Assembly: GCA_029062885.1 (NCBI GenBank) | Contig: JAIDPH010000225.1 | Coordinates: 1 to 49,488 of the forward strand | Origin: Lachnospiraceae bacterium | GTDB lineage: Bacteria; Bacillota; Clostridia; Lachnospirales; Lachnospiraceae | Length of the DNA stretch: 49,488 nucleotides | Direction: 5' to 3' | Part shown: in pieces, positions 1-49,488 of the stretch | Layout of the letters: each line of letters starts with the position of its first letter | Numbering within the stretch: the first letter of the stretch is position 1 | Translations under genes and position numbers: made by a program | The notes under the pieces: generated by a model | Database searches by the model: none | What the model was told of the DNA's origin: nothing | Seen by the model: only the letters and a program-made list of their open reading frames with translations

Positions 1-1
1 A

Positions 2-991
2 TTTTATGCTGCCCAGTGCAGCACCTCAAAGGTAGTCAGCGCGGTGAGCGGAGGATGTCTGCTGTTGACGACAGTTGTACTTATATGTTTTTATATCGGA
101 CATTATATTGACACGCATCAGAAACAGCTTGGAATTATGAAAGCATTAGGCTATTCCGGATTTTCCGTAGCGAAAAACTTTTGGGTGTTTGGACTGCCGG
201 TATTTGCAGGAACCGGACTTGGATATCTGGGAGCGCATTTATTGATGCCCAAATTGTATGAATTGAATAATAAAGATGGATATTTACCGGATATTGCGAT
301 ATCTTTTCATCCTGAATTATGTATTTCGCTGGTTATAATTCCAACGGTTTTCTTTTCGTTTCTGGCAGTCGGATACAGTTTCTTAAAATTGAGAGTGCCG
401 GCATTATGGCTGATTAGAGACCAATCCGTCAGAAAAGTTGTGACTGCCAAAAAGGATACGGATATGTCCTTTTTGCGCGAGCTTGAAAAAAGCAATGTAA
501 GACAGAGAAAATCCCTTATATTTTTTATTACATTCGCTGTGTTCTGTTTCGCGGCAATGGTGCAAATGTCAAGTAGTATGGATGAACTGTCAAGCAGGAT
601 GATGGCAGTTATGATGATATCAATCGGAATAGTACTTGCGGTAGTAACTTTGTTTATTGCTACTACCTCTGTTATCAAAGCAAACAGAAAAACCATTACT
701 ATGATGAAAGTATTTGGTTACAGTGCAAAGGAATGTCAAAAGGCTGTATTGAACGGATATCGCCCTTGGGCGTATTTAGGATTTGTATTAGGAACCATAT
801 ACCAATATGCATTATTAAAAATCATGGTATCGATAGTGTTTAAGGACGTAGAAGGTGTGCCTGATTATAGTTTTGATGTACCCGTTATGCTGATTACTTT
901 GGTGGCATTTCTGGTTTTATATGAGACGATTATGTTTGCATATACGAAACAGATGGAAAAGCTTTCAGTTAAAGAAATTATGCTGGACTAA
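2..991 (+). CDS. ABC transporter permease, FtsX/MacB type (5' end outside window)
   Basis: This is the C-terminal part of an FtsX-like permease of an ABC transporter. The frame is open to the left edge of the window, so the GTG at 44 is internal and the true start lies outside. About seven hydrophobic segments are visible. Two copies of the FtsX-type cytoplasmic motif occur, KQLGIMKALGYS near the start and TITMMKVFGYSAKE in the middle, which matches a large permease with two FtsX domains. The protein ends with a short charged tail after the last membrane helix. Its ATPase partner would be expected upstream and is not visible. Substrate unknown; such permeases often serve peptide-antibiotic resistance or lipid/lipoprotein export. 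The family call is firm. Confidence 0.85.
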   Translation, partial: FYAAQCSTSKVVSAVSGGCLLLTTVVLICFYIGHYIDTHQKQLGIMKALGYSGFSVAKNFWVFGLPVFAGTGLGYLGAHLLMPKLYELNNKDGYLPDIAISFHPELCISLVIIPTVFFSFLAVGYSFLKLRVPALWLIRDQSVRKVVTAKKDTDMSFLRELEKSNVRQRKSLIFFITFAVFCFAAMVQMSSSMDELSSRMMAVMMISIGIVLAVVTLFIATTSVIKANRKTITMMKVFGYSAKECQKAVLNGYRPWAYLGFVLGTIYQYALLKIMVSIVFKDVEGVPDYSFDVPVMLITLVAFLVLYETIMFAYTKQMEKLSVKEIMLD

Positions 992-1083
992 TGGTTGCTT
1001 AAGCCTATATAATATTAGTGATACTGCCTGCTAAAAAGTGGGAAATAAGCTTGCAGATGAACACGAAAGGGGAAAGTACATAG

Positions 1084-1764
1084 ATGAAGACAGCAACCGG
1101 AAAGTTTCAATATCTTTTGTTTGATTTGGACGGTACTCTTACAGACCCGAAGTTAGGTATTGCAAGATGCTTACAATATGCTTTGCATAAATTAGGAATT
1201 GAAGAGACGGATTTGGATAAGTTTGATCCTTTTATTGGACCGCCGCTGCAGGAAAGTTTTAAGGAGTTTTATGGTTTTGATGAGAAGAAGATAGCAGAGG
1301 CGGTGGCATATTACAGGGAGAGGTTCAGTGACGTAGGCTTATATGAAAATGAAATATATCCCGGCATGGAAGAGATGCTTGCTCATTTGAAACGGGAAGG
1401 AAAGCTGCTGGCTATTGCATCGAGCAAAACTACGATATATGTGAAACGTATTTTACAATACTTTAATATAGAGCAGTATTTTGATGTTGTAGTGGGCAGT
1501 GAAATGGACGGAACACGTAACAAAAAGGAGGAAGTGGTAGAAGAAGCGTTGAGGCAGCTGAAACTATATGCAGTGGAAGAATCTGATTGTGACACGTTTG
1601 TCATGATAGGTGATAGGAAATTCGACATTAATGCCGCCAAGGCCTTTGGAATTGCTTCTATAGGCGTTTCTTATGGCTACCCGGCTCCGGGTGAATTGGA
1701 ACAGGCAGGTGCAGACTATATTGTGGATACCGTGCAGGAACTGGAGAAACTGCTTGTGGGTTGA
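1084..1764 (+). CDS. HAD-superfamily phosphatase (Gph/PpaX-like)
   Basis: A 226-residue HAD hydrolase of subfamily IA. Motif I is FDLDGTLTD with the nucleophile D14 and acid/base D16; the cap domain follows (about residues 20-90); motif II is the ASSKT stretch; motif IV is MIGDRKFDINAAKAFGI. The pattern resembles phosphoglycolate phosphatase and the pyrophosphatase PpaX, but the substrate cannot be set from sequence. The start is the ATG after an AAGGGGAAAG ribosome binding site. The next gene begins 20 bases after the stop, so the two may be cotranscribed. Confidence 0.88.
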   Translation: MKTATGKFQYLLFDLDGTLTDPKLGIARCLQYALHKLGIEETDLDKFDPFIGPPLQESFKEFYGFDEKKIAEAVAYYRERFSDVGLYENEIYPGMEEMLAHLKREGKLLAIASSKTTIYVKRILQYFNIEQYFDVVVGSEMDGTRNKKEEVVEEALRQLKLYAVEESDCDTFVMIGDRKFDINAAKAFGIASIGVSYGYPAPGELEQAGADYIVDTVQELEKLLVG

Positions 1765-1783
1765 GCAGTATGGGATTTTGTTT

Positions 1784-2641
1784 ATGGATACAAAAAATAA
1801 ATCAAATAATAAATATACTGATTTAGTTAGGAATATCGGGGAAATATTGATACCACTCGTTATTTATTATATTACCTATTTGCTATCTTATATTGTATTG
1901 ACTATATTGGTCATTGAAATCATGCAATTGGATAGGTATATTTTCGGGCATGAAACAACAGTTAGGGCAATTCTTGGCGATATATCTATGTTAATAGGAA
2001 TCCTGCCACTTCTTTCGAATCTCAAGCGAGAACTGGATGGACGACAGAAACAAGATATACATGCAGGAAATACAACAGATTTAAAAAATATAAAAGTTAT
2101 AAGAGACATTCCATTATATAAATCTGCTCTAATTACAATAACACTTGCTATCACAAGCTCTGTTGCAATTAATATTTTGTTTATATGGCTGCACTTGACA
2201 GAAAGTTCGGAAACCTATAACCGTGTTGCAGAGCATCAGTATGGCGTAAGTCTTGTCACAGGTCTTATTTTATACGGTATTATTTCGCCGCTTGCGGAAG
2301 AAGTAGTGTTCCGTGGCATCATTTATAATAGAATAAGGAGAAACTACTCAATTACTGCAGCAGTTTTTTTGTCTGCATCGCTTTTTGGGCTTTATCATGG
2401 AAATATTGTGCAAGGAACTTACGGGTTTCTCATGGGGATTCTGATTGCTTATACTTATGAGCGGTATGGCAGATTTTTTCATGCTTATTTATTCCATGCG
2501 GCAGCAAACACGGCAGTCTATATTATTACATCCAATGAGGCCATTTCTGATTTAATAATAACGCCGCATATTTGTCTGATATTTATATTAATATCTGCAT
2601 TTTTACTTTGGCGGATGAAGAAGATGAAATTAATAAAGTAG
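1784..2641 (+). CDS. CPBP (CAAX/Abi) family membrane protease
   Basis: A 285-residue integral membrane protein with the CPBP glutamic protease motifs: AEEVVFRG (EExxxR, motif 1), the LYHGN stretch (motif 2) and a later LFHAAANT with a conserved His and Asn (motif 3). Bacterial members often act in bacteriocin immunity or membrane-protein processing. I place the start at the internal ATG (MDTKNK); the longer frame from 1673 would overlap the HAD gene and has no membrane-like N-terminus. The ribosome binding site is weak. It converges with the minus-strand gene ending at 2655 with only 13 bases between stops, and I see no clear terminator there. Confidence 0.85.
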   Translation: MDTKNKSNNKYTDLVRNIGEILIPLVIYYITYLLSYIVLTILVIEIMQLDRYIFGHETTVRAILGDISMLIGILPLLSNLKRELDGRQKQDIHAGNTTDLKNIKVIRDIPLYKSALITITLAITSSVAINILFIWLHLTESSETYNRVAEHQYGVSLVTGLILYGIISPLAEEVVFRGIIYNRIRRNYSITAAVFLSASLFGLYHGNIVQGTYGFLMGILIAYTYERYGRFFHAYLFHAAANTAVYIITSNEAISDLIITPHICLIFILISAFLLWRMKKMKLIK

Positions 2642-2654
2642 ATTAATAGTAGCA

Positions 2655-4073
2655 TCAGGGGATTTCAAGTTCCATTCCCGGCAAAATCAACGACGGGTCT
2701 TCTCCAATCACCTCTTGGTTACACTCATAGATTTCCTGCCACCGGTTTCCGTCGAGATAATATTTTTTCGCAAGTTTCCAAAGAGAATCACCTTTTTGTA
2801 CAATAAAGGTTAACGTATACGGCATCGTTTGCAGATCCATATCTGTCTCTTCTTCGGTCGGTGGTGTGTTATTTTCTTCCTGCATTGCCAGTAATGTTGC
2901 CTGTTTTATATGTTTAAACTCTTCAGTTTCCTGATTCCACAGTAAATAAACCTCATCGTAAAATGCCAGACTATCATCGCTGCTCTCATATTCAGGATAA
3001 ACAATTTTCATGTCCAGATATCCATCCCCATCCAAATCCTCAAAATTTATCATATCTTTATTCCAAACGCTTAACTTCACGGTTCCTTCTTGGAGCAGCC
3101 TGCAATCTTCTGCCATTCGTACTTCCATTCGATATGTGTCTTCATTCGTCCAATTGAAGTTACTCAATTCATAACCATATACATCCTTATCCTCTGAAAT
3201 CTGGAAGTGAATAGTCATTTCCGGCAGATCAGGAGAGAGTCTAATCCGATATTCTGCTTCCTTCAGCATGCCAAAATAACCGTTCCATGCTCCCCATGCA
3301 CCGCCTAAATCATCGGCTCTTATCTCTATAAATGTGCGGTCAGGATTCTCAAATTTACTTACTCGCTCCGTATGATCCAGCCAATACAGTCTATCTCCAT
3401 CAAGGCAGTAAGCCATTCCGTAGTTAGAATTAAGTTGGTTGTTGAACTCATCGAACTGCTCAGTTAGCGTATATTTGTTTTCTTCAGTTATATTCTCGCA
3501 TGTTAAAAAGTACAAATATCCATCGCAAATAATGGCCTCTTTTTTTGTACATCTTATCCTGTATGGTGGGTTTTCTTCAAGATAATATTCAATGCGGTTC
3601 TGCTCAATATAGTATGAATCCCCCCAAGTATTTTCGTCCCATTCTTCTTTAGTAAATGTATATGCGCTGTATTCATCACCTTCCTCTGATAAATTCTGTT
3701 CCATATATTCATAGATATCTGTTCCATGAATATCTTCACTAAGACGTAACTTCACGAAACACCATACTGTGCCATTCTTTTCTTTTTGCAGCATACTCTC
3801 TTTTTTTGCCAGTAAATCCTCTACGAGAGACTCTCTTGCATCATAAAATTTCCAGATAAAGTCTGCCTTCCAGTCATCCACCCATGCGAAGGCGTAAGCA
3901 TAATCCTGCTCCTGTGTGGCAGAAAACAGATAGTCTGTCCAATTCTGCCACTTCTTTGTTTCTCCGTAATATATTCTTTCCTGAGTTTGCTCCAAAAGTC
4001 CCTTTACGGCAATCAGCCAAAATAAGAATAACAATAACATAACACATGTAACTCTAATAAAAATTTTTTTCAT
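2655..4073 (-). CDS. Exported LysM-domain protein with acidic repeat-like loop
   Basis: A 472-residue protein with an N-terminal signal or anchor helix (residues about 4-25), a long unrecognised acidic middle, a calcium-loop-like motif FEDLDGDGYLD, and a C-terminal LysM domain (about residues 425-472; FIVQKGDSLWKLAKKYY). LysM binds peptidoglycan, so the protein probably sits at the cell wall. Its ATG directly follows the TAG of the upstream gene, and the ribosome binding site GGAGAGG lies inside that gene, so the two are translationally coupled. The middle region is not a family I can name. Function unknown. Confidence 0.8.
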   Translation of the reverse strand: MKKIFIRVTCVMLLLFLFWLIAVKGLLEQTQERIYYGETKKWQNWTDYLFSATQEQDYAYAFAWVDDWKADFIWKFYDARESLVEDLLAKKESMLQKEKNGTVWCFVKLRLSEDIHGTDIYEYMEQNLSEEGDEYSAYTFTKEEWDENTWGDSYYIEQNRIEYYLEENPPYRIRCTKKEAIICDGYLYFLTCENITEENKYTLTEQFDEFNNQLNSNYGMAYCLDGDRLYWLDHTERVSKFENPDRTFIEIRADDLGGAWGAWNGYFGMLKEAEYRIRLSPDLPEMTIHFQISEDKDVYGYELSNFNWTNEDTYRMEVRMAEDCRLLQEGTVKLSVWNKDMINFEDLDGDGYLDMKIVYPEYESSDDSLAFYDEVYLLWNQETEEFKHIKQATLLAMQEENNTPPTEEETDMDLQTMPYTLTFIVQKGDSLWKLAKKYYLDGNRWQEIYECNQEVIGEDPSLILPGMELEIP

Positions 4074-5120
4074 CTAACCTCTCCGCCAGTAATCTAAATC
4101 AGGGTATAATGCGCATATATCCTCAAAGCTCATATCTGTAGTATCATATTCTTTAACAAGAACGCCCATTTCATAATAAGAAAGTGTATCGTCTATCCAC
4201 GCCAGCTCCCTTGCCACCACATATTCACCATCTACTACTTTATATTCTAAAATGTGTTCTTCAAAAACACCCATGCTATAGTTTTTTATCATTCTTTGTT
4301 TAGTAAATTCTGTATCAGATACATATGCCGGAAAAGAATCATACCATATAAATTCTCCGCTCTCTTCTTTCCAGATAATACCTCTGTAAACTGTCCAGCT
4401 TCCTCCGCTTCCGCTTGAATAACCCTCGTGGATAAACAAATCTGAACAACAGTCATAATTGATATCCATTGATGCGGTAAAATAGCTACTGAACGGAGAG
4501 CCAAAAGTATCATGTCCTCCTGCTGACGGAAATGTTACATATTGCCAGCAGACTTTCTGTCCCTCCCATACACCATTTAAAGCGACAATATATTCTCTTT
4601 CTTTCTCGTATTGTCCAGGCATTTTAACACAAACCGTGTAAATGTCCAGTTCGTTTACTCTTTCCAGACGGATATATTCCGGGAAGCCATCTTTGTTTGC
4701 CAATTCTTTTTCTAACTTTGCAACGCATTCGTCTCCCATAAGAGAAAAAAACGGAATCATTGCGTCTTTTCCTTTTTCTTTATCCCCTGTATAAGTAACA
4801 CTGAGTGAATATTGGTTTTCATTGCGGTACAGCTGCCAACATCTGGCCAGTTTTTCTATTAGGACACTTGCATCTAAATCGCCGTTTTCTATAAGAATAT
4901 TGAAAGATTTACCCGGTAGCAATCCCAGTTCTTTTTGTGCCTTTAAGAGTGTTTCCTTGTCTGTAATTTCTTTTTCTATGGCAGAAGGTCTCTGATAATA
5001 TACATAATTATCCCACTCCATGTAGCCCGTTATATAGGCGTTAAGTTCCTGCCCCGTGAGTGTTTTCCCAACCAACATAGGAATACAGCAAATAAGTATT
5101 ATCTGACATATTTTTAACAT
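4074..5120 (-). CDS. Exported protein of unknown function, partner of the LysM protein
   Basis: A 348-residue protein. I use the ATG at 5120 (MLKICQ), which has a good GGAAGGGAAAAG ribosome binding site; a longer frame to 5198 adds an unlikely N-terminus. Residues about 3-20 form a hydrophobic signal segment. The middle carries DINYDCCSD followed by a YRGIIW stretch, which keeps the Asp spacing of the DLDGDGYLD loop in the downstream LysM protein, so the two proteins may share a degenerate FG-GAP/EF-hand-like unit. No catalytic motif is recognised. It is the first gene of a two-gene operon and would be controlled by the direct-repeat promoter region at 5176-5220. Confidence 0.7.
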   Translation of the reverse strand: MLKICQIILICCIPMLVGKTLTGQELNAYITGYMEWDNYVYYQRPSAIEKEITDKETLLKAQKELGLLPGKSFNILIENGDLDASVLIEKLARCWQLYRNENQYSLSVTYTGDKEKGKDAMIPFFSLMGDECVAKLEKELANKDGFPEYIRLERVNELDIYTVCVKMPGQYEKEREYIVALNGVWEGQKVCWQYVTFPSAGGHDTFGSPFSSYFTASMDINYDCCSDLFIHEGYSSGSGGSWTVYRGIIWKEESGEFIWYDSFPAYVSDTEFTKQRMIKNYSMGVFEEHILEYKVVDGEYVVARELAWIDDTLSYYEMGVLVKEYDTTDMSFEDICALYPDLDYWRRG

Positions 5121-5175
5121 ACTTTTCCCTTCCGTCCATATAGGCAATTGAAATAATTTGTATAAATATGAAATC

Positions 5176-5220
5176 ATTATAAAACAGCTTTGCATCATTT
5201 TTGCATCATCTATGCATCAT
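5176..5220 (-). promoter_or_regulatory. Candidate activator-dependent promoter with three 11-bp direct repeats
   Basis: TGCATCAT occurs three times at 5191-5198, 5202-5209 and 5213-5220, exactly 11 bases apart. On the minus strand a perfect TATAAT (5181-5176) lies 9 bases beyond the last repeat, and there is no consensus -35 box. That layout is the one known for PhoB/OmpR-type response regulators, whose tandem 11-bp half-sites replace the -35 region. It would drive the minus-strand pair at 5120 and 4073. The regulator is not in the window. Confidence 0.5.
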
Positions 5221-5236
5221 AGTTGAAACATTTACA

Positions 5237-5265
5237 TTGGTTTTATGCCTTATATAGTGTATAAT
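5237..5265 (+). promoter_or_regulatory. Candidate sigma-A promoter for the 5304 gene
   Basis: TTGGTT (5237-5242), a 17-base spacer and TATAAT (5260-5265), about 40 bases before the TTG start at 5304. The direct repeats at 5191-5220 lie just upstream and could also affect it. Confidence 0.5.
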
Positions 5266-5303
5266 AATGTCATTAATTATATGGACTACGGAGAACATGC
5301 AGA

Positions 5304-6014
5304 TTGGAAAAATATCAAAATTTGTCATTTGGATTAAAACTGGCTTTTTTAGGCAAGCTGCTACAAACAATTTGTGAAGTATTGCCTTTCATGCTGTTCT
5401 GGGCTGCATGGCTTTTCTTAGGCGCAGGTCGTTGGTTTATTATAGTTGTTCCTGCCTGTTACTTTGGGAAAATTTTGTTTCCTATTATGTGTGTGACAGG
5501 CTTATGTATCGTGGGAGAAGAGATAGGTGTTTATAAAAAAGCAGCAGCGTTATGCTTTGTAGATATAGCAGCACTTGTGATAAGATTTATAGTCCAAGCT
5601 GATGGTATAGATGATATTACATATGTTATACACTGTGCAATAAAAGGTATGAGTGTTAATGATTTACGGATGGACGGGGTTGATACATGGGTTGCCGTAA
5701 TTACTGATATTGTACATTGTGTTGTTATATTTCTGATGGTGTATTTTGTGTGCACATCTATTGCGTCAGTCTTAGAAGAACTTGATGCTGGCAGGATAGC
5801 CCAATTCGGTATAATGGCCTGGAAGATGCAGCTGGTGGTTGGTATATTTTATATGATTGTATCGTTTTTTTGTCCGGGGTCAAGTCTTGCTGATTGGAGC
5901 GGGCTGGCAAATTTTGTGGCAGCATTTTTGTATCTTAGATTTCTATATAAGAGTTTTAGGGTTTTAGGCACACAAGATAAAATAAGAGAAGAAGGAAAAA
6001 AATATGAAAATTAA
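5304..6014 (+). CDS. Polytopic membrane protein of unknown function
   Basis: A 236-residue protein with about five or six hydrophobic segments (around residues 15-40, 45-65, 85-100, 130-155 and 170-215). I do not recognise the family. The start is TTG, with GGAG ten bases upstream; the nearby ATGs are out of frame. Its stop overlaps an ATG (ATGAAAATTAA at 6004-6014) that begins the signal sequence of a decayed esterase gene, so this gene was once the first of an operon with an esterase. Confidence 0.65.
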   Translation: MEKYQNLSFGLKLAFLGKLLQTICEVLPFMLFWAAWLFLGAGRWFIIVVPACYFGKILFPIMCVTGLCIVGEEIGVYKKAAALCFVDIAALVIRFIVQADGIDDITYVIHCAIKGMSVNDLRMDGVDTWVAVITDIVHCVVIFLMVYFVCTSIASVLEELDAGRIAQFGIMAWKMQLVVGIFYMIVSFFCPGSSLADWSGLANFVAAFLYLRFLYKSFRVLGTQDKIREEGKKYEN

Positions 6015-6212
6015 ATGTATACATGGAATATCGCTAGGCGTTCTGGTAGCGATGACGATTTCATCAATGATCTGGAGTCGGTTCTGATGCCTTTTATTAA
6101 GGACAACTACTCAATAGCCGAAGGGTAGGGAGAACACAGCGATTGCAGGATTTTCCATGGGTGGAAGAGATATGTTGCAATCAGCAGCGGAATCTACAAT
6201 TTCTGCAGGTAC
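6004..6212 (+). pseudogene. Remnant of a secreted esterase (alpha/beta hydrolase)
   Basis: Three short frames read consecutively. Frame one (6004-6087) gives a signal peptide, MKIKCIHGISLGVLVAMTIS. Frame two (6048-6128) gives FINDLESVLMPFIKDNYSI. Frame three (6127-6212) gives ENTAIAGFSMGGRDM, which holds the nucleophile elbow GFSMGG (Ser codon at 6154-6156). This order is typical of the esterase/feruloyl-esterase-like alpha/beta hydrolases. Most of the gene is missing: the signal peptide is joined almost directly to the centre of the enzyme, there are two frame changes, and no His-containing C-terminus remains. It is clearly non-functional. Confidence 0.75.
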
Positions 6213-6217
6213 ATTTT

Positions 6218-6832
6218 TCAATAAAAAAATGAGAAAAGCGAGGAAAATTTATATCCTATATAAAAGAATACCTCTCTTGCCGTAAATTTAGTCTTTTCAT
6301 AAATGCTTTTATACATTGAAGTGCGGGTTGGGGAGGTATATGCTTTAAGACCTTTGTCCTGTGCCATCAGCATTGCTCTTTTCATGTGCAATGGGTCGCT
6401 GACAATTAATGCAGTATCATATCCGTTATTTTTCATAACTACCATTGCGTTTTCCAGATTTTCTTCTGTAATGGTAGAAGCTTCTTCAAGTAATATGGCT
6501 TCCTCCGGAATTCCCTGTTCGATGGCGTATTGCTTTCCGATATAGGAATCCGAATAGAGGTTTCCGTCTCCATATCCGCCGGTGATAATCAGTTTTTGGA
6601 CGTAGCCGTTTTGATATAACCAAATTCCGTGATTTATTCGTTCCCTGAATACCGGGGATACGCCTTCGTCTGTAGCAGCCGCACCTAAAATTATTGCGGT
6701 ATCAGCATTTTGAGTTTCATCTTTGGTTGAATAAATGCAGATACTTGCGGCATTGCCTGCAATATAGAAAACTAAGAGTAATAATAGGCCTAAAGTATAA
6801 TGCCATTTTTTAAATTTCCTCGCAATTTTCAT
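6218..6832 (-). CDS. YdcF/SanA family (DUF218) membrane-anchored protein
   Basis: A 204-residue protein with one N-terminal membrane helix (about residues 12-32) and a DUF218 domain. Diagnostic stretches are TAIILGAAA, RINHGIWLYQNG, LIITGGYGDG and DPLHMKRAMLMA, the usual DUF218 pattern of a glycine-rich loop, a conserved acidic patch and a basic helix. Family members act in envelope biology (SanA, ElyC), but the reaction is not firmly known. I use the ATG at 6832 with GGAG six bases upstream; the longer frame to 6898 would overlap the upstream gene. The stop of the split-barrel gene is 10 bases before this start, so the two form an operon. Confidence 0.85.
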   Translation of the reverse strand: MKIARKFKKWHYTLGLLLLLVFYIAGNAASICIYSTKDETQNADTAIILGAAATDEGVSPVFRERINHGIWLYQNGYVQKLIITGGYGDGNLYSDSYIGKQYAIEQGIPEEAILLEEASTITEENLENAMVVMKNNGYDTALIVSDPLHMKRAMLMAQDKGLKAYTSPTRTSMYKSIYEKTKFTAREVFFYIGYKFSSLFSFFY

Positions 6833-6842
6833 AAAAACTCCA

Positions 6843-7235
6843 TCAAAACTGAACGGTTTTAGGCGGTTCCGTAAAAGATGAGAAAGTAGCGACAGCATCT
6901 TTCATATACAGAACTTCCGTATTATCATCCGTAGCGGAATACATTCCTTTTAAATTCGGATAGGAATCAAGCATATGTTCTTTTGCCTCTATGCGGTCAT
7001 CTCTTACAAGAGAGCACGCGATACGCAGCCATTTTCCGTCTGAAAATGCACATATTTCAACCTTGGGATTTTTGGAGATCTGCTTAGACACTTCTTTGGA
7101 TTTACCTGTCTGGATATAAAGCTTTTCCTCAAACAAATCGATAGTGCCGAAAGGACGGACTCTTGGTTGATCGCCTTCTGCCGTTGCCAGATAATAAGTA
7201 CCACAGCTTTTTAAAAAATCATAAACTTCTTGCAT
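6843..7235 (-). CDS. Pyridoxamine 5'-phosphate oxidase-like flavin split-barrel protein
   Basis: A 130-residue protein of the small split-barrel family that binds FMN, F420 or heme. Visible features are the N-terminal TYYLATAEGDQPRVRPFG strand pair, LYIQTGKSKEV, and KVEICAFSDGKWLRI. Members include general-stress and nitroreductase-type proteins; true PNPO activity is unlikely at this length. The ribosome binding site AAAGGAGG is strong. The promoter lies in a 43-base block (7255-7297) that recurs upstream of the ABC exporter, suggesting shared control. Confidence 0.85.
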   Translation of the reverse strand: MQEVYDFLKSCGTYYLATAEGDQPRVRPFGTIDLFEEKLYIQTGKSKEVSKQISKNPKVEICAFSDGKWLRIACSLVRDDRIEAKEHMLDSYPNLKGMYSATDDNTEVLYMKDAVATFSSFTEPPKTVQF

Positions 7236-7254
7236 AGTAAAGCCTCCTTTTTTT

Positions 7255-7297
7255 AATATTGTAACATTTATATCAGGATAAAGCCAGTGTATTGAAA
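7255..7297 (-). repeat. Promoter block, copy 1 (shared with 9868-9910)
   Basis: Thirty-six of 43 positions match the block at 9868-9910, including an unbroken 20-base core ATAAAGCCAGTGTATTGAAA (7278-7297) and the conserved AATATTGTA. On the minus strand the latter reads TACAATATT, a good -10 box about 25 bases before the split-barrel gene. No consensus -35 lies at the right distance, so the conserved core may be an activator site. Confidence 0.7.
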
Positions 7298-7321
7298 TGA
7301 AAGAAATAATTATGGTAAAAT
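7292..7321 (+). promoter_or_regulatory. Candidate promoter for the dihydrofolate reductase gene
   Basis: TTGAAA (7292-7297), an 18-base spacer and TAAAAT (7316-7321). The -35 box overlaps the end of the conserved minus-strand block, so binding there could affect both directions. Confidence 0.4.
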
Positions 7322-7393
7322 AAGCTCAGGCTTGACTAATAAACAGATTAGAAAGATAAGGATTGTATTTTATGAAAGGACTGAACTAAAAAG

Positions 7394-7870
7394 ATGATAG
7401 GATTAATTGTCGCTCGTTCTAAGAATAATGTTATCGGGAAGAATGGTCAGATTCCATGGAAGATCAAAGGAGAACAGAAGCAGTTCAGAGAATTGACAAC
7501 CGGTAATGTCGTTATTATGGGACGGAAATCTTATGAAGAAATCGGGCATCCTCTTCCAAACAGAATGAATATTGTCGTTTCAGGCAGCACTAATTTCACA
7601 GGAGAAAACCTGTTAACGGTAAAATCGCTGAAGGAAGCAATTGAAGCAGCAGGAGATGCTGATGTTTATGTGTCCGGAGGATATGGTCTGTTTAAGGAAG
7701 CGATTCCTATGGTGGATAAAATGTATATCACTGAAATTGATATGGAAATAGAAGACGGAGATGTATTCTTTCCCGAATTTGATAAAAGCGATTTCGATAT
7801 GACCGTTGGAGAAACCGGCGGTGAGGACATCAAATATACAAGAACGATTTATACCCGGAAAAATAATTAA
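7394..7870 (+). CDS. folA: Dihydrofolate reductase
   Basis: A 158-residue enzyme that reduces dihydrofolate to tetrahydrofolate with NADPH in the cytoplasm. The N-terminal signature GLIVARSKNNVIGKNGQIPW is followed by an acidic residue (E27) in the place of the catalytic acid, then FRELTTGNVVIMGRKSYEEI, and YVSGGYGLFKEAI in the NADPH site. Length is normal for bacterial DHFR. Lys at 23 and Gly at 26 in the loop after PW differ from the usual LPEDL pattern, which suggests a divergent member, but the family is not in doubt. It stands alone with its own promoter and a terminator behind it. Confidence 0.9.
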   Translation: MIGLIVARSKNNVIGKNGQIPWKIKGEQKQFRELTTGNVVIMGRKSYEEIGHPLPNRMNIVVSGSTNFTGENLLTVKSLKEAIEAAGDADVYVSGGYGLFKEAIPMVDKMYITEIDMEIEDGDVFFPEFDKSDFDMTVGETGGEDIKYTRTIYTRKNN

Positions 7871-7879
7871 TTCGAATAA

Positions 7880-7928
7880 TTTTCCCCTGTCTTACCCTCT
7901 GTGACTATGAAGGTAAAACAAGGGAAAA
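7880..7928. terminator. Inverted repeat terminator between convergent folA and ABC genes
   Basis: A 17-base arm (7880-7896) pairs with 7912-7928 around a 15-base loop. Read on the minus strand the two imperfect positions become G-U pairs, so the stem is complete for the ABC gene; read on the plus strand they are mismatches. The arms start and end in T and A runs, so it may serve both genes. Confidence 0.7.
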
Positions 7929-7930
7929 AT

Positions 7931-9688
7931 CTATTTCTCCTGTTCTTTTCTGTACAATTCCATAAAATAGCTGTTATTTACCAGTAATTCCTCAAAAGTT
8001 CCATTACCGACGATTTTTCCGTTTCTGAATACTATGATTCGGTCAAATCCGATGATTGAAGATAAGCTATGGGCAATGGCGATTACTGTGGCATTATGCA
8101 CCTGTTCTAAGACATTTTTCATGACGATGCTTTCCGTTACATTATCCAATGCTGATGTTGCTTCATCCAAAACAACTATCTCGGAATCATCAAACCACAG
8201 TCTGGCTAATGCCAACCGCTGCTTTTCTCCACCGGATAAGCAGGTTCCTTTTTCACCGATTCTTGTATCTACTCCGTTATCCAATGACGAAATCATTGGC
8301 AGCAGCTGCGTGGCTTTAAGGCTCTCATGAATATCCGTATCCGCAACTTCTTTATCAAATATCAGATTTTCTCTGATTGTGCCATCAAATACAGGTGCAT
8401 CCTGCGATAAATAAGATACTTTTTCATACAGTGATTCCAATGAGAATCTTTTTAGCGGTTTATCATCAAATAGGATATCGCCCTCATCGTACTTGAGTAA
8501 TCCGATTAATATTTTTACCAATGTCGATTTTCCGGAACCTGATTCACCGACAAACGCTATTTTTTCACCCTTTCTAATAGTCAGGCTGACAGAGTTAAGT
8601 ACTTTTCTATTTTCGTCAGAAAATTTTTCACCGGATTTTTTTTCATTCTTATAGGAGATTACACTGTCCGGCGACAATTTTTCATAGCAAAATGTCAAAT
8701 TTTCAACACAAATTTTATTTAAGAGTGTATCAAAAGTAATGCCTTCCTTAAGCTGCATATCCTCTTTTAAGTCTAACAGCTCCGTAAATCGCAGCCACGC
8801 TGTTTTGTTCAACTTGTACTGAACATAAATGACATTAAATATTGCAATTGGGGTATATGCATTATCAATTAACGTGATTAATGCTACTACAGAACCAACG
8901 GACAAATGACTGTTTTTCCATGCATAGGCCAGAATCTCGATATCCATGCAGGCGACTAACAATGCAAAAATAGTGAAAAATGCTTCATGTATCATAGTCA
9001 TTTTTACTTTTGACGATACTATGATTCGCTTGGCTATTGATGCTTTTTTTACCTCATTTGAGAATTGATTTTTCATGCGAAAAACAGGCATTTCCATAAA
9101 ACCGCGCACAAGAAAATGGTTTAGTTCCTCTTCATTGGTTAATATTTTTTCCTTTATCCGGTATAATCCCTTAAGCAATATGTTGGTTACTATAAATACG
9201 ATGATATATCCTGTCATGAGAAAATAAGTTATATTTCTGTCTATTTTCCAAATAAAATATAAACTGAACAGGATTGTCGGAACCAAACTTCTGACAACAC
9301 AGAACCAAAAGTCATAAAGAACGCCTTTTCCTGCATTAGCGCCATTTTCAATCTGCTGCACTAATTTTCCAGTTCCCAGCTTTTGGTATTCAGAATAGTC
9401 CATTCTGCCTATTTTCTGTAATGCCAGTAATTTGAAATCCAGATAAATCTCATTTTCAAGTCTGGCTGACGGGTACTCATCCAAATAGTTCATTACATAA
9501 TTTACAATAAGAACAACACCATAAAACAGAATTCCGTAAATCATTATTGTCCTATCCGTCAATCCATCTACAATCTTTTGAAAACAGTCAGCTTTATAAT
9601 TTGACATAAATGCATTGAATAATCCTATTACCAGATATACAATAACCCAATTTCTGTTATTTTTTAAGATTTCTTTCATATAGCGCAT
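7931..9688 (-). CDS. ABC exporter half-transporter, fused membrane and ATPase domains
   Basis: A 585-residue type IV ABC exporter. Residues about 15-300 contain six membrane helices; the ATPase domain follows. Walker A is GESGSGKST (about residue 380), the signature is LSGGEKQRLALARL (about 480), Walker B is EIVVLDEATSALD (about 500) and the H-loop is AIAHSLS. The Q-loop region is YLSQDAPVFDG. It would act as a homodimer or with an unseen partner. Substrate unknown; multidrug or peptide export is typical. The start at 9688 has AAGGAG seven bases upstream. This ribosome binding site belongs to an RNA element with alternative pairings (9689-9804) preceded by a short reading frame, so translation is probably regulated. 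Confidence 0.92.
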   Translation of the reverse strand: MRYMKEILKNNRNWVIVYLVIGLFNAFMSNYKADCFQKIVDGLTDRTIMIYGILFYGVVLIVNYVMNYLDEYPSARLENEIYLDFKLLALQKIGRMDYSEYQKLGTGKLVQQIENGANAGKGVLYDFWFCVVRSLVPTILFSLYFIWKIDRNITYFLMTGYIIVFIVTNILLKGLYRIKEKILTNEEELNHFLVRGFMEMPVFRMKNQFSNEVKKASIAKRIIVSSKVKMTMIHEAFFTIFALLVACMDIEILAYAWKNSHLSVGSVVALITLIDNAYTPIAIFNVIYVQYKLNKTAWLRFTELLDLKEDMQLKEGITFDTLLNKICVENLTFCYEKLSPDSVISYKNEKKSGEKFSDENRKVLNSVSLTIRKGEKIAFVGESGSGKSTLVKILIGLLKYDEGDILFDDKPLKRFSLESLYEKVSYLSQDAPVFDGTIRENLIFDKEVADTDIHESLKATQLLPMISSLDNGVDTRIGEKGTCLSGGEKQRLALARLWFDDSEIVVLDEATSALDNVTESIVMKNVLEQVHNATVIAIAHSLSSIIGFDRIIVFRNGKIVGNGTFEELLVNNSYFMELYRKEQEK

Positions 9689-9804
9689 AACTGTACTCCT
9701 TTTCTAATGTTAATATTCCCATAGAATCAGTACAGTTGTGACTGTCAGCAAGTTTATCTTATCCTCAGCACAATCTGCTAACAGTTTATATCAACTGTAC
9801 TGAG
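9689..9804 (-). promoter_or_regulatory. Candidate RNA switch controlling ABC exporter translation
   Basis: Read on the minus strand, segment 1 (9804-9792, CTCAGTACAGTTG), segment 2 (9785-9776), segment 3 (9772-9764, TGTGCTGAG), segment 4 (9750-9741), segment 5 (9738-9728, CAACTGTACTG) and segment 6 (9697-9689, AGTACAGTT, between the GGAG and the ATG). Segments 1 and 5 pair over 11 bases and 2 with 4 over 10, giving a long hairpin that leaves the ribosome binding site free. Segment 1 can instead pair with 3 over 9 bases, and segment 5 can pair with 6 over 9 bases, covering the start. Segment 1 lies inside the leader reading frame. The pairings are read directly; the mechanism is inference. Confidence 0.55.
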
Positions 9805-9827
9805 TAGTTATCTCGGATATATTTCAT
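9786..9827 (-). CDS. Putative 13-residue leader peptide upstream of the ABC exporter
   Basis: ATG at 9827 opens a 13-codon frame, MKYIRDNYSVQLI, ending in TAA at 9788-9786. A GGAGGTG ribosome binding site (9844-9838) lies ten bases upstream. Codons 8-12 overlie RNA segment 1 of the proposed switch, and the stop is immediately before segment 2. A ribosome here would therefore alter the downstream fold. The peptide sequence matches no leader I know. Confidence 0.5.
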   Translation of the reverse strand: MKYIRDNYSVQLI

Positions 9828-9867
9828 AAAATGAATTCACCTCCAGCCAAATGCCTCATTTTTTATG

Positions 9868-9910
9868 AATATTGTACCATTAATGATCAGATAAAGCCAG
9901 TGTATTGAAA
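9868..9910 (-). repeat. Promoter block, copy 2 (shared with 7255-7297)
   Basis: This copy sits upstream of the ABC exporter leader. On the minus strand TACAAT (9876-9871) would start a transcript near 9863, giving a leader of about 175 bases before the exporter start. The 20-base core identical with copy 1 is at 9891-9910. Confidence 0.7.
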
Positions 9911-9922
9911 AGCTATAGGGAA

Positions 9923-9950
9923 TTGACAATTTACGCGGTCATGTTACAAT
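9923..9950 (+). promoter_or_regulatory. Promoter for the hypB operon
   Basis: Consensus TTGACA (9923-9928), a 16-base spacer and TACAAT (9945-9950), 52 bases before the hypB start. It is back to back with the exporter promoter block. Confidence 0.65.
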
Positions 9951-10002
9951 GATTTAAGAGAGTATAAAACCGCAAAAAATGTTGATTTGACAGGAGAATG
10001 CC

Positions 10003-10674
10003 ATGAAAGAAGTGAGAGTTTTAGAAATCAAGCAGAGTGTTTTTGCAGACAATGATATGCAGGCGGATAAGCTGCGTCAGGAACTTAAAGAAAAAGGCGT
10101 GTTTTTACTGAATCTGATGTCTTCCCCCGGTTCCGGCAAGACAACTACGCTGATGCGTACCATTGATGCACTGAAGGGGAAAATAAAGATCGGCGTTATG
10201 GAAGCGGATATTGACTCGGATGTGGATGCTAAGACAATTGCCCTCTCGGGAGCAAAGGTTATCCAACTTCATACGGGCGGAATGTGTCATTTGGATGCAG
10301 AGATGACCAGACAGGGACTTGAAGGATTAGACACGAAAGACGTGGAACTGGCTATTCTGGAAAACGTAGGAAATCTGGTCTGTCCGGCGGAATTTGATAC
10401 GGGAGCTTCTAAAAATGCCATGATCCTATCCGTACCGGAAGGAGACGACAAGCCGTTAAAGTACCCGCTGATGTTTTCTATCTGCGATGTGGTGCTTATA
10501 AATAAAATCGATGTCATGCCATACTTTGACTTTGATATGGATAAGTGCAGGGAATATATACACATGCGCAATCCCAAGGCAAAGATCATTCCAATCTGTG
10601 CTAAGACCGGAGAAGGAATAGAAGAGTGGACGAAATGGCTGTCAGATGAAGTAGTAAACTGGAAAGAAGCATAA
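10003..10674 (+). CDS. hypB: HypB, nickel-insertion GTPase
   Basis: A 223-residue SIMIBI-class GTPase that drives nickel delivery during maturation of nickel enzymes, classically [NiFe]-hydrogenase. The P-loop SPGSGKTTT is at residues 41-49; the switch region MEADIDSDVDA follows; NKID is the guanine-binding motif. The metal site in the G domain is present: C95 and H96 (GGMCH) and C127 (LVCPAEF). It lacks the N-terminal His-rich storage tail and the CCxxC-type motif found in some HypB proteins. Ribosome binding site AGGAG. It is the first gene of a four-gene operon that includes hypA but no hydrogenase or hypCDEF. Confidence 0.95.
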   Translation: MKEVRVLEIKQSVFADNDMQADKLRQELKEKGVFLLNLMSSPGSGKTTTLMRTIDALKGKIKIGVMEADIDSDVDAKTIALSGAKVIQLHTGGMCHLDAEMTRQGLEGLDTKDVELAILENVGNLVCPAEFDTGASKNAMILSVPEGDDKPLKYPLMFSICDVVLINKIDVMPYFDFDMDKCREYIHMRNPKAKIIPICAKTGEGIEEWTKWLSDEVVNWKEA

Positions 10675-10708
10675 TATAAATAGAATATACAAACAGAGGG
10701 AGGAAAAT

Positions 10709-13495
10709 ATGGGAAAAACGTTAGACAAAGAACTATATCCTGATTATGTTTATCCCGAACATAAGTCGGACCACAATGAACCTGTCAGGGAGAGTATTGT
10801 AAAACTCGGTAAGATGATAACCGACAGGATTCCGCAGAAGCTGGGGATAAAAAAGATCACACAGGATGATCCGGAATATTGGGGATTAGCCGCGGTAGTT
10901 ACCGATGAGGAAGCAGAGATTGCTTTAAAGATGGGGGTAAGAAAACCGAAAACCCTGCCGGAAATGGTGAAAATAACCGGCATTCCGGAAAAAGAACTGG
11001 AGCCGAAGCTGAAGGAGATGTCCAGAAAGGGCTTATTGGAATACAATTGGGAAAATCCTGCACATGAAAAGCAGTACGTACTGCCTATGTTCGTGCCCGG
11101 TTCAGCGGAATTTTTCAATATGAACAGTTCTATTATAGCCGAGAAACCGGAGGTTGGTCTGTTTTTTGAACATATGTCAAGACTGCCCTTAGAGCATGTT
11201 ACACCGTTTGTCGGAGAAGGCGGAAACGGAATCGGTATGCATGTCATTCCGGTAGAAAAAGCGATTGAAATGGAAAGCGAGTCCATTGATTTGGAGCATA
11301 TATCCTACTGGCTGACCAAATACGAAGGAAAATACGCGGCAAGCCCCTGTTCCTGTCGTCGTTCCAGACTGACGCATGATGAGGGATGCGGAGACGATCC
11401 GGAAGGTTGGTGCGTTGCGGTAGGCGATATGGCGGATTATGTAGTAGAAACACAGAAAGACGGACACTATATCACAAGAGAAGAAGCGCTGGCTATTTTT
11501 AAACAGGCGGAAGATAACGGGTTTGTACATCAGATCACCAATATTGATGGTGCTAACAAGATTTTTGCCATCTGTAACTGTAATGTGAATGTATGTTATG
11601 CCCTTCGTACTTCGCAGCTTTTCAATACGCCGAATATGTCACGTTCCGCGTACAGAGCCAAAGTGGATAAATCAAAATGCGTAGCCTGCGGCAAATGTGT
11701 GGAAGCTTGTCCTGCCGGTGCGGTGAAATTGGGACAGAAACTTTGTAAAAAGGATGGCAGCGAGGTGACTTATCCGAAGATGCCTCTTCCGCAGGAGCAG
11801 AAGTGGGGAGAGCATATGTGGACGCACAATTACCGGGATGTCAACAGGATCAACTGTTATGATACCGGTACGGCGCCTTGTAAAACAGCCTGTCCTGCAC
11901 ATATTGCCATACAAGGTTACCTGCAGCTTGCTAAAGAAGGACGTTATCAGGATGCGTTGGCGCTTATTAAAAAGGACAATCCGCTGCCTGCTATTTGCGG
12001 AAGAATCTGTAACAGACGGTGTGAGGATGCATGTACGCGTGCTACAATAGATGAGGCAGTTGCAATTGATGCAGTTAAGCGTTTTGTGGCGGAACAGGAT
12101 TTGAATGCTGAGACACGCTACATTCCGAAACCTACGGTTCCTTCATTAAAAGGACATTTTGATGAAAAAATAGCAATTATCGGAGCCGGACCGGCAGGTC
12201 TTTCCTGTGCTTATTATTTGGCGGATAAAGGCTATAAGCCGACGATTTTTGAAAGGAATGAAAAACCGGGCGGTATGCTGACTTATGGCGTACCTTCGTA
12301 TAAATTGGAAAAAGATTTGATTCAAGCCGAGGTAGATGTGATAACTGCCATGGGCGTTGAAATCAAATATGGCGTTGAAGTCGGAAAAGATATCACCATT
12401 GAACAGCTTCGTAAGGAAGGATACAAAGGATTCTATATCGCAATCGGCTGCCAGAGCGGCAGGAAACCCGGTATTCCCGGCGAGGATGCGGAAGGCGCTT
12501 ATACGGCAGTAGAGTTTTTACGGGAGGCCGGAAGCAAGGAAGCGTTTGCACTGGGTGGAGATGTAGTCGTGATCGGCGGTGGTAACGTTGCTATTGATGC
12601 TGCAAGAACCGCGGGTCGCTGCGGACAGGGCAAGGTTTCGATGTTCTGCTTAGAGAGCAAAGATGAAATGCCGGCAAGCAGAGAAGAAATCCTGGAAGCG
12701 TCGGAAGAGAAGATTTCCATTAATAATGGTTGGGGTCCGAAAGAAATCCTGACGGAAAATGGAAAAGTAACAGGTGTTATATTTAAGAAGTGCACTCGTG
12801 TATATGATGAGAATCACAGGTTTGCACCGCTTTATGACGAAAACGATACCATGACGGTTTCCTGTGCAAATGTTATTTTCAGTGTCGGTCAGGGAATCAA
12901 TTGGGGCGATCTTTTGAAAGGAACGAAGGTTGAACTTCGTCCGAATGGCGGCGCGATTGCCAATAAGCTGACATACCAGACAGCTGAGCCGGATATTTTT
13001 GTGGGCGGCGATGTTTACACCGGGCCGAAGTTTGCCATAGATGCGATTGCGGCAGGACGGGAAGGCGCTATTTCACTGCACAGATTCGTGCATGAGCATT
13101 GTACGCTGACTATAGGAAGAAACAGAAGAGATTTCATAGAGCTTGATAAAGAAGATATCTTCATCGCAAACTACGATAATACGGACAGACAAAGACCGGA
13201 GAAGGCTGAAGAAGCGCAGCTTCGTTCATTCCGTGACCTGTCCCATACTTTAACGGAAGAACAGGTCAGGGCGGAAACTTCGCGTTGTCTTTCCTGTGGG
13301 GCATCTGTAGTCGATCCGAATAAATGTATCGGATGCGGCGTTTGTACGACCAAATGCGTATTTGATGCTATTTCACTCCACAGAGAACTGCCGGGCTGCT
13401 CCGAAATGGTAAAATCGGAGGATAAGTTAAAATATGTTCTTCCAAATATGGTCAAACAGTCCATTAAGGTCAAATTTGCAAAGAAAAAGGATTGA
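10709..13495 (+). CDS. Multidomain iron-sulfur FAD/NAD(P) oxidoreductase, GltD-like core
   Basis: A 928-residue fusion. Residues about 60-115 look like a winged helix; 120-300 is a Cys-rich region with CSCRR at 214-218 and CNCNVNVC from 289; a ferredoxin-type CxxCxxCxxxCP cluster starts at C324. From C383 a GltD/DPYD-type N-terminal iron-sulfur domain follows (CKTACP, CGRICNRRCEDAC). The flavin Rossmann motif GAGPAG is at 492 and the NAD(P) motif GGGN at 623. The C-terminus adds another CxxCxxCxxxC from C873. The core resembles glutamate synthase small subunit and other electron-bifurcation or NAD(P)H-ferredoxin modules. No glutaminase or GltB partner is adjacent. It lies between hypB and hypA, so a role involving nickel is suggested. 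Physiological substrate unknown. Confidence 0.85.
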   Translation: MGKTLDKELYPDYVYPEHKSDHNEPVRESIVKLGKMITDRIPQKLGIKKITQDDPEYWGLAAVVTDEEAEIALKMGVRKPKTLPEMVKITGIPEKELEPKLKEMSRKGLLEYNWENPAHEKQYVLPMFVPGSAEFFNMNSSIIAEKPEVGLFFEHMSRLPLEHVTPFVGEGGNGIGMHVIPVEKAIEMESESIDLEHISYWLTKYEGKYAASPCSCRRSRLTHDEGCGDDPEGWCVAVGDMADYVVETQKDGHYITREEALAIFKQAEDNGFVHQITNIDGANKIFAICNCNVNVCYALRTSQLFNTPNMSRSAYRAKVDKSKCVACGKCVEACPAGAVKLGQKLCKKDGSEVTYPKMPLPQEQKWGEHMWTHNYRDVNRINCYDTGTAPCKTACPAHIAIQGYLQLAKEGRYQDALALIKKDNPLPAICGRICNRRCEDACTRATIDEAVAIDAVKRFVAEQDLNAETRYIPKPTVPSLKGHFDEKIAIIGAGPAGLSCAYYLADKGYKPTIFERNEKPGGMLTYGVPSYKLEKDLIQAEVDVITAMGVEIKYGVEVGKDITIEQLRKEGYKGFYIAIGCQSGRKPGIPGEDAEGAYTAVEFLREAGSKEAFALGGDVVVIGGGNVAIDAARTAGRCGQGKVSMFCLESKDEMPASREEILEASEEKISINNGWGPKEILTENGKVTGVIFKKCTRVYDENHRFAPLYDENDTMTVSCANVIFSVGQGINWGDLLKGTKVELRPNGGAIANKLTYQTAEPDIFVGGDVYTGPKFAIDAIAAGREGAISLHRFVHEHCTLTIGRNRRDFIELDKEDIFIANYDNTDRQRPEKAEEAQLRSFRDLSHTLTEEQVRAETSRCLSCGASVVDPNKCIGCGVCTTKCVFDAISLHRELPGCSEMVKSEDKLKYVLPNMVKQSIKVKFAKKKD

Positions 13496-13503
13496 GGTTG
13501 ATT

Positions 13504-13848
13504 ATGCACGAACTCGGCGTAGTATTCCATATCATGGACACATTGGAAAAAGTAGCTTCGGAAAATGAGGCGGAAGGTATATCCAAAGTCGTATTGGAAC
13601 TTGGTGAAGTATCTACGGTAATTGAATCATATTTGCAGAACTGTTGGAAATGGGCGATAAAAAAGCGGGAGTTGTTTTCCGAGGCGGAGCTGATTGTGGA
13701 AACGCTGCCGGCCATCACGTACTGTGAGGGGTGTGAAAAAACATACCCGACTGTGGAACACGGAAAAATTTGTCCCTACTGCAAGAGTCCGGATACATGG
13801 CTTTTGCAGGGGAATGAATTTAATATTAAGGAAATAGAAGTATATTGA
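13504..13848 (+). CDS. hypA: HypA, nickel metallochaperone
   Basis: A 114-residue protein that binds nickel and passes it on with HypB. It must start at this ATG because the nickel ligands are the N-terminal Met-His-Glu (MHELG); a TTG twelve bases earlier would bury them. The zinc site has two CxxC pairs, C74/C77 and C90/C93. GAGG six bases upstream is the ribosome binding site, overlapping the end of the oxidoreductase gene. The nickel and zinc ligands are all kept, so it should be functional. Confidence 0.95.
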   Translation: MHELGVVFHIMDTLEKVASENEAEGISKVVLELGEVSTVIESYLQNCWKWAIKKRELFSEAELIVETLPAITYCEGCEKTYPTVEHGKICPYCKSPDTWLLQGNEFNIKEIEVY

Positions 13849-13890
13849 GTGCGAAGTAAAAGGCGCGAAAGAGAAAGAGAGGGAGAGATA

Positions 13891-14928
13891 ATGATTTTTC
13901 AAATTTATGACGGAAGGACCGGATGGCAAATCTTAGGCTGGGTTATGGTATTTGTCGGCCTGATCATTATGAACGAGATAGCCCGCCGTACAAAAGTAGG
14001 AGGCAGTATCTGCTTTTTCGGGATTCCGGCAGTATTAACGGTTTATTTCATTTCAATTTATGTGGGTGCGGCACGCGGCTCAGAATGGGCGTTAAATAAC
14101 CAGACTTATGTACATATGAACAGTTGGTTCCACTATGCCAAGCTCTATGCGGCATTAGCCGGATGTATCGGATTTATGGTCATTAAGTATCACTGGGGAA
14201 AATTAGGAAAATCCCATGCTTTTAAAGTATTTCCTTTTGTCATTGTTGCCATTAATATATTAATCGCTGTAGTATCTGATTTTGAATCAGTGGTCAGAGG
14301 CGGCAGTATCATGGGCGGCTGGTGGAAGTCTTCCGAAGGTGTCTGGCTTTATGGCGGCTGGTGGAATATCTTAAACGGTATTGCAGGACTGATCAATATT
14401 GTCTGTATGACAGGCTGGTGGGGAATTTATTCTTCAAAGGATAAGAAAGATATGCTTTGGCCGGATATGACATGGTGCTTTATTCTGGCATATGATATCT
14501 GGAACTTCCAGTATACTTATCTGAATCTGCCTACGCATTCATGGTACTGCGGATTTGCACTTCTGCTTGCACCTACCGTTGCCAATGCAATCTGGAATAA
14601 GGGAGGCTGGATTCAGAACCGTGCGAATACGCTTGCACTATGGTGTATGTTTGCACAGGTATTCCCGCTGTTCCAGGATGCGAGCCGGTTTACTACGGTA
14701 TCTTCGGTCTATGGTTCCGGCGGCGTGGCAGCAGCTATGGGGGATGCAATGCCTACAGTAGCAAACCCGACTGCACAGGGGATTATTTCGGTGATTTCTA
14801 TTGCAGTAAATATTGCGGTATTTGCGGTTATTTTGGCAAGAGCGAAAAAACAGAAGAAGAATCCGTATACGAATGAGATTTTTACGGATCAGAAGGATTT
14901 CAAAACGGCGATGAGCAGAGCAGAATAG
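13891..14928 (+). CDS. Polytopic membrane protein of the hyp cluster (DUF5692-like)
   Basis: A 345-residue protein with about nine hydrophobic segments and many Trp and Gly residues (GGWWKSSEG, GGWWNILNG, TGWWGIYS). I recall this type as DUF5692, but cannot confirm it here. The start is the ATG after GGGAGAGATA; the longer frame from 13849 adds only a run of Arg and Glu. Last gene of the hypB operon, 42 bases after hypA. It could move the substrate, a metal or electrons for the 928-residue oxidoreductase. The membrane call is firm, the role is not known. Confidence 0.75.
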   Translation: MIFQIYDGRTGWQILGWVMVFVGLIIMNEIARRTKVGGSICFFGIPAVLTVYFISIYVGAARGSEWALNNQTYVHMNSWFHYAKLYAALAGCIGFMVIKYHWGKLGKSHAFKVFPFVIVAINILIAVVSDFESVVRGGSIMGGWWKSSEGVWLYGGWWNILNGIAGLINIVCMTGWWGIYSSKDKKDMLWPDMTWCFILAYDIWNFQYTYLNLPTHSWYCGFALLLAPTVANAIWNKGGWIQNRANTLALWCMFAQVFPLFQDASRFTTVSSVYGSGGVAAAMGDAMPTVANPTAQGIISVISIAVNIAVFAVILARAKKQKKNPYTNEIFTDQKDFKTAMSRAE

Positions 14929-14963
14929 AATAACACGTACTACTGCCTAGACTTCATTAGGAA

Positions 14964-15014
14964 AAAGGAGTATTGATTCATGGCTGGGATTTGGCTGTGA
15001 AGCGATACTCCTTT
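14964..15014 (+). terminator. Hairpin after the hyp operon, possible terminator
   Basis: AAAGGAGTAT (14964-14973) pairs with ATACTCCTTT (15005-15014); inside it TTCATGGC pairs with GCTGTGAA through G-U pairs. The T run on the plus strand is only three bases, and a longer one (CCTTTTTCC) lies on the minus strand. The rest of the 279-base gap to the next gene holds a small GTGCC/GGCAC hairpin (15031-15046) and a promoter. Confidence 0.45.
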
Positions 15015-15122
15015 AACCGTAAAAGCAGAAGTGCCCAATTAGGCACAGCATTAGATGAAAAGTAGTTGTACAGATTTGGAGATGCAGGATTCCATAAATT
15101 GATTATGTATTTCTACCACCGG

Positions 15123-15151
15123 TTGCTGTAATGTATAAGATGCTATATAGA
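15123..15151 (+). promoter_or_regulatory. Candidate promoter for the XRE regulator gene
   Basis: TTGCTG (15123-15128), 17-base spacer, TATAGA (15146-15151), about 57 bases before the start at 15208. Confidence 0.35.
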
Positions 15152-15207
15152 ATGTAACCGGGGTTTTTGGTATTGTTCAGGTATCAAAAACAGGAGGAAA
15201 GAATATT

Positions 15208-15660
15208 ATGGATTTTTCAGAAAAACTTTTAACGTTACGAAAGGCTAACGACATGACGCAGGAGCAGCTTGCCGAGAAACTTGATGTTTCAAGGCAGTCT
15301 GTTTCAAAATGGGAAAGCGGGCAGGCTACGCCGGATTTGGAAAAGATAGTGGCATTAAGCACAGTTTTTAATGTTACGACTGATTATCTACTAAAATCAT
15401 CAGAGATAGATGATTTATCAGTAAAAACTGAAATGTTGGAAAAACAACAGCAGATGATGCTTCTTCGAGAACAAAAAAAGCAAAGAAACTTTGAGTGTGT
15501 AATGTATTCGGTTGCAGTATATCTCATATTTTTTGCGGTTTATTTCATCGGACATTATTATTTTGAAATCTGGAATCCGTCAGTGATTTTTTCGGAATTT
15601 CTTATTGCTACTGCTGTTGTAATTGTTATATGCGTTAAGAAGCTTAGTAAAAAGCAGTAG
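15208..15660 (+). CDS. XRE-family transcriptional regulator with C-terminal membrane helices
   Basis: A 150-residue protein. Residues 5-60 are a Cro/C1-type helix-turn-helix (LAEKLDVSRQSVSKWESGQA is the recognition region). A short coiled linker rich in Glu and Gln follows, then two hydrophobic segments (about 95-115 and 125-143), so the regulator is probably membrane-tethered. Ribosome binding site AGGAGG. Such short tethered regulators are common in Clostridia, but their targets are rarely known; the downstream GNAT operon is an obvious candidate. Confidence 0.88.
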   Translation: MDFSEKLLTLRKANDMTQEQLAEKLDVSRQSVSKWESGQATPDLEKIVALSTVFNVTTDYLLKSSEIDDLSVKTEMLEKQQQMMLLREQKKQRNFECVMYSVAVYLIFFAVYFIGHYYFEIWNPSVIFSEFLIATAVVIVICVKKLSKKQ

Positions 15661-15730
15661 TGCAGCTTCGACTTCATTAAATTAGGTAAGATTCTTATTG
15701 TCGGGGTGAAACGGGGAGGGAATGGATACC

Positions 15731-16246
15731 ATGCATAATATAAAAATAAAAACAGAACGTCTTCTGCTTCGCCCCCTGACGGTTGCTGATGCAGAGGCAG
15801 TTTTTGAATGGGTCAGTGACGAAAGGGTATCACGGTATATGGTTTATAATACTTATGCAAACGTCGGGCAGGTTAGGGAATGGCTTGCATTTGTTGAAAA
15901 AGATTCAAGTACATATAATTTTGGCTTTGAACGGCTTTCGGACGGAAAGCTCATAGGCAGTGGTGATATAGGTCCTGACAGTAAAAGTGGATATTGGGGA
16001 TTTGGATATAATCTGCGCTATGATTGCTGGGGAAACGGATATGCTACAGAAGCTGTTAAAGCCATGATGGAATATGTGCGCAGGAATTTTGGAGCAACAC
16101 GTTTTGCCTCAAGCCATGCCGAGCCTAATATTGCATCGGGCAAAGTTATGGAAAAGTGTGGCTTGAAGTTTGTGCGATATGGAGAGTTTCAAAAACTTGA
16201 CGGTAGCTGCAAAATGAAATCAATGGAATATGAGGCAGAGTTCTAA
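15731..16246 (+). CDS. GNAT acetyltransferase, RimJ/RimL type
   Basis: A 171-residue acetyltransferase. The N-terminus KTERLLLRPLTVADAEAVFEW is typical of the RimJ/RimL branch, and the acetyl-CoA loop is CWGNGYATEAVKAM. The C-terminal NIASGKVMEKCGLK is also characteristic. Two ATGs compete: 15722 is only two bases after GGAGG, so I prefer 15731, which is eleven bases away. It opens a closely spaced run of genes to 19842. Substrate unknown (ribosomal protein, antibiotic or small amine are possible). Confidence 0.88.
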   Translation: MHNIKIKTERLLLRPLTVADAEAVFEWVSDERVSRYMVYNTYANVGQVREWLAFVEKDSSTYNFGFERLSDGKLIGSGDIGPDSKSGYWGFGYNLRYDCWGNGYATEAVKAMMEYVRRNFGATRFASSHAEPNIASGKVMEKCGLKFVRYGEFQKLDGSCKMKSMEYEAEF

Positions 16247-16263
16247 TATGGAAGGGATATATT

Positions 16264-16857
16264 ATGGCAGTGAGACTGGTTAAATTTTTTGTAGGGCTTG
16301 CGATGATACAGCTTGCGGTTGCTACGTTTCTTGCGGTGGGTCTGGGTTCTGACTCTTTTACTGTATTTATGCAGGGGCTTTCCAAGGTACTGCATATCAG
16401 TGTTGGAGCAGGGAATTGTCTTCTGACGCTTGTGCTTTTGGGGATTGTATTCTGGCTTGACCGTTCACAGCTTCGGATAGGTATGGTGTTGTCTGTTGCG
16501 TTTGCAGGTCTTATATTAAACGGTATGACACTGCTTTTGGGAAAAGTTCTGCCTTCAAACCCTTCCGTTCCTGTGATGGCTTTGGAATTTGTGTCGGCAT
16601 GCGTGGTGGTGTCCTTTGGTTTTTCCATATTAAAATCTGCGAGGCTGGGGGTTGCCCCGAATGATGCGCTCTATCTTGCCATAGTGAAAAAGATTAATAA
16701 GCCTTATGGGATGGTCAGAACATGTGTGGATGCTCTGTACTTGCTGTTGGGATTTGTCTGTGGCGGCGTAATAGGTATCGGTACCCTTATCTGTGTGGTG
16801 GTAATCGGTCCGATGATACAGTTTGTAATGACGCATATTATTAAGCAGGATGAGTAA
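16264..16857 (+). CDS. YczE/YitT-like integral membrane protein
   Basis: A 197-residue membrane protein with five hydrophobic helices. The pattern of a first helix with VAVGLGSDSFTVF, and later SARLGVAPNDALYLAI followed by GMVRTCVDALYLLLGFVCGG, fits the YczE/YyaS family. In Bacillus YczE influences surfactin production, but the molecular role is unknown. It follows the GNAT gene by 17 bases and precedes the HAD gene by 21, so cotranscription is likely. Confidence 0.75.
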   Translation: MAVRLVKFFVGLAMIQLAVATFLAVGLGSDSFTVFMQGLSKVLHISVGAGNCLLTLVLLGIVFWLDRSQLRIGMVLSVAFAGLILNGMTLLLGKVLPSNPSVPVMALEFVSACVVVSFGFSILKSARLGVAPNDALYLAIVKKINKPYGMVRTCVDALYLLLGFVCGGVIGIGTLICVVVIGPMIQFVMTHIIKQDE

Positions 16858-16878
16858 GGATGAACGGAGGATTTACAA

Positions 16879-17544
16879 ATGGTAAAGGCTGTTTTTTTAG
16901 ATTTTTACGGCACAGTAGTACATGAAGATGGGGAAGTCATTAGAAAAATAACAAAAATTATAATGGATACAGGCCATGTTGATGATGGAAATAAAATAGG
17001 GGCTTTTTGGTGGAATGAATTTCAAACAATGTATATGAACGCTTATGGGGAAGCATTTGAGACGCAGAGAGAGTTAGAATACAAATCTTTGGAAAAAACA
17101 TTAAACGAATTTAAATCAACTGCAAATCCCGTAGAGTTAAGTGAGATGATGTTTGCATATTGGATAAAACCACCGATTTTCGATGAGTCAAAAGAATTTT
17201 TTGAATCATGTCATGTACCAATCTATATTGTTTCCAATATTGATACGGACGATATATTAAGTGCGTTGGAATATCATGAACTAAAGCCAGCCGGAGTATT
17301 TACAAGTGAAGATGCTAAATCATATAAACCCAGGAAAGAGTTATTTCAGTTGGCGCTTCAGTCGGCAGGGCTAAAAGGTAATGAAGTAGTTCATATTGGA
17401 GATTCTCTAAGCAGCGATGTAAAGGGTGCAAGTGCATTAGGCATAAATGCTATATGGTTGAATAGGTCACATAAAGAAGTTCCTGACGGAGTTACTGCCA
17501 TAGGAAATCTTCTTGAGGCATACGATTTAGGAATCGGAATTTAA
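16879..17544 (+). CDS. HAD-superfamily hydrolase with DxYGT motif
   Basis: A 221-residue HAD protein, subfamily IA. Motif I is LDFYGTVV: the nucleophile D8 is present, but the usual second Asp is Tyr at position 10, as in 2-haloacid dehalogenases. Motif II is IVSNIDTDD, motif III has the KSYKPRKELF lysine and motif IV is HIGDSLSSDVKGASALGI. Whether it is a dehalogenase or a phosphatase that tolerates Tyr cannot be decided from sequence. Ribosome binding site CGGAGG. Fourteen bases separate it from the next gene. Confidence 0.85.
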   Translation: MVKAVFLDFYGTVVHEDGEVIRKITKIIMDTGHVDDGNKIGAFWWNEFQTMYMNAYGEAFETQRELEYKSLEKTLNEFKSTANPVELSEMMFAYWIKPPIFDESKEFFESCHVPIYIVSNIDTDDILSALEYHELKPAGVFTSEDAKSYKPRKELFQLALQSAGLKGNEVVHIGDSLSSDVKGASALGINAIWLNRSHKEVPDGVTAIGNLLEAYDLGIGI

Positions 17545-17558
17545 GGAGGAGATGTTCT

Positions 17559-18797
17559 GTGAAGGAAGCGGGTATAGCGGAGTTTACAAGGGCAATGAAA
17601 GATACACATACCATATTGCTGCCGGATATGCTGCATTATCACAATGGACTTTTACAGGCGGCTTTTGCTGCCTGCGGATATCATTTGGAGATACTTCCTG
17701 AGGAAAAGGATTTGCTGAGATATTCTCTGCCTTACATCAGCGGTGATTATTGTTTTCCGACAGTGTTGATAATTGGACAAGTATTGGCAGCGCTTAGGTC
17801 GGGATGGTTTCAACCGGATAAGATTGCCTTTATGGAGCCCCAGACCGGAGGAGCATGCCGTGCAGGCAATATTTACAATATCATCATAGAAAGCCTGAAA
17901 AAGGCCGGATATGGTCAGATTCCGGTAATCTCTCTTAATGCTTTCGGACAATATAAGCATGAAGGGTTTACGATTACTCCCAAGCTGCTGTTTTGTGCTA
18001 TTGCAGCAGTTTGTTTTGGCGATTTACTTATGACTCTTTACCAGCAGGTGAGACCGTATGAGGTTAGGAGCGGGGAGGCAAAGGAATGCTGGGAGCGTTG
18101 GAACAGGAAATTATGTGAGGATATAATGGTTGGAAAAAATATCTTCGGAAAGAGGAGAAAGGAAAAGTACCGTCAGATTGTCAGTGATTTTGCAAAGATT
18201 CCTGTTGAAAACAGAAATGTCAGGCATGTCGGGATTACCGGAGAGATTTATATAAAGTTTTCACCTATCGGAAATGAACACTTGGAACAGTTTCTGCAGG
18301 AGCAGGATTGCGCGTACCGCATGGGCGGATTTGTAAACTATGCTATTTATACGGTAGACAGTGAACTTGAAAATCAGAAACTCAGTGGTGCAGGGCGGGT
18401 GGTGCAGAAGGCTTATGAAACAGTTATCCGTTATCTGTGCCGCATTCAGCATGATATTAACCAAAGTATTTCTGAGGTAAACAGGTTTCTGCCGGATGCG
18501 GATTTTAAAAAAATGAAAGAAATGGCGGCACCGATAATCCACAGCGGATGCCACACGGGAGACGGCTGGCTGATTGCTGCCGAAGTGGCGGATTTGGCGG
18601 AAAAAGGGTATGAGAATATTCTAATCGTACACCCTTTTGGCTGTCTTGTCAGTCATGTGTGTGAACGGGGCATTATGAAGAAACTTCATGAGAGGTATCC
18701 TGATGTGAATATACAGACAGTGGAATATGATTATGATTCTGCCAGGACACTGCGGGAGAGCCGTATTTTGCTGGGGATTGGCGGCGGGAGGCCTTAA
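17559..18797 (+). CDS. 2-hydroxyacyl-CoA dehydratase-like protein (COG3581-type), orphan
   Basis: A 412-residue protein with the motif SGDYCFPTVLIIGQ, and later MEPQTGGACRAGN and HSGCHTGDGWLIAAEV, which resemble the standalone subunits of 2-hydroxyglutaryl-CoA dehydratase-related proteins. These use [4Fe-4S] clusters and need an ATP-dependent activase with an actin-like fold. Conserved Cys are visible at the YCFP, GGACR, SGCHTG and HPFGCLVSHVC positions. No activase gene or second subunit is in the window. The start is GTG, nine bases after GGAGG. Alternatively it belongs to a related maturation or thiol-handling branch of unknown reaction. Confidence 0.75.
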   Translation: MKEAGIAEFTRAMKDTHTILLPDMLHYHNGLLQAAFAACGYHLEILPEEKDLLRYSLPYISGDYCFPTVLIIGQVLAALRSGWFQPDKIAFMEPQTGGACRAGNIYNIIIESLKKAGYGQIPVISLNAFGQYKHEGFTITPKLLFCAIAAVCFGDLLMTLYQQVRPYEVRSGEAKECWERWNRKLCEDIMVGKNIFGKRRKEKYRQIVSDFAKIPVENRNVRHVGITGEIYIKFSPIGNEHLEQFLQEQDCAYRMGGFVNYAIYTVDSELENQKLSGAGRVVQKAYETVIRYLCRIQHDINQSISEVNRFLPDADFKKMKEMAAPIIHSGCHTGDGWLIAAEVADLAEKGYENILIVHPFGCLVSHVCERGIMKKLHERYPDVNIQTVEYDYDSARTLRESRILLGIGGGRP

Positions 18798-18825
18798 ACA
18801 AAGATAACTTGAAAGGGAGTAAAGT

Positions 18826-19335
18826 ATGAGAATAAGACCATACATAGAGAACAAAGATTATGAGTATTTAGCAAAATGGATTGATGATGAAAAAATACAT
18901 GCCTTGTGGTGCGCCAATCTTATTCCATATCCAATCACAAAGGAAAATCTTCATAGTTTATTAGAAAAAAGTGCGATGGATTGGACGGACAGCGCATATG
19001 TGGCAACAGAAAGCGATGGAAAGATAATAGGTTTCTTCTGCTATTCAGTCAATGTTGAAGATAATACGGGATTTCTTAAATTTGTTATAGTTGACAGTCA
19101 AATGCGGGGAAAAGGCTGTGGTAAAGAAATGCTGCAATTGGCTTTACAATATGCTTTCAATATAACAGGCGTAGATTTAGTTCGACTAAATGTATTTGAT
19201 GAAAATGCTGCTGCAAAACATTGTTATGAGAAAGTAGGTTTTGTTGAGGAAAGTATATCGAAAAATGCTTTTCCATATAAAGACGAACAATGGAACAGAT
19301 GCCATATGGTGGTTAGAAAAGGAAAGGACGAATGA
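18826..19335 (+). CDS. GNAT acetyltransferase
   Basis: A 169-residue GNAT enzyme. The acetyl-CoA binding loop is QMRGKGCGKEMLQLAL (about residues 88-105), preceded by the strand FLKFVIVDS and followed by LVRLNVFDENAAAKHCYEKVGF, the standard motif B. Strong AAGGGAG ribosome binding site. It is 28 bases after the dehydratase-like gene and three bases before the next GNAT gene. Substrate not known. Confidence 0.88.
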   Translation: MRIRPYIENKDYEYLAKWIDDEKIHALWCANLIPYPITKENLHSLLEKSAMDWTDSAYVATESDGKIIGFFCYSVNVEDNTGFLKFVIVDSQMRGKGCGKEMLQLALQYAFNITGVDLVRLNVFDENAAAKHCYEKVGFVEESISKNAFPYKDEQWNRCHMVVRKGKDE

Positions 19336-19338
19336 GAT

Positions 19339-19842
19339 TTGAACTATAAAATTCGTAAAGTTAGAATGGGAGATGAAAGTCGGCTTGCATATATACAAGT
19401 TGAAAGTTGGAGGGCGGCATATACTGATATTTTGTCTTCTGATAATTTGAAAAAATATCTTGATGTAGAATATGTGACTGCAATTTATAAGAGAATACTC
19501 GAGAATAACAAGGGGAATGGTTATATTATGCAAGTTGATGAGGATGATCATTGCATAGCATTTTGGGATAAGGCGAGAAATACTGACGATACTGATGTCG
19601 CAGAAATCATATGCATTCATAGTTTGCAGAACCGTTGGGGGAAAGGCTATGGAAGTAAAATGATGAAAAAAATTCTTGAGGATATAGAAGCGCAAGGATA
19701 TTCGCAAGTGATTTTATGGGTGTTTGAAAAGAATATGAGGGCACGGTTATTTTATGAATCAAATGGTTTCCATGTGACATATAAAAGTCAGCCGGCATTA
19801 GGAACAACAGAAATATGCTATATTAAGTCTTTAAGTCATTGA
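19339..19842 (+). CDS. GNAT acetyltransferase (TTG start)
   Basis: A 167-residue GNAT protein beginning with TTG (MNYKIRKVRMGDE), three bases after the upstream stop, so it is translationally coupled. The acetyl-CoA loop is LQNRWGKGYGSKMMKKIL and motif B is FEKNMRARLFYESNGF. The AEIICIHS strand precedes the loop as expected. It resembles the preceding GNAT only at family level, so it is not a recent tandem copy. Confidence 0.85.
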   Translation: MNYKIRKVRMGDESRLAYIQVESWRAAYTDILSSDNLKKYLDVEYVTAIYKRILENNKGNGYIMQVDEDDHCIAFWDKARNTDDTDVAEIICIHSLQNRWGKGYGSKMMKKILEDIEAQGYSQVILWVFEKNMRARLFYESNGFHVTYKSQPALGTTEICYIKSLSH

Positions 19843-19892
19843 TAGTTCAGTTATTACTTAAGGAATGAAACTGCTTTAAATGCTTTTAGTAC

Positions 19893-19922
19893 TTTACAAA
19901 ATCACATCAATTATGTTATGAT
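19893..19922 (+). promoter_or_regulatory. Candidate promoter for the Rpn gene
   Basis: TTTACA (19893-19898), 18-base spacer, TATGAT (19917-19922), about 100 bases before the Rpn start. No terminator is obvious before it. Confidence 0.4.
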
Positions 19923-20022
19923 TAATAAAACATATCTGGGAGTCTTAAATTCTGGAAAATCTTTTTTCACGTCATAGAATCTGAATCCCTAATATGAAAA
20001 ATAAAATAAGGGAGGAAGACTG

Positions 20023-21009
20023 ATGGGGAGAAAAGACGATTATCAGTTTGATTATCTGGACGATAATGTAAGGTTTGCAGACCAGATAAACGGAGCATTA
20101 TTCAATGGAAAACAGGTTATAAAACCGGAAGAGTTGGAACCGGAGGATTCACAGATTGTAAGCACCGGAAATATGAAAGGAAACAGGAAGCAGAGAGCGG
20201 GAAGCATCAGGACGGTTGTGGATAAAGCGCGTGTCTGGCATGGCAGAAAGATACACATACTTGTGGTAGAGAATCAGAATTATGTTGATTACCAGATGGT
20301 ACTACGAAATATGCTTTCGGAGAGCAATGGATACCGCAAACAGTGGAAGCAGAAAAAACGTCTGTATACGGATTCAGGTGACTTAAAAGAAAAAGATGAA
20401 TATCTGTCCGGAATAAAGAAAGATGAGAAGTTTAAGCCCATTATTACGCTTGTGGTATATTTCGGGAACGAACATAAGTGGAACGGAGCAAGATGTCTGT
20501 ATGACATGCTGGATATTGACGACGAACTAAAAGAGTATGTGACAAACTACAAGCTGAATCTGTACGACTGTCAGGAACACGATACTTTTAATGAATATCA
20601 TACCGGATTAAGGCAGGTGTTTGAGGCGGTCAGATATTCAAATGACAAGGAGAGGCTTAGAAAAGTTATGGAAGAAAATCGTGAAGCATACAGCAGCATA
20701 GACAGCGAAACAAAGGATATGATTGAAGCAGTAGCGAATATAAGGATACCGGAGAAGTTTAAAACAATAGAAGAAGGGAAGGAGAGATACGATATGTGTA
20801 AAGCGTTTGAAGATATGAGACTGGAAGGATATGAAGCGGGTATAGCTGAGGGCATAGCAACCGAAATAACGGCTGGCATAGAAAAATTTATAAGAGGAGC
20901 TAAAATGCTTGGAGCTTCAAAGGTGGCAGCATGTGAGCAGCTTATTCAGCAGTACGCTTTGAAAGAGAATGAAGCCAACGAAAAGATAGAAATGTATTGG
21001 GCGGATTAA
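20023..21009 (+). CDS. Rpn-family PD-(D/E)XK nuclease / transposase-like protein
   Basis: A 328-residue protein of the Rpn (recombination-promoting nuclease) type seen in many copies in Lachnospiraceae. The nuclease core spans about residues 20-190: FADQINGALFNGKQVI, DKARVW...HILVVENQN (the D and E-x-N of the active-site strand) and PIITLVVYFG. The tail has the typical EGYEAGIAEGIATEI segment. The usual xEhQ/K signature appears as VENQN, so catalysis is plausible but not certain. Ribosome binding site GGGAGG. A decayed tail of a related protein lies at 44211-44357. Confidence 0.8.
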   Translation: MGRKDDYQFDYLDDNVRFADQINGALFNGKQVIKPEELEPEDSQIVSTGNMKGNRKQRAGSIRTVVDKARVWHGRKIHILVVENQNYVDYQMVLRNMLSESNGYRKQWKQKKRLYTDSGDLKEKDEYLSGIKKDEKFKPIITLVVYFGNEHKWNGARCLYDMLDIDDELKEYVTNYKLNLYDCQEHDTFNEYHTGLRQVFEAVRYSNDKERLRKVMEENREAYSSIDSETKDMIEAVANIRIPEKFKTIEEGKERYDMCKAFEDMRLEGYEAGIAEGIATEITAGIEKFIRGAKMLGASKVAACEQLIQQYALKENEANEKIEMYWAD

Positions 21010-21039
21010 ATAGATATATTTCGCCTAGGGAGTCAGCTT

Positions 21040-22278
21040 ATGAATGATAAAATCAAGAATAAACGAAATTTCTTTCTATTATGGCAGGGGCAGATGGTAT
21101 CTGCTTTGGGCGATGCATTGTACACAATCGCCCTGAATTTCTTTGTATTGGAAAAGACAGGTTCGACTGCTGTTATGGGAACGGTAATGGCGTTAGTTAC
21201 GATACCAAGGATTATCTGTGGTCCCATATCCGGCGTGATTGTAGACAGGACAGATAGAAAGAAACTGATTATCTTTGGCGATGTGATACGTGGATTAAGT
21301 ATATTATTTATAGCATTTGCAGCAAACAGGGGGATTTTAGAAATATGGATGATTATGCTTGTGGCGGTTGTGTCGGGGATATGCTCTTCTTTTTTTAATC
21401 CGGCAATAGAATCAGTTTTACCTGATATTGTTCCGGAGCAGAATATTACCAAAGCGGCTTCATCTTATCAGATAGCGACTACGGGAGCGGATATATTGGG
21501 GCAGTCTGCTGGGGGTTCTTTGTATACCATTGTTGGAGCTTCGGTCATGTTTCTGATTGATGCAGTATCTTATTTATTTTCAGCAGCTACCGAAGTATTT
21601 ATCGAAATACCAAAAGTGAAGCGCAAAAACTTGAATTTTACATTCTGGGAAGATTTCAAGGACGGAATTAGGTTTATTTTTCAGTACGAAGGATTAGTAA
21701 GGACGATTATAATAGCATTTTTTATTAATTTTCTATTTGGCATGATTAGAGTATTGATTATTCCATGGTTTACATACAGCACACATCTGGGAATGGCTAA
21801 ATACGGTATTTTGAATGCGTTTCAAAGTGCTGGACTTATTATTGGAATGGTTGTGCTCTCTTTCATAAATATAAAGCAGGAGAAGAAATACCGCATTTAT
21901 ATTATTTCATTGTTGGTTTTTATTACCAGTATTGGAGCCGGAGCGTTTTTTAACCAATTTGTTTTCATTTTGGCGTTCTTTTTTGTTGCATTTGGTTTTC
22001 AGTTTGTATTTAATACGTTGTTAAATTCTACAATTATGGTAAAGACCCCAGCCGACCAGAGGGGTAAGGTTTTGGCATCGAAAACCACATTATGTATGGC
22101 TGTTTCGCCATTTGGAAACTTTCTGGGCGGCGTTTTGTGTGAGTTTATTGATGCCAGAAAGCTGATTATCATCAATGCGGTTGTGTCAATAGTTATTGTA
22201 TTGGTTGTTTTGCTCAATCCAAAAGTAAAGGAATTTTTAAACAGTGAAGAGAAATTGTCCGGCAATACTGACACATGA
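21040..22278 (+). CDS. MFS transporter, DHA3/Mef-type drug efflux
   Basis: A 412-residue major facilitator with about 12 helices. N-terminal KRNFFLLWQGQMVSALGDAL and the loop between helices 2 and 3, DRTDRKKLIIFGD, match the macrolide-efflux/DHA3 branch. Expected role is proton-coupled export of drugs or other small molecules; the substrate cannot be told. Ribosome binding site AGGGAG. It is 15 bases before the amidohydrolase gene and both may be in one transcript with the S41 gene. Confidence 0.88.
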   Translation: MNDKIKNKRNFFLLWQGQMVSALGDALYTIALNFFVLEKTGSTAVMGTVMALVTIPRIICGPISGVIVDRTDRKKLIIFGDVIRGLSILFIAFAANRGILEIWMIMLVAVVSGICSSFFNPAIESVLPDIVPEQNITKAASSYQIATTGADILGQSAGGSLYTIVGASVMFLIDAVSYLFSAATEVFIEIPKVKRKNLNFTFWEDFKDGIRFIFQYEGLVRTIIIAFFINFLFGMIRVLIIPWFTYSTHLGMAKYGILNAFQSAGLIIGMVVLSFINIKQEKKYRIYIISLLVFITSIGAGAFFNQFVFILAFFFVAFGFQFVFNTLLNSTIMVKTPADQRGKVLASKTTLCMAVSPFGNFLGGVLCEFIDARKLIIINAVVSIVIVLVVLLNPKVKEFLNSEEKLSGNTDT

Positions 22279-22293
22279 AAAAGGAGGTGTCGC

Positions 22294-23127
22294 ATGTTCG
22301 ATTGGAGAACACTCAAAAAGATAGATGCCCATATTCACATCCTTCCGGATGCGGTTCATGAAGCAAACCCGGATTCTGACGATGTGTGGGTTTATGCTGA
22401 CATTCATAAATACCATTCAATGATGGATGCATTAAATATTGAAAAGGCTGTCATCATGCCATTTAACGACCCTATGCTCATGTCTATGGAGTTTACAATC
22501 TCCGCTGTGCATAATAATCTTTATGATATGAAAAAGCAGTATTCTGGCAAGTTTTATGCGTTTGCAGATATTGATGCGCGGAATACCTCTGCCGAGTCAG
22601 CAGAGGCGATTTGCCATGCTATTGACGAATACTCTCTGGACGGAATAAAACTACACCCAAACAATACAGGTGTAGCTTTAGACTCAGAATACAACCAATC
22701 AATCTTCGCACTTGCACAGGAACGCAATATTCCTGTGGCAATCCATTCCTATCCTAATTCCGCAGATGATCCCAGTGCAGCAATGCGAATTGTTAAGATG
22801 CTGGAACAGTATCCGAAACTGACTGTAATCATTTCTCATATGGGAGCCTATCAGTGGGAGCAGTTGTTGCCCACCCATGCTTATATGGATATTTCCGCTA
22901 TTTTACCGGATTATGTGCGTACTTACGGTATTAAGAAAACAAATGCGATTATGCGCAAATTCGGTGCTGACCGGCTGATCTTCGCTAGTGACTATCCGGA
23001 CAATCGCTTCCTACAGCCGGAAGAAATCTATGATTCGTATTTTGATATTTTGAACCAAATGGACTTTACGCAAGTAGAGGCAGAAATGATTGCTTATGGC
23101 AATATTGAGAAGATCCTAAGTACATAA
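22294..23127 (+). CDS. Metal-dependent amidohydrolase (amidohydrolase 2 family)
   Basis: A 277-residue TIM-barrel hydrolase. Metal ligands are visible as DAHIHI near residue 11, the HP of KLHPNN, HSYPNS, ISHMGAYQWE, and the late Asp of IFASDYPDNR. This set fits the ACMSD/TatD-like amidohydrolase 2 family, which includes decarboxylases and lactone hydrolases. Substrate unknown. Strong AAAGGAGGTG ribosome binding site. It lies between a drug-type MFS pump and an S41 peptidase. Confidence 0.85.
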   Translation: MFDWRTLKKIDAHIHILPDAVHEANPDSDDVWVYADIHKYHSMMDALNIEKAVIMPFNDPMLMSMEFTISAVHNNLYDMKKQYSGKFYAFADIDARNTSAESAEAICHAIDEYSLDGIKLHPNNTGVALDSEYNQSIFALAQERNIPVAIHSYPNSADDPSAAMRIVKMLEQYPKLTVIISHMGAYQWEQLLPTHAYMDISAILPDYVRTYGIKKTNAIMRKFGADRLIFASDYPDNRFLQPEEIYDSYFDILNQMDFTQVEAEMIAYGNIEKILST

Positions 23128-23151
23128 GGACTGAAATTTGGAGAAAATATA

Positions 23152-24627
23152 ATGAGAAAAAAATACCTACTAATTTGCATACTGCTTGATATTGTAGCTA
23201 TCGCACTAATTCCAATTAATTTATTTTTATTCAGTATCCCTGAATATGTGGGCATAGTGTTTACTCTGCTGGTAATTGCAACTGCAATCCTGTTTATACT
23301 AAAAAGTAATTCCGGAAAATCGTTAAAAGTGTTGATGTGTACTTGTTCTGTTATTGCTGCAGCATTATCCATGCTGGGGAGCTGCTGCCTTCCGTATTGG
23401 AATAGTATTATGTTTCGCATAAATGCTGATTATCATTCCAGACCGTATGACTATGAGATTAGCTCTGATGAGGCAAAAGAGGATCTTGAATATGCAATGA
23501 AGTATCTGAAAAAGCTTCATCCTGCCTTATACAGAGATATTCCTGATGATATAAGTATGCAATATGCTAATGTGAAAGAAGAGCTGGAGAAATGCGGCAG
23601 CATAAGCGTTAATGAACTTGGTCGAAAAATAGAATCGATTTTTTCGATTCTTGGAGACGGCCATACATATATCCAAGGTTATTATGATGACAGGCGTATT
23701 ATGAAATACTACCGCCAATGGATAAGTGAAGGATACACTATTACCGGAATAAACGGTATCTCCATAGAGCAACTTCTTGCTCAAAATAGCGCATACTATA
23801 GCTTTGAAGTTGAGCAATGGGAATATGAATGGCTTTCAGATGACATAGTTACAGTGGCAGGTCTTGATTATCTGGGATTTGACGTGAAAAATGGAATAGA
23901 ATATACATTGGCTTCAGAAAGCGGAGAGGTACGTACTGAAATATGCTTTTTGGAAGATTATCTTATCTGGGATGAGTATGCCGAGTTTAATAATATTAGT
24001 GACTCAGAAAATAATGATGAAAGCTTTGTGAGATATACAATTGATAGTGAGAACAGCCTTGCAATACTTTATCTTGATGAATGTACTTATAATAATGAAT
24101 ACATAGAATGTGTACGTAAGATGTTTGAAGAGGTAAAGGCTTTGGATATTCAGAATGTAGCGGTTGACATAAGGAATAATGGCGGTGGCAGTGATATGGT
24201 TGTCTCGGAGTTTTTCAGGTATCTGGATATCGACAGCTATAAGATTGTATCAATGGGCTGGAGACTGGGCTTCATATATATTAACTTAGGTAGCGGAATT
24301 AAGCAAAACGACAAGTATAATGAACTGCTTTTCGATGGTGAAGTGTATTTGCTGACTTCGGCAGGTACCTTCAGTTCTGCTATGGAATTTGCAGAGTATG
24401 TGAAGGATAATGAAGCAGGAACCATAATAGGAGAAGCCCCTGGAAACGCTCCTAACGGATATGGGGAAGTGGCATTTTTCCAATTACCTAATTCTAAATT
24501 ATTCATGCAGATTTCTACGAAACGCTTTTACAGAGCTGATAGAAACTGCCTAGATAAGCAGGTAATACCGGATATTGAATGCAATGGCGATGAGGCAATG
24601 GAGGAGCTATACAATAGCCTGAAATAG
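23152..24627 (+). CDS. S41-family peptidase, membrane-anchored
   Basis: A 491-residue protein. Residues 1-90 form three hydrophobic helices; the rest is extracytoplasmic. ILGDGHTYI and VAVDIRNNGGGSD are S41 core motifs, and the nucleophile is probably S408 in TSAGTFSSAMEFA, followed by IIGEAPGNAPNGYGE. No PDZ domain is obvious, so it resembles the tricorn-core/IRBP-like S41 proteins more than CtpA. Ribosome binding site GGAG. It ends before the gltB regulatory region with no clear terminator apart from the 24627-24671 inverted repeat. Confidence 0.85.
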   Translation: MRKKYLLICILLDIVAIALIPINLFLFSIPEYVGIVFTLLVIATAILFILKSNSGKSLKVLMCTCSVIAAALSMLGSCCLPYWNSIMFRINADYHSRPYDYEISSDEAKEDLEYAMKYLKKLHPALYRDIPDDISMQYANVKEELEKCGSISVNELGRKIESIFSILGDGHTYIQGYYDDRRIMKYYRQWISEGYTITGINGISIEQLLAQNSAYYSFEVEQWEYEWLSDDIVTVAGLDYLGFDVKNGIEYTLASESGEVRTEICFLEDYLIWDEYAEFNNISDSENNDESFVRYTIDSENSLAILYLDECTYNNEYIECVRKMFEEVKALDIQNVAVDIRNNGGGSDMVVSEFFRYLDIDSYKIVSMGWRLGFIYINLGSGIKQNDKYNELLFDGEVYLLTSAGTFSSAMEFAEYVKDNEAGTIIGEAPGNAPNGYGEVAFFQLPNSKLFMQISTKRFYRADRNCLDKQVIPDIECNGDEAMEELYNSLK

Positions 24628-24671
24628 TCAGATAAAAAAGTTGTAATACATGAATTGACAAATTATCTGAC
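24627..24671. repeat. Perfect 9-bp inverted repeat before gltB
   Basis: GTCAGATAA (24627-24635) and TTATCTGAC (24663-24671), 27 bases apart, enclose a TTGACA box at 24655-24660. With TTGACA and ATAAAT (24678-24683) this could be a first gltB promoter with an operator. No T run follows, so it is a poor terminator. Confidence 0.45.
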
Positions 24672-24691
24672 AACTCCATAAATATTTGTTA

Positions 24692-24720
24692 TTTACAACC
24701 TGTGCAAACAGGTGTATAGT
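24692..24720 (+). promoter_or_regulatory. gltB promoter whose spacer is a perfect dyad operator
   Basis: TTTACA (24692-24697), 17-base spacer and TATAGT (24715-24720). The spacer is almost entirely the palindrome ACCTGT-GCAA-ACAGGT (24698-24713). A dyad exactly between the -35 and -10 boxes is a classic repressor or MerR-type site. The binding protein is unknown and the palindrome is not a GlnR-type box. Confidence 0.6.
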
Positions 24721-24732
24721 ATTTATAGTTTT

Positions 24733-24782
24733 GAGTCGCAAAGGTGCGCCGCTTAATGGCTTCTTTGCGATTCATTTTTTTT
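24733..24782 (+). terminator. Attenuator-like terminator in the gltB leader
   Basis: GAGTCGCAAAG (24733-24743) pairs with CTTTGCGATTC (24763-24773, one G-U), with an inner GCC/GGC stem, followed by eight Ts (24775-24782). It starts only a few bases after the expected transcript start and ends 96 bases before gltB, so it acts on the gltB transcript itself. The 5' arm can also form CGC-AAAGGT-GCG, a hexaloop with A1 and G4 as in ANTAR antiterminator targets. Confidence 0.65.
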
Positions 24783-24878
24783 GAAAACAGGAATTACGAA
24801 GTTACATAATTACAACGGACGTCTTGAAAAAAGTTTCGCATTGACTGATTGATTAAGACAACGGAAGGAGATAAAAGA

Positions 24879-27800
24879 ATGTTTGATGCAAAAATGGCTG
24901 TTCCGGAGGCACCGCTTCATAGAATGGAATTCGAGCATGATAACTGCGGTATTGGCGCCTGTGTCAATATCAAAGGTCAGAAAAGCCGTACCACTGTTGA
25001 GAATGCCTTGAAGATTGTTGAAAATCTGGAACATAGGGCAGGTAAGGACGCGGAAGGTAAGACCGGTGACGGCGTAGGTATACTGACTCAGATTCCGCAT
25101 AAATTCATGGTTAAGGTAACAAAGGAGCTGGGTATACAGATTGGCGAAGAAAGAGAATATGGCATAGGTGCATTTTTCTTCCCGCAGGATGAGTTACAGC
25201 GGAATCAGGCCAAGAAAATGTTTGAGATTATTGTAGAGAAGGAGGGGCTGCAATTCCTTGGGTGGAGAAGTGTGCCGACTAATCCGTCGGTACTTGGGCA
25301 CAAGGCGGTGGAATGTATGCCATGTATCATGCAGGCGTTTATCAAAAAGCCGGCAGGTATTGCCAAGGGACTTGATTTTGACAGAAAGCTGTATATATTG
25401 AGGAGAACATTCGAGCAGTCAACGGATGTAACCTACGTTGTATCTTTGTCCAGCAGGACGATTGTATACAAAGGTATGTTCCTTGTGGGACAGCTTCGTA
25501 CCTTCTTTTCGGATTTACAGGATAAGGACTTTGAATCGGCTATTGCCATAGTGCATTCCCGTTTTTCCACGAATACCAATCCAAGCTGGGAGCGCGCGCA
25601 CCCTAACAGGTTTATCGTACATAATGGTGAGATTAATACTATCCGCGGCAATGCGGATAAGATGCTGGCTCGTGAGGAGACGATGGAATCCGAGCATCTG
25701 GCAGGGCAGCTGCATAAGGTTCTGCCGGCAATCAGTGCATCGGGTTCGGATTCGGCGATGTTAGATAACACGCTGGAATTCCTTGTAATGAGTGGTATGC
25801 CTCTGCCACTGGCAGTCATGATTACTATTCCCGAGCCGTGGGAGAACAACAAGACCATGAGCCAGACGAAGAAGGATTTTTATCAGTATTATGCAACGAT
25901 GATGGAGCCATGGGATGGTCCTGCATCTATTCTGTTTTCTGACGGTGACATAATGGGAGCGGTGCTTGACAGAAACGGTCTGCGTCCTTCCAGATATATG
26001 ATTACGGATGACGATACACTTATTCTTTCCTCTGAGGTAGGCGTTCTGGATATTGAGCCTTCTAAAATAGTGATAAAGGAAAGACTGCATCCGGGAAAAA
26101 TGCTCTTGGTAGATATGGTGCAGGGCAGGGTTATTGATGATGACGAACTGAAAGAGACCTATGCTTCCGCACAGCCTTATGGGGAATGGCTGGATAATAA
26201 TATGGTAGCCCTGAAAGAATTAAAGATTCCGAATCAGAGAGTACCTGAGCTTACTTATGAAGAGAGGCAGCGTATGCAGAAGGCTTTCGGTTATAGCTAT
26301 GAGGAGTTGAAGACCAGTATACTTCCTATGGCAAAGAACGGTTCGGAGGCGATTGCGGCAATGGGTGTTGATACTCCGCTGCCGGTGCTTTCCAAAGCGC
26401 ATCATCCGCTTTTCCATTATTTTAAACAGCTGTTTGCACAGGTTACGAATCCGCCGATTGACGCGATTCGTGAGGAAGTAGTTACGTCTACCACTGTTTA
26501 TCTGGGTACTGATGGTAATTTGCTGGAAGAAAAGCCGGAAAACTGCAATATGTTAAGGGTACATAATCCGATTTTGACCAATACGGATTTGTTAAAAATT
26601 AAAAATATGAAATCAGAAGGTTTCAAGGTGGAGGTCGTTCCGATTACTTATTACAAAAACACAAGTCTTGAGAAGGCAATAGACAGACTTTTCGTTGAAG
26701 TGGACAGGGCTTTCCGCAGTGGGGTCAATATACTGATTCTTTCCGACAGGGGAGTGGACGAAAATCGTGTGGCTATTCCTTCGCTGTTGGCAGTATCTGC
26801 GCTTCAGCAGCATTTGGTCAATACGAAGAAGAGAACCAGTGTGGCAATCGTGTTGGAGTCGGCAGAACCAAGAGAGGTGCATCATTTTGCGACGCTCTTA
26901 GGTTTCGGAGCTTCTGCGATTAACCCGTATCTGGCGCAGGAGAGCATACGTGAGCTGATTGATAATCATATGCTGGATAAGGATTACTATGCGGCAGTGA
27001 ACGATTATAATGATGCGATTCTGCATGGAATAGTCAAAATTGCTTCCAAGATGGGTATTTCTACCATCCAGTCTTATCAGGGCTCAAAGATTTTTGAAGC
27101 AATTGGTATTGATAAGGAAGTGATCAATAAATATTTTACCAATACGGTATGCCGCGTAGGCGGAATTACATTAAAAGATATAGAAAAAGAAGTAGATACT
27201 TTGCATTCCATGGCTTTTGACCCGCTTGGTCTGGCTACTGACCTTGCACTGGACAGCCCGGGACATCATCAGATGAGAAGCGGTGCGGATGAACATCTGT
27301 ACAATCCTGAAACCATTCATCTGCTTCAGGAATCTGCTAAACGCGGTGACTATGAGATGTTCAAGCAATATACCAAAGCAGTCAATAATGAAGACAGTAT
27401 TAAGACCCTTCGAGGACTGATGGATTTCAACTATGCGAAGAAACCCGTGCCAATAGAGGAAGTTGAGAGCGTTGACACTATTGTCACAAGGTTTAAGACA
27501 GGCGCGATGTCTTATGGCTCGATTTCTAAAGAAGCACATGAGACAATGGCTATCGCTATGAACAGACTCCATGGTAAATCCAATTCGGGAGAAGGCGGCG
27601 AGGATAAGGACAGATTGACCATCGGAGCAGATGGACTTAACAGATGTTCCGCCATCAAGCAGGTAGCTAGCGGACGTTTCGGAGTAACAAGCGAATACCT
27701 GAACAGTGCGCAGGAAATACAGATTAAGATGGCGCAGGGAGCTAAGCCGGGTGAGGGTGGACACCTTCCGGGTGGAAAGGTATACCCGTGGATAGCTAAG

Positions 27801-29426
27801 ACAAGGCATTCAACGGCAGGCGTAAGCCTGATTTCACCGCCTCCTCATCACGACATATACTCGATTGAGGATTTAGCGCAGCTTATATATGATTTGAAGA
27901 ATGCCAATACAAGGGCAAGAATCTCTGTTAAGCTTGTTTCAGAAGCAGGCGTAGGCACTGTGGCAGCAGGTGTGGCAAAGGCAGGCGCACAGGTAGTTCT
28001 GGTGTCCGGTTATGACGGCGGTACAGGAGCGGCACCGCGCAGCTCCATTCATAATGCAGGCCTCCCATGGGAACTTGGACTTGCAGAGACACATCAGACT
28101 CTGATTCAGAATGGGTTAAGAAATAAGGTGCGTATTGAGACGGACGGCAAATTGATGAGCGGAAGAGACGTTGCTATTGCAGCAATTCTCGGTGCAGAGG
28201 AATTCGGATTTGCAACCGCACCGCTTGTTACGATGGGTTGTGTGATGATGAGAGTTTGCAATCTGGATACCTGTCCTGTCGGAGTGGCGACGCAGAATCC
28301 GGAGCTCAGAAAGAGGTTTAAGGGAAAACCGGAGTATGTTGAGAATTTCATGAAGTTCATAGCACAGGAGTTGAGGGAATATATGGCAGCATTAGGCGTG
28401 CGCACTGTGGATGAATTGGTTGGACGGACCGATTTGCTTAAGGTAAAGGATAATCTGCCTGAGAAGCTTAAGAAAATAGATTTGAGCCTGATTCTAGAGA
28501 ATCCTTATGTGGGAAGCAAGGAGAAAGTGATTTTCGACCCGAAGCAGGTTTATGATTTTGAATTGGAAAAGACTCTGGATGAAAAAGTGCTGTTAAGCCA
28601 GCTTAATAAAGCCATCGAGACGGGCTCAAAGAGAAGTCTGGAAGTCGATGTCTCCAATACTGACCGTACATTCGGAACAATATTGGGCTCTGAAATCACC
28701 AGAAAATTCGGAGATAAACTGGAAGAGGATACATATCGGATTTTGTGTAACGGTTCAGGTGGTCAGAGCTTCGGAGCCTTTATTCCTAAGGGATTGACCT
28801 TGGAGCTTGTCGGTGATTCCAATGACTACTTTGGTAAGGGGCTTTCCGGCGGAAAATTAATCGTATATCCGCCCAAAGGTTCTAAATTCAAGCAGGATGA
28901 GAATATTATCATCGGTAACGTGGCGCTTTACGGAGCTACATCCGGTAAGGCATTTATCAATGGAGTGGCGGGAGAGCGATTCTGTGTCCGTAATTCGGGA
29001 GCAATAGCTGTCGTAGAAGGCGTAGGCGACCATGGCTGCGAGTATATGACAGGCGGGCGCGTCGTAGTCTTAGGCGTGACCGGAAAGAACTTTGCGGCTG
29101 GTATGAGCGGCGGTATAGCTTATGTTCTGGACGAGGACAATGATTTATACACCAAGGTCAATAAGGAAATGGTTTCTTCCTATGAAATTACTTCCAAATA
29201 TGATGTTATTGAGCTTAAGGAAATGATTAAGGAACACGTTGCTTTGACTAATTCAGTCAAAGGAAAGGAGATTCTGGATAATTTCGGCGAATATCTTCCT
29301 AAGTTCAAGAAGATTATTCCGCACGACTATGAGCGTATGCTAAAGCTTATCGTTCAGATGGAGGAAAAAGGACTGAGCGCTGAGCAGGCACAGATTGAAG
29401 CATTTTACGCAAACATGGCGAAATAA
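24879..29426 (+). CDS. gltB: Glutamate synthase, large (alpha) subunit
   Basis: A 1515-residue NADPH-type glutamate synthase large subunit. It takes the amide nitrogen of glutamine and passes ammonia through a tunnel to 2-oxoglutarate. Cys23 (DNCGIGAC) is the glutaminase nucleophile, so a 22-residue propeptide should be removed. The central and FMN-binding synthase domains follow (SYGSISKEAHETMA, GEGGEDKDR, PGEGGHLPGGKV). The [3Fe-4S] cysteines are C1121, C1127 and C1132 (CVMMRVCNLDTC). The C-terminal beta-helix domain has the GxxGG repeats. Start chosen at the ATG after GGAAGGAG; a TTG 30 bases earlier is unnecessary. Forms a complex with the gltD product. Confidence 0.97.
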   Translation: MFDAKMAVPEAPLHRMEFEHDNCGIGACVNIKGQKSRTTVENALKIVENLEHRAGKDAEGKTGDGVGILTQIPHKFMVKVTKELGIQIGEEREYGIGAFFFPQDELQRNQAKKMFEIIVEKEGLQFLGWRSVPTNPSVLGHKAVECMPCIMQAFIKKPAGIAKGLDFDRKLYILRRTFEQSTDVTYVVSLSSRTIVYKGMFLVGQLRTFFSDLQDKDFESAIAIVHSRFSTNTNPSWERAHPNRFIVHNGEINTIRGNADKMLAREETMESEHLAGQLHKVLPAISASGSDSAMLDNTLEFLVMSGMPLPLAVMITIPEPWENNKTMSQTKKDFYQYYATMMEPWDGPASILFSDGDIMGAVLDRNGLRPSRYMITDDDTLILSSEVGVLDIEPSKIVIKERLHPGKMLLVDMVQGRVIDDDELKETYASAQPYGEWLDNNMVALKELKIPNQRVPELTYEERQRMQKAFGYSYEELKTSILPMAKNGSEAIAAMGVDTPLPVLSKAHHPLFHYFKQLFAQVTNPPIDAIREEVVTSTTVYLGTDGNLLEEKPENCNMLRVHNPILTNTDLLKIKNMKSEGFKVEVVPITYYKNTSLEKAIDRLFVEVDRAFRSGVNILILSDRGVDENRVAIPSLLAVSALQQHLVNTKKRTSVAIVLESAEPREVHHFATLLGFGASAINPYLAQESIRELIDNHMLDKDYYAAVNDYNDAILHGIVKIASKMGISTIQSYQGSKIFEAIGIDKEVINKYFTNTVCRVGGITLKDIEKEVDTLHSMAFDPLGLATDLALDSPGHHQMRSGADEHLYNPETIHLLQESAKRGDYEMFKQYTKAVNNEDSIKTLRGLMDFNYAKKPVPIEEVESVDTIVTRFKTGAMSYGSISKEAHETMAIAMNRLHGKSNSGEGGEDKDRLTIGADGLNRCSAIKQVASGRFGVTSEYLNSAQEIQIKMAQGAKPGEGGHLPGGKVYPWIAKTRHSTAGVSLISPPPHHDIYSIEDLAQLIYDLKNANTRARISVKLVSEAGVGTVAAGVAKAGAQVVLVSGYDGGTGAAPRSSIHNAGLPWELGLAETHQTLIQNGLRNKVRIETDGKLMSGRDVAIAAILGAEEFGFATAPLVTMGCVMMRVCNLDTCPVGVATQNPELRKRFKGKPEYVENFMKFIAQELREYMAALGVRTVDELVGRTDLLKVKDNLPEKLKKIDLSLILENPYVGSKEKVIFDPKQVYDFELEKTLDEKVLLSQLNKAIETGSKRSLEVDVSNTDRTFGTILGSEITRKFGDKLEEDTYRILCNGSGGQSFGAFIPKGLTLELVGDSNDYFGKGLSGGKLIVYPPKGSKFKQDENIIIGNVALYGATSGKAFINGVAGERFCVRNSGAIAVVEGVGDHGCEYMTGGRVVVLGVTGKNFAAGMSGGIAYVLDEDNDLYTKVNKEMVSSYEITSKYDVIELKEMIKEHVALTNSVKGKEILDNFGEYLPKFKKIIPHDYERMLKLIVQMEEKGLSAEQAQIEAFYANMAK

Positions 29427-29468
29427 TAGGTTGAAAATAAACGAGATTATAGAAGGGAAGTAGAGAAT

Positions 29469-30962
29469 ATGGGAAAACCTACCGGATTTTTGGATTATGA
29501 GCGTAAAGTTTCGACTGATGTGAGTCCGAAACAGCGTATAAAAAATTTTAATGAATTTCATGAGCACCTTTCCATGGAAGAACAGCAGCTGCAGGGAGCG
29601 CGCTGCATGGATTGCGGAGTGCCTTTCTGCCAGTCGGGAATGACGCTTTGCGGCATGACTTCAGGCTGTCCCTTGCACAATCTGGTGCCTGAATGGAACG
29701 ATTTGGTTTATACGGGGAATTGGGAGCAGGCATATAACCGTCTGCACAAGACTAATAATTTCCCGGAATTTACATCGAGAGTATGTCCGGCATTGTGCGA
29801 AGCAGCCTGTACATGTAATCTGACAGGAGAACCGGTGTCTACCAAGGAAAATGAATACGCGATTATAGAGAATGCATATGAAAAAGGCTATGCCGCTGCC
29901 AAGCCGCCTAAGACCAGAACCGGCAAAACCGTGGCTGTTGTGGGAAGCGGCCCATCCGGCTTAGCGGTAGCGGATCAATTGAATAAGAGAGGACATTCGG
30001 TAACGGTATTTGAGCGTTCTGACAGAATCGGCGGGCTTCTTATGTATGGAATTCCGAATATGAAGCTTGAAAAGCACATTATTGAGCGTAAGATTAAGGT
30101 AATGGAGGAAGAAGGCGTTGTTTTTGAAACAAATGCCGATATTGGAAAAGGAGTAAAGGCAGCGAAGCTGTTAAAGGATTTTGACCGCGTGGTGCTTGCA
30201 TGCGGCTCTTCGAATCCAAGGGATATCGATGCACCCGGAAGAGATGCTAAAGGTATATACTTTGCAGTTGATTTCTTAAGCAGAAACACAAAGAGCCTTT
30301 TGGATTCTGATTTTAAGGATAAACAATACGTGGATACCAAGGACAAAAATGTAGTCATCATAGGAGGTGGCGATACCGGAAATGACTGTGTCGGCACGGC
30401 AATCAGGCACGGCGCCAAATCCGTGACACAAATCGAAATGATGCCAAAAGCCCCTGATGAGAGAGCGCAGAACAATCCGTGGCCGGAGTGGCCCAAAATC
30501 TGCAAGACCGATTATGGCCAGCAGGAGGCGATCGCGGTTTACGGTCACGATCCGCGTATCTATGAATCCACGGTTAAGGAGTTTATAAAAGACAAGGACG
30601 GAAACCTGAAAGGTGTAAAGATAGTCAGTCTCACATGGGAAAAAGACGCTGCCACCGGCCGTATGAACATGAAAGAAGTAAGCGGCTCCGAAAAGGTACT
30701 GGATGCGGAAATCGTACTGATTGCGGCAGGCTTTCTGGGAAGCCAGAAATATGTGACCGATGCCTTCAAGGTTGAATTGGACGGAAGAACCAATGTAAAG
30801 ACCGCTCCGGGAGCCTTTAAGACAAGCGCGGATAACGTATTTGTTACAGGAGATATGCATACAGGGCAGTCACTGGTGGTTAAGGCGATACGCCAGGGCA
30901 GAGAGTGTGCAAGAGAGGTTGATGAGAGTTTGATGGGGTATACGAATTTGTATATTCAGTGA
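29469..30962 (+). CDS. gltD: Glutamate synthase, small (beta) subunit
   Basis: A 497-residue FAD- and NADPH-dependent subunit that feeds electrons to GltB. N-terminal cysteines for two low-potential [4Fe-4S] clusters are in ARCMDCGVPFC, SGCPLHN and VCPALCEAACTCN. The FAD motif is VGSGPSG (about residues 158-164) and the NADPH motif is IIGGGDTGNDCVG. Length is normal. It starts 42 bases after gltB with AAGGGAAG upstream and is followed by a strong terminator. Its core is paralogous to residues about 380-840 of the oxidoreductase at 10709. Confidence 0.97.
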   Translation: MGKPTGFLDYERKVSTDVSPKQRIKNFNEFHEHLSMEEQQLQGARCMDCGVPFCQSGMTLCGMTSGCPLHNLVPEWNDLVYTGNWEQAYNRLHKTNNFPEFTSRVCPALCEAACTCNLTGEPVSTKENEYAIIENAYEKGYAAAKPPKTRTGKTVAVVGSGPSGLAVADQLNKRGHSVTVFERSDRIGGLLMYGIPNMKLEKHIIERKIKVMEEEGVVFETNADIGKGVKAAKLLKDFDRVVLACGSSNPRDIDAPGRDAKGIYFAVDFLSRNTKSLLDSDFKDKQYVDTKDKNVVIIGGGDTGNDCVGTAIRHGAKSVTQIEMMPKAPDERAQNNPWPEWPKICKTDYGQQEAIAVYGHDPRIYESTVKEFIKDKDGNLKGVKIVSLTWEKDAATGRMNMKEVSGSEKVLDAEIVLIAAGFLGSQKYVTDAFKVELDGRTNVKTAPGAFKTSADNVFVTGDMHTGQSLVVKAIRQGRECAREVDESLMGYTNLYIQ

Positions 30963-30981
30963 TTTGATAGTATAAAATTAA

Positions 30982-31023
30982 GTTGGTCATGACAAAACTT
31001 GCCGTCATGGCCAACTATTTTTT
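30982..31023 (+). terminator. Intrinsic terminator after gltBD
   Basis: GTTGGTCATGAC (30982-30993) pairs with GTCATGGCCAAC (31004-31015, one G-U), loop of ten bases, then TATTTTTT. Confidence 0.88.
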
Positions 31024-31100
31024 ACAATAAATTTGAATGGAACTGTGAGTATGTTTGTGGTAAGATAATGATGCCTGAGTAATCCGGCAAATCATAGGCT

Positions 31101-32771
31101 ATGAAGAAACATAAATTTGTTGAAGATGAGAAAGGGTTCACGCACAGGGAGCGTGATTTGGTTCGTGGGAAACATATGAGAAAAATTATTAGTCAATTTA
31201 CAGTACTTACAACGCTGTTTTTCTGTCTTTTTGCACATGGATACAGGTTTGCTAACAACATCCTATCCCACGATGCGCTATTGGAAGTAGTACAAGAAGA
31301 CAGCGCCTGGCAGATAGCTCTTGGCAGGATAATGCATCCGGTATTGATTCTTTTAAGAGGCGGAATATGCTCCCCATGGCTTATATGCATTCTGGAAACA
31401 ACGTGGTTTATATTGACAGTGTGTTTTATGGCAGATTTGTTTAATATACATTCCGAGGCGCATCTGGCAGCACTTGCGGGAATCGTAGTGTGTAGCCATG
31501 CTTTTATAAGTACAAATGCTGCTTTTCTGCAATGTGCTGATTTTTATGCATTTGCATTATTTATGAGCGTATTAGGTGTATGGCTCATGAAAAAGGGCGG
31601 TGTACTCAAAACCGCTGTGGGCATAATCTGCCTCGTTCTGTGTCTTGGCACATACCAGGCATATATATGCGTCACCCTCGCCCTCATTGTAATGCTTGCA
31701 ATTCGCAAGCTGTCAGATGGGGAATATTGGCATTCCACAGCCAGAAATCTGTTTAAAAATGCCCTAGTTCTGTTTGCCTCGGCTTTTCTTTATTTGATAG
31801 GCTGGAAGATGCTTCAGCGTATCTTGGGCATATGGACTGCCGATACATATAACGGTATGGCGCATCTTGGCGACTACTCAGATATATCTTTTGTCTCAGT
31901 CATTATTACCTGTTATAAAAACTTTTTAAGGTTTTTCACTAATCCCACGCCTTTTTCAACTATGACGTTCAGAAATATCAACATGAGCATCTTGTGGGAA
32001 TGGCTGATTAGGTTCGTAAATGCAGCAATATTCATTAAACTTGGAATCAATCTGTATAGAGTTAACCGCAAAAACCGATATAACTGTAGCAGTGACGGCG
32101 AATCAAGGCAGCAGTGGATATGTGGGAACATTTTGATGATATTCTTAATTGTGGTTTTTCCGTTATGCTGCAACTTTGTATGTCTGATGAGCAAGGGAAT
32201 GGAGCACGATTTGATGACATTTGCATTTATATGTCCATACATATTAGCAATAATGTTCGATGATAATGCAGCGGAGGTGAATAACAGTCCGAGAATCAAT
32301 ACATCGGTTATTTCTGCTCACAGTATGAGATGGTTTATAAGCTATGCCACGTCGATTCTTTTGTCTGTCATTATATGGTCAAACGTGGTCTATGCAAATC
32401 AGACTTACTATAAAAAGTCATTGCAGGAGCAGGCAGCCATATCACTGATGACTCGAATAGTCAATGATATAGAGAGACATGAGGGTTATATTCCCGGCGT
32501 GACTCCGGTTGCATTCATAGGCTCATTTGAGAAATCTCCTTATACAGTGGAATTATCGGGATTTACCGATATAACGCCATATGGTATGGGGCGGACAGCG
32601 CTTACTTACTTCGGTACGGATTATGCGATGTTAAAATATGTAATAAACGTAAACATGAACCTTACGCGCGTAGACGAATTAGATGCAGAAATGTTCTCCA
32701 TGCCCTGTTACCCAGTGGATGGGTCTATTAATTATATCGGGGATGTATTGATAATAAAGATTTCGGATTAA
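31101..32771 (+). CDS. GtrII-like polytopic membrane protein (glucosyltransferase domain)
   Basis: A 556-residue protein with about ten to twelve hydrophobic segments between residues 25 and 440 and a hydrophilic C-terminal part. The first loop carries NNILSHDALLE and WQIALGRIMHPVL, followed later by GTYQAYICVTLALIV, which resembles the GtrII family of integral membrane glucosyltransferases that modify surface polysaccharides. The acidic loop after helix 1 would be the active-site region. Ribosome binding site is weak (ATAGGCT) and a second ATG (MRKIIS, codon 26) is possible. It stands alone between two terminators. Confidence 0.7.
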   Translation: MKKHKFVEDEKGFTHRERDLVRGKHMRKIISQFTVLTTLFFCLFAHGYRFANNILSHDALLEVVQEDSAWQIALGRIMHPVLILLRGGICSPWLICILETTWFILTVCFMADLFNIHSEAHLAALAGIVVCSHAFISTNAAFLQCADFYAFALFMSVLGVWLMKKGGVLKTAVGIICLVLCLGTYQAYICVTLALIVMLAIRKLSDGEYWHSTARNLFKNALVLFASAFLYLIGWKMLQRILGIWTADTYNGMAHLGDYSDISFVSVIITCYKNFLRFFTNPTPFSTMTFRNINMSILWEWLIRFVNAAIFIKLGINLYRVNRKNRYNCSSDGESRQQWICGNILMIFLIVVFPLCCNFVCLMSKGMEHDLMTFAFICPYILAIMFDDNAAEVNNSPRINTSVISAHSMRWFISYATSILLSVIIWSNVVYANQTYYKKSLQEQAAISLMTRIVNDIERHEGYIPGVTPVAFIGSFEKSPYTVELSGFTDITPYGMGRTALTYFGTDYAMLKYVINVNMNLTRVDELDAEMFSMPCYPVDGSINYIGDVLIIKISD

Positions 32772-32786
32772 GAATGTTACATATGC

Positions 32787-32828
32787 TTTCCCTTGTTTTG
32801 TCAATATTGGCAGCAGGGGAAATTTTTG
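32787..32828 (+). terminator. Intrinsic terminator after the GtrII-like gene
   Basis: TTTCCCTTGTT (32787-32797) pairs with AGCAGGGGAAA (32812-32822) using two G-U pairs, followed by five Ts (32823-32827). Confidence 0.7.
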
Positions 32829-32863
32829 TTGCGTAAAAATATTTTATAAATAAAAAATATTAG

Positions 32864-32893
32864 TGAAACTTTTTAAATATGGAAAAAATCTAA
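32864..32893 (+). promoter_or_regulatory. Candidate ECF (SigV-type) autoregulated promoter
   Basis: TGAAAC (32864-32869) with a following T run, and ATCTAA (32888-32893) as the -10 region, before the sigma factor gene. TGAAAC is the usual -35 box of ECF promoters; the -10 lacks the common CGTC. Autoregulation fits known SigV systems. Confidence 0.5.
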
Positions 32894-32926
32894 TCTTATA
32901 GAATGACATAGAGGAGGTGAATAGCC

Positions 32927-33451
32927 TTGCATTTATCTTCCGGAAAAAGAAATGCAGCTAATAAAGCTTTAATAGAAGAAATAATTTTGGATAAATATAA
33001 TCAATATTATCGTTTGGCATATAGCTATACTCATAAGGAAGCGGATGCATGTGATATTGTGCAAAATGGCGCATTTAAGGCGATTAGAAGCAGTCATACT
33101 TTAAAGGAGCCGCAATACGCAGAGAGCTGGATATACCGTATCATGCTGAATGAATGTTTTCAGTATGTAAAGCGCCCAAAACCGCTTTCTTACGAAGTTC
33201 TTCAAGAGGAAAACACGCTAGAAGCAGAAGCTAAAGAGGACCATTATGCTGACATAGATTTGCAGAATGCGTTGGATGTACTTAAAGATGAGGATAGGAT
33301 TGTTATTATATTGAAATACTTTGAGGATAAGAAGTTAGAAGAGATTGCAGATATTCTTGGGGAAAATGTTAATACGATTAAGAGCAGATTGTACCGCGGT
33401 ATAAAAAAACTGCGTAATATTCTCTCAGACAAGACAAACGGCAAAAACTAA
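32927..33451 (+). CDS. ECF sigma factor, SigV-like
   Basis: A 174-residue extracytoplasmic-function sigma factor. Region 2 includes YYRLAYSYTHKEADACDIVQ and AESWIYRIMLNECFQ; region 4 is DALNVLKDEDRIVII-type sequence followed by KLEEIADILGENVNTIKSRLYRG, the -35 recognition helix-turn-helix. The start is TTG, seven bases after GGAGGTG. The gene is directly followed by an RsiV-like anti-sigma factor, so the pair should answer to an envelope signal; in Bacillus and Clostridioides SigV responds to lysozyme. Confidence 0.9.
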   Translation: MHLSSGKRNAANKALIEEIILDKYNQYYRLAYSYTHKEADACDIVQNGAFKAIRSSHTLKEPQYAESWIYRIMLNECFQYVKRPKPLSYEVLQEENTLEAEAKEDHYADIDLQNALDVLKDEDRIVIILKYFEDKKLEEIADILGENVNTIKSRLYRGIKKLRNILSDKTNGKN

Positions 33452-33469
33452 GAAGGGGGTATAATCAGT

Positions 33470-34429
33470 ATGAATAAAGATTCGGATATGAATATATTGG
33501 ATGATTCGGTTGAAGAAATCATAGAATTGTTAAAAGAAGAATATGAAAAGCCGCAAATGTCTCAAAAACAGTTGGGAGAGCTGCGGGCAAAAATGAAGGA
33601 GGCAGACAGAATGAATAATAAAGAGCGTAGAAATGCGAAATTTATTAGATTAGCTGTAGCGGCAGCTGTATTAATCGGAATTTTTATGATTTTGCCGAAT
33701 ACATCGGCTGCTGTTGCAAATGCGATGGAGCAGATACCCGTTATTGGGCAGTTTGTTAAAGTTGTAACATTCCGTGATTATGAGTATGAAACGGATAGAA
33801 ATATGGCGGATATCAAAGTTCCTGAAATAAAACCGAATATACAGACAGAAGACGGACAGGTAGAAGATGGGCAGACAAATAATAGCGATGTACTGGAAAA
33901 TCTGGAGCATACAACGGAGGAGATAAATGCAGAAATACAGGAAATTACAGATAAGCTGATAGCTGAGTTTGAAGCTAATCTGGAATACGAAGAGGGATAT
34001 CAGGATGTTATCGTAACCAGTGAGGTACTATCGACAACGGCAGACTATTTTACCTTGAAGCTGATTTGCTATCAGGGGGCCGGAAGTGGTTATGAATGGA
34101 ACTATTACTATACAATTGATTTGAACACCGGAGAACGTCTGAAATTAAAAGACCTTTTTAAGGAAGGTGCAGACTATATTACGCCAATCAGTGAGAATAT
34201 AAAAAAGCAGATGCAGGAACAGATGGATAAAGACGAAAATGTGTATTATTGGCTGAATGATGAAATAGTAGACTGGAATTTTAAATCTATTACAGACGAA
34301 ACCTCTTTTTATCTGAATGAAAAGGACAATGTGGTAATCGGATTTAATGAAGGGGAAGTGGCGCCAATGTATATGGGAACTGTGGAGTTTGAGATTCCGG
34401 CGGATGTATTGAGCGATATCAGAAAGTAA
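33470..34429 (+). CDS. RsiV-like anti-sigma factor (DUF3298)
   Basis: A 319-residue single-pass membrane protein. Residues 1-60 are cytoplasmic and bind sigma; the membrane helix is about 63-80 (LAVAAAVLIGIFMILP); residues 110-319 are outside. The external part has YFTLKLICYQGAGSGYEWNY, LNTGERLKLKDLFKEG and VAPMYMGTVEFEIP, typical of DUF3298. In B. subtilis the RsiV DUF3298 domain binds lysozyme, is cleaved and frees SigV. No oatA, dlt or pdaV target is nearby. Eighteen bases separate it from the sigma gene. Confidence 0.85.
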   Translation: MNKDSDMNILDDSVEEIIELLKEEYEKPQMSQKQLGELRAKMKEADRMNNKERRNAKFIRLAVAAAVLIGIFMILPNTSAAVANAMEQIPVIGQFVKVVTFRDYEYETDRNMADIKVPEIKPNIQTEDGQVEDGQTNNSDVLENLEHTTEEINAEIQEITDKLIAEFEANLEYEEGYQDVIVTSEVLSTTADYFTLKLICYQGAGSGYEWNYYYTIDLNTGERLKLKDLFKEGADYITPISENIKKQMQEQMDKDENVYYWLNDEIVDWNFKSITDETSFYLNEKDNVVIGFNEGEVAPMYMGTVEFEIPADVLSDIRK

Positions 34430-34434
34430 GAGAT

Positions 34435-34475
34435 AGCGGCGATTTGGATGGCTTCCATTTCGTCGTTATTTTTAT
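34435..34475 (+). terminator. Intrinsic terminator between the two sigma cassettes
   Basis: AGCGGCGA (34435-34442) pairs with TCGTCGTT (34460-34467) through G-U pairs, with inner TGGA/TCCA, followed by ATTTTTAT. It separates the RsiV gene from the second sigma factor. Confidence 0.75.
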
Positions 34476-34546
34476 ATAATTAAAAATAGTCCGCACATTT
34501 TACCGCTCTTAGCCGTTAAACATTATGAAGGGGGATTACACAGCGT

Positions 34547-35008
34547 ATGGATATCGCAGAACAATACGACAAAATATATCGCTATTGCTATTTCAAGCTG
34601 CGTGACGTGCAATTGGCACAGGATATCACACAGGAAACCTTTCTTCGCTTTTACAGACAGGATATGACCCTTGATAACGGCAAAGAGTTACCATATTTAT
34701 ATACGATTGCCAAGAATCTATGCGTGGATGAGTTTCGCAGAAAGCCATTTGACAGCATAGAAGATATTGAAGAAAAGGCAGACTTTGATAAATCGGACGA
34801 ATGGATAAATAATCTGGCGGTGAGATCCGCTATGGAAAAACTGCCGCTGGATGAACAGGAACTATTGTTTCTGCGATATGTGAATGAGATTTCTGTAGCT
34901 TCGATATGCAAAACAGTAGGAATGTCACGATTTAGTGTATACCGCAGGTTGTCAAAAGCCCTGAAAAAGTTGAAGGAAGAGTTAAAGAAGGAGGGATTCC
35001 CTGAATGA
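34547..35008 (+). CDS. Second ECF-type sigma factor
   Basis: A 153-residue sigma-70 family protein. Region 2 includes YCYFKLRDVQLAQDITQETFLRFYR and YLYTIAKNLCVDEFRR; region 4 includes LPLDEQELLFLRYVNEISVASICKTVGMSRFSVYRRLSKAL. It is only distantly like the first sigma factor, so this is not a local duplication. Ribosome binding site GGGGG, twelve bases from the start, is rather far. Its stop overlaps the start of the next gene (ATGA), and four genes follow as one coupled unit ending in an ABC-2 transporter. No DUF3298 or zinc-type anti-sigma gene follows. Confidence 0.88.
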   Translation: MDIAEQYDKIYRYCYFKLRDVQLAQDITQETFLRFYRQDMTLDNGKELPYLYTIAKNLCVDEFRRKPFDSIEDIEEKADFDKSDEWINNLAVRSAMEKLPLDEQELLFLRYVNEISVASICKTVGMSRFSVYRRLSKALKKLKEELKKEGFPE

Positions 35009-35724
35009 ACCGTCAGTTAAAAAAGAGGATTAAAAAGGTCTTTGAAGCGCCGGAACCTGATCTAAATGAGAAGGAAAAGTTTTTACGAATGCTTCCGCAG
35101 CCGCAAATCAGTATGTTGAAATTTATCTTGATACAGGCGTCGTATATAAGAAAACAAACGTTATTTTTATCAATGCTCTTATTATTCCCTGCGCTGAAAA
35201 GCGCTAATAATATCAGAACAGGTGATTTATGGGTTGCATCGGCTTTTATTCCGTTTCTCGGTCTTTTGGCTGTTGCAGAAAGTACGCGCTCAACGACATA
35301 TGGGATGGGCGAGTTTGAAATGGCTACGCGGTTTTCGTTGAAAAGCACAGTGCTTGCAAGAATGAGCGTTTTGGGACTGCTCGATGCTTTCATTTTTTGC
35401 TGCTTTATCCCTTTATGCTGTATAAACAGCAGTCTTTCTATTATTCAGACCGGAGTTTATCTTTTGGTGCCGTATCTGTTGACCGTGAACATCAGCTTGT
35501 GGATAAGCCGTCATTTTCACGGAAAAGAAGTTATTTACGCCTGCATGAGCGTGGCAGCAATGGTAAGCGGTGTAAATGTAGCGCTATGCATTAGGGCTGA
35601 TTATGTATATCAATTCAATTTCTTAAAATGGTGGCTTATCTTGTCTGCTTTATTAGTAGGTGAAATGATATATGAAACATATCGAACAATAAAACAAACG
35701 GAGGAATTGGCATGGAACTTGTAA
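35005..35724 (+). CDS. Membrane protein of the sigma/ABC operon, possible anti-sigma factor
   Basis: A 239-residue protein with a basic cytoplasmic N-terminus (MNRQLKKRIKKVFEAPEPDLNEKEKF, residues about 1-35) and about six hydrophobic helices. No anti-sigma domain is recognised, but a charged N-terminus before the membrane part, and overlap with the sigma gene by four bases, make sigma binding a reasonable guess. It also overlaps the ATPase gene by 13 bases, so it may instead be a transporter subunit. Confidence 0.65.
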   Translation: MNRQLKKRIKKVFEAPEPDLNEKEKFLRMLPQPQISMLKFILIQASYIRKQTLFLSMLLLFPALKSANNIRTGDLWVASAFIPFLGLLAVAESTRSTTYGMGEFEMATRFSLKSTVLARMSVLGLLDAFIFCCFIPLCCINSSLSIIQTGVYLLVPYLLTVNISLWISRHFHGKEVIYACMSVAAMVSGVNVALCIRADYVYQFNFLKWWLILSALLVGEMIYETYRTIKQTEELAWNL

Positions 35725-36416
35725 TTGACAGAGTGACAAAACAGTATAAAAACAAAATTGCGGTTGACCGTATTTCCGTGAAACTGCAAAAAGGAGTATA
35801 TGGTCTGCTGGGTGAAAACGGTGCAGGCAAGACAACGCTTATGAGGATGATCTGCGGTATATTGAAACCGACCAGCGGTACAATCTCATTTGACGGAATT
35901 GATGTAAAAGAAGAAAGCTATCGTTCCATTCTTGGTTATCTGCCGCAGGATTTCGGATACTATCCGGAGTTTACAGGGCAGGATTTCCTTCTGTATATGT
36001 CAGCGCTGAAAGGGATTGAAAAGCCGCAGGCAAAGCGAAGGGCGGCGGAACTTTTGCAGCTTACATCTTTACAGGATGTTGCCAAAAAGAAAATCAAAAC
36101 ATATTCCGGCGGTATGAAACAGAGATTAGGAATCGCACAGGCATTACTGAGTCAGCCTAAACTCCTTGTGTTGGATGAGCCGACAGCCGGACTTGACCCA
36201 AAAGAGAGAGTGAGGTTTCGTAATCTGATAGAGGACTTGGGAAAGGAAAGCATCGTGCTTTTATCAACGCATATTGTATCGGATGTTGAACATATTGCAG
36301 ACACGGTCATGATAATGAAAGCCGGACAGCTTATTTATCAGGATAAGTGGGATGACATAGGCGGCAATCTGGAGGACTTTTATTTGAAGCATATTGGTGA
36401 GGAAGGTAAGTGTTGA
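35712..36416 (+). CDS. ABC transporter ATP-binding protein
   Basis: A 234-residue ATPase of the type partnered with ABC-2 permeases. Walker A is GENGAGKTTLMRM (about residues 35-45), the Q-loop is YLPQDFG, the signature is YSGGMKQRLGIAQALL, Walker B is LLVLDEPTAGLD and the H-loop is LLSTHIVSDVEHI. The start overlaps the upstream gene. With the next gene it forms an exporter whose cargo is unknown; peptide antibiotics or bacteriocin self-protection are common roles. Confidence 0.93.
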   Translation: MELVIDRVTKQYKNKIAVDRISVKLQKGVYGLLGENGAGKTTLMRMICGILKPTSGTISFDGIDVKEESYRSILGYLPQDFGYYPEFTGQDFLLYMSALKGIEKPQAKRRAAELLQLTSLQDVAKKKIKTYSGGMKQRLGIAQALLSQPKLLVLDEPTAGLDPKERVRFRNLIEDLGKESIVLLSTHIVSDVEHIADTVMIMKAGQLIYQDKWDDIGGNLEDFYLKHIGEEGKC

Positions 36417-36437
36417 GAAAGGAGTAAGGATATTGAC

Positions 36438-37652
36438 ATGAATAATTTTGGGGTTATGTACCGTTATGAGTGTAAAAAGCTTTTTAACAAGAAAATAGTC
36501 TGGATTTCTTTTATTATTTGTGTAGCGGTTATCATATTTTCGCAGGTTTTGCAAATGGTTGGCGGCTATTACGTGGATGGAAAATTGATTGACACAAACT
36601 ATAATCTGTACAAATATAACAAGCGTTATGATGAAGCTTTGAGCGGCAGGGAAATAAATCAAAGCCTTATAGAGGAAACAATAGACGGATATAGAAAAAT
36701 TCCCGATACGCCGGACAGACACTATATTTCATCGGATGAATACTGGAAATACGCACGTCCATATAGTTCGATATTTAATTTTATACGCGGAACAACGGAT
36801 ATGACAACATCGGAAATCATATACTCGTGGCAGCCAAGTGAAACAGATTTGTATGCCAAAAGACAAATATGGCTGGAATCTTCGTGGGAGGATTCACGGC
36901 TGTCAGAGGGAGAAAAGGATTTTTGGAGAAAGCGGGAAGCGCAGATAAAAGCACCGTATATTTTTCAGGCAAATGAAGGATATAGTAGGATTCTCTCAAG
37001 CTTTCAAACAGTTGGCTTTTTTGAGCTGATGTTTATCGCAATATGCCTTTCGGGAATATTTTCTGACGAGCATATAAGAAAAACGGACCAGCTTATTCTA
37101 AGCAGCCCTTTGGGAAAAACAAAGCTTTATCTGGCTAAGATAACTGCAGGAATCAGCTTTGCTACAGTAAGTACAATACTGGTCACTGTAATTACATCTG
37201 TTATTATATTGTGTATATATGGAGCAGAGGGTTACAATGCGATTTTTCAGCTGATATATCGTGAAAATTCAGACCCAATTACCTGTGGGCAGGCGGTAAT
37301 AGTTGCTTATGGGAATATGGTGATTACCGTGGTTATAGTAAGTATATTTGTTATGGTTTTGTCGGAAATGCTGCATAGTAATATAGCCGCTCTGGCGGTA
37401 TCGACCGTACTGTTGATTCTGCCTATGTTTTTTTCAGTTCCGGCTCAATATCGGATGTTATCCCAGATATGGGATTGGTATCCGTGGGGGTATCTTGCGC
37501 CATGGAATGTGTTCGGGAATTATACAATCTCCATATTTGGCCAATATCTGACCCCGTGGCAGGCAGTGCCGATGATTTATATAGTGTTATGCGTGATAAT
37601 TGCTGCTATTGGGAAACCGATATATGAACGTTTTCAGGTTTCGGGCAGATAG
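36438..37652 (+). CDS. ABC-2 type permease
   Basis: A 404-residue membrane protein with one N-terminal helix (about 20-38), a large extracytoplasmic loop (about 40-185) and five further helices to the C-terminus. The late segment WYPWGYLAPWNVFGNYTISIFGQ and the CISGIFSDEH turn are typical of ABC-2 permeases. AAAGGAG lies upstream and it starts 21 bases after the ATPase. Last gene of the sigma/ABC operon, closed by a terminator at 37689. Confidence 0.85.
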   Translation: MNNFGVMYRYECKKLFNKKIVWISFIICVAVIIFSQVLQMVGGYYVDGKLIDTNYNLYKYNKRYDEALSGREINQSLIEETIDGYRKIPDTPDRHYISSDEYWKYARPYSSIFNFIRGTTDMTTSEIIYSWQPSETDLYAKRQIWLESSWEDSRLSEGEKDFWRKREAQIKAPYIFQANEGYSRILSSFQTVGFFELMFIAICLSGIFSDEHIRKTDQLILSSPLGKTKLYLAKITAGISFATVSTILVTVITSVIILCIYGAEGYNAIFQLIYRENSDPITCGQAVIVAYGNMVITVVIVSIFVMVLSEMLHSNIAALAVSTVLLILPMFFSVPAQYRMLSQIWDWYPWGYLAPWNVFGNYTISIFGQYLTPWQAVPMIYIVLCVIIAAIGKPIYERFQVSGR

Positions 37653-37688
37653 AAAATCATCGCTATAATTTCCTATAGTATAAACAGG

Positions 37689-37718
37689 AAGCGGCAGTAT
37701 AAATAACTGCCGCTTTTT
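37689..37718 (+). terminator. Intrinsic terminator after the ABC-2 operon
   Basis: AAGCGGCAGT (37689-37698) and ACTGCCGCTT (37705-37714) form a perfect stem around ATAAAT, followed by Ts to 37717. The minus strand lacks a T run, so it mainly serves the plus-strand operon. Confidence 0.88.
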
Positions 37719-37745
37719 GAAAATTAAATCTGGATTTATTTCGCG

Positions 37746-38756
37746 TCACAGAAGCTGTATACCGTGTTCCAGAGCTTCCTTAGTAACGTTTTCGGGCCAA
37801 AGGGAAGACTGTACTTCTCCGATATGCGCCTTGCGCAGGAAGAACATACATATACGCGACTGGCCGATACCGCCGCCGATTGTCAGCGGAAGTTCGTCAT
37901 CCAGAATCGCTTTCTGGAAAGGAAGCTCGGCTCTTTCAGGGCAGCCTGCTTTATCAAGCTGACTGAGCAGTGAAGCTTTATCTACACGAATTCCCATCGA
38001 AGAAAGCTCCAATGCGATATCCAGAACCGGATAATATACGACTATATCTGCATTTAAAGCCCAATCGTCATAGTCAGGTGCACGTCCGTCATGCTTTTCA
38101 CCGGAGTTAAGTAAATCTCCAATCTGCATAAGACATACGGCGCCTTTTTCCTTTGTGATCAGATATTCCCTTTCTTTCGGGGTTGTACCGGGGTACATAT
38201 CTTCAAGTTCCTGCGTGGTAATAAAGAAAATATCATGCGGCAGAATTTCTTCTATGTAATCATACTGTATTGCCATATACTTTTCGGTTTTACGCAAGAC
38301 TTTATAGACTGTGCGTACCGTATCTTTGAGAAAGTCGAGAGTACGTTCCTCCTTGGAAATTATTTTTTCCCAATCCCACTGGTCTACATAGATGGAATGG
38401 ATATTATCGGTCTGTTCGTCACGGCGGATTGCGCTCATATCCGTATACAGACCTTCACCATATGAAAATCCGTACTTTTGCAGCGCATAGCGTTTCCATT
38501 TAGCTAGAGAGTGTACGATTTCAGCCGGGGCGTCGTTCTGCTCCTTGATGCCGAATACTACAGGCCGCTCTATACCGTTCAGGTTATCGTTCAATCCGGA
38601 ATCGGGGTCAACGAATAAAGGAGCGGAAACACGCAGCAGATGAAGTCGTTCCGCAAGCAGCTTCTGAAAGATGTCTTTGACAGTCTTGATGCCAATCTGC
38701 GTATCATAGAGATTCAGGGCAGAGTGGTAGTCTTTGGGGATAATTAAGTTGTTCAT
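37746..38756 (-). CDS. asnA: Aspartate-ammonia ligase (asparagine synthetase A)
   Basis: A 336-residue class II synthetase-like enzyme that makes asparagine from aspartate, ammonia and ATP. Typical AsnA segments are KTVKDIFQ, LLRVSAPLFVDPDSGLNDNL, SYGEGLYTDMSAIRRDE, SIYVDQWDWEK and the C-terminal GGGIGQSRICMFFL. Length is normal. GAGGAGG is the ribosome binding site. A TATAAT box lies on the minus strand at 38780-38775 without a clear -35. The methyltransferase gene 47 bases upstream reads the same way. Confidence 0.96.
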   Translation of the reverse strand: MNNLIIPKDYHSALNLYDTQIGIKTVKDIFQKLLAERLHLLRVSAPLFVDPDSGLNDNLNGIERPVVFGIKEQNDAPAEIVHSLAKWKRYALQKYGFSYGEGLYTDMSAIRRDEQTDNIHSIYVDQWDWEKIISKEERTLDFLKDTVRTVYKVLRKTEKYMAIQYDYIEEILPHDIFFITTQELEDMYPGTTPKEREYLITKEKGAVCLMQIGDLLNSGEKHDGRAPDYDDWALNADIVVYYPVLDIALELSSMGIRVDKASLLSQLDKAGCPERAELPFQKAILDDELPLTIGGGIGQSRICMFFLRKAHIGEVQSSLWPENVTKEALEHGIQLL

Positions 38757-38803
38757 ATAAACCTCCTCGTTTAAATTATATACTATATTGTATAATGGAC
38801 GTT

Positions 38804-39577
38804 TTAAGCCCGTTCTATATACCAGCTATACGCGTCAAAAATTAAAGTCTGATTTAATCCACGGAATATCGGATTCAGAGTTTCTTTCATCCAGTCTTGT
38901 ATTTCTGCCTCCGTTTTTCGTCTGCTTTGAATCTGCGAATTCACATTTGACTGTATCATCATAAAGCGAATGAAGGAATCCATATCGAATTGATGATGAA
39001 GTTGATATAACACATGTTGTTTTATGGCAAAGCCTTCCGGCAGGTCTTCCTGACGCCATACATCTTCGTTTCGGGGCGGCTTTGGAAAATTAGGAAGATA
39101 TAGCTTTTGATACCATTCCGTATAGGCGTCATTTTCAACCATCTTATCCGATATCCAGAAATCGTATATGACAAGCAGACTTTTGATTGCCATTACAAGC
39201 TTCATGTTTTCCACAAATTTGTCTTTATCCACCCAGTTGATTACGCCGGCGGCGGTGACAATGTCGTATGGTATTTCAGGCAGTGGTGTTTTTTCTGCTT
39301 TTGCTGTATAAAAAGTAAATTCAGAAGTATCATATTCCGTTTTGCATGCCCTAATCATCTCATCAGATATATCCGTTCCCGTGACTTTATCGCAGATAAG
39401 CTTCAAAGCTTTGGTGGATAAACCTGCTCCGCAGCCTACATCCAGTCCGTTATGAAAAGGCGTGTCAATAGCGCAGTCGGACTTTAACCGTTCCATGACT
39501 AATTTATGTAGCCATGGTCTGTCTTTTGCATAGCCTTTTGCAATTCTTTTATCATCAAATGATTTATTAGTCATCAT
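38804..39577 (-). CDS. Class I SAM-dependent methyltransferase
   Basis: A 257-residue methyltransferase. The SAM-binding motif I is GLDVGCGAGLSTKAL, the acidic end of the second strand is VTGTDIS, and motif II/III residues lie in DIVTAAGVINWVDKDKF. The C-terminal third (QHVLYQLHHQFDMDSF and on) is unassigned. I start at the first of two adjacent ATGs (ATGATGACT), nine bases after AAGGA; the longer frame has no ribosome binding site. Substrate unknown (a small metabolite is likely by domain layout). Confidence 0.85.
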   Translation of the reverse strand: MMTNKSFDDKRIAKGYAKDRPWLHKLVMERLKSDCAIDTPFHNGLDVGCGAGLSTKALKLICDKVTGTDISDEMIRACKTEYDTSEFTFYTAKAEKTPLPEIPYDIVTAAGVINWVDKDKFVENMKLVMAIKSLLVIYDFWISDKMVENDAYTEWYQKLYLPNFPKPPRNEDVWRQEDLPEGFAIKQHVLYQLHHQFDMDSFIRFMMIQSNVNSQIQSRRKTEAEIQDWMKETLNPIFRGLNQTLIFDAYSWYIERA

Positions 39578-39683
39578 GATGGGGGTTCCTTTTGCATTTG
39601 TCTTTTTGTCATTTTTTGATATAAGCAATTGTATCATTCACAGCATATAACTTCAATTATTTATTTTACCGGAAATTTTTTTG

Positions 39684-39712
39684 TTGACTTTTTCAATTTT
39701 GACAAATATAAT
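39684..39712 (+). promoter_or_regulatory. Strong promoter for the 39846 gene
   Basis: TTGACT (39684-39689), 17-base spacer, TATAAT (39707-39712). The transcript would begin near 39719 and have a leader of about 127 bases. Confidence 0.7.
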
Positions 39713-39751
39713 TTAAGTCGTTAAAAAAATAGATAAAGGTAAAAACGACAC

Positions 39752-39824
39752 AAGTAGTGCTTTGCACGTAAATCTGATTACGGTACATTTTCCGGTTTAC
39801 TACAAAGGGACTGCTTATTTTTTT
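39752..39824 (+). promoter_or_regulatory. Structured leader with terminator-like end
   Basis: AAGTAGT (39752-39758) can pair with ACTGCTT (39810-39816), which is followed by seven Ts, or its GTAGT can pair with ACTAC (39799-39803). GTGC-TTT-GCAC and CGTAA-ATCTGA-TTACG form small hairpins in between. The two pairings of the first arm exclude each other, so the leader looks like a simple attenuator. No known riboswitch consensus is seen. Confidence 0.4.
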
Positions 39825-39845
39825 GCCAAAAAGGGAGGATTTATT

Positions 39846-40397
39846 ATGCCAAAAAATCAATTTCAGCGAATGATGTTCGCATTACTTACTGTTGTTGTGA
39901 CCGTTCATGCCTATGTGTTTTACAGTCTATATGTCATAAACGGTAGTTTTTTCATCTCCATTGACGGAGCAGCCGGGGTAATAGACGGTATTAACAGGAA
40001 TGGCGGTGTAATGATGTTTGGACGCCCATTTCCGATATGGGCAGTAGTTATGGTTGAGTTTTGTCTTGCTTATATACTTGAATGTGTAATGGGAAGTCCT
40101 TTTTCATTCAAACTTGCCTGTAAAGTCTTTGACCCTGAAACAACACATCCCGTTTTATTTGAAACGGCTGTTATCTGTGCCACTGTTGGTTTAATGTGTC
40201 CGGCAATGAGCTTTTTAGCCGCTGTTATTTACTATCCGTATTACACGGGTTTTAATGTATTCACATTTCTGGCGAACTGGATTAAGTTAGTATGCTATAA
40301 TTTCCCTTTTGCATTCTTTTCACAGCTGTTTTTCATACAGCCGCTTATTAGAACCGTATTTAAAGCAATTTTTGCAAAAAGTTTAAAAGAAAAATAG
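39846..40397 (+). CDS. Small four-helix membrane protein, DUF2798-like
   Basis: A 183-residue membrane protein with four hydrophobic helices; the N-terminus PKNQFQRMMFALLTVVVTVHAYVF resembles DUF2798 proteins. I start at the ATG after GGGAGG; the longer frame from 39762 covers the leader. Function unknown. It is divergent from asnA and the methyltransferase and has its own strong promoter and structured leader. Confidence 0.65.
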   Translation: MPKNQFQRMMFALLTVVVTVHAYVFYSLYVINGSFFISIDGAAGVIDGINRNGGVMMFGRPFPIWAVVMVEFCLAYILECVMGSPFSFKLACKVFDPETTHPVLFETAVICATVGLMCPAMSFLAAVIYYPYYTGFNVFTFLANWIKLVCYNFPFAFFSQLFFIQPLIRTVFKAIFAKSLKEK

Positions 40398-40427
40398 ACA
40401 AAAAGCAAACAAATGTTCTAAAAATAG

Positions 40428-40456
40428 TTGCATTTCCTAATCGGTTGTGATAAGAT
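40428..40456 (+). promoter_or_regulatory. Candidate promoter for the radical SAM repair pair
   Basis: TTGCAT (40428-40433), 17-base spacer, TAAGAT (40451-40456), about 38 bases before the start at 40494. Confidence 0.4.
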
Positions 40457-40493
40457 AATATAGGAACGTATGTTCGGAGAGAGGGAGACCGGT

Positions 40494-41795
40494 ATGGAAC
40501 TGCGAATTGCTGATGAAATGTCAATCATGGACAAACTGAATATTCTTGCAGATGCGGCCAAATATGATGTTTCATGCAGTTCCAGCGGTTCTTCAAGGAA
40601 TGGAGACGGAAAAGGAATAGGGAATACCGTTAAAGCGGGGCTTTGCCATAGCTTTGCCGCGGATGGAAGGTGTATATCCCTGCTTAAGATTCTTTTTACG
40701 AATGAATGCATATTCGATTGTAAGTATTGTTTGAACAGAAGGTCTAATGATGTTCCGCGGGCATCCTTTACACCTGATGAAGTCTGTAGCCTGACGATGG
40801 AATTCTACAGACGTAATTATATAGAAGGTTTATTTTTAAGTTCAGGTATTTTGTACAGCCCTGATTATACTATGGAATTACTTTGCCAGACGCTTTTTAA
40901 GTTAAGAACTGAGCATAATTTTCAAGGCTATATCCATGTAAAGGCAATTCCGGGGGCTGATCCTTCATTGATACAGAAAGCAGGATTTCTGGCAGACAGG
41001 ATAAGCGTGAATCTGGAATTGGCGACGGCGGAGGGACTGCAGAAATTGGCACCCAACAAACACAGGAAGAATATTCTTCGGCCGATGAAGCTGATTCAGA
41101 ACGGGATTACCGCCAATAGAAATGAAATAGCGGTATATAACCATGCTCCGCATTTTTGCGAGGCCGGTCAATCTACCCAGATGATTATTGGCGCTATGCC
41201 GGAGAGCGATTATCAGATTATGGCTGTTGCAGAGAGCCTGTATCAGAAATTTTCATTAAAGAGGGTTTATTATTCGGCATTTGTCAATGTAAATGAGGAT
41301 AAAGATTTACCGGCGCTGCCCGGAGGCCCCCCTCTTCTTAGGGAGCATCGTTTGTATCAGGCTGATTGGCTGCTCAGATTCTATGATTTCACGGTGGATG
41401 AACTTTTGACGGAAGATAGACCGAATTTTAACATGATGATAGACCCGAAAGCGGATTGGGCAGTCAGGCATCTGGAATTATTTCCGATAGAAATTAATCG
41501 TGCGGATTATCAGCTTTTGTTAAGAATACCGGGAATAGGCGTCAAAAGCGCCAAAAGGATCGTAAAAGCAAGGCGTTTCGGAAGGCTGACTTTTGAAGAT
41601 TTAAAGAAGATAGGAGTTGTGTTGAAACGAGCCCTGTATTTTATTACCTGCAACGGAAAAATGATGTATCCGACGAAAATAGAGGAAAACTATATTGTGA
41701 GGAATTTAACTTGTCCGAGTCAGGCGAGCCGGAAGGAGAGACAACTTTTTTCTCAGGATGGAATGATATATGAGCAGATGTCGCTGTTTTCTTAA
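40494..41795 (+). CDS. Putative DNA modification/repair radical SAM protein (TIGR03916-like)
   Basis: A 433-residue radical SAM enzyme. The N-terminal KLNILADAAKYDVSCSSSGSS is the mark of this family; the cluster-binding CxxxCxxC is CIFDCKYC. The C-terminal region holds a helix-hairpin-helix, LLLRIPGIGVKSAKRIVKAR, for DNA contact. It is paired with the next gene, as in many Firmicutes, and thought to act in DNA repair or base modification without a proven reaction. I choose the ATG six bases after GGGAG rather than one 24 bases upstream. Confidence 0.88.
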   Translation: MELRIADEMSIMDKLNILADAAKYDVSCSSSGSSRNGDGKGIGNTVKAGLCHSFAADGRCISLLKILFTNECIFDCKYCLNRRSNDVPRASFTPDEVCSLTMEFYRRNYIEGLFLSSGILYSPDYTMELLCQTLFKLRTEHNFQGYIHVKAIPGADPSLIQKAGFLADRISVNLELATAEGLQKLAPNKHRKNILRPMKLIQNGITANRNEIAVYNHAPHFCEAGQSTQMIIGAMPESDYQIMAVAESLYQKFSLKRVYYSAFVNVNEDKDLPALPGGPPLLREHRLYQADWLLRFYDFTVDELLTEDRPNFNMMIDPKADWAVRHLELFPIEINRADYQLLLRIPGIGVKSAKRIVKARRFGRLTFEDLKKIGVVLKRALYFITCNGKMMYPTKIEENYIVRNLTCPSQASRKERQLFSQDGMIYEQMSLFS

Positions 41796-41818
41796 GAGAG
41801 AAGGGGATAGATGATGAT

Positions 41819-42613
41819 ATGTTGGAAGAAAAATATTTAATCTGTGAAGATTCCATAGAGGGTATTTTCACGGGAATTTATGATGCTTATGCCTTAAGAG
41901 AGGGGCATGAGCATATTTATATACAAATAGGGGAAGAAGAGAATTTGAGATTATTTGCATCTTATCTGTATATCCGGCCGGATTCCGTAAAGACTAGGAA
42001 GGTAGCAGATACCATACAGAGACGTCTGGGTCAAGATACGTACCTTGATATATGCCGTGCACTTTCAACATCGGATTCAGGGAAAGGACAGGCAGTGTAC
42101 AGGACAATAGTCGATGGCATCACAAATGGAAATGGAAAAAGGGTAATGGAAAATCTTACTAATCCTTATGTGGAGCTTACTTTTCGTCTGGCGAGGAATG
42201 CTGGAAATGAGATACATCGTATGCTGGAATTTCTAAGATTCAAGGAGCTTGAGCAAGGTATTCTGTTTGCAAAGATAGGTCCTGAATGTAACGTTGTCCC
42301 ATTTCTGATGCCCCATTTTGCTGACAGACTGCCATTGGAGAATTTCATTGTTTATGATGAGAAGCATAATATATATGGAGTGCATCCGGCGAAAATGCAG
42401 TGGTATCTGGTATCGGACTCTGATATTTCTGCTGAAAATCTGCATAAAATGTCAGAGACAGAGGAGCAGTATCAGAAACTTTTTACCGCTTTCTGTAATA
42501 CAATAGCAATAAAGGAACGTAAGAATCCTGGCTTGCAGCAACAGATGCTGCCGCTTAAGTTTAGAGAGTACATGGTCGAATTTGAAAAGTCAAATGTTTA
42601 TAGGCAAAACTGA
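41819..42613 (+). CDS. Putative DNA repair protein (TIGR03915-like, DUF4130)
   Basis: A 264-residue protein that always accompanies the radical SAM gene upstream, 23 bases apart here. Characteristic parts are YLICEDSIEGIFTGIYDAYALREGHEH at the start, DPYVELTF-type sequence in the middle, and ENFIVYDEKHNIYGVH followed by LWKTFFNTI-like FTAFCNTIAIKERKN. DUF4130 is a predicted nucleic-acid repair domain; in Proteobacteria a UDG domain is fused to it, not here. Confidence 0.85.
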   Translation: MLEEKYLICEDSIEGIFTGIYDAYALREGHEHIYIQIGEEENLRLFASYLYIRPDSVKTRKVADTIQRRLGQDTYLDICRALSTSDSGKGQAVYRTIVDGITNGNGKRVMENLTNPYVELTFRLARNAGNEIHRMLEFLRFKELEQGILFAKIGPECNVVPFLMPHFADRLPLENFIVYDEKHNIYGVHPAKMQWYLVSDSDISAENLHKMSETEEQYQKLFTAFCNTIAIKERKNPGLQQQMLPLKFREYMVEFEKSNVYRQN

Positions 42614-42657
42614 CAAATAGTTGGGCAAAAACAGAACAGACTTGGTTATTTTCGTTA

Positions 42658-42685
42658 TTTACAAATGAAATTAATGACGTATAAT
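42658..42685 (+). promoter_or_regulatory. Promoter for the HPr-like gene
   Basis: TTTACA (42658-42663), 16-base spacer, TATAAT (42680-42685). A perfect dyad TTACTA-TACTTT-TAGTAA (42703-42720) lies just after the expected transcript start and could be an operator. Confidence 0.6.
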
Positions 42686-42782
42686 AACATAAATAAATTG
42701 ATTTACTATACTTTTAGTAATTCGATTTAAGAAAGTAGCATGATTATTGAAATGTTGAAAGAATAAAAAGGAGGTGTTTAGA

Positions 42783-43010
42783 ATGATTCAGTATAGGATT
42801 ATGTTAAGGCCAGACGAAGTGAAAGATTTTGTTGAGGCAGCTTCTAAGTGCCTGTTTGATGTGGATATTTCATATAACAGCTTCTTGGTAGATGCTAAGT
42901 CCATTATCGGGGTTTTTGGGTTAAACTTCGACAGAATACTGACTGTCTCATGCAACGGATTTGATGCAGAGTTTGACGAGTATTTGCAGAGATTCGCTGT
43001 GGCATGTTAG
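42783..43010 (+). CDS. HPr-like protein lacking the phosphorylatable histidine
   Basis: A 75-residue protein with an HPr-like fold signature: the DAKSIIGVFGLNF stretch corresponds to the SIMGVM-type region around Ser46 of HPr, and the C-terminus matches the last HPr strand and helix. The normal His15 motif (GLHARP) is replaced by MLRPDEVKDFVEAAS without His, so it cannot carry phosphate from EI to sugar enzymes. The serine in the DAKS stretch remains, so it may act only as a regulatory cofactor like Crh. Strong AAGGAGG site; start set there rather than nine bases earlier. Confidence 0.75.
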   Translation: MIQYRIMLRPDEVKDFVEAASKCLFDVDISYNSFLVDAKSIIGVFGLNFDRILTVSCNGFDAEFDEYLQRFAVAC

Positions 43011-43046
43011 TGTAATTATTGAGTAAAAATTAGAAATCGTAATGTG

Positions 43047-43080
43047 AGAGGTTCATTCCAGTGGGTGAGCCTCTTTTATT
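43047..43080 (+). terminator. Intrinsic terminator after the HPr-like gene
   Basis: AGAGGTTCA (43047-43055) pairs with TGAGCCTCT (43066-43074, one G-U), then TTTATT. Confidence 0.8.
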
Positions 43081-43099
43081 GATGAAAATTCCCTACAAA

Positions 43100-43146
43100 T
43101 TCACATGTGAATTATGTTGCATCTTGTATACAATAACGATTATAAT
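43100..43146 (+). promoter_or_regulatory. Promoter for the Nudix gene with adjoining palindrome
   Basis: TTGCAT (43117-43122), 18-base spacer, TATAAT (43141-43146). The 12-base palindrome TTCACATGTGAA (43100-43111) lies five bases before the -35 box, as an activator site would. Confidence 0.5.
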
Positions 43147-43182
43147 TTGATGTGAGGATTAGGATAAAGAGAGGGATTGATT

Positions 43183-43632
43183 ATGACACGAACCGAAAAT
43201 GTTGAACTGACGGTGTTATGTTTAGTATATAATGAAGATGCTTATTTGTTGCAGAATCGGGTAAAAGACGATTGGAAAGGATATACCTTGCCCGGTGGGC
43301 ATATTGAAAACGGAGAGTCGATTGTTGATGCCGTAGTCCGTGAAATAAAAGAAGAAACAGGCTTGACGATTTTAAATCCAAGACTTTGCGGAGTAAAACA
43401 GTTTCCTATTGAAGGTGGGAGATATATTGTTTTTCTTTTTAGTGCGGATGAATATGAAGGGGAACTTATTTCTTCAGAAGAAGGGGATATGCACTGGATA
43501 AAAAAAGAAGAATTATCAAAAGTGAATCTTGTAAGTGATTTTAATATGCTGCTTCAAGTGATGTTGGATGATAATTTAAATGAATTTCAATATATTGCTG
43601 AAGGTGATATATGGAAAATTGTATTGAAATAA
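43183..43632 (+). CDS. Nudix hydrolase, 8-oxo-dGTP diphosphatase-like
   Basis: A 149-residue Nudix protein. The full Nudix box GX5EX7REUXEEXGU is visible, beginning GGHIENGESIVDAVVREIKE and ending ETGL. N-terminal ELTVLCLVYNEDAYLLQNR and WKGYTLPGG fit the MutT-like YvcI/NudA-type branch annotated as 8-oxo-dGTP diphosphatase. Ribosome binding site GAGGG; the TTG two codons earlier is less likely. The next gene starts 30 bases after its stop. Confidence 0.9.
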   Translation: MTRTENVELTVLCLVYNEDAYLLQNRVKDDWKGYTLPGGHIENGESIVDAVVREIKEETGLTILNPRLCGVKQFPIEGGRYIVFLFSADEYEGELISSEEGDMHWIKKEELSKVNLVSDFNMLLQVMLDDNLNEFQYIAEGDIWKIVLK

Positions 43633-43662
43633 TACGAGGGAAACTTTGGAGGAAAACAAAGC

Positions 43663-44106
43663 ATGGATTTTAAAAATATCACAGCATCAGATGAGATGTG
43701 GAACAAAGTAAGAGATTATGCAAAAAGTTGTTCGTGGGGTGCCGGTAAATCATTGGCTGATGCTATGGACAAGAACCTGTTTACTGAATGGGAACGGGTT
43801 ATCATTGCTCTGGAGAATAAGAAAATTTGTGGATATTGTACGGTAGCAAAGACTGATTGCATTCCTGATATATACTATACTCCATACATTGGGTATATGT
43901 TTGTTGGTGAAGAATACAGGGGAAATAGATTAAGCCAAAAGCTAATACAGTATTCGATGGATTATCTAAAGTCAATTAATTTTGACAAGGTATATATAGT
44001 AAGTGATCATGAAAACTTATATGAAAAATATGGCTTCGAAATAATAGATTGTAAAATTGCTCCATGGGGTTCAATGGAAAAAATTTATATGCAAAGATTG
44101 GTGTAA
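43663..44106 (+). CDS. GNAT acetyltransferase
   Basis: A 147-residue GNAT protein. YIGYMFVGEEYRGNRLSQKLIQY is strand 4 and the acetyl-CoA loop, with RGNRLSQ in place of the more usual RGxGxG/A. VYIVSDHENLYEKYGFE is motif B. The call is firm at family level, but the altered loop makes acetyl-CoA binding slightly uncertain. GGAGG precedes the start. It may be cotranscribed with the Nudix gene. Confidence 0.82.
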   Translation: MDFKNITASDEMWNKVRDYAKSCSWGAGKSLADAMDKNLFTEWERVIIALENKKICGYCTVAKTDCIPDIYYTPYIGYMFVGEEYRGNRLSQKLIQYSMDYLKSINFDKVYIVSDHENLYEKYGFEIIDCKIAPWGSMEKIYMQRLV

Positions 44107-44210
44107 TTAGTAAACATATTTTTTACACGAATGTTGGTACATTATGATTCAGATGGTAAGAAATATCTGTATGATTTATGTCTAAAGTGTAGAATTTTGT
44201 CAATAGAAAA

Positions 44211-44357
44211 GGAGGCAGTGAAGGCCTACGTGAAGGTATAATAACATCATTAAAGAACCTGATAAAGAATGCCAACATGCCTCTGAAGCAGGCTATGGCG
44301 GTGTTGGAGATCTCGGAGAAGGACAGACCGATGTATGCCGGGGAGTTGAAGAAGTAA
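44211..44357 (+). pseudogene. C-terminal remnant of an Rpn-type nuclease
   Basis: Within a 335-base gap between genes, one frame reads EGLREGIITSLKNLIKNANM and then PLKQAMAVLEISEKDRPMYAGELKK before TAA at 44355. This is the EGLREG tail and terminal helix pair seen in Lachnospiraceae Rpn-type proteins. There is no nuclease core and no start codon with a ribosome binding site for it, so it is a leftover tail. The rest of the gap, 44107-44210 and 44358-44441, shows no gene, tRNA or strong hairpin. Confidence 0.6.
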
Positions 44358-44441
44358 AAGTACAGAAGAGCAGAAGAAGCTAGAACTACATTTAGATATA
44401 TTTGAGAAATTTGATGTGAGGAAAACTATAGGAGCATAGTA

Positions 44442-45188
44442 ATGAAAAATGTTAAACTAATTTGTACTATTCTGATTTTTTTTATAATTGTGGGCTGTGC
44501 AGGAAAATCTAATAAAGATGAAAAAGAGCTTATCCTAACCAGCACAGGGGAGCCTGTGCTGGAAGAAAATTTTGCTGTGGAAGGGTATTTTGGTGAAAAT
44601 GATATAATTATTTCAGAATTATACAGTGATGTGACATTAAATACCATACCAATTGAGTATGATGCCAATGAGGTCTTTCTGAGTATGGTGGATGAAAAAA
44701 ACGGATATTTATTGTATTGCAGTTCCGGGGCTGGCGGTCAAATGATGAAATTGTTGTATTTTACAAATGACAGATGGAATACATATAGTAAGATAGATAT
44801 ATCTTATAAGATGGATGGATATCCAACCAGCCTGTCCGCAGAGAGCCTTGAACACTTATATATAGGGACACAGATGCGGAGCAACGGATATTTGTTTGAA
44901 TCTACAGATGGCGGTGAACAATGGACTCCTGTTGTAATAGATGATAGTTTAGAGAGATGTCGATATGGATACGCCCCTTTGTTTAATGAAGGCACTGTCT
45001 ATGTGCTCTTAGAATGTGATGGATCATATTCATTATATCAATCAAGCGATAATCAGATTACATGGGAAAAAGCAGGTATATTTTCATTAGATAACATGGT
45101 TGAAAAGTATTTTATTACGGAAGATATTCTTTATATAATTGATTCAAATGGAAATCAGTATGCATGCATTGATGGATTCGGTTTATAA
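44442..45188 (+). CDS. Lipoprotein with Asp-box (BNR-like) repeats
   Basis: A 248-residue lipoprotein: a signal helix (about 5-18) ends in the lipobox IVGCAG, with Cys19 to be lipid-modified. The mature part has two Asp-box motifs, STDGGEQWTP and SSDNQITWEK, as in sialidase-type beta-propellers, but too few blades for a full propeller. It may bind sugar or protein at the cell surface; no catalytic residues are recognised. AGGAG upstream. Closed by a strong terminator. Confidence 0.78.
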   Translation: MKNVKLICTILIFFIIVGCAGKSNKDEKELILTSTGEPVLEENFAVEGYFGENDIIISELYSDVTLNTIPIEYDANEVFLSMVDEKNGYLLYCSSGAGGQMMKLLYFTNDRWNTYSKIDISYKMDGYPTSLSAESLEHLYIGTQMRSNGYLFESTDGGEQWTPVVIDDSLERCRYGYAPLFNEGTVYVLLECDGSYSLYQSSDNQITWEKAGIFSLDNMVEKYFITEDILYIIDSNGNQYACIDGFGL

Positions 45189-45213
45189 TAAAACTTTTTA
45201 CTAAAATATGAAC

Positions 45214-45271
45214 ACTTGACGTTTTTTGAAAGAAATCAGCTATATTTTCTTTCAAATAACGTCAAGTTTTT
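45214..45271 (+). terminator. Long-stem intrinsic terminator
   Basis: ACTTGACGTT (45214-45223) pairs with AACGTCAAGT (45258-45267), extended by TTGAAAGAAA pairing with TTTCTTTCAA, followed by TTTTTAT. The stem is about 20 bases with one small internal bulge. Confidence 0.88.
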
Positions 45272-45382
45272 ATGAATGGTATATATTTTTTCATTGAACT
45301 TTTAATAGCAAAGAGCGGTAAAGTATGGTATGCTTGGAAAAACAACGAACTTCTTATGACATAAGAGAGGAAATTCAGCATT

Positions 45383-47863
45383 ATGGAGATTCAGATTTCT
45401 GTCAGGAGTCTGGTAGAGTTTATCTTACGTTCAGGCGATATCGACAACCGTAAAACTTCATCATCGCCAGACGCCATGCAGGAGGGCGGGCGCATTCACA
45501 GAATGATTCAGAAGCGGATGGGCTCAGGTTATCATGCCGAAGTCGGGCTTAAATTCTGTTATCCCACGGAGCGGTATGATATTGTCATTGACGGAAGGGC
45601 GGACGGCATCATTTTTGAACCGACAGGAGAATTGAACGCCGTACCGGAGCTTACCGATACGAGTATTCCGGTGGATATGGCTGACCATATTATCGTGACT
45701 ATAGATGAAATTAAGGGAACATATCATGATGTAGCTAAGATGAAACAGGCTGTCCCTGTGCATCTGGCGCAAGCTAAATGCTATGCCTATATTTATGCGG
45801 CGCAGAATCATCTGCGCTCTATTCGCGTACGAATGACGTATTGCCATATGGAAAAAACAACTGTTATTGATATTAATAGTGAAGAAATACGATATTTTCA
45901 TTATGATTATACCTTTTCGGAGCTGCAGGAATGGTTTGATATGGTCATGGGGCAATACAGGAAGTGGGCGGATTACAGCTTCGATTGGCAAAAAAAACGT
46001 CAGGAGTCTATTAAAGGACTGGAATTTCCTTATGCATACAGAGACGGGCAGAAGGAGCTTGCTTCTTATGTGTATCGTACTATTTATCATAGGAGAAAAT
46101 TGTTTATTGAGGCACCGACAGGAGTCGGGAAAACGCTTTCTACCGTGTTTCCGGCAGTGAAAGCGGTAGGAGAGGGGCTTGGAGAGAAAATCTTTTATCT
46201 GACGGCAAAGACTATTACAAGGACAGTAGCGGAAGACACTTTTCAGCTTTTGCGCAGTAAGGGGCTGAAGTTTAAGACAGTGGTACTGACAGCTAAGGAG
46301 AAAATCTGCTTCATGGATGAAACGGAATGTAATCCTGAGGCATGTCCCTATGCGAAGGGGCATTATAACAGGGTAAACGACGCCATGTTTGACCTGCTCA
46401 TGCATGAAGAAAGTTTTCATCGGGAGAAAATAGAGGAATATGCGGCGAAACATCAGGTTTGTCCGTTTGAAATGTGTTTGGATATGAGTCTTTTTTCAGA
46501 CGCGGTTATCTGCGACTATAATTATGTATTTGACCCTCATGTTTATCTGCGGAGATTTTTTGCAGAAAGCAGAAAAGAGGATTATTTGTTCCTGATTGAT
46601 GAGGCGCACAATTTGGTGGAACGCAGCCGGGAGATGTATAGCGCCATATTATATAAAGAAGATTTCCTTAAACTGAAAAACGTGGTTTTGCCTTATACCG
46701 GCAGCCTAGCGAGACAGCTTGATAAGTGTAATAAGGAACTTCTAAATTTAAAAAAGGAGTGTCCCGATTACCGCATAGAGGATTCGATAACACCTTTTAT
46801 TATTGCACTAAGCAGGCTGGGAAGTGCAATGGAAGATTATATGGACGAGCATGAAGAGAGTCCGGTACGGCAGGATATACTGGAGTTTTATTTTGAAGTG
46901 TCGCATTTCTTAAGTATCTATGATTTGGTAGATGAGAATTATGTAATATATTCGCAGATGAATGATGACGGTCGATTCATGCTAAAGCTGTTATGTGTTA
47001 ATCCTGCCAAAAACCTGCAGGAGTGCATGATGAGAGGACGCAGTACGATTTTGTTCTCGGCCACTCTGCTTCCAATTGGGTATTATAAGACACTGCTTGG
47101 AGCTGAGGAGGGAGATTATGAAGTCTATGCCCAATCTGTATTCCGACCTGAGAAGCGGGGGATATATATAGGAAGCGATGTTACAAGCAAGTATACGAGA
47201 CGCGGCAAGGCGGAGTATTACAATATTGCTTCTTATATATATGAGACTGTGAAGAACAGGTACGGAAATTATATGATTTTCTTCCCTTCACATGCATTTC
47301 TTAAAAATGTCTATGAAAGCTTCATGGAATATTTTGCAGATGAACATGTGGAGTGTATAGTACAGGAAGATTTTATGAATGAGCGTTCAAGAGAAGAATT
47401 CCTCGGCCGCTTTACGGGAAATGATGATTGTGATTTGACGGAAGTGATTCATATGGATATAGAGATTGATGAGGAAAAGATACTGCTTGGATTCTGCGTT
47501 ATGGGCGGTATATTCAGCGAGGGTATTGACTTAAAGAACGACAGCCTGATTGGGGCTATCATAGTCGGAACGGGTTTGCCTCAGGTATGCAATGAGAGGG
47601 AAATACTGAAAATGTATTTCGATGGCTGGGGAGAGAACGGCTTCGACTATGCTTACAGATATCCGGGTATGAATAAAGTATTGCAGGCGGCAGGACGTGT
47701 TATCCGTACTGCTGATGACGTGGGCGTGGTAGTTTTATTGGACGAGAGGTTCTTACAGTCATCCTATCAAAAACTGTTTCCGCGCGAATGGAGTAATTAT
47801 GAGGTGGTCACGACGACGCAGATTGCCAAACGTGTGGAACGCTTCTGGAATGAGTGGCTGTGA
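45383..47863 (+). CDS. Cas4/RecB-type nuclease fused to DinG/XPD-like helicase
   Basis: An 826-residue protein. Residues 1-170 resemble a PD-(D/E)XK domain: GGRIHRMIQKRM, VIDGRADGII (Asp), VTIDEIKGTY (Asp-Glu-x-Lys) and HLAQAKCYAYIYA (QxxxY motif). Residues about 235-826 are a superfamily 2 DEAD_2 helicase: APTGVGKT (Walker A, K250), DEAH at 406-409, FSATLLPI, and AAGRVIRT (motif VI). Four cysteines of an XPD-type iron-sulfur domain are C309, C316, C321 and C360. It should unwind 5'-to-3' and may cut DNA. Such fusions are usual in Firmicutes but little studied. Single gene, ATG without a strong GGAGG. Confidence 0.9.
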   Translation: MEIQISVRSLVEFILRSGDIDNRKTSSSPDAMQEGGRIHRMIQKRMGSGYHAEVGLKFCYPTERYDIVIDGRADGIIFEPTGELNAVPELTDTSIPVDMADHIIVTIDEIKGTYHDVAKMKQAVPVHLAQAKCYAYIYAAQNHLRSIRVRMTYCHMEKTTVIDINSEEIRYFHYDYTFSELQEWFDMVMGQYRKWADYSFDWQKKRQESIKGLEFPYAYRDGQKELASYVYRTIYHRRKLFIEAPTGVGKTLSTVFPAVKAVGEGLGEKIFYLTAKTITRTVAEDTFQLLRSKGLKFKTVVLTAKEKICFMDETECNPEACPYAKGHYNRVNDAMFDLLMHEESFHREKIEEYAAKHQVCPFEMCLDMSLFSDAVICDYNYVFDPHVYLRRFFAESRKEDYLFLIDEAHNLVERSREMYSAILYKEDFLKLKNVVLPYTGSLARQLDKCNKELLNLKKECPDYRIEDSITPFIIALSRLGSAMEDYMDEHEESPVRQDILEFYFEVSHFLSIYDLVDENYVIYSQMNDDGRFMLKLLCVNPAKNLQECMMRGRSTILFSATLLPIGYYKTLLGAEEGDYEVYAQSVFRPEKRGIYIGSDVTSKYTRRGKAEYYNIASYIYETVKNRYGNYMIFFPSHAFLKNVYESFMEYFADEHVECIVQEDFMNERSREEFLGRFTGNDDCDLTEVIHMDIEIDEEKILLGFCVMGGIFSEGIDLKNDSLIGAIIVGTGLPQVCNEREILKMYFDGWGENGFDYAYRYPGMNKVLQAAGRVIRTADDVGVVVLLDERFLQSSYQKLFPREWSNYEVVTTTQIAKRVERFWNEWL

Positions 47864-47915
47864 GTATTTATTCATATAAAATATTGATAGACTAAGGATT
47901 TGTGAGGTGTATAAT

Positions 47916-48953
47916 ATGTCACGTAAACTTCGATTTTCTTTCACCATGATTGCGATGATGCTTGCTTCGATCATTTTGTACATTTTTGTTCATGAATCAG
48001 GTCATGCGCTTGTAGCCATATTGTGTGGAGCGAGAAATGTCAAAATCTCCATTGTATCAGCGCATACATGGTGGACAGGCGGCAGCTTTACTGCAATTAC
48101 AGATGCATTGTGTTACGTTGCAGGTGTTGCACTCCCTGTATGCGTTTCGTGGACCGCTATGATATTCTATTCAAAGAGCCGCAAAGGTCTGATATATCAT
48201 ATAGCATATTTCTTCTTTTTTATCGTCTCCATATCGTCTGTGCTTGCCTGGGTGGGGATTCCTGCATATTCCATGTTTGCACCATTTCCGGATCAAACAA
48301 ATGATGTTGCAAGATTTCTGAATTCTTCCGACGTTCCTCCCATCATTGTCTCTTTGACCGGTGTTATCGTGATTCTGATCAGCATTTTTATTGCAATAAA
48401 AAAACAGCTATTCAGTACTTTGATTCAATTAGCAAAAGATATTAGAAATATCAATACAAACAGCGAATCTGCAATATTTGTTTCCAATAAGTCTTTGGCA
48501 GGGATTTCCATTGCTGTTTTGTTCGCGATATTAATTACTGTCTTGCTTGAATTACCCAGTTTGATGACAAAGCCGATACTAACGTTTTCTATAGCAGGTG
48601 GAGTACCGGAGGCTGGGACATATAGTACCTTTGAAATCGAGAAAGAGAATGAGTATGATTTTCATGCCCAGATTGATGCTGAGGGTCTTCTGGTTGTTGT
48701 CTGTATTTCGAATGAAGCGCAGGAACTGGTTTACCGAGATATGATTTGGGATCAGCTCGCTTCCAACAGTACATTTTATTTGTCTCCCGGTACATATACA
48801 TTATCTCTCACATATTTGACAGATGTTGACTTATGTAACAGCTACTGTTCTACAATGGACTATCACTTTGAGGATTGGGAGATGGAAAAGTTTGCTTCGA
48901 TATATGAACGGGAGACAAAGCTATCCAGCTTGTTTGTTGAACTACGGCATTAG
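47916..48953 (+). CDS. Membrane protein with HExxH zinc-protease motif (M50-like)
   Basis: A 345-residue protein. The first helix (about 12-35) contains VHESGHALVA, an HExxH motif within a membrane segment as in site-2 type proteases. Two or more helices follow (to about residue 215); the C-terminal 120 residues are soluble, beta-rich and probably outside. A second ligand motif such as NxxPxxxLDG is not seen, so activity is uncertain. GAGGTG is seven bases upstream; start set at the ATG. Its last 12 bases overlap the end of the minus-strand CPBP gene. Confidence 0.72.
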   Translation: MSRKLRFSFTMIAMMLASIILYIFVHESGHALVAILCGARNVKISIVSAHTWWTGGSFTAITDALCYVAGVALPVCVSWTAMIFYSKSRKGLIYHIAYFFFFIVSISSVLAWVGIPAYSMFAPFPDQTNDVARFLNSSDVPPIIVSLTGVIVILISIFIAIKKQLFSTLIQLAKDIRNINTNSESAIFVSNKSLAGISIAVLFAILITVLLELPSLMTKPILTFSIAGGVPEAGTYSTFEIEKENEYDFHAQIDAEGLLVVVCISNEAQELVYRDMIWDQLASNSTFYLSPGTYTLSLTYLTDVDLCNSYCSTMDYHFEDWEMEKFASIYERETKLSSLFVELRH

Positions 48954-49487
48954 TATTATCAGCACACTGAATAGATTGGACAAAAAGTGGGATATCGTGC
49001 TAACAATTATGTTATTGGTTCTCTTATATACAAGTCCATAAAGTACGGCATTAATAACGATAAATGTCAAATCATAAACTACCACTACTACACTTCCTGT
49101 AGATAAGTGGCAAAGAGCGAATAAACATGCTGTAATCAACAAGGAAGGAACAAAATTTATCATTTTGGAAAGTTGATTCAGGAAAAAACCTCTCCAGGCG
49201 ATTTCTTCTCCTAATGCGGCAATAATTAGTTCAGCTATCAGTATTGCTATTTTATCAAAAGACAGAAAACCTGTACGTTCTGCAAGATGCTCCAAGAACT
49301 CAGGTACAAGCAATTTTGCAAGAACATAACATACTATGTCCGCCGCAATCGATGCTAAAACCAAAAGTATGACTTTCCAGTCCTTAAATAAACCCGGAAT
49401 TGGTTTAAGACTCATGGCATCCTTTTCTTCAGGTTCTCTTGTAATAAAATAAACAACAATTCCTATAAGTAATGTAACACTAGAAAG
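48942..49487 (-). CDS. CPBP-family membrane protease (5' end outside window)
   Basis: The frame is open to the right edge, so the apparent ATG at 49415 is probably internal; 181 residues are visible and more lie outside. Motif 1 is GEEIAWRGFFLNQLS, motif 2 is FALCHLSTG, and a later ISHFLSNLF gives the third motif His and Asn. Several hydrophobic helices surround them. It is convergent with the HExxH membrane protein and the two share 12 bases at their ends. Confidence 0.82.
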   Translation of the reverse strand, partial: LSSVTLLIGIVVYFITREPEEKDAMSLKPIPGLFKDWKVILLVLASIAADIVCYVLAKLLVPEFLEHLAERTGFLSFDKIAILIAELIIAALGEEIAWRGFFLNQLSKMINFVPSLLITACLFALCHLSTGSVVVVVYDLTFIVINAVLYGLVYKRTNNIIVSTISHFLSNLFSVLIILMP

Positions 49488-49488
49488 G

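Follow-up and report, generated by a model that had tools for sequence, protein, structure and literature searches.

A short leader frame and a set of complementary RNA segments precede the gene of an ABC half-exporter in the genome of a Lachnospiraceae bacterium, and the same element was found in at least 127 loci of Clostridia, Bacilli and Lactiplantibacillus plasmids, a number in which some genomes count twice, once per collection. With moderate confidence we regard it as a translation attenuator that would depend on the position of the ribosome and would be opened by a pause at a CGA codon of the leader. The rare codon that selection maintains lies where, according to the RNA model, a held ribosome opens the gene; the two findings were reached independently of each other. 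The element is not restricted to exporter genes. If this reading is true, a common attenuator without an Rfam family marks genes that probably protect gut anaerobes from one class of translation inhibitors; the inhibitor could be found with a simple reporter, the function of an uncharacterised exporter and methyltransferase could be predicted, and the speed at a single codon could be a sensed quantity.

Leader, segments and helices

The window is the whole stretch of 49,488 nucleotides that was analysed (contig JAIDPH010000225.1). Read on the minus strand, the exporter mRNA begins with a leader of 13 codons and a series of complementary segments (Table 1).

Table 1 Features of the element and the exporter gene in the window
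Feature	Position	Strand	Remark
Likely -10 box TACAAT	9871..9876	minus	TGG just before, i.e. extended -10; read from the sequence
Leader Shine-Dalgarno GGAGGTG	9838..9844	minus	read from the sequence
Leader ORF MKYIRDNYSVQLI, including stop	9786..9827	minus	ATG 9827 to TAA 9786, 13 sense codons
Leader codon 5 CGA, codon -4 relative to the Ser codon	9813..9815	minus	proposed A-site pause codon
Segment 1 CTCAGTACAGTTG, leader codons 8-12	9792..9804	minus	partner segment 2 or segment 3
Segment 1' CTGTTAGCA	9776..9784	minus	partner 2'; covarying helix
Segment 2 TGTGCTGAG	9764..9772	minus	partner segment 1
Segment 2' TGCTGACAG	9742..9750	minus	partner 1'
Segment 3 CAACTGTACTG	9728..9738	minus	partner segment 1 or segment 4
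Exporter Shine-Dalgarno GGAG and segment 4 AGTACAGTT	9689..9699	minus	GGAG 9699-9696 overlaps segment 4 (9697-9689), which adjoins ATG 9688
ABC half-exporter, 585 aa, membrane part and ATPase	7931..9688	minus	proposed controlled gene

The original prediction had placed here a 13-codon frame with its own GGAGGTG, a repeated segment and one complement to both copies; all were found at the given positions, with CAGTACAGTTG of segment 1 at 9802-9792 of the minus strand. Two further pairings, segment 2 with segment 1 and 1' with 2', were absent from that prediction. The extended -10 context reads TGGTACAAT (box 9876-9871) and the expected transcript start is at about 9864; a simple promoter scan gave no site at 9871..9876 on the minus strand. 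Within 75 nt upstream an exact TATAAT was present in 29 of 66 leaders versus 3 of 64 distal stretches. No terminator-like site was detected on the minus strand between 9600 and 10100. On the plus strand, a divergent gene at 10003 has in front of it, at 9923-9950, a strong promoter-like site (TTGACA-16-TACAAT with TG); by eye, the gene product resembles the hydrogenase maturation factor HypB. The exporter had a Pfam match to ABC_tran above the cut-off and a sub-threshold match to ABC_membrane, and its top solved sequence relatives were drug and lipid transporters of the ABCB type. PADLOC gave domain-level matches only, the best to mad3 (E 7.8e-25) in the ATPase part of the exporter.

The 204-nt stretch folded better than all of 200 shuffles (z -3.62). 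A chance origin of the segments was rejected: none of 5000 dinucleotide shuffles of this stretch contained an 11-nt perfect complement with a 9-nt repeat of its first arm after it, and the segments recur in other genera. Conservation is the stronger evidence for the element than these shuffle statistics. In Rfam 15, positions 9000-10600 of the window matched no family at the gathering score, two matches near E 0.9 being far below theirs and outside the element. Among ten related loci the only Rfam match was a glycine riboswitch in L091 (2711-2797), outside the element and near a copy that precedes a methyltransferase gene.

The pairing scheme has two states, OFF with the helices 1:2 and 3:4 and ON with 1:3 and 1':2'. 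The first 92 loci yielded 82 foldable and, at 0.92 by a string-similarity measure, 67 non-redundant leaders; 66 of them entered the helix alignment, L037 being excluded for its length. Pairing was present in 99.7 % of the cells of helix 1:2, a value partly selected by the search pattern, which fixes part of segments 1, 2, 3 and 1' and leaves 2', 4 and the CGA codon outside. One pair of this helix changed on both sides (36 GC, 30 AU), a pair number reached by 431 of 500 shuffles, and its 30 two-sided cells exceeded every shuffle. The helices 1:3 and 1':2' together were paired in 93.6 % of the cells, with two-sided changes in 12 of 21 pairs and 145 two-sided cells versus a mean of 41 after shuffling, a count that none of 500 shuffles reached, and a shift by one to three columns lowered pairing to 19-52 %. 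The 3:4 helix, which is predicted to hide the Shine-Dalgarno and start of the gene, was paired in 84.6 % of its cells; one position was unpaired in 29 of 66 leaders, and two-sided changes occurred in 4 of 9 pairs with 52 cells versus 26 in shuffles, the number of two-sided pairs being not above shuffles (153 of 500 reach it).

Many of the two-sided cells are inherited and few are independent. Two-sided steps, counted by parsimony over 25 chosen pairs, numbered 8 for the methyltransferases (tree of 27 tips) and 2 for the exporters (tree of 25 tips); some of these steps end unpaired, and one-sided steps were commoner, many of them passing through G-U. Full two-sided replacements were present in two leaders found later, CAGTGCAATTGAC with GTCAATTGCACTG in L193 and CGATACA with TGTATCG in L194. 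The original prediction named as refuting results homologues without the leader, a lack of compensatory changes and a transcript start downstream of 9786; none of these was seen among close relatives. The leader was present in all eight genomes (of 98, own included) that had an exporter match of E<=1e-100, pairs did change on both sides, and the exact TATAAT boxes are enriched upstream of the leader instead. For more distant homologues, the approximately 300 nt upstream of a 38.5 % identical Melissococcus exporter and of a 51 % identical Fusobacterium methyltransferase contained no leader.

Ribosome position and the CGA codon

Leaders were folded with a ribosome placed codon by codon, modelled as a footprint of 31 nt around the P site in which no base could pair. 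Over 66 leaders the average P(3:4) was 0.33 without a ribosome, 0.41-0.45 with the P site at codons -8 to -6, lowest with 0.11 at -5, which places codon -4 in the A site, 0.42 at -4, 0.89-0.93 from -3 to +1 and 0.84 at +2 and +3. The minimum was located at -5 in 55 of the 66 leaders and elsewhere in 11; it was also at -5 in the group means of the ABC, methyltransferase and radical-SAM leaders, and the single MFS leader tested had no 3:4 pairing at any position. The leader of the window gave a P(3:4) of 0.43 without a ribosome, 0.33, 0.62 and 0.82 with the P site at -8, -7 and -6, 0.05 once codon 5 (CGA) had reached the A site, and 0.96-1.0 for the codons after it. A held-out set came from 40 further pattern loci examined after the model was made; 11 were dropped by the segment-1 filter used before and 29 kept, of which 17 had leaders less than 0.92 similar to earlier ones. 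These 17 reproduced the profile with 0.33-0.40 at -8 to -6, 0.17 at -5, 0.38 at -4 and 0.88-0.95 beyond, the minimum being at -5 in 11 and elsewhere in 6.

The ON state spans a window of 4 nt, in which the footprint ends on the C of CTC or at most 3 nt past it. This position results because CTC is needed for 1:2 and hardly for 1:3. If CGA occupies the A site, this window is matched by leading edges of +14 to +17, counted from the P-site codon. Shuffling of the interior led to a flat profile; a cost difference above 3 kcal/mol was observed in 54 of 67 real and 6 of 268 shuffled leaders, and 7 of the 67 were below 2 kcal/mol. The fold without a ribosome is not closed (mean P(3:4) 0.33), hence the OFF state must rely on frequent translation of the leader or on folding during transcription.

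The check proposed with the original prediction, a fold with the leader masked, was carried out with ribosome footprints, and the predicted closure of the start site does depend on the ribosome position. With a ribosome on segment 1, segment 3 became free to close the exporter start, as claimed (in silico, mean P(3:4) of 0.89-0.93 with the P site three codons before to one after the Ser codon, 66 leaders). That an early stall would open the exporter was borne out in part: a ribosome held upstream lets 1:3 form in the model, but early stalling is only half-effective, and the distinct ON position has codon -4, mostly CGA, in the A site. The proposed erm-like logic likewise keeps its core in silico, with four helices rather than two and lacking the 2:3 opener of erm.

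The leader ORF, its Shine-Dalgarno sequence and its frame are conserved across the loci. A leader start picked by Shine-Dalgarno sequence and start codon led to the SVQ frame in 92 of 92 loci, and the called leaders had 7-26 codons (67 leaders). The distance from CGA to segment 1 is fixed; the farthest start supported by a Shine-Dalgarno sequence lies 2-8 codons before CGA. Codon -4 was CGA in 61 of the 67 non-redundant leaders, with a possible bias in the loci found with model R1, which was built on nine leaders all having CGA. Leaders found by a pattern that does not touch this codon had CGA in 38 of 41 non-redundant cases, held-out leaders in 15 of 17, and all kept held-out loci in 25 of 29. 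No other arginine codon was present at this position, and only one of the other 33 arginine codons in the 67 leaders was CGA; the background of CGA among arginine codons is 6.0 % in the window and 7.6 % in the loci. The exceptions were CCA, GCA, TTC, CAT, CTA and TTA (Leu, Phe, His, Pro, Ala) among the 67, and CTA, TTC (twice) and the stop codon TGA among the held-out 29. By eye, codon -4 was not CGA in L188, L189 and L193; the plasmid leaders are among the exceptions. Because of the TGA, the leader of L165 (JAUNGB010000076.1) would encode only MIK, and its stop codon would occupy the A site where CGA otherwise stands; this is a natural variant or a decayed copy. Conservation of CGA merely for a pairing with the TCG of segment 1 was considered and is unlikely, CGA being present in 28 of 30 TCA leaders and 33 of 37 TCG leaders.

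In the proposed mechanism, free-running ribosomes would occupy segment 1 or leave it to pair with segment 2, and segment 3 would pair with segment 4, hiding the Shine-Dalgarno sequence and start codon of the exporter. A ribosome held with leader codon 5 (CGA) in the A site would cover with its leading edge CTC, the first bases of segment 1; segment 1 would then capture segment 3, 1' would pair with 2', and the exporter start would be open. A ribosome further along would block 1:3 as well and return the element to OFF. As cause of the pause we expect a translation inhibitor that makes the CGA step, a weak wobble decoding by tRNA-Arg(ICG), rate-limiting, an inhibitor of the decoding step being the most direct guess. 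The controlled genes, exporter, methyltransferase, radical-SAM enzyme and MFS transporter, would be expected to counter that inhibitor. Published tests disagree on the slowness of CGA: in the part available of one report, a his-leader assay had CGA read more slowly than CGU and CGC (PMC4046918), and in that of another, four consecutive CGA codons were no hindrance to translation in B. subtilis (PMC10454642). Only tentatively, as possible rather than probable, we extend the reading to a codon-specific attenuator in which impaired I34-A decoding by tRNA-Arg(ICG) at the A-site CGA, through a putative decoding inhibitor, would activate whichever of four mutually unrelated countermeasure genes follows, in gut Clostridia, in Bacilli and on Lactobacillus plasmids.

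Known attenuators and alternative readings

As proposed, the element would act in the manner of the drug-inducible leaders erm, bmrB, cplR and toiL, yet it lacks one defining feature of each of the first three. With the erm attenuators (ermC, ermB, others) it shares a predicted leader peptide, a predicted hairpin hiding the ribosome binding site and a fold that in the model is chosen by the ribosome position. In ermC a stall on segment 1 leads to the 2:3 pairing that frees segment 4; here, however, segments 2 and 3 share one sense, which precludes their pairing; the opening helix is 1:3, and in the model the gene start is closed by a ribosome on segment 1. The bmrB leader of BmrCD in Bacillus subtilis also combines a small leader ORF and alternative stem-loops before an ABC exporter, is induced by ribosome-targeting drugs and has rare leader codons that matter for the basal level, as given in the sections available of the report (PMC4191407). 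In those sections BmrB has 53 amino acids and the leader an intrinsic terminator, whereas the minus strand here revealed no terminator-like site, the switch is predicted to act on the Shine-Dalgarno sequence, and four gene families follow. According to the accessible parts of two further reports (PMC10201436; PMC12121999), the start-codon-stall uORFs of cplR, vmlR and vga(A) are likewise short Gram-positive uORFs with sequestration of the Shine-Dalgarno sequence, induced by drugs that hold early ribosomes; the element differs by the lowest mean P(3:4) at the internal P site -5 and by a varying distance from start to switch. The toiL uORF of topAI in E. coli resembles it in having one uORF and a hairpin hiding the Shine-Dalgarno sequence, with a possible response to several drug classes, but in the part available it is proposed to open on a stall anywhere (PMC12121999), whereas in the model the element opens best in a 4-nt window and closes after it. 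From amino acid attenuators the element differs in its single CGA in place of a run of codons and in controlled genes that match no arginine genes. Among the papers listed by searches of an open-access library, no title or beginning of an abstract described the element, which may be described elsewhere. In a survey of structured RNAs that contain uORFs (PMC8632094), the available portion of the main text mentions neither an ABC transporter nor a methyltransferase nor Lachnospiraceae.

A general sensor of early stalls, of the vmlR, cplR or toiL sort, would need no codon-specific pause: pleuromutilins, lincosamides or tetracyclines would hold ribosomes at or near the start and leave segment 1 free, and CGA would set the basal level by slowing ribosomes, like the rare codons of bmrB. 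Several observations agree with it. The mean P(3:4) is just 0.41-0.45 at -8 to -6 versus 0.84-0.93 from -3 on; start-codon stalling has been reported or proposed for retapamulin, lincomycin and tetracycline leaders (available parts of PMC12121999; PMC10201436); and the bmrB rare codons raised basal expression and left the fold induction by lincomycin unaffected (PMC4191407, in the part available). We nevertheless hold it to be rather unlikely, since ribosomes held at the start leave the gene no less closed than no ribosome does (0.33) and codon -4 in the A site lowers closure below that value, since the distance from start to segment varies and that from CGA is fixed, and since conservation of CGA at the codon level would be unnecessary. 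An attenuator for a shortage of arginine or of tRNA-Arg(ICG), as in arginine starvation or after cleavage of that tRNA, would agree with the strict use of one arginine codon where a held ribosome opens the gene, but the codon is single instead of in a run, several leaders are without it, and by family matches no arginine gene is among the four families. This renders a shortage sensor very improbable.

Arrest by the nascent peptide as in erm, either a macrolide stop at K/R-X-K/R or an arrest at the SVQL end, appears improbable. The K/R-X-K/R motif needs an arginine in the A site. Some leaders read MRMR, MKKR or MRTR, and the A-site arginine suits this motif, which is named in the available part of PMC12121999, yet K/R-X-R ends at codon -4 in only 10 of 67 leaders, the SVQ end varies (SIQ, PVQ, SVR, SEQ, LVQ) while the element is kept, and in the model the gene start is closed when the ribosome sits on SVQL. 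Hardly any credence is given to a direct sensing of a protein or small ligand by the RNA with an incidental leader translation. The strong conservation of the RNA and some leader deviations, including the stop codon in place of CGA in L165, would suit it; the chosen starts, however, share one frame in 92 of 92 loci with segment 1 inside the ORF, the fold responds to the ribosome position, and no Rfam family matched at the gathering score. The pause at CGA remains the reading that we prefer.

Downstream genes and occurrence

A translated search revealed within 1.5 kb downstream a gene of one of four families in 125 of the 127 listed loci, the contigs of the other two ending first: 55 ABC exporters, 60 SAM methyltransferases, 8 radical-SAM enzymes and 2 MFS transporters. 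The first 98 loci contributed 43 ABC exporters, 43 class I SAM methyltransferases, 8 radical-SAM enzymes and 2 MFS transporters, two contigs ending after 198 and 69 nt; the held-out 29 loci contributed 12 exporters and 17 methyltransferases. Among the 67 leaders, 28 of 30 of the CTCA type precede an exporter and at least 28 of 37 of the CTCG type, by a strict motif, a methyltransferase. The methyltransferases belong to a single family, with 47-55 % identity to the first of 16 sequences; the one member tested had a Methyltransf_11 match, and a search of the PDB gave no sequence match at E<=0.001. A structure model (pLDDT 93.4) had as best Foldseek row RlmA(I), a 23S rRNA methyltransferase (18 % identity, TM 0.55). 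VIA-align placed RlmA(I) only 26th among many other methyltransferases of like Z, so the fold does not settle between methylation of rRNA and of small molecules. The four gene families would fit a protection against a small molecule.

Other genera, families and classes also carry the leader frame and the segments. BLAST of the leader against 98 genomes (own included) matched 12, two of them by chance (G082 and G090, dropped as being without segments); the eight genomes with the strong exporter match were all among these, and a further leader, L011, precedes a methyltransferase gene. A sequence-only model, after weak rows were dropped, found the element in 25 of 392 genomes of the order and 8 of 391 of the class, with the own genome, G098 and G177 in both. 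Dropped at the order level were 8 matches of E>=0.002 in 7 genomes (5 inspected and without segments, 3 without a locus on the E-value alone), and at the class level 4 matches of E>=0.001, all inspected. A structure model matched 6 of 398 genomes of the phylum, own and G098 included; a search of the 46 genomes in the class of G827 yielded G827 alone as a new carrier.

A DNA pattern scan of named genomes, which gives at least 120 matches and is no census, led to at least 63 real loci among the first 80 listed, 17 being dropped (16 by the segment-1 filter, L136 by eye), and to 29 of 40 in the further set. The hosts include Lachnospiraceae, Clostridium, Tissierella, Lacrimispora, Maledivibacter, Lutispora, Ruminiclostridium, Sporolactobacillus laevolacticus, Enterococcus alcedinis and others. 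Decay was also observed: L007 (G009 contig 50, 5779-5911) has an intact leader and lacks the Shine-Dalgarno and start region of the exporter, and in L048 (G515 contig 119) the methyltransferase frame after the leader is broken by stops.

In phage and plasmid DNA, blastn yielded no relatives, and a pattern scan of viral contigs gave three matches, none with segment 1. A protein search in plasmids gave 53 matches, of which 4 were examined; both Lactiplantibacillus methyltransferases among these have the element upstream, one on a plasmid of Lactiplantibacillus pentosus typed as mobilizable and one on a plasmid of L. plantarum typed as conjugative. In these plasmid loci, L188 (2397-2463) and L189, the element and the methyltransferase gene adjoin a replication initiator gene, and the leader of L189 reads by eye MEIKYDNCSVQL, with TAC at the CGA position.
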